IMG/VR virus record: IMGVR_UViG_3300025047_000001
Span: 1 to 20,480 of that record
Reading direction: 5' to 3' (one strand)
Length of the DNA stretch: 20,480 nucleotides
Source: a virus
A program made the translations under genes and the position numbers. Shown here piece after piece: positions 1-20,480 of the stretch. The notes under the pieces were generated by a model that saw only the letters and a program-made list of their open reading frames with translations, made no database searches and was not told where the DNA came from. Each line of letters starts with the position of its first letter. Positions within the stretch are counted from its first letter, which is position 1.

Positions 1-2
1 GC

Positions 3-1238
3 AAACAGGAAGAAATACTCAGTTATATGATCCGCTTTCCCAACAGTGGATTTAAAATTCAGGCTTTGAGCTCTCGGCCATCGAACCTCCGTGGTTTGCA
101 GGGTGATGTGATCATAGATGAGGCCGCATTCCATGAGTCCCTGGATGAATTATTAAAAGCGGCAACGGCCCTGACAATGTGGGGCAACCGTATCCGTATT
201 ATCTCGACGCATAACGGTGTTGATAACCTTTTTAACCAATACATCAACGATGCCCGTGCGGGCAAAAAAGACTATTCGATCCATACAATCACCCTAGATA
301 AAGCTATTGAAGAAGGCTTGTACAAACGCATTTGCTTTGTAAACGGGCAAGAGTGGTCATTGGATAAGCAAAAGAAATGGCGAGACGACCTTTATAAAAA
401 CGCCCCGGATGAAGCCAGCGCTGCCGAAGAGTATGGCTGTGTACCGAAACAGTCTGGTGGCCATTACATTAAGCGCGTACTAATTGAAAATGCCATGGTG
501 CGTGACCGTTCAATCCCCATCGTCACGCTCAAAGCCCCTGAAGACTTTGAGTTGCGTTCAGAAGAAGCCCGCAACGACTTTATTGATATGTGGTGCGAAA
601 CCCAGCTACTGCCACTACTGGAGCAATTAAACCCGCTGAATCAGCATGTTTTCGGTGAGGACTTTGCGCGCCGTGGCGATATGACTGTGCTGTTACCAAT
701 GGAGATAAAGCCCGACTTAACCAAACGTGCTCCCTTTGTTGTTGAGCTTTCTAAGATGACTTACGACGGTCAGCGCCAAATTCTGTTTTATATCTTAGAG
801 CGCCTGCCCCGTCTACGCGCCATGGCTTTTGATGCCACCGGTAACGGCGGTTACTTAGCCGAAGCCGCCGCACTTAAGTACGGTGTCGAGATGGTTGACC
901 AGGTCATGCTGAACGATAACTGGTACCGCGAGTGGATGCCGAAGCTAAAAGCCTCATTTGAAGACGGCATGTATGAACTGCCGCGCCACCAAAATGTACT
1001 CGACGATTTTGCCAAGGTGCAGGTTAAGAGCGGCATTCCAAAGATTGATAAAGGCAGCGACAAACAGAAAGACGGCACTAAACGCCATGGTGATTTTGCT
1101 GTTGCCCTGGTCATGGCCGAACGAGCCAGTTGGATGGACGGCTCGCCAATTGAGTTTGAAGCCCTTCCGGCTAAGCGCAGCGAATGGGATGACAACGACG
1201 ATACCGATTTTTATGAGCCGTTTAACGGTGCCTGGTAG
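3..1238 (+). CDS. Phage terminase large subunit, Mu gp28-like (5' end outside window)
   Basis: ATPase and nuclease motor that packages phage DNA into the prohead through the portal. The reading frame is open from the first bases, so the N-terminus and Walker A motif lie upstream; 411 residues are visible. A Walker B-type segment (VIIDEAAF) is at 108-131, with the acidic pair DE at 117-122. The C-terminal RNase H-like nuclease shows spaced acidic residues: Asp at 660-662 (GEDFARRGD context), Asp at 831-833 (FDATGNGG) and Asp at 1092-1094 (HGDFAVALVMA). This arrangement is typical of Mu-family large terminases, which fill heads from integrated copies. The portal gene follows after 9 nt, preceded by a GGAGAG ribosome binding site. 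Family assignment is confident; the start cannot be judged here. Confidence 0.93.
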   Translation, partial: KQEEILSYMIRFPNSGFKIQALSSRPSNLRGLQGDVIIDEAAFHESLDELLKAATALTMWGNRIRIISTHNGVDNLFNQYINDARAGKKDYSIHTITLDKAIEEGLYKRICFVNGQEWSLDKQKKWRDDLYKNAPDEASAAEEYGCVPKQSGGHYIKRVLIENAMVRDRSIPIVTLKAPEDFELRSEEARNDFIDMWCETQLLPLLEQLNPLNQHVFGEDFARRGDMTVLLPMEIKPDLTKRAPFVVELSKMTYDGQRQILFYILERLPRLRAMAFDATGNGGYLAEAAALKYGVEMVDQVMLNDNWYREWMPKLKASFEDGMYELPRHQNVLDDFAKVQVKSGIPKIDKGSDKQKDGTKRHGDFAVALVMAERASWMDGSPIEFEALPAKRSEWDDNDDTDFYEPFNGAW

Positions 1239-1247
1239 GAGAGCCAA

Positions 1248-2825
1248 ATGAAACCAAGAGTAAAAGTTTATAACGGCGATAAGATTGATTTAACCGCTCT
1301 TCAGGAAGCGCAAACAGAGCGCTCTGAAGTTGCGCATTTACTACAGCACTTTAGCAATCACCCATCGCGTGGCCTGACACCGACGAAGCTGGCGGCCATT
1401 TTAAACGACGCCGAAATGGGTAACATCATTGCCCAGAGCGAGCTGGCCGAAGATATGGAAGAAAAAGACGCCCATATTTTTAGTGAGCTGCAAAAGCGCA
1501 AACGGGCAATGCTGGGTGTCGACTGGACGATTGAACCTCCTAAGGACGCCAGTAAGGCAGAGAAGCGTGACGCTGAGATGATCACTGAATGGCTCGAAGA
1601 CGGTGACTTCCTCGATGACTTAATTCTGGACATGGGCGACGCCATCACCAAAGGCTTCAGCGCCACTGAGATGAAATGGCGATATGAGCAGAAGCTATGG
1701 ACACCGGAGCTTGAGTGGCGCGACCCGGCCTGGTTTAAAACCCACTCAATATACCGCAATGAATTGCGTCTTCGTGATCATACGCCGGAAGGTCAGGAGC
1801 TTGAGCCTCTTAACTGGATAGTACATCGCCACCAGGCCAAAAGCGGTTATTTAGCACGGACGGGGCTGGTCCGTGTATTAGCCTGGCCGTTTTTATTTAA
1901 AAACTACTCGGTACGTGACTTAGCCGAGTTTCTAGAGATTTACGGACTGCCGCTGCGCCTGGGTAAATACCCGACGGGTGCGACCCGCGACGAAAAAAGT
2001 ACCCTGCTGCGAGCCGTGATGTCGATTGGCCACAATGCCGGCGGTATTATTCCCAAGGGCATGGAAATTGAATTTAAAGACGCGGCCAATGGCTCATCTG
2101 ATCCATACAAAACGATGATCACCTGGGCGGAGCAATCGCAGTCCAAAGCAATTCTGGGCGGTACGCTCACGTCCCAGGCCGACGGCAAAAGCTCAACCAA
2201 CGCCCTGGGCAACGTACACAATGAGGTACGGCACGAGCTGCGTGATTCAGACGTTAAGCAAATTGGCCGCACTCTGACCGCACAACTGGTGATGCCGTTT
2301 TATATGCTAAACGGTACCAGCTTTACCAGCGAGCACCGACGTCTGCGCTTTAAATTCGACACGAAAGACTCCGAAGATTTAAAAGACTTCAGTGAGTCGG
2401 TTCCTAAGCTCGTTGGTATGGGGATGCGTATTTCTAAACAGTGGGCGCATGAGAAAACCAACATTCCCGAAGCCAAAGACGATGACGACCTGTTGGTTAT
2501 CTCCAGTAAGCAGTCACTGGTACCACCGGCAGAGCCTGAGCCAAAAGCAGCGAACCGGCGCATCGTGTCGTTGCGTCGTGAAGGCGATGTTGACAACGAC
2601 GCCACAGACGACTTTATTCTGCAGCTGCAAAAGCGCATGGCTCCAATGCTTGAGGGGATGACCGATGAAGTACGCCAGTTGGTTGAGCAGGCTGAGTCCC
2701 TGGAAGAACTTCAGGACGCACTGGCCGAGCTCGACGTCGACAGCGAGCAAATGGGCAACCTGATAGCACAGTCAATGCTGGCCGCTGAGCTGGCCGGCCG
2801 CTCGGATGTGGAGGACGGTGAGTAA
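1248..2825 (+). CDS. Portal protein, DUF935 / Mu gp29-like
   Basis: A protein of 525 residues, the usual size for the DUF935 family, whose members form the dodecameric portal at one head vertex. That ring is the DNA channel and the docking site for terminase and neck proteins. Family-like stretches include SELQKRKRAMLGVDWTIEP near residue 80, a GFSATEMKWR region near 140, an AWPFLFKNYSVRDLAEF region near 210, and an ILGGTLTSQADG to NEVRHELRDSDVKQI region near 300. The last 100 residues are acidic and probably helical. The ATG at 1248 follows a GGAGAG site. The stop shares one base with the start of the F gene (TAATG), so the two are probably translationally coupled. Confidence 0.93.
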   Translation: MKPRVKVYNGDKIDLTALQEAQTERSEVAHLLQHFSNHPSRGLTPTKLAAILNDAEMGNIIAQSELAEDMEEKDAHIFSELQKRKRAMLGVDWTIEPPKDASKAEKRDAEMITEWLEDGDFLDDLILDMGDAITKGFSATEMKWRYEQKLWTPELEWRDPAWFKTHSIYRNELRLRDHTPEGQELEPLNWIVHRHQAKSGYLARTGLVRVLAWPFLFKNYSVRDLAEFLEIYGLPLRLGKYPTGATRDEKSTLLRAVMSIGHNAGGIIPKGMEIEFKDAANGSSDPYKTMITWAEQSQSKAILGGTLTSQADGKSSTNALGNVHNEVRHELRDSDVKQIGRTLTAQLVMPFYMLNGTSFTSEHRRLRFKFDTKDSEDLKDFSESVPKLVGMGMRISKQWAHEKTNIPEAKDDDDLLVISSKQSLVPPAEPEPKAANRRIVSLRREGDVDNDATDDFILQLQKRMAPMLEGMTDEVRQLVEQAESLEELQDALAELDVDSEQMGNLIAQSMLAAELAGRSDVEDGE

Positions 2826-4255
2826 TGTCCAGCGCTCAATACGGCTCCCTGCCCTTTGAAGAGGCGATAAAATACTTCCGGCAAAAGCTCAACGTGCCAA
2901 CTGAGCGCTGGGCTGATGTCTGGGGCAAAGCGCACGACCGAGCCTTTATGGTAGCCGGCGCGATGAAAAATGATTTACTCAATGATTTTCGCATGGCCGT
3001 GGACGAGGCCATTGCGAACGGTCGTTCGATTGGCTGGTTTAAACGTGAATTTAACGACATTGTTGCCAGGCATGGTTGGTCACATACCGGCAACGCAAAC
3101 TGGCGTGCACGTGTTATTTACGACACCAATATTCGTCAGAGCTACAACGCCGGGCGTTACGAGCAGCTACAGAACTTTCCGTACTGGGAATACCGTCATG
3201 GTGATTCTATTGTGCCCAGGCCTTTGCATTTATCCTGGGACCGTCTGGTGCTGCCAAAAGATGACCCATGGTGGGCGAAACATTTCCCAACCAACGGTTA
3301 CGGCTGCCAGTGCAAGGTGTTTGGCCGCTCGGAAAACGAAATGCAGCGTCGAGGGCTAACGCCCGGCAATGCGCCTAATGACGGTTACTACGACTGGACA
3401 GATACCACCACCGGCGAAGTGTTTGAGATGCCTCGCGGCGTCGACCCTGGCTTTGACTACGCGCCCGGCTCCGGTGTTGAAACACGTTCACTCGCTCAGG
3501 TCGCACAAAGAAAGGCTAAAGTTTACGAGCCGCCAGAGCGAGTAGTACCCGACCTTTTCTCTACGGCTAAAGGCGTGACTAACGATACATTTAACGGTAT
3601 CTGGAAACGCGCCTCGAATGAGTTAAAGGGCTCGGTCGACATGCTCAGCAGCTTCATGGCCACACACCCAACCAAGACTCTTTTTATCAAACAAAGTGAA
3701 ATTGGCACCCGGAATAAAGCGTCGTACAACATTCAGGATTCGGTATCTGATTACCTTGGCCTGGATAAAACCGACCGCCAGTGGACGTATGGTCGCGCAA
3801 CTCGGGCAGCAGGTTATACGGCACTGCCCTGGGACTACACTGTGGTCAAGGTAAAGGCCGATAGTCGCTTTTCTAATGTCGATTTAACGCGTATCCAAAG
3901 TGAGTTAAAAGCCCTTTTAAATGAACGCAAGAGCGACAAGCTGGAATGGTCGATGTCTCGTCGATTGAGACAAAAGGGCTATAATGATGATGGCGTGCTT
4001 ATTACCTGGTTACATGAGCTTGGCCACCAAATTCACTTTTGGAGCGGGCAGGCTAACTGGAATCAGCGCATTCGCTCTCAGGTGCTCACTCGCTATGCCG
4101 CCACCAACGCCGAGGAGTTCTTTGCCGAGCATTTTGTGATGTGGTTTTTTGCCCGCGAAGAGCTACGCTTATATTCATCGGATATGGTCGACTGGATAGA
4201 AGAGCAAATCGGTAGCGCCTTAGAGTCAACACAAAAAGGAAACTGGAAACGATGA
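2825..4255 (+). CDS. F: MuF/SPP1 gp7-type minor head protein with C-terminal lethal factor-like metallopeptidase domain
   Basis: 476 residues. The N-terminal part (about 1-180) is the MuF/SPP1 gp7 head morphogenesis domain: a TNIRQSYNAGRYEQ helix, then a DPWWAKHFPTNGYGCQCKV stretch. Such proteins are minor capsid components near the portal. Residues about 260-476 form an extra domain. It contains HELGH (H397, E398, H401), then YAATNAEEFFAEHF with Y424 and E431. In anthrax lethal factor the catalytic set is H686, E687, H690, Y728 and E735, with the tyrosine and glutamate also seven residues apart in a Y-x-x-T-N-x-x-E-F-F-A-E context. All five residues have counterparts here, so an active zinc peptidase is likely. 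MuF proteins of temperate phages are known to carry polymorphic C-terminal toxin domains, and this fits that pattern. The substrate is unknown. A role in head maturation is possible, but protease I already does that job. Confidence 0.9.
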   Translation: MSSAQYGSLPFEEAIKYFRQKLNVPTERWADVWGKAHDRAFMVAGAMKNDLLNDFRMAVDEAIANGRSIGWFKREFNDIVARHGWSHTGNANWRARVIYDTNIRQSYNAGRYEQLQNFPYWEYRHGDSIVPRPLHLSWDRLVLPKDDPWWAKHFPTNGYGCQCKVFGRSENEMQRRGLTPGNAPNDGYYDWTDTTTGEVFEMPRGVDPGFDYAPGSGVETRSLAQVAQRKAKVYEPPERVVPDLFSTAKGVTNDTFNGIWKRASNELKGSVDMLSSFMATHPTKTLFIKQSEIGTRNKASYNIQDSVSDYLGLDKTDRQWTYGRATRAAGYTALPWDYTVVKVKADSRFSNVDLTRIQSELKALLNERKSDKLEWSMSRRLRQKGYNDDGVLITWLHELGHQIHFWSGQANWNQRIRSQVLTRYAATNAEEFFAEHFVMWFFAREELRLYSSDMVDWIEEQIGSALESTQKGNWKR

Positions 4256-4449
4256 GTAAGGACGTTATTGATAGAGCCCAGGAGCTGGTGAATCGACCTC
4301 CAACCATGGAAACCGCTCGCCACATAGGTCGGCTTATAAGCCAGGCCAACGGTGAAGAGAAAGACTTCATCTACGATTTGATAGAGTCGTTCCTGATGCA
4401 GGTTGAAGAGCCGAGCCTGCGCGAGAGCCTGCTTGAGGAGATAGGTTAA
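4252..4449 (+). CDS. Small acidic protein coupled to F; candidate immunity/inhibitor, function unknown
   Basis: A protein of 65 residues whose ATG overlaps the F stop (ATGA, 4252-4255) and whose stop TAA shares a base with the ATG of gene G (TAATG). The coding frame is therefore wedged between F and G without free DNA, which supports real translation. The protein is strongly acidic (about 14 Asp/Glu against about 7 Lys/Arg), looks all-helical, and has no signal peptide, membrane segment or cysteine. I do not recognise the family. In phage Mu itself F and G are neighbours, so this gene is an addition directly behind the F metallopeptidase domain, the position expected for an immunity or inhibitor protein. 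That role is inference. A small head-assembly accessory protein is the main alternative. Confidence 0.75.
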   Translation: MSKDVIDRAQELVNRPPTMETARHIGRLISQANGEEKDFIYDLIESFLMQVEEPSLRESLLEEIG

Positions 4450-4886
4450 TGGCCGGTGCCCGAATTGTTGTCAATGGCAGCACGGCGATTATAAGCCAGG
4501 CAATTAAGTCACTGCGTGACCAGAGTAAAAGCTTAGCTGAACCCAACGCAGAAGTTGGTGAATACCTGATTGAATCGCACCAGGACAGATTCGACGATGC
4601 GGTCTCTCCCGAAGGCGACAGCTGGGAACCACTATCAGAAGAGTACAAAGCCCGGTCTAAGCGCCCCAGTGACATTCTGATAGAAGACGGTATTTTAAAA
4701 GGCACGTTAAATTACAACGCAGGGCAGAACGAACTGCTGTTTGGTACGCCGATGGAATACGGTGCAGCTCACCACTTTGGTTATGAGAAACGAAATTTAC
4801 CCGCCCGCCCCTGGCTCGGATTATCCGATACCGATGTTGATGTGGTTGTTTCGATTTTTCGGGCGCATCTCTCAGAAGCGATTTAA
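4449..4886 (+). CDS. G: Phage virion morphogenesis protein, Mu G-like (tail completion / head-tail joining)
   Basis: 145 residues, matching the phage virion morphogenesis family that includes Mu gpG and P2 gpS-type tail completion proteins. Recognisable features are ESHQDRFDDAVSPEGDSWEPLS around residues 40-60, a DGILKGTLNY segment, a YGAAHHFG segment near residue 105, and LPARPWLGLSDTD near the C-terminus. Members act at the head-tail interface during virion completion. The start overlaps the previous stop by one base. The conserved late operon is interrupted after this gene: the next 135 bases are a non-coding leader in front of a cargo gene of different composition. Confidence 0.88.
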   Translation: MAGARIVVNGSTAIISQAIKSLRDQSKSLAEPNAEVGEYLIESHQDRFDDAVSPEGDSWEPLSEEYKARSKRPSDILIEDGILKGTLNYNAGQNELLFGTPMEYGAAHHFGYEKRNLPARPWLGLSDTDVDVVVSIFRAHLSEAI

Positions 4887-4951
4887 GCGCTTTAAACTGG
4901 TTTATTGCTACGATGGTTCGATGTAACCCCTTGTAATCGACTGACGGAAAA

Positions 4952-4990
4952 TTTAAACGGGTTTTAAACGGGGGTATAGGGTTGTATTCT
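4952..4990 (+). promoter_or_regulatory. Putative promoter/operator leader of the cargo gene with tandem TTTAAACGGG
   Basis: The 134 bases between G and the cargo gene form the largest non-coding stretch of the window. TTTAAACGGG is repeated with an 11-bp period at 4952-4961 and 4963-4972, about one helical turn, as expected for a pair of protein-binding half-sites or overlapping AT elements. Possible -10 hexamers are TATAGG (4975-4980) and TATTCT (4985-4990). No good -35 match is seen, so the promoter is a weak call made mainly from context: an independent leader in an otherwise gapless operon. A third TTTAAAC lies at 4891-4897. Confidence 0.35.
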
Positions 4991-5006
4991 AGTCGAAATT
5001 TAATTC

Positions 5007-5013
5007 AAGGAGG
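5007..5013 (+). promoter_or_regulatory. Strong Shine-Dalgarno AAGGAGG fixing the GTG start at 5021
   Basis: A perfect AAGGAGG lies 7 nt before GTG at 5021, while the frame-compatible TTG at 4982 has no such site. This makes 5021 the start of the cargo protein. It is the best ribosome binding site in the window, which suggests efficient and independent translation. Confidence 0.85.
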
Positions 5014-5020
5014 AAATACT

Positions 5021-5872
5021 GTGTCAAAAGGTGATTCTAAAGACGACGAAAGTATTGTTACTAAAATCTGGATTGCGTTTGGACTGGCCTTTCTAGCCGT
5101 TGTTATTCTTTATTTTGCTTTTGTTGTCACTAACGCGGAAAACTTTTCCCAGGTGACTGCAGAAGGTTTCTCTGGATTCGGAGCATTTGTAGGTGGCGTC
5201 GGAGGGACTTTGTTTTCTGCTATCGCTGCGGGTCTAGTTTACATGGCCTATTCAACTCAGAAAAAAGAACTGGCCAACTCAGTCAAGGCGTTAACTGAAA
5301 CACAAAGAAACCAAGAGCTTCAAAGTAACTTATCTGCCTTAACCCCTGTTATGACTAAGATAGAATATGATTTTAACCGAAGAGTTGTTTGTTGGTTCTC
5401 TGAGGATAGTGAGCAGTCAACAGCTGAATATGACGCATCCTCCGGGGCGTATTTGGCTGCTGCATATATTGGGCTTAATTTTAATCAACCTGTCGCACTC
5501 TCTGAAGTCCAGCCTCTTAACCCAGACAATGAGGATGGATTTGAATCTCCAATGGTTGAGCTACTTTCTGGCTCTATTTCTTCGGTTAACTACAATGGCC
5601 AAAAAAAGCTTCGTTTCTTTTTGATTCAATTCATCATTCAAGTTACATCGGCCATGCAAATCGTTAAAAACATGCATGACAATAAAGCCTCTGCCCATTT
5701 TTATGCTTCGACTGCATTACTACTAGAAGAGGTTAATCAAACATTAACCTGCGTTTTCAACGCGATTGCAGTTGATGAGGAGATACCTTCCCAACATGCC
5801 TGGTGTCGTAATTTTCTAAAAGCATCTTCTGATCTAGATGAAGTGCTCAACGAAATCCACAGCGAAAAGTAG
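5021..5872 (+). CDS. Two-helix membrane protein, putative abortive-infection (putAbiC-like) cargo gene
   Basis: 283 residues from the GTG at 5021. A short charged N-terminus precedes a transmembrane helix at about 15-37. A second hydrophobic segment at about 53-78 is rich in Phe, Gly and Ala (FSGFGAFVGGVGG). A charged, probably coiled-coil helix follows (KKELANSVKALTETQRNQEL, about 81-100), then a soluble domain of about 180 residues. The F-G-x-F-x-G-G second helix running into a heptad-like linker resembles proteins annotated as putative phage abortive infection (putAbiC) proteins. That match is from memory and moderate. Base composition and codon use are visibly AT-richer than the neighbouring head genes. 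No virion role is expected at this place in a Mu-like operon, so it is probably a moron gene. Inference: it acts at the inner membrane to exclude or abort other phages. It could also be some other signalling membrane protein. Confidence 0.7.
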   Translation: MSKGDSKDDESIVTKIWIAFGLAFLAVVILYFAFVVTNAENFSQVTAEGFSGFGAFVGGVGGTLFSAIAAGLVYMAYSTQKKELANSVKALTETQRNQELQSNLSALTPVMTKIEYDFNRRVVCWFSEDSEQSTAEYDASSGAYLAAAYIGLNFNQPVALSEVQPLNPDNEDGFESPMVELLSGSISSVNYNGQKKLRFFLIQFIIQVTSAMQIVKNMHDNKASAHFYASTALLLEEVNQTLTCVFNAIAVDEEIPSQHAWCRNFLKASSDLDEVLNEIHSEK

Positions 5873-5904
5873 CAAAACGCTTTAATCCCCCTCCTCGCGT
5901 AATC

Positions 5905-5921
5905 GCCGCCATCATGGCGGC
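5905..5921 (+). other. Perfect 17-bp palindrome/hairpin directly before the protease start
   Basis: GCCGCC (5905-5910), ATCAT, GGCGGC (5916-5921): the whole 17 bp is a perfect inverted repeat around its central base. As RNA it folds to a 6-bp GC stem with a 5-base loop. It ends one base before the ATG at 5922. No U-run follows, so it is not a standard intrinsic terminator. It may shape translation of protease I, end the cargo transcript in part, or bind a protein. Confidence 0.6.
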
Positions 5922-7097
5922 ATGAAAAGAAAAAACACCCCAAATCCAATTGTCGCTTTGACGACCAACCGCCCGAACAGTGATGTTTCGGGCATGGCCG
6001 TAATGAGCACCATCATCTCGCTGGCCGATTCGGGCAAACAGCGCGTCCAGTTGCTGCCCGATGGTGAATTCCGCGCTAAAGACGGTCGTCCGTTCGACGC
6101 ACCTCACTGGCTGCTAAACCAGGACGTTGCCGACCGCCTTATTAGCAAAGTCTCTGCCCGCGCTAATGATCTGCACTTTGACTACGAGCACCAGACCCTT
6201 AACTCCGAAGCCAACGGTAAAGAAGCACCGGCGGCGGGCTGGTTCCGTGAGCTGGAGTACGTGCCAGGTGAAGGTTTGTTTGCGCTTGAACCGGACTGGA
6301 CGCCCAAAGCCAAGACCTACATTGATAACAAAGAATACCGCTACGTGTCGGCTGTGTTTGCCTACGACAAAGAAACCGGCGAAGTCACTGACCTTTACCA
6401 CGCGGCTCTGACCAACGACCCCGGCCTGGACGGCATGAAGTCCCTGGCGGCAATGAAACATTTCACACCCAGTTCCCAACAGCCCGAGTCCTCGGGCATT
6501 CAACCACAACAGGAAGATAGTCCGATGAACGAAGCAATGAAACTGTTGCTGACGACGTTAGGCATCAAATTCGAGGATAAAGACCTCGATGATAAAGCCG
6601 CCTGTAAAAAGCTCGCTGACAAGGCTAATGAAGCGATTGCCGCATTAACGGCAAAAGCTCAAGCCTCCGACGAGCTGACGACAGAAGTCACAGCACTGAA
6701 ACAACAGCAGGTCGATCCGGCCAAATACGTTCCGATTGAAGTGGCAACCGAGTTGCGTGAGCAAATCGCAGCACTCAAAAGCGGCGGTGATGAAGCGGCA
6801 ATTACTGCGTTGATTGACACCGCTCGTTCGGAAGGTCGCTTGCTGGCCTCAGAACAAGAATGGGCGAAACAGCTGGCTGAGAAGCACGGCGTTGACGCTC
6901 TGAAATCGAACCTTGAATCACGCCCGTCGGTTGCGGCGCTCACGCGTGACAACAAGGACGAGGCATCAGGTAAGAACGGTAAAACCGTCACCAAACCTGA
7001 TGGGGAAGAAACCGAGTTAACAGCGGACGAATTGGCTATCTGTAAAGCCTGCAATATCGACGCTGAAGACTACAAGAAACAGCGAGGTGTTCAGTAA
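5922..7097 (+). CDS. I: Prohead protease, Mu-like I protein
   Basis: 391 residues, in the Mu-like prophage I protein family. The enzyme cleaves the scaffold and other prohead proteins during capsid maturation. Family hallmarks near the N-terminus are VQLLPDGEFRAKDGRP, then DLHFDYEHQTLNSE, YIDNKEYRYVSAVFAYDKETG, and ALTNDPGLDGM at about residue 165, where the protease domain ends. A Gln/Pro-rich linker leads into the scaffold-like half, which has a helical, charged Lys/Glu region and a conserved-looking C-terminal segment LTADELAICKACNIDAEDYKKQ. The ATG at 5922 is chosen because the preceding residues resemble the family's start. It has no clear ribosome binding site and abuts a hairpin, so a later start (5994 or 6003) is possible. 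Confidence 0.88.
   Translation: MKRKNTPNPIVALTTNRPNSDVSGMAVMSTIISLADSGKQRVQLLPDGEFRAKDGRPFDAPHWLLNQDVADRLISKVSARANDLHFDYEHQTLNSEANGKEAPAAGWFRELEYVPGEGLFALEPDWTPKAKTYIDNKEYRYVSAVFAYDKETGEVTDLYHAALTNDPGLDGMKSLAAMKHFTPSSQQPESSGIQPQQEDSPMNEAMKLLLTTLGIKFEDKDLDDKAACKKLADKANEAIAALTAKAQASDELTTEVTALKQQQVDPAKYVPIEVATELREQIAALKSGGDEAAITALIDTARSEGRLLASEQEWAKQLAEKHGVDALKSNLESRPSVAALTRDNKDEASGKNGKTVTKPDGEETELTADELAICKACNIDAEDYKKQRGVQ
6511..6516 (+). promoter_or_regulatory. Internal Shine-Dalgarno AGGAAG for the nested scaffold start
   Basis: AGGAAG lies 8 nt before the ATG at 6525, inside the protease gene and in the same frame. It sits in the linker just after the ALTNDPGLDGM end of the protease domain, where Mu-type I genes hold the start of the scaffold gene Z. 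Confidence 0.75.
6525..7097 (+). CDS. Z: Nested in-frame capsid scaffold protein, Mu Z-like
   Basis: Translation from the internal ATG at 6525 yields a 190-residue protein (beginning MNEAMKLLLTTLG) identical to the C-terminal part of I. It is highly charged and largely helical, with Lys/Ala/Glu-rich stretches (KKLADKANEAIAALTAKAQ) that suggest coiled coil, as expected for a scaffold. In Mu the scaffold Z is made in just this way from inside I, which supplies many scaffold copies per protease copy. The clear AGGAAG site supports a real start. The product is predicted to fill the prohead beneath the T shell and be removed by I. Confidence 0.78.
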   Translation: MNEAMKLLLTTLGIKFEDKDLDDKAACKKLADKANEAIAALTAKAQASDELTTEVTALKQQQVDPAKYVPIEVATELREQIAALKSGGDEAAITALIDTARSEGRLLASEQEWAKQLAEKHGVDALKSNLESRPSVAALTRDNKDEASGKNGKTVTKPDGEETELTADELAICKACNIDAEDYKKQRGVQ

Positions 7098-7495
7098 TGC
7101 CGTTAACTCAAGACCGCGATACTCATCGCTCGGAATTGACGTTAGTCAATGATCCGGTCGCTGCCTCAACCCGCATTTTTGGCGGCTCCATCGTCATGCT
7201 GGATGCTTCCGGTAATGCGGTACCAGGTGCAGCAGCTACCGACTTAACACCGAGAGGCATTAGCCAGGAACACGCCGACAATTCCGGCGGCTCTGCAGGC
7301 GACATTTTCGTTCAGTCTCGCCGGGGTGTTTTTCACCTGGAGAACGACGGCAGTGTCTCTCGAACGGATATTGGTGGCCAGGCGTATGTCGTTGATGACC
7401 AGACTGTGGCAAACAGTGATGGCACCGGCACTCGCTCGGCTTTGGGCAAAATCATTGACGTAGATGCTGCTGGCGTCTGGGTCGAAATCGCTTAA
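7097..7495 (+). CDS. Head decoration-like protein (DUF2190-like)
   Basis: 132 residues, beta-rich and acidic, with one base shared with the I stop (TAATG). Its pattern resembles small capsid decoration or cement proteins found between scaffold and major head genes in Mu-like and other phages: RGVFHLENDGSVSRTDIG, AYVVDDQTVANSDGTGTRS, then a closing DVDAAGVWVEI. The family link to DUF2190-type proteins is by pattern and position only. It probably binds the outer surface of the T lattice and stabilises it. A distinct uncharacterised Mu-like virion protein is the alternative. Confidence 0.72.
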   Translation: MPLTQDRDTHRSELTLVNDPVAASTRIFGGSIVMLDASGNAVPGAAATDLTPRGISQEHADNSGGSAGDIFVQSRRGVFHLENDGSVSRTDIGGQAYVVDDQTVANSDGTGTRSALGKIIDVDAAGVWVEIA

Positions 7496-7506
7496 GGGGC
7501 GCTCTA

Positions 7507-8385
7507 ATGATTGTCAATAAACAGAACCTGAGCACGCTTTATGTCGCTATTAAAACGGCCTTTAACAAAGGTTTAAAAAATAGCGACGTGCTCTGGAGCC
7601 GGGTGGCGACGGAAGTCCCCTCCAGCACCAAAGAAGAAAGCTATAAATGGCTGGGTCAGTTCCCTCGCCTGCAAAAGTGGATTGGCGACCGTGTCGTTAA
7701 AAACTTAAAGGCGCACAGCTACTCCATTACCAACGAGAAGTTCGAATCAACCGTGTCCATCCCCCGTGATGACATTGAAGACGACACCTATGGCGTATTC
7801 ACGCCGTTATTTGAAGAGATGGGTTACTCCGCGTTAACGCATCCTGATGAGCTGGTGTTTGGTTTGTTAGCCAAAGGCTTTGATGAGCTTTGCTATGACG
7901 GACAGAACTTCTTCGACGAAGACCATAAGGTAGGCAAAAACTCGGTCAGCAATATGCAGACCGGTTCCGGTGTACCGTGGTTCCTGCTTGATACGAACCG
8001 CCCATTAAAACCCATCATCTTCCAAAAGCGTCGTGATTACGACCTGAAAGCACGCCAGGACGATACGTCTGAAGCAACATGGAAACGCGATGAGTTTGAG
8101 TACGGCGTCGATGCACGGGTCAACGCAGGCTTTGGTTTGTGGCAGCTGGCCTTTGGCTCGAAAGCCGACCTGACAGAGGCGAATTTCGACACCGCCATGG
8201 AATCCATGATGGGGCTGAAATCCGACGAAGGTCGTCCACTGGGTGTTCGTCCTAACCTGCTGGTTGTTGGTCCGAAGAACCGCGCCAAGGCGAATCGCGT
8301 TATCGAAGTGATGAACCAGGAAGGCGGCGCAAGTAACCCAAACTATAAGGCAGTGGAAGTTCTGGTCGTTAGCTGGCTGGATTAA
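7507..8385 (+). CDS. T: Major head subunit, Mu gpT-like
   Basis: 292 residues, close to the roughly 305 of Mu T. It is the main capsid building block with an HK97-like fold. Family-like regions are LYVAIKTAFNKGL at the N-terminus, WLGQFPRLQKWIGDR near residue 48, KFESTVSIPRDDIEDDTYG near 78, a FFDEDHKVG region near 138, and the closing NPNYKAVEVLVVSWLD. The family often ends in such an E-V-L-V-V-x-W-L motif. The ATG at 7507 follows AAGGGG (7494-7499). A terminator-like hairpin follows the stop, which fits a need for much more T than of the downstream joining proteins. Confidence 0.94.
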   Translation: MIVNKQNLSTLYVAIKTAFNKGLKNSDVLWSRVATEVPSSTKEESYKWLGQFPRLQKWIGDRVVKNLKAHSYSITNEKFESTVSIPRDDIEDDTYGVFTPLFEEMGYSALTHPDELVFGLLAKGFDELCYDGQNFFDEDHKVGKNSVSNMQTGSGVPWFLLDTNRPLKPIIFQKRRDYDLKARQDDTSEATWKRDEFEYGVDARVNAGFGLWQLAFGSKADLTEANFDTAMESMMGLKSDEGRPLGVRPNLLVVGPKNRAKANRVIEVMNQEGGASNPNYKAVEVLVVSWLD

Positions 8386-8410
8386 TCGGCTGATTTGATG
8401 TTCTCCCTGG

Positions 8411-8444
8411 AGCCGCCTGTGCAGTAATGGCGGGCGGCTTTTTT
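8411..8444 (+). terminator. Rho-independent-type terminator after the major head gene
   Basis: AGCCGCC (8411-8417) pairs with GGCGGCT (8433-8439), followed at once by a run of six T (8439-8444). An overlapping alternative pairs CCGCC (8413-8417) with GGCGG (8429-8433). Because the operon continues in the same direction with short gaps, termination is probably partial, lowering transcription of everything after T. Confidence 0.75.
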
Positions 8445-8462
8445 AAAACGAAGGAAAAGACG

Positions 8463-8924
8463 ATGTCTAAAAAGCAGTTAATTGCAGCCATTGCCATGGT
8501 CGCCGCCCACGATGGTTATCGTCGTGCCGGTATTGACCTGGTCAAAGGCGAAAACAAACTGGACGTAACCGAAGCGCAGTTCGCTCAGCTTGACGCTGAC
8601 CCGCGAATTTCGGTAACACGTGTTAAACCAACCAAAGACGACGATAGCAAAGGTGCCGGAGGCAGCAGTAAAGAGCCCGAGAAAGTAACCTTTGATGCCG
8701 AAGCCCCTGACGAACTCGACTTATCCAAATTCGAGCCTGAAGGGTTAGCGCACTACGTGGCCGCTATTCACACCCAACACAAAGAAGGCAAGCTGGAGCT
8801 AAACGCTGACGGCAAACCGAATGTTGGCGACTTAGCGGTTGAGGTGGACGGTAAAACGGTCAAGCCAAGTGCTACAGACCGCGACACCGTTTGGGAAGGC
8901 TACAAAGCGTTAATTGGAGCCTAA
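8463..8924 (+). CDS. Mu gp35-like head protein (HI1506/FluMu-type)
   Basis: 153 residues from the ATG at 8463, which follows AAGGAA (8451-8456) by 6 nt. An upstream in-frame ATG at 8427 lies inside the terminator stem and is rejected as the start. The N-terminal half (KKQLIAAIAMVAAHDGYRRAG, TEAQFAQLDADPRISV) resembles the small gp35-like proteins that follow the major head gene in Mu relatives. An acidic, disordered linker (KDDDSKGAGGSSKEPEK) joins it to a C-terminal domain ending in TVWEGYKALIGA. Its exact virion role is not established; by position it belongs to head completion or the joining region. Confidence 0.7.
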   Translation: MSKKQLIAAIAMVAAHDGYRRAGIDLVKGENKLDVTEAQFAQLDADPRISVTRVKPTKDDDSKGAGGSSKEPEKVTFDAEAPDELDLSKFEPEGLAHYVAAIHTQHKEGKLELNADGKPNVGDLAVEVDGKTVKPSATDRDTVWEGYKALIGA

Positions 8925-8927
8925 GCG

Positions 8928-9350
8928 ATGAGTTATTGCTTAGTGACTGACCTTGTGGCGCGTTTTGGCGAGCGTGAGTTGATTGCACTAACAGACCGGG
9001 AAGGAACAGGCTCTGTCTCCGATGTGGTTGCTCAACATGCAGTGGATGACGCTTCGGCGCTTATCGATGGTTATTTGCATGGCCGTTATAACCTGCCTCT
9101 GAATCCGGTACCCAGTGTCTTGAACTCACTTTGTGCGGACATTGCCCGTTACAAGCTGTATGACAACGACGCGCCCGAGGTCGTCACTAAGCGATACGAA
9201 ACCGCTATCGCTTTTCTGAAATCTGTTGGGCGTGGTGAGGTAACGCTGGGTGTCGCTAACGACAACAGCGCTCCAGGCTCAACAGACCTGCCGGAAATTC
9301 AATCCGGCGGCAATGTCTTTAACCGCAATAAATCCAAAGGCTTTATCTGA
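8928..9350 (+). CDS. DUF1320 / Mu gp36-like head completion (adaptor) protein
   Basis: 140 residues matching the DUF1320 family. Visible features are YCLVTDLVARFGERELIALTDR at the N-terminus, an AVDDASALIDGYLHGRYNLPL stretch near residue 45, CADIARYKLYD near 75, and a YETAIAFLKSVGRGEVTLG stretch near 95. The family is a helical connector below the portal, similar in role to HK97 gp6-type adaptors. It starts 3 bases after the preceding stop, and its own TGA overlaps the next ATG (TGATG). Confidence 0.9.
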   Translation: MSYCLVTDLVARFGERELIALTDREGTGSVSDVVAQHAVDDASALIDGYLHGRYNLPLNPVPSVLNSLCADIARYKLYDNDAPEVVTKRYETAIAFLKSVGRGEVTLGVANDNSAPGSTDLPEIQSGGNVFNRNKSKGFI

Positions 9351-9799
9351 TGTTGCGCGAGTTAATTGAAGAGCGGTTAAAAACCTTAAGCGTCGAAGGC
9401 GAGCCGGTGTTTGGTCATATCGAGTCGGCCACTAACCTTGACGCCGTTATTAAAAATAACCGAATTGCCCAGGACACAGCCTTTGTTATTCCCATGACTG
9501 ACCGGGGCGCAGCGCAGCAATTGAATACCTATAGCTTTCAGCAGCCTATCACCGCCAGTGTCGGGGTGGTTATCGCTTGTCGCAGTATAAATGACCGGTT
9601 AGGTGGCGATGCGATTGAGCGCATGGAGTCGCTGAAACTGCACGTTCGCAAACACCTGTTGGGGTGGGAGCCAGACGAAAACCTTGAAGCTCTGTTGTTT
9701 GACCAGGGCCGCATCGTGTCTTTTAGCAAAACCGCGGCCTTTTGGTTAGAGCAATACCGCAGCCGCTTCACATTCAGAGGACAAGACCATGTCTCGTAA
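9350..9799 (+). CDS. Mu gp37-like protein, probable tail terminator
   Basis: 149 residues. Position after the DUF1320 adaptor and before the tail tube, together with the layout, fits the gp37/DUF1834-like family: an N-terminal helix, TAFVIPMTDRGAAQ, a strand with TASVGVVIACRSINDRLGG, then a helix with DAIERMESLKLHVRKHLLGW. Such proteins cap the finished tail tube and join it to the head. The start overlaps the DUF1320 stop by one base and the end overlaps the tail tube gene by 11 bases, indicating translational coupling. Confidence 0.78.
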   Translation: MLRELIEERLKTLSVEGEPVFGHIESATNLDAVIKNNRIAQDTAFVIPMTDRGAAQQLNTYSFQQPITASVGVVIACRSINDRLGGDAIERMESLKLHVRKHLLGWEPDENLEALLFDQGRIVSFSKTAAFWLEQYRSRFTFRGQDHVS

Positions 9800-10712
9800 G
9801 ACGAAAAAACGCCTGTTGCTGGGGGCATTGCAGGATACCGGCAACTATGGCGAAGACCATATTATCGACAATGCAGTGACACCGAAGGCCATGCAGACAA
9901 TGGATCTCGACGTGACTCCGATAGAAGCCAGTGAGGTGGACCGTGAATTTGATAACGGTCGTCCAGGGAACAACCAGTTCCTGGTCGTAGGCAGACACTG
10001 CAAAGTCACCTTCTCGGTTGAGTTAACCGGTGCCGGCGATGAAATTACCGCACCGAACTACGCAACCTTACTGCAGGCCTGTGGCTTTAGCGAAGCCGTT
10101 GGTACCAGCGAAGTGACCTATGAGCGTATTCCCGATAACACCGAAAAGGACATTACGCTTCATGCCTATATTGATGGCGTTAATCATAAGGTGCTTGGCG
10201 CTCGCGGTACGTACAAATACAGCGCCAAAATTGGCGAAGTACCCAAGATTGAATTTGAGTTCACCGGGTTGTTCGGTGGATTAGCCGGCGAATCGATTCC
10301 AACTGCTGATTTTAGTGGCTGGGAAATTCCGGCAACGGTCGGAGCGAAGCACTCAACGTTAACTCTGGATGGCACCGAGCTGGCTATGCACGAGTTTGAG
10401 CTTGATGGAAAAACGGAAGTCATTTACAGCGAGAACACCAAGTCAGAGCAGGTTTACATCACTGACTGGAAGCCTGACGGCAAGGTGATATTCGAAGCTC
10501 CGGCTCACGCAGACTTTGACCCGACGTCAGTCTATGTCGCTGGTGCCACCATGCCGATTGCACTAACCCACGGCACGGTAGCCGGCAATATTGTCGATAT
10601 CGCCAGCGCGGCCATTCAGTTAGGTAAACCCGTTTACGGCGATAAAGACGGTGTATTGACGTTCGATTGCCCGTTCCGGGTCATTGAAGATGAAACGCTG
10701 GTGACCTCGTAG
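9789..10712 (+). CDS. Major tail tube protein of a non-contractile tail
   Basis: 307 residues, beta-rich throughout, in the place of the tail tube gene before the tail chaperones and tape measure. The N-terminal two thirds resemble siphovirus tube proteins (GRHCKVTFSVELTGAGDE, then YATLLQACGFSEAVG near residue 90, and YKYSAKIGEVPKIEFEFTGL near 145), a pattern common in lambda V-type subunits. The last 100 residues look like an additional beta domain. It is expected to polymerise into the hexameric-ring tail tube. No sheath gene accompanies it, so the tail is non-contractile. The ATG at 9789 is preceded by AGAGGA (9776-9781). A stem-loop overlaps the stop codon. Confidence 0.85.
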   Translation: MSRKTKKRLLLGALQDTGNYGEDHIIDNAVTPKAMQTMDLDVTPIEASEVDREFDNGRPGNNQFLVVGRHCKVTFSVELTGAGDEITAPNYATLLQACGFSEAVGTSEVTYERIPDNTEKDITLHAYIDGVNHKVLGARGTYKYSAKIGEVPKIEFEFTGLFGGLAGESIPTADFSGWEIPATVGAKHSTLTLDGTELAMHEFELDGKTEVIYSENTKSEQVYITDWKPDGKVIFEAPAHADFDPTSVYVAGATMPIALTHGTVAGNIVDIASAAIQLGKPVYGDKDGVLTFDCPFRVIEDETLVTS

Positions 10713-10720
10713 TCGCCAGC
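10697..10720 (+). other. Intercistronic stem-loop overlapping the tail tube stop
   Basis: GCTGGTGAC (10697-10705) pairs with GTCGCCAGC (10712-10720), a 9-bp stem with one G-U wobble and a 6-base loop; the stop TAG at 10710-10712 is in the loop. No T-run follows; instead comes the AAGGGAG ribosome site of the next gene. It probably protects the 3' end of the tail tube message or dampens downstream expression, rather than ending transcription fully. Confidence 0.6.
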
Positions 10721-10735
10721 TTAAGGGAGAAAAAA

Positions 10736-11050
10736 ATGCCATTTAAGTTTAAAAAAGTTGATGAAGTCACCTGGCCGGTAACGGCTGACATTCCCCAGGA
10801 CGGCGGGAAAACCGAGGAACATAAATTTTTCTGCCGCTTTAAGTACGTCACGCGCTCGGAATTTAACCGCATACAGGCGCTGGGCGATGAAGTTCTGATG
10901 CGCACTGTGGTGGTCGGTATTGGCGAGAGCAAAGACGACATCGACACCGACGAAGCCACCATTAAAGAAGTGACTGAAATGGCCTATTACCAGAGCGCCA
11001 TTTACCAGGCATTTTTAAAAGTGTTGGTGGGTGCTGAAGCAAAAAACTAG
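10736..11050 (+). CDS. Tail assembly chaperone, G-type (short product)
   Basis: 104 residues between the tail tube and tape measure genes, the standard place of the siphovirus G/GT tail chaperones. It begins with a beta-rich section (FKFKKVDEVTWPVTADIP, then FFCRFKYVTRSEFNR) and continues in helices. Such proteins coat the tape measure until tube subunits replace them, and are absent from the virion. The ATG at 10736 follows AAGGGAG (10723-10729). The frame ends in TAG directly after an A-AAA-AAC slippery heptamer, so a fraction of ribosomes should read on into the next frame. Confidence 0.85.
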   Translation: MPFKFKKVDEVTWPVTADIPQDGGKTEEHKFFCRFKYVTRSEFNRIQALGDEVLMRTVVVGIGESKDDIDTDEATIKEVTEMAYYQSAIYQAFLKVLVGAEAKN

Positions 11051-11406
11051 AAGCCGTAGCCCGTCAGCTTGCTAAGGGAGCCCCGACCGACACTGAAGAG
11101 GAAGAGGCCTTTATCAAGCAGATGGAAGCTGCGGGAGCACCAAAAGAAGTCATTGAGAAGCAACGACTCAACGCCAACAGTGACACCGTTATTGAGGTTT
11201 TAAACGTGTGTTACCCAGCCGTTGAATGGTTCTTCCAGGTGTACGACTTGCTGCGCTGGAATCAGCACTTTTGTTTAGGGTTGGATGTTGTGGCCGTTGA
11301 AGCAGATGCCCGGATGCGTGGGTTAGAAATCAACCCGAAAGACTATCAGCATTTGCGGACATTAACCGCCTACTACAGCGACGTCATTAATGAGGAGAGC
11401 TCGTGA
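10736..11406 (+). CDS. Tail assembly chaperone, GT-type fusion made by -1 frameshift
   Basis: Joined product: 104 residues from frame 10736, then 119 residues read from CTA at 11047 to the TGA at 11404-11406, 223 residues in all. The downstream part (residues after the slip start LEAVARQLAKGAPTD) is helical and contains VLNVCYPAVEWFFQVYDLLRW, a C-terminal segment ending in LRTLTAYYSDVINEESS. This frame is open from the slip site onward. Its first ATG (11122) has no properly spaced ribosome site, so independent translation is unlikely. In lambda-type phages the T domain binds the tape measure while G domains recruit tube protein, and the same division is expected here. The GT stop overlaps the tape measure start by 4 bases. 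Confidence 0.85.
11041..11047 (+). other. -1 programmed frameshift site A-AAA-AAC
   Basis: The heptamer AAAAAAC is in the exact phase X-XXY-YYZ with the zero frame (GCA AAA AAC TAG), and the stop codon comes directly after it. Slipping back one base leads to CTA GAA GCC and a long open frame of 119 codons. A simple downstream hairpin or pseudoknot was not resolved by eye. Confidence 0.88.
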
Positions 11407-14372
11407 GTAACGATTTAAGTTTGATGATCCGCCTTAAGGGCGAATCTTCAGACCTGGTCAACGCACTCAGCAAAGCCAGCGCCCAGAACCGGGTGCTTAA
11501 TGGCGAGCTGCGTGCTACCGGCACGAGCTCTCAAACCGCAACTCGTGGTTTTGACCAGGTGACCCGCCAAAGCACCGCGATGACCGGCGCACTCCGTACT
11601 GCCGGTTTAGCACTGACGACATACTTCGGTGTGACTCAGCTTAAGAACATGGCCACCAACCTGACCAGTGCCGCCGGTAAGATGCAGGACGCCGAGGTTC
11701 GCCTTAAAAACCTAACCAGCTCTTCCTCTGAGTTTGCTGAAGCGCAAGACTTTATTAGCCAAACGGCTGAGCGACAGAGCCAGGACATTCTGGTTTTAAC
11801 CGATTCTTACGCTCGTCTACTCGCTCTCCAGAGTGGAGGCATCATTACCGGCGGGGAAACTCGTGAGATTATGCTTGGTATTAACGATGCAGCTGCCGGT
11901 CTTGGTGCAACTTCCGCTCAGGTTAAGCAAGTCATGTATGGCTTGTCTCAGGCGTTAGCCTCGCCAATTGTGCGCGCTGAAGAGCTTAACCAGGTGGTTG
12001 AATCGCTTCCGTCGTTACTTCAGGCGATGGATAACGCGGCGGGGGCTGGTGAAGGCGGCTTCCGGCAGATGGTTAATTCCGGTCAGGTGACTTCAGAGTT
12101 TTTTAAAACAACGCTTATCCAGTCACTTAAAAAATGGGAAGGTGCCGCTGAATCAACCTATGACAACATTAACGCCAAAATCCAGCGCAACCGCAACCAG
12201 TACCTTGCTATGGCCAAGGCATTCGAACAGCCTATTGACGATGCGCTGACACCACTACTCAATGCTCAGTCGGCGGCAATGGAATTTGCGGCTAACAATG
12301 CGCAGACGTTGGCGACGGTTTTACAAACAACATTGATTGCCGGCACCGGTTCGTTAACAGGTATTTTATTAACCTATACCGCAGCGCGGATTCAAGCCAG
12401 CAACGCTGAACGCGCTTCAATGATTGTAAAGCAACAAGCCGCCCAGGCAGATCACCAGCAGGCATTAGCCGCTCAACGCGTCGCCCAGTCAGAAGTCGCT
12501 AAAGCAGCTGCATATCGTTCATCGGTTACTGGCTTAACCTCTGTTACGGTTGCCACCAACCGCTACAATGCCGCTCAAAATGCCCTGACAGCTGCGAACA
12601 CCCGTGTAGCCGCTACACAAACTGCCAACGCCGCAGCCACTGCCGCGCTCGCTGGACGTATGGGAATGCTAACCCGCATCGGTGGTGGTATCCTGCGCCT
12701 ACTAGGTGGCTGGCCGGGGCTATTAATTACCGGCGGTCTGGCATTGCTGACGTTTGGCGGCAGAGCGAAGCAAGCCGCCGAGGACACGTTTGAGTATTCC
12801 GATTCACTGTACTCACTCAAAGACGCTATCGGTAAAACCGTCGACCAGCTTCGTTCTGATCAGGAAGCCGCCGGACAGGAACTGCAAAAACTGACGGAGC
12901 ACCTTAAGGAGCTAGAAGAGCAAAAGAAACAGCTTGAAGAAAGCAATAAAATGACGACCTTCAATGTCTTTGCCGGTGACCCCGGTGGCGTCTATGCAAA
13001 AGAAAAAGCCGAGCTTGAAGAACTCGACCTTTTAATCGCTGACGTTACGGAGAAACGCCGAAAGCTTATAGATGCAAGGTCTAAACGTTCTGACACTATC
13101 GATGAGAAGAAAGATGAAGGTCAGAAAGCCGAACAAGAAAAAGAAAAAATGCGTCTGAAATCCGTCCAGGAGCAAGCGCAAAAAATGCTGGAAAGCCTTG
13201 AGAAGCAAAAACAGCTTCAGGGACAGGTTTCTGAAGTTGCCAAGGTGCGCTATGAAGTCGAGCACGGTGCGTTAAAAGAAATTGAAGCCACCACCAAGCA
13301 GTTGCTCATTGAAAAAGCTAAAGAGCTGGATGCGGAAAAAGCGAAACAGAAACTTCAGTCGACGGCTGAAGACTACCTGTCTAATTTGCGCGAGCAGGCG
13401 AACGTCCACAGTATCACTACCGAGCTCGCAAGGGTTCGTTACGAGATTGAGCACGGTGAGCTCCAGGGCATCAATGCAGAGCTTGAAAAACAGCTAATAA
13501 ATGAAGCCCGCTTAGCCGATGCTGCCCGCAAAAAAGAAGAGCAAAAGCAGGCTGACAAAAAAGTAGAGCAGCAATTTACCTCTTTGACCGGGTCGATGGA
13601 AACCGACCTGATGAACCCTGAACAGAAGCTTCGGGCCGAATACGAAAAACGCCTGCAATTGATAGATGAGTACGGCAAGCTTCAGGTAGCCAAAACGAAA
13701 GAAGTTGAAAACGCCAAACTTCAGGCGAAACAGCTTTTTAATAAACAAACTGAAGAGCTTCAGCGCAAGCAGCTGCAATCTCAACTCTACGCCGGGCAGC
13801 AGATTTTCGACGGCATGGCCGGTTTGGCGAAAGCCTTCGGCGGTGAACAATCGGCTGCTTATAAAGCCATGTTTGCGGTCAGTAAAGGCTTTGCCATTGC
13901 TCAGGGCGTGCTGAACCTTTCGACTGCTATTTCGAATGCGTTTGCCCTGCCCTGGCCGTCGAACATTCCGGCAATGGCCACCGCAGCATCAGAAGGTGGT
14001 CGGCTACTTACCACCATCAAAGGCACAACTTACCAGGGGCAAGCGCACGACGGTATTTCCCGCGTTCCGGCGTCTAATGAAGGCACATGGATGCTGCGCC
14101 GCGACGAGATGGTTCTTAACCCTCGTCAGCGCGATAACTTCGAACACCTGGTAAACCGTGTTGATGGTATGGGCGCAGGTCGTGCCGGCGGCGGCCAGAT
14201 TATTGAGTTTAAACCACAAATTGCAATCGATGCCCGTGGCGCAGCAGAAGGCGTTGAAAACCGCTTAGAAGGTGTAATGGACGAAATGATGGAGCAAATG
14301 AAGCAAGAGCTGTATGACGACTTTGCCAATAACGGTCCGTTATCGCAGCGGCTACGGAGTAACGCGGCATGA
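11403..14372 (+). CDS. Tail tape measure protein
   Basis: 989 residues from a GTG at 11403, overlapping the chaperone stop (GTGA). Tape measure proteins set tail length and later help DNA enter the cell. The N-terminal 260 residues match the phage tape measure N-terminal domain (KMQDAEVRLKNLTSSSSEF, an SLSQALASPIVRAEELNQ-like segment, ESLPSLLQAMDNAAG). A hydrophobic Gly/Leu segment lies at about 420-452, a possible membrane-insertion region. From about 470 to 830 the sequence is very rich in Lys, Glu and Gln with long coiled-coil stretches. The C-terminal 150 residues hold a Gly/Ala-rich part (GQAHDGISRVPASNEGTWML) typical of tape measure ends. Two related segments repeat at residues 612 and 675. 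Tail length cannot be given exactly, but about 1.5 angstrom per residue would give roughly 150 nm. Confidence 0.93.
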   Translation: MSNDLSLMIRLKGESSDLVNALSKASAQNRVLNGELRATGTSSQTATRGFDQVTRQSTAMTGALRTAGLALTTYFGVTQLKNMATNLTSAAGKMQDAEVRLKNLTSSSSEFAEAQDFISQTAERQSQDILVLTDSYARLLALQSGGIITGGETREIMLGINDAAAGLGATSAQVKQVMYGLSQALASPIVRAEELNQVVESLPSLLQAMDNAAGAGEGGFRQMVNSGQVTSEFFKTTLIQSLKKWEGAAESTYDNINAKIQRNRNQYLAMAKAFEQPIDDALTPLLNAQSAAMEFAANNAQTLATVLQTTLIAGTGSLTGILLTYTAARIQASNAERASMIVKQQAAQADHQQALAAQRVAQSEVAKAAAYRSSVTGLTSVTVATNRYNAAQNALTAANTRVAATQTANAAATAALAGRMGMLTRIGGGILRLLGGWPGLLITGGLALLTFGGRAKQAAEDTFEYSDSLYSLKDAIGKTVDQLRSDQEAAGQELQKLTEHLKELEEQKKQLEESNKMTTFNVFAGDPGGVYAKEKAELEELDLLIADVTEKRRKLIDARSKRSDTIDEKKDEGQKAEQEKEKMRLKSVQEQAQKMLESLEKQKQLQGQVSEVAKVRYEVEHGALKEIEATTKQLLIEKAKELDAEKAKQKLQSTAEDYLSNLREQANVHSITTELARVRYEIEHGELQGINAELEKQLINEARLADAARKKEEQKQADKKVEQQFTSLTGSMETDLMNPEQKLRAEYEKRLQLIDEYGKLQVAKTKEVENAKLQAKQLFNKQTEELQRKQLQSQLYAGQQIFDGMAGLAKAFGGEQSAAYKAMFAVSKGFAIAQGVLNLSTAISNAFALPWPSNIPAMATAASEGGRLLTTIKGTTYQGQAHDGISRVPASNEGTWMLRRDEMVLNPRQRDNFEHLVNRVDGMGAGRAGGGQIIEFKPQIAIDARGAAEGVENRLEGVMDEMMEQMKQELYDDFANNGPLSQRLRSNAA
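13236..13472 (+). repeat. Two-copy segment repeat in the tape measure protein
   Basis: VAKVRYEVEHGALKEI (residues 612-627, bases 13236-13283) and LARVRYEIEHGELQGI (residues 675-690, bases 13425-13472) are related, 63 residues apart. The DNA has diverged, so this is an old internal duplication and not a recent slip. Gain or loss of such units is a known way of changing tail length. Confidence 0.6.
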
Positions 14373-14962
14373 ACCTATTCCCTGAAATTGAGCCAACCCG
14401 CAGCGGCTTCACTCTCATTCCGGCCACTAAAATTATGGAGTCGCCTTATAACCAGGTGGAGGAAGTGTGGGAAGAGCCTGGTGACAAATGGCACATTTCA
14501 CTTCGCTGGGCGTTTCTTACCAAAGCAGAAGGCCGCCAGTTACGGGCTCACTTAATGGCGCTTCGTGGCCACAGCGGCGTGACTTTTATTGAAGATACTG
14601 CGCATGAGAACGAAGGCTCCTGGAATGGTGTGCCGGTAGTGCATGGGGCTGACCAGTATGGCGTCACGTTAACAGCAAGAGGTTTAGCGCCGTCGCAAAC
14701 CATAGGCAAAGCAGGAGACCGCTTTCAGTTAGGTAACCGTTTACACGAACTAACGGAAGATGCCCAGTCGAACGGCTCCGGCGTGGTAACGCTAAATTTT
14801 CAGCCCGAAGTTATTACCATTCCAACGGATGGTGAAGCGCTTATCAGCGACCGTCCACGGGTGCGCGCCATGCTGAAAGACCCCAGCAAGTTACCCTCGT
14901 TCTCTGGTACCAAAGCCGGTTTTCGCAACATTCAGATTGAGTTTCAGGAGGCACTGCGCTGA
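14369..14962 (+). CDS. Distal tail protein-like, function inferred from position
   Basis: 197 residues, starting in the tape measure stop (ATGA). Visible features are an aromatic-rich N-terminal beta section (EEVWEEPGDKWHISLRWAFL) and an ALRGHSGVTFIED stretch near residue 65. A second domain opens with GKAGDRFQLGNRLHELTED and ends in FRNIQIEFQEALR. The place after the tape measure, and the size, fit proteins that form the first ring of the tail tip in siphoviruses such as the B3/D3112 group. I cannot name a family with certainty. Confidence 0.65.
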   Translation: MNLFPEIEPTRSGFTLIPATKIMESPYNQVEEVWEEPGDKWHISLRWAFLTKAEGRQLRAHLMALRGHSGVTFIEDTAHENEGSWNGVPVVHGADQYGVTLTARGLAPSQTIGKAGDRFQLGNRLHELTEDAQSNGSGVVTLNFQPEVITIPTDGEALISDRPRVRAMLKDPSKLPSFSGTKAGFRNIQIEFQEALR

Positions 14963-15585
14963 TGCGATTTACCGAACCGAGCATTGAGCAAGTACTGCTA
15001 AGTACTGACCCGAAACGCCAGCTTGTTTTTGCTGAACTGGAGTTTCCGAGCGGATGGGTTCGCGCCCATACCGGTGTAGGTGAGCGTACTTATAACGGCC
15101 AGGTATATCTGGGCGTTGGAGAATTAGCCAAGATTGGCAAGTTCAAAGAATCTGCCGGCAAATCGCCAAACGGCTTTGAGGTATCGATGATGTTTGACGA
15201 CTTAACGCTGTTCTCTGACATCGTTAACGAAGACCCTACCGGCCTGACTGCGCGGCTTCATTTAATTGGCCTGGATGAAAACCGACGCATTCAGGGTGGT
15301 GCACTTCTGTTTGATGGTTTCAACGGTGGCCTGTCCGTTAAAAAAGGCAAGCCTTTCACGGCCACATTACGCCTGACTGACTGGTATGAACGCTGGAGCA
15401 ATCCGGTAAGAAATGCCCGAATCAGCGATGCAGCTCAACAGGCAATTCACCCTGGCGATAAAATTTACGACCAGGTTGAAAAGCTCGCCAAAGGCATTGA
15501 AAGCGACGTCCCTGGTCAACACGTGGGCGGCTCTGCCGGCGGTGGCTCTTCAACTAAACGGATCAGGAGACTAAGCGAACGATGA
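14962..15585 (+). CDS. Tail tip/baseplate hub-like protein (DUF2163-like)
   Basis: 207 residues. The N-terminal half resembles DUF2163/BR0599-type tail hub proteins: LVFAELEFPSGWVRAHTGVG, TYNGQVYLGVGELAKIG, then FEVSMMFDDLTLF, DGFNGGLSVKKGKPFTATLRL near residue 115, and a WYERWSNPVRNARISD stretch. The last 30 residues are Gly/Ser-rich and basic and probably flexible. It likely forms part of the ring linking the tail tube to the J-like tip. The start shares one base with the previous stop (CTGATG), and its stop overlaps the next ATG by 4 bases. Confidence 0.65.
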   Translation: MRFTEPSIEQVLLSTDPKRQLVFAELEFPSGWVRAHTGVGERTYNGQVYLGVGELAKIGKFKESAGKSPNGFEVSMMFDDLTLFSDIVNEDPTGLTARLHLIGLDENRRIQGGALLFDGFNGGLSVKKGKPFTATLRLTDWYERWSNPVRNARISDAAQQAIHPGDKIYDQVEKLAKGIESDVPGQHVGGSAGGGSSTKRIRRLSER

Positions 15586-15983
15586 AACGTAGAAATGACT
15601 GGCCGACTGAGTTAGCTAACTTCCTTTTAAACACCCGTAAAACGCCGTTTAAATGGGGTGAAAACGACTGTTGTTTGTTTGCGGCCAACGCCATTTTAGC
15701 AATGGGTGGCCATGACGTGGCCAAGGACGTTCGTGGGCACTACAAAACCGCCATTGGTGCCCGACGCATTATGAAAAGCGTTGGCGCTAATTCGTTGGTT
15801 GAACTGTTAACACAACGTTTAGGCGAGGCAGACGGAAAGCTCGTTCGGGGCGCTATTGTCGTGATCGAGTCTGAAGGTGAGCAAGTTGCCGGCGTTTTTT
15901 ATCACAAGCCCTGGGCATTAACGGAAAGCGGTTTGCGGTGTATGCCGCTTGAGTCTGTCATTCAATCATGGAGCCTTAGCTAA
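15582..15983 (+). CDS. NlpC/P60-like tail protein (DUF6950-type)
   Basis: 133 residues. FKWGENDCCLFAANAILAMGG (residues 23-43) looks like the cysteine helix of NlpC/P60 peptidoglycan peptidases, with C30 or C31 in the nucleophile place. The gene stands directly before the J-like tip gene, as the cell wall hydrolase gene K does in lambda. The histidine expected in mid-domain is not obvious (only H in GVFYHKPWAL, about residue 106), so activity is uncertain. It could be an active peptidoglycan hydrolase for DNA entry or a structural relic. The start overlaps the previous stop (ATGA). Confidence 0.7.
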   Translation: MKRRNDWPTELANFLLNTRKTPFKWGENDCCLFAANAILAMGGHDVAKDVRGHYKTAIGARRIMKSVGANSLVELLTQRLGEADGKLVRGAIVVIESEGEQVAGVFYHKPWALTESGLRCMPLESVIQSWSLS

Positions 15984-18900
15984 TGCCTCCTGCTGTCGCT
16001 GCCGTTGCCGCCGGGGTTGTAGCAGGTGCTGCCGCCAGCTCTGTCGTTGTGGGCATTGCTGTTGCCATTGGTACCGTCGCTCTACAGAACTCGTTAAAAC
16101 CGGAAATGCCAGGTGTTGAAGAGGCCGTCAATGAGTCACAGACTCTGACCACGACACCGCTTCAACCGCACCGCGGCGTTTATGGCGAGTGCGTCGTATC
16201 TGGCTCTATTGTGGGTTATGGCAAACGCAAGATGGGTGAAAAAGAGGCTCACGTTGTCGTTGTGACATTAGCCGGCCACCAAATCGAATCGGCTGAGCTT
16301 TATGAAGTAAATGGTAAACAAAAACCCTCCGGTACCACTGCTGAGATTGTCCGGGGCGACCAGACAACCGTTAATCAAACCGCACTACAATACTGCGACG
16401 GCTGGACAGCAGACCATATTGGTTTTGGTCGGGCTTACGCCGTGATAACGATACCAATTGACCCGGAAGAAATGCCGTCAGGGCTTCAGAACATCACATT
16501 TAAAGTGAAAGGCAAACGCGTTTACGATCCACGCAAAGACAGCACAGTTGGCGGCAGCGGCTCTCACCGCTCCAATAATGAGTCCACGTGGGAATGGTCT
16601 GATAACTCTATTTTGTGTGCGTTTGATTACCAACGGTTTCATGGGTTTCGTCAACTTAGCCTGAACAAATTTGACTTGGCTCACGTTATGAGCCAGGCAA
16701 ATATCTGTGATGAGTTAGTCGACTATACCGACAGCGACGGCGAACAGCAGAGTGAAAAACGTTTTACCTGCAACGGCTCCTGGACGTTTGACCAATCACC
16801 TCCGAAAGTACTGGAGCGGCTCATTAGCTCATGCGGTGGTAAATCATACCGCCGTGGCGGCAAAATATATCTGCAAACAGCCAGCTACCATGGCATGGCC
16901 GAAATGACCCTCACCGATACCGATGCTGCCGGTGAGATAATCATTACCCCACACCGTGAATTAAAAGACCGTTGCAACCTGGTTCGGGCGTCATTACAAG
17001 ACCCGAAAAAAGGCTATCAACCCGCCGATGCGCCAGTAGTGACGAATGCCATCTATGTGGAACGTGACGGGATGGAGCTTGAAGACGAGCTTCAGCTGAA
17101 CTTTACCAATTCGGCGACCATGGCGCAGCGCCTGATGAAATACCACCTTGAGCGCAATCGCGCCGGGATGCGTATTCAGTTTCCATGCAAAGCAAAAGGT
17201 TTGTTGGCCATGGCAGGAACGACGGTGCACGTCGACTTGCCCAATGAAGGCATTGATAAAGAGTTTATCGTAAGCGACTGGGGCTTTGATGTTGATTCGA
17301 AAAAGGTTTCACTGGTGCTTGAGGAAGAGTCCCCTGCTCTTTATAGCGATAGTCTGGTGCCTTCTGAAGGCGACGTAACACCCAATACTGACCTACCAGA
17401 TTTAACGCGCCCGGAGCCACCCGAGTCTTTATCATTTGTTCTCGACCCAATATCGACCCACAGACAAGGTTACGTTACCTGGTCACATCCTATATCGCGC
17501 GCTGTGACTGAGTACCGAGTGGTGATCCGTAAAGACGGTGACAACATCGTTGAGTACCCGGTTATTGCGCGAAGCGGCGCTCGGCTAAAACAGGACATCA
17601 ACGGACTTGATGCCGGGCAGTACAGTCTTGAAATATACGCACGCAACCGATACGACCGGATGTCGTTGCCGGCCACTATTTCGTTAACCCTGAATATTCC
17701 GTCGCCTCCAACCAACTTAGGCATTACTGCCGGCAACTGGGAAGTAACTTCTGCCCCCGTATTAAGTGGCGTTGGCCTGGGCACAGTATTTGAGTTCGCT
17801 TTTGAAGAAGTAACCAACATCATCGGGCTTGGCATGACTATCGTTAAGCCTGGTTTAAGACCGGAAACAGAGCACACACTTTACGCTCGGACAGTTAATC
17901 CGCTGGGTAAGTCTGACTGGGTATCAGAGACCTTTACGACAACGGACCACGACGAACAACTTTCTCCCTGGCTTCAGGGTATTCGTGAAGAGCTGGATGC
18001 GGTCGATCTAGTCATTGATAACTGGGATAGCTGGAATCCGGCACGGGAGGTTTCTGAGCAACTGACTAATATCTTTAGTGACCATAAGCGTCAGGAAGAT
18101 AACCGAGCGACTTTAGAGGTTGCAAGAGATGCAGGTCGAGCCGCAGACGGAGCTTTAGAGGCTATAAATGGGATAAGAGCGGAAATTGACGACCCTGTCA
18201 GCGGGCTGGGCGCTACCTTTGAATTTGCGCAGCAAATAAAAACTACTGTCGACGGAAATACCAATGCACTAAATACACTGGGTAATAGTGTTTATGATGA
18301 AAACACTGGGTTAAGCGCAACCAACCAAATTGCCCAATCGGCAAAAACAACCGCTGAAAATAACGGCCAGTCTATAACTCAAATAATAACAAGAGTGGAT
18401 GATGCTGAGTCTGGTATCAATGCCCAGGCCAACCTAATACAAGAGGTGCAACAGTCTGCTGCGAATAACGCTAGTTCGATAAGTCAACTACAAACCACTG
18501 TAGGCGACCCCGACACAGGGCTTAGCGCGACGAATACACTGGCTCAGTCCGCAAAGACTGGGGCCAATAATAACGCCAGTGCCATAAGCGGGTTAGATTC
18601 GCGGGTTGAGAGTAACGAAGAGTTTGCTGCCGCGCAGCTTCAGTTGAATGCGACCTATGACAATGAGCTCGACCAGTTGGTTGCGAGAGCTGCCTTAATT
18701 ACGGACGTTAACGACCGTATCACCGGGATGATAATAGAAGACGATGGCATTGAACGTAAGCTTGAATTTATCGGCGATAGCGCCCGTTTTGTTGATGGTA
18801 ACGGGCAGTTAAAAGTCTACTTCAGCTTAACTCAGGGGCGGTTCGTCTTTGATGGCCATGTCGTCGCTCGCAGTGGATCATTTGCAGGTGAATTGCAGGC

Positions 18901-19651
18901 CGCTTCCGGAACCTTCACGGGTGAGCTTCAAGCGGCAACGGGCACGTTTAAAGGCGATTTACAGGCCGCTGAAGGAACGTTCTCAGGTGACCTTGAAGCC
19001 GCAGGCGGAACATTTTCAGGATTATTGCAAGCTGCCGGTGGGACGTTTACCGGCAGCCTTATCGCGGCTAGCGGTTCTTTCTCGGGAAGTATTACCGGCG
19101 CAACCGGAACCTTTGAAGGAGCTGTCCGCGCCGAGAAGATTATCGGGGACGTGTTTAACGTAAAACGCGTGACCCCACCATACTCTAACCGCTGGTACTC
19201 AAGTAATTTTTCTTCCACCGTTTCTGAGCGTCGGGTGCTACGCGTTAGCATGCCGGCGCTCAATAAAAGCCGAACTCTAAAGTTCACCAATCTAACTCTC
19301 GGCTTCGGTAATGCAAATCTTACCAGTGGTGAATCTGCACTCGGCACTGTCCGGGCTAAAAAAGCGAATGGCCAGACACTGAAAACATGGAATATCGACC
19401 TGACAGGCCGAGCTCATGCAGGCTTTTACGTCGACTTTGGCTTTGGGGAAATGAACGTTATTGATGATGTTCAACTCTCAGCGAACGACACCATTGTCGA
19501 CTTCACAATTCAAGTTCATAGCGTAACCGGCAGTCCGAATTTTGAATTGATTGCAGGTGTCTCGTTAGCGAACAACGTATTAGAAAACTATCACTTCGTC
19601 CAGGTTGAATCTGTGCTGAAAAATAGCACGGCTGGAATATCATTTTCGTGA
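15983..19651 (+). CDS. J-like tail tip attachment / host specificity protein
   Basis: 1222 residues, the last tip protein before the fibre. An Ala/Val/Gly-rich hydrophobic segment occupies residues 1-35. A hub-type region follows to about 470, including a TPLQPHRGVYGECVVSGSIVG stretch near residue 52 and an FTCNGSWTFDQSPPKVLERLI segment near 258. Residues about 475-650 look like two fibronectin type III domains (YRVVIRKDGD, YSLEIYARNRYDR, HTLYARTVNPLGKSDW). Residues about 670-890 are helical with heptad-like repeats, suggesting a trimeric coiled coil. Next comes a short DUF1983-like section (RFVDGNGQLKVYFSLTQGRFVFDG), then eight 11-residue Gly/Phe repeats (965-1052), and a beta C-terminal domain. 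The whole matches a trimeric central fibre. The C-terminal domain is the likely host contact. The ATG overlaps the previous stop by one base. Confidence 0.9.
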   Translation: MPPAVAAVAAGVVAGAAASSVVVGIAVAIGTVALQNSLKPEMPGVEEAVNESQTLTTTPLQPHRGVYGECVVSGSIVGYGKRKMGEKEAHVVVVTLAGHQIESAELYEVNGKQKPSGTTAEIVRGDQTTVNQTALQYCDGWTADHIGFGRAYAVITIPIDPEEMPSGLQNITFKVKGKRVYDPRKDSTVGGSGSHRSNNESTWEWSDNSILCAFDYQRFHGFRQLSLNKFDLAHVMSQANICDELVDYTDSDGEQQSEKRFTCNGSWTFDQSPPKVLERLISSCGGKSYRRGGKIYLQTASYHGMAEMTLTDTDAAGEIIITPHRELKDRCNLVRASLQDPKKGYQPADAPVVTNAIYVERDGMELEDELQLNFTNSATMAQRLMKYHLERNRAGMRIQFPCKAKGLLAMAGTTVHVDLPNEGIDKEFIVSDWGFDVDSKKVSLVLEEESPALYSDSLVPSEGDVTPNTDLPDLTRPEPPESLSFVLDPISTHRQGYVTWSHPISRAVTEYRVVIRKDGDNIVEYPVIARSGARLKQDINGLDAGQYSLEIYARNRYDRMSLPATISLTLNIPSPPTNLGITAGNWEVTSAPVLSGVGLGTVFEFAFEEVTNIIGLGMTIVKPGLRPETEHTLYARTVNPLGKSDWVSETFTTTDHDEQLSPWLQGIREELDAVDLVIDNWDSWNPAREVSEQLTNIFSDHKRQEDNRATLEVARDAGRAADGALEAINGIRAEIDDPVSGLGATFEFAQQIKTTVDGNTNALNTLGNSVYDENTGLSATNQIAQSAKTTAENNGQSITQIITRVDDAESGINAQANLIQEVQQSAANNASSISQLQTTVGDPDTGLSATNTLAQSAKTGANNNASAISGLDSRVESNEEFAAAQLQLNATYDNELDQLVARAALITDVNDRITGMIIEDDGIERKLEFIGDSARFVDGNGQLKVYFSLTQGRFVFDGHVVARSGSFAGELQAASGTFTGELQAATGTFKGDLQAAEGTFSGDLEAAGGTFSGLLQAAGGTFTGSLIAASGSFSGSITGATGTFEGAVRAEKIIGDVFNVKRVTPPYSNRWYSSNFSSTVSERRVLRVSMPALNKSRTLKFTNLTLGFGNANLTSGESALGTVRAKKANGQTLKTWNIDLTGRAHAGFYVDFGFGEMNVIDDVQLSANDTIVDFTIQVHSVTGSPNFELIAGVSLANNVLENYHFVQVESVLKNSTAGISFS
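18302..18574 (+). repeat. 70-residue period repeat in the J stalk
   Basis: NTGLSATNQIAQSAKTTAENN (from 18302) and DTGLSATNTLAQSAKTGANNN (from 18512) are near copies 210 bases apart, and an earlier looser copy (SGLGATFEFAQQIKTTVDGN) lies near 18200. The units appear to be stacked segments of the helical stalk. Confidence 0.7.
18875..19138 (+). repeat. Eight tandem 33-bp (11-residue) repeats in the J-like gene
   Basis: Exact 33-base period with no indels: eight units with the consensus G-[TS]-F-x-G-x-[LIV]-x-x-A-x, from GSFAGELQAAS (18875) to GTFEGAVRAEK (ending 19138). Fixed Gly, Phe and Gly positions suggest a stacked beta-helix or triple-stranded beta stalk. The DNA copies differ at many third positions, so the array is old but could still change length by recombination. 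Confidence 0.92.
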
Positions 19652-19657
19652 GGATTT

Positions 19658-20480
19658 ATGGCATTCACTAAAGGCACAGCGAACTTTACCAATGGAAGCA
19701 AAGACGTTACCAATGTTTCACTAACATCGGGTCAGCTCGCATTCTTCGCCTCCGGAACAGCCGTTTTCGTTCAGTCAGAAGGCCAGTTAATTGAAGCTAC
19801 AGGACTACCCAAAGATGGAAATGGTGATGTAATTCCTAATCAGTTCCTGCTGCGGGGGAACTGGATGGGACCGACGGGCGGCTATGACTTTGTAGCGTTC
19901 GATACTATTGAAGGGTTGCGAGACGCCGTGCAATCCGCCAGAGGTTTTAGCGAGCAGCTGAACACGGTGCTTGATAGTGTAGACGTTAACCCGACGGCTG
20001 ATAGCCTTGTTAAGCGGACATCAACAGGCGCAGCGCGTGTCGCTGATGCTCAGAATGCGGATGAGGCGGTGGCGTTGGGGCAGTTGCCTGATGGTGTTGC
20101 TGACCTTTACGCTAAAAAAAACATCCTCGGCTCAGTGTCGCAATCTGGCGGCGTTCCAACAGGGGCTATTATTGAGCGTGGAAGCAACGCTAATGGTGAG
20201 TATATTAAGTTTGCTGATGGGACAGTTCTAATGTGGGGGGAGTTTTTTGTTGAAAAATATTCTACTCGTGAATTTAGATGTAATGTTCCACTTCCTGTTT
20301 CTGTAACTTCTAATGATTCATATTTCGATGTCACTAACGCGAACTTTGCTAGTGATTCATTGGGATTAAGTTATCTTGACCCCTACCATTTAAGCATTAA
20401 TTCTAGCAGAGAAGTTAGGGTGGTTTTCCCACCGGATACCACAATTCTTGATGGCGACCAAATGCTATTCAAATTTTTGG
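19658..20480 (+). CDS. Tail fibre / receptor-binding protein (3' end outside window)
   Basis: 274 codons are visible and the frame is still open at the window edge. The ATG at 19658 lies 6 nt after the J stop, with GAGGA (19650-19654) just before it, overlapping the J stop. The N-terminal part (MAFTKGTANFTNGSKDVTNVSLTSGQLAFF) is likely the domain that docks on the tip. Residues about 85-165 are helical and Ala/Asp-rich. At residues 169-188 comes GAIIERGSNANGEYIKFADG followed by T-V-L-M-W, a motif shared by many phage tail fibres just before the variable receptor-binding tip. Beyond about 20225 the DNA becomes clearly AT-richer, as expected for a swapped tip. An A8 run at 20114-20121 sits before that boundary. 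Confidence 0.85.
   Translation, partial: MAFTKGTANFTNGSKDVTNVSLTSGQLAFFASGTAVFVQSEGQLIEATGLPKDGNGDVIPNQFLLRGNWMGPTGGYDFVAFDTIEGLRDAVQSARGFSEQLNTVLDSVDVNPTADSLVKRTSTGAARVADAQNADEAVALGQLPDGVADLYAKKNILGSVSQSGGVPTGAIIERGSNANGEYIKFADGTVLMWGEFFVEKYSTREFRCNVPLPVSVTSNDSYFDVTNANFASDSLGLSYLDPYHLSINSSREVRVVFPPDTTILDGDQMLFKFL

Follow-up and report, generated by a model that had tools for sequence, protein, structure and literature searches.

In phage Mu, a strong gyrase site (SGS) with phased AT tracts lies between the head genes G and I, at the center of the genome. Strong cleavage by DNA gyrase and a requirement in the pairing of prophage ends characterize this site. Its right arm is essential and carries repeated bending motifs, and deletion of the SGS delays replication by about 100 min (PMC10052514). 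A 2021 paper called the conservation of the SGS in transposable phages unclear and reported Pato's remark that, where the SGS would be expected, D3112 had gained anti-CRISPR genes (PMC8705779). In the Mu-like phages of Pseudomonas aeruginosa, a variable region with anti-CRISPR genes was described in 2014 as RGP G (PMC4378225); in D3112, JBD30, and Ab30, it consists of low-GC variable accessory genes between G and protease I. Fixed sites with exchangeable anti-phage genes are also described for other temperate phages, namely P2-like phages and P4-like satellites (PMC9122126), although both the phage group and the site differ from those considered here.

Here, we describe the G–I interval of a marine Mu-like siphophage from a 20,480-base viral record, a genome fragment (hereafter, the window). 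Its gene content includes the terminase, portal, F, G, protease I, capsid T, and tail genes. An earlier note on this DNA, made from the letters alone, had singled out one gene of the interval, here called X, as an inserted membrane-protein gene likely to serve superinfection exclusion or defense, at a site that may be a cargo hotspot in related phages.

A gene of distinct composition between G and I

X is the sole open reading frame of the interval at 4887–5921 (Table 1) and stands apart from the rest of the window in composition. Its GC content is 41.3%, compared to 51.0 ± 1.8% in the other 20 genes, and its GC3 is 35.9%, compared to 54.3 ± 4.7%. Outside the interval, every 852-nt segment of the window has a GC content of at least 46.1%. 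The Shine-Dalgarno sequence of X reaches −11.4 kcal/mol, and no convincing sigma-70 promoter was recognized in a search upstream of the gene. The earlier picture of an insert with different composition, with the best ribosome binding site in the window, and with a two-helix membrane protein of 283 residues as its product was accurate on each of these points.

Table 1. Features of the G–I interval and its flanks (window coordinates)
Feature	Position	Strand	Remark
Head gene G (tail completion / Neck1), left flank of the cargo site	4449–4886	+	phrog_26, E = 1.3e-28
Resident strong-gyrase-site-like element, not cargo	4946–4981	+	Core TTTAAACGGGTTTTAAAC at 4952–4969; AT tracts 11 bp apart
Ribosome binding site of X, AAGGAGG	5007–5013	+	Strongest of 21 genes
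X, accessory gene, 283 aa, GTG start	5021–5872	+	Two-helix membrane hairpin (hydrophobic helices aa 18–36 and 55–73), coiled-coil linker, helical C-terminal domain
Family motif region, aa 51–59, leading into helix 2	5171–5197	+	G54, G58, and G59 invariant; G51 nearly invariant
Resident right-junction box AAAGTAGCAAAACGCTTTAATCCC, holding the stop codon of X	5866–5889	+	Also in cargo-free relatives
Hairpin GCCGCCATCATGGCGGC, abutting the start codon of I	5905–5921	+	
Gene I (head maturation protease / scaffold), right flank	5922–7097	+	phrog_328, E = 2.8e-102

Close relatives retain the empty site

A search with the protease returned 61 IMG/VR loci and 15 genome loci. The nearest chromosomal relatives were Idiomarina prophages, and Idiomarina is therefore the most likely host of this phage. 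The seven closest relatives (L002–L006, with proteases 89–91% identical, and L007–L008, at 71%) lack X and have no gene between G and I, only an intact site of 261–267 nt. The head operon had been described in the earlier note as broken only at this point. The gap is indeed the largest in the window (134 + 49 nt, compared to at most 71 nt elsewhere), but because the cargo-free relatives carry non-coding DNA there as well, the break is ancestral rather than a product of the insertion.

When the window was aligned with these relatives, the left 90 nt of the interval proved to be shared with them, up to about 4976–4990. Foreign DNA runs from there to about 5865, and from about 5866 the right box AAAGTAGCAAAACnCTTTAATCCC is again shared, with the stop codon of X (TAG, 5870–5872) falling inside this resident sequence. 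A promoter-like TTGAAA-17-GATAGT precedes I in the cargo-free relatives; in the window, X has taken its place. Because the foreign DNA is bounded by resident sequence on both sides, X replaced about 140 nt and was not simply added. The idea that the insert brought its own leader had to be abandoned, since most of 4887–4975 is a conserved resident element that is also found in the cargo-free relatives.

The absence of X from its nearest relatives likewise disposes of the alternative that the gene is present in all of them, and the comparison of G–I intervals upholds its accessory status. X resembles a moron in that it is an extra gene between two core genes, is absent in relatives, and differs in composition. 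Its accessory status is strongly supported, and X is best regarded as a gene of the moron type.

The G–I site is a cargo hotspot

Of the 56 distinct phages in the protease-only sample, 37 carry cargo of 0.45–4.5 kb between G and I, and the remaining 19 are empty. This cargo is varied, as expected of the proposed hotspot. Recognizable defense genes include Septu PtuA (E = 3e-117) and PtuB (E = 6e-74) in L019 and AbiTii (E = 1.5e-39) in L016. In L030, the site is filled by an ion-channel-like protein together with one resembling an ATPase; pentapeptide repeats occur in L046, and several membrane proteins are also among the cargo. Non-defense cargo includes SGNH hydrolase and small lipoproteins. 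In L019 (737–4901), a single G–I interval combines Septu PtuA/PtuB with a lipoprotein and a two-helix protein, and the gyrase-site-like element lies between them.

Annotated isolates hold AcrF2 (D3112), AcrF1 with a winged-HTH gene (JBD30), AcrE1/AcrF3 (HW12), and two anti-CRISPRs (Ab30) in the same gap, and the gap of Shewanella phage vB_SspS_MuM16-1 (hereafter, MuM16-1) holds a two-helix protein, an HTH gene, and a retron-type reverse transcriptase. According to its authors, the reverse transcriptase element of MuM16-1 is missing from sister prophages (PMC8541194). In the annotations of D3112, JBD30, Ab30, and HW12, the anti-CRISPR locus lies between the G homolog and protease I. The hotspot is thus not new, because the G–I site is the anti-CRISPR locus of P. 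aeruginosa Mu-like phages (PMC4378225); to the Pseudomonas phages in which it had been recognized, the present survey adds many marine gammaproteobacterial ones. The marine phages differ from RGP G in carrying larger cargo, often membrane proteins and full defense systems.

A gyrase-site-like element adjoins the cargo

Copies of the resident sequence CGGAAAATTTAAACGGGTTTTAAACGGGG, altered in clade-specific ways, are found in G–I gaps whether or not these contain cargo. Scored with a leave-one-out matrix, the element is the best match in the window (36.6 bits vs. 17.1 for the next), and in 52 of 68 distinct groups the best match of the whole locus falls inside the gap. The best match is outside the gap in the other 16 groups, several of which have variant TTATAAA elements. 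The element usually lies 60–110 nt after G and otherwise sits just past cargo on its G side. Cargo is found to the left, to the right, or on both sides of it, and the four matrix matches that overlap open reading frames all overlap short ones.

Complete phages not used in training gave a similar picture. In seven of eight (Mu, ZX4290, MuM16-1, VW-6B, D3112, Ab30, and HW12), the genome-best match lies in the G–I gap, and 0 of 100 shuffles reached its score. The element stands at 48.8–52.7% of these seven genomes, a central position that refers to complete phages, the window being a fragment. Phage B3 has no element; its best match scores 2.5 bits and lies outside the gap. In Mu, the match at 17909–17944 (25.4 bits vs. 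15.7 for the next; 0 of 100 shuffles) is 30 bp to the right of the gyrase cut annotated at 17879/17880, in the right arm of the SGS. AT tracts around the aligned elements have a period of 10–10.5 bp, judged against random row shifts and uncorrected for kinship, and a third AT tract 20–21 bp upstream of the element is common to Mu, ZX4290, and many marine phages. By contrast with the marine phages, in which the element is forward, it is inverted in D3112, Ab30, and HW12, and in the P. aeruginosa Mu-like phages it follows the cargo.

Two further observations concern single loci. The interval of L099 contains two strong copies of the element. In Ab30 (L177), the SGS candidate published at 18,736–18,772 (PMC5977238) falls on the gap that separates G from the first anti-CRISPR gene; the matrix element differs from this candidate and lies at 19,628, about 0.9 kb further on and after the cargo.

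At the other end of the interval, protease gene I has no clear Shine-Dalgarno sequence. Most of the 68 loci, Mu included, have a strong hairpin of clade-specific sequence that ends 0–6 nt before the I start codon, and in the Shewanella/MuM16-1 clade this hairpin is an intrinsic terminator with its T run directly before the ATG. It is possible that the hairpin acts as a terminator insulating the cargo site or, instead, in translational control of I. A search of Rfam gave no match in the window.

X resembles a superfamily of two-helix membrane proteins

In direct searches, X had no match above threshold in Pfam, NCBIfam, or PADLOC, and the putAbiC model PF16872 was not listed for X at E values up to 1. 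A tblastn search of phages and plasmids found no close homolog, a search of IMG/VR by peptide patterns of X alone found no homolog, and 395 genomes from the order of the Idiomarina genome yielded only nine weak N-terminal matches. X matched phrog_8999 at E = 5.8e-7, and it aligns with same-site cargo proteins of six loci (L019, L022, L033, L037, L045, and L049), in which G54, G58, G59, Q80, and E83 are invariant. The residues that X conserves with this family form a glycine motif in a short loop (G51, G54, G58, and G59) and a pair in the linker (Q80 and E83).

The motif is common to a wider set of 63 phage proteins, of which 23 match PF16872. When X was left out of the profile, the profile still recovered it at E = 9.4e-8; among 2000 block shuffles that kept the composition of each segment, the best reached only 0.0023. 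Kinship of X with this superfamily is therefore real but remote, and the similarity is confined to the hairpin and linker. X has two transmembrane helices, the G54-G58-G59 and Q80-E83 residues, and predicted cytoplasmic ends, as superfamily members do; judged by these sequence features, it is a remote member of a putAbiC-like two-helix superfamily that is broader than the Pfam model. Two N-terminal transmembrane helices, a glycine motif before helix 2, a Q-x-x-E linker, and occurrence in temperate phages are common to X and PF16872. However, X is only 10–21% identical to other members, its GG motif is not followed by the usual N-P, and its C-terminal domain is its own. The resemblance to putAbiC-type proteins suggested earlier thus persists as a remote profile similarity of hairpin and linker, but it does not extend to a match with the Pfam model itself.

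The AlphaFold model of X consists of a helix hairpin, a long helix at residues 47–132, and a helical C-terminal part of low confidence (mean pLDDT 70 overall and below 50 at 141–186). No structural relatives of the model were found in BFVD or the PDB, and given the low confidence and the lack of a match, we make no fold claim for the C-terminal domain. Both ends of X are predicted to be cytoplasmic. The hairpin is predicted to lead into a long, coiled-coil-like helix, and the C-terminal domain, which differs from member to member, to be all-helical.

Two-helix genes recur at the same site

Genes of the two-helix family occupy the G–I gap in 16 of 68 distinct groups, that is, in X's own phage and about 15 others (L079 and L098 being the same locus). 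This set was enriched for the family by search, and the set sampled through the protease only gives 8 of 56. Tandem pairs occur in L106 and L117, and the genes are inverted at the site in L099, L104, and MuM16-1. Unlike these inverted copies, X is co-oriented with the head operon. Inverted copies cannot be expressed from the late transcript, and these at least must rely on a separate promoter. Inversion relative to the head operon was also noticed in L105.

The member in MuM16-1, p31, belongs to the same family as X, sits at the same G–I site, and comes from an inducible phage, but its gene is inverted and shares the site with an HTH gene and the retron-type reverse transcriptase (PMC8541194). 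Mass spectrometry of MuM16-1 identified eight virion proteins, and the two-helix homolog is not among them (PMC8541194), which speaks, if weakly, against X being a virion component.

Two gene arrangements were seen alongside the family. A recurrent cargo protein of about 400–430 aa with two C-terminal transmembrane helices occurs alone or directly upstream of a putAbiC-like two-helix gene (L033:2590–3810, L045:2698–3927, L047:2678–3889, L049:2588–3814, L052:2928–4232, L061:2749–4005, and L062:1960–3216). Its sole profile resemblance is a very weak SLATT match, and together with the two-helix gene it possibly forms an undescribed two-gene defense system. In L078 (862–2809) and L079 (289–2274), the two-helix gene adjoins a DUF2971-like gene, recognized by eye only, and these may be a gene pair.

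Interpretation of the element and of X

Because the Mu match falls in the right arm of the SGS, the G–I position is genome-central, and the AT tracts are phased, the leader element is quite probably a homolog of the Mu strong gyrase site. The marine elements are candidate gyrase sites, and B3 lacks such an element. If the marine sequence acts as a gyrase site, cleavage would fall about 30 bp left of TTTAAACGGG. The element could instead be the late promoter P_I or a site for a C-type activator, with X as a late gene under its control. In Mu, gene I does have a C-dependent promoter (PMC4461284), some marine phages have a second, weaker copy of the element ahead of tail genes, and the promoter-like sequence before I in the cargo-free relatives is the one that X replaced. 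Still, we find this doubtful: the Mu element lies 30–65 bp to the right of the annotated cut by gyrase, with no comparable second match in the genome, the orientation of the element is reversed in D3112, Ab30, and HW12, and phasing of AT tracts at 10–10.5 bp is what would be expected for DNA wrapped on gyrase.

The same site holds Septu, AbiTii, and a retron-type reverse transcriptase, and more than a third of the superfamily matches putAbiC; for these reasons, we regard X as reasonably likely to be a membrane-anchored anti-phage protein, with abortive infection taking the larger share of this expectation and superinfection exclusion the smaller. The earlier proposal of such a role is thus favored by the company at the site and by the family, although X itself has no defense-family match. 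Under this reading, the prophage would make X, which would oligomerize in the inner membrane, and its variable cytoplasmic domain may recognize an activity of an incoming phage. The hairpin would then either damage or depolarize the membrane, as in abortive infection, where an infected cell dies or ceases growth before phage is released, or block DNA entry, as in superinfection exclusion. By contrast, some cargo consists of SGNH hydrolase or small lipoproteins, and the anti-CRISPRs are counter-defense genes. X could itself be a counter-defense gene, an anti-restriction or anti-CRISPR analog acting early in infection like the acr genes of D3112 and JBD30, given the anti-CRISPR genes of these phages, HW12, and Ab30 at the very same site. 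Yet the same-site Acr proteins are short (about 65–150 aa in annotated records), compared to a membrane protein of 283 aa, and anti-CRISPR proteins of that kind are soluble. There is also no Aca-type regulator gene beside X, and its family includes the Pfam "putative phage abortive infection protein", all of which makes a counter-defense role improbable. A role in lysis, in the membrane, or in host fitness, that is, lysogenic conversion unrelated to defense through, for example, a membrane stress or ion-permeability protein, seems unlikely, if slightly less so. It would suit a membrane protein and the ion-channel-like, pentapeptide-repeat, and SGNH hydrolase proteins found among the other cargo of the site, but the Mu lysis genes are located upstream of the terminase, X is missing from close relatives, and recognized or candidate defense systems occupy the same site.

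A broader reading of the site is offered tentatively. Most Mu-like transposable phages may keep a strong gyrase site of phased TTTAAAC repeats in the G–I gap, and this could be the reason that defense, anti-CRISPR, and two-helix genes accumulate there. Cargo would enter beside the site, on either side and leaving it unbroken, perhaps via ends made by gyrase, and X would be a recent entry. The element and matrix data bear directly on the question of SGS conservation raised in 2021 (PMC8705779), and they provide concrete sequences in dozens of phages that can be used for tests. X appears to be a divergent member of a prophage membrane-protein family that has repeatedly arrived at one Mu-like site, and because this family adjoins proven defense systems, X is a good candidate for a new anti-phage protein. 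Above all, the cargo site adjoins a conserved, central, gyrase-site-like element, and the main interest of this locus lies in the link between the hotspot and that element.
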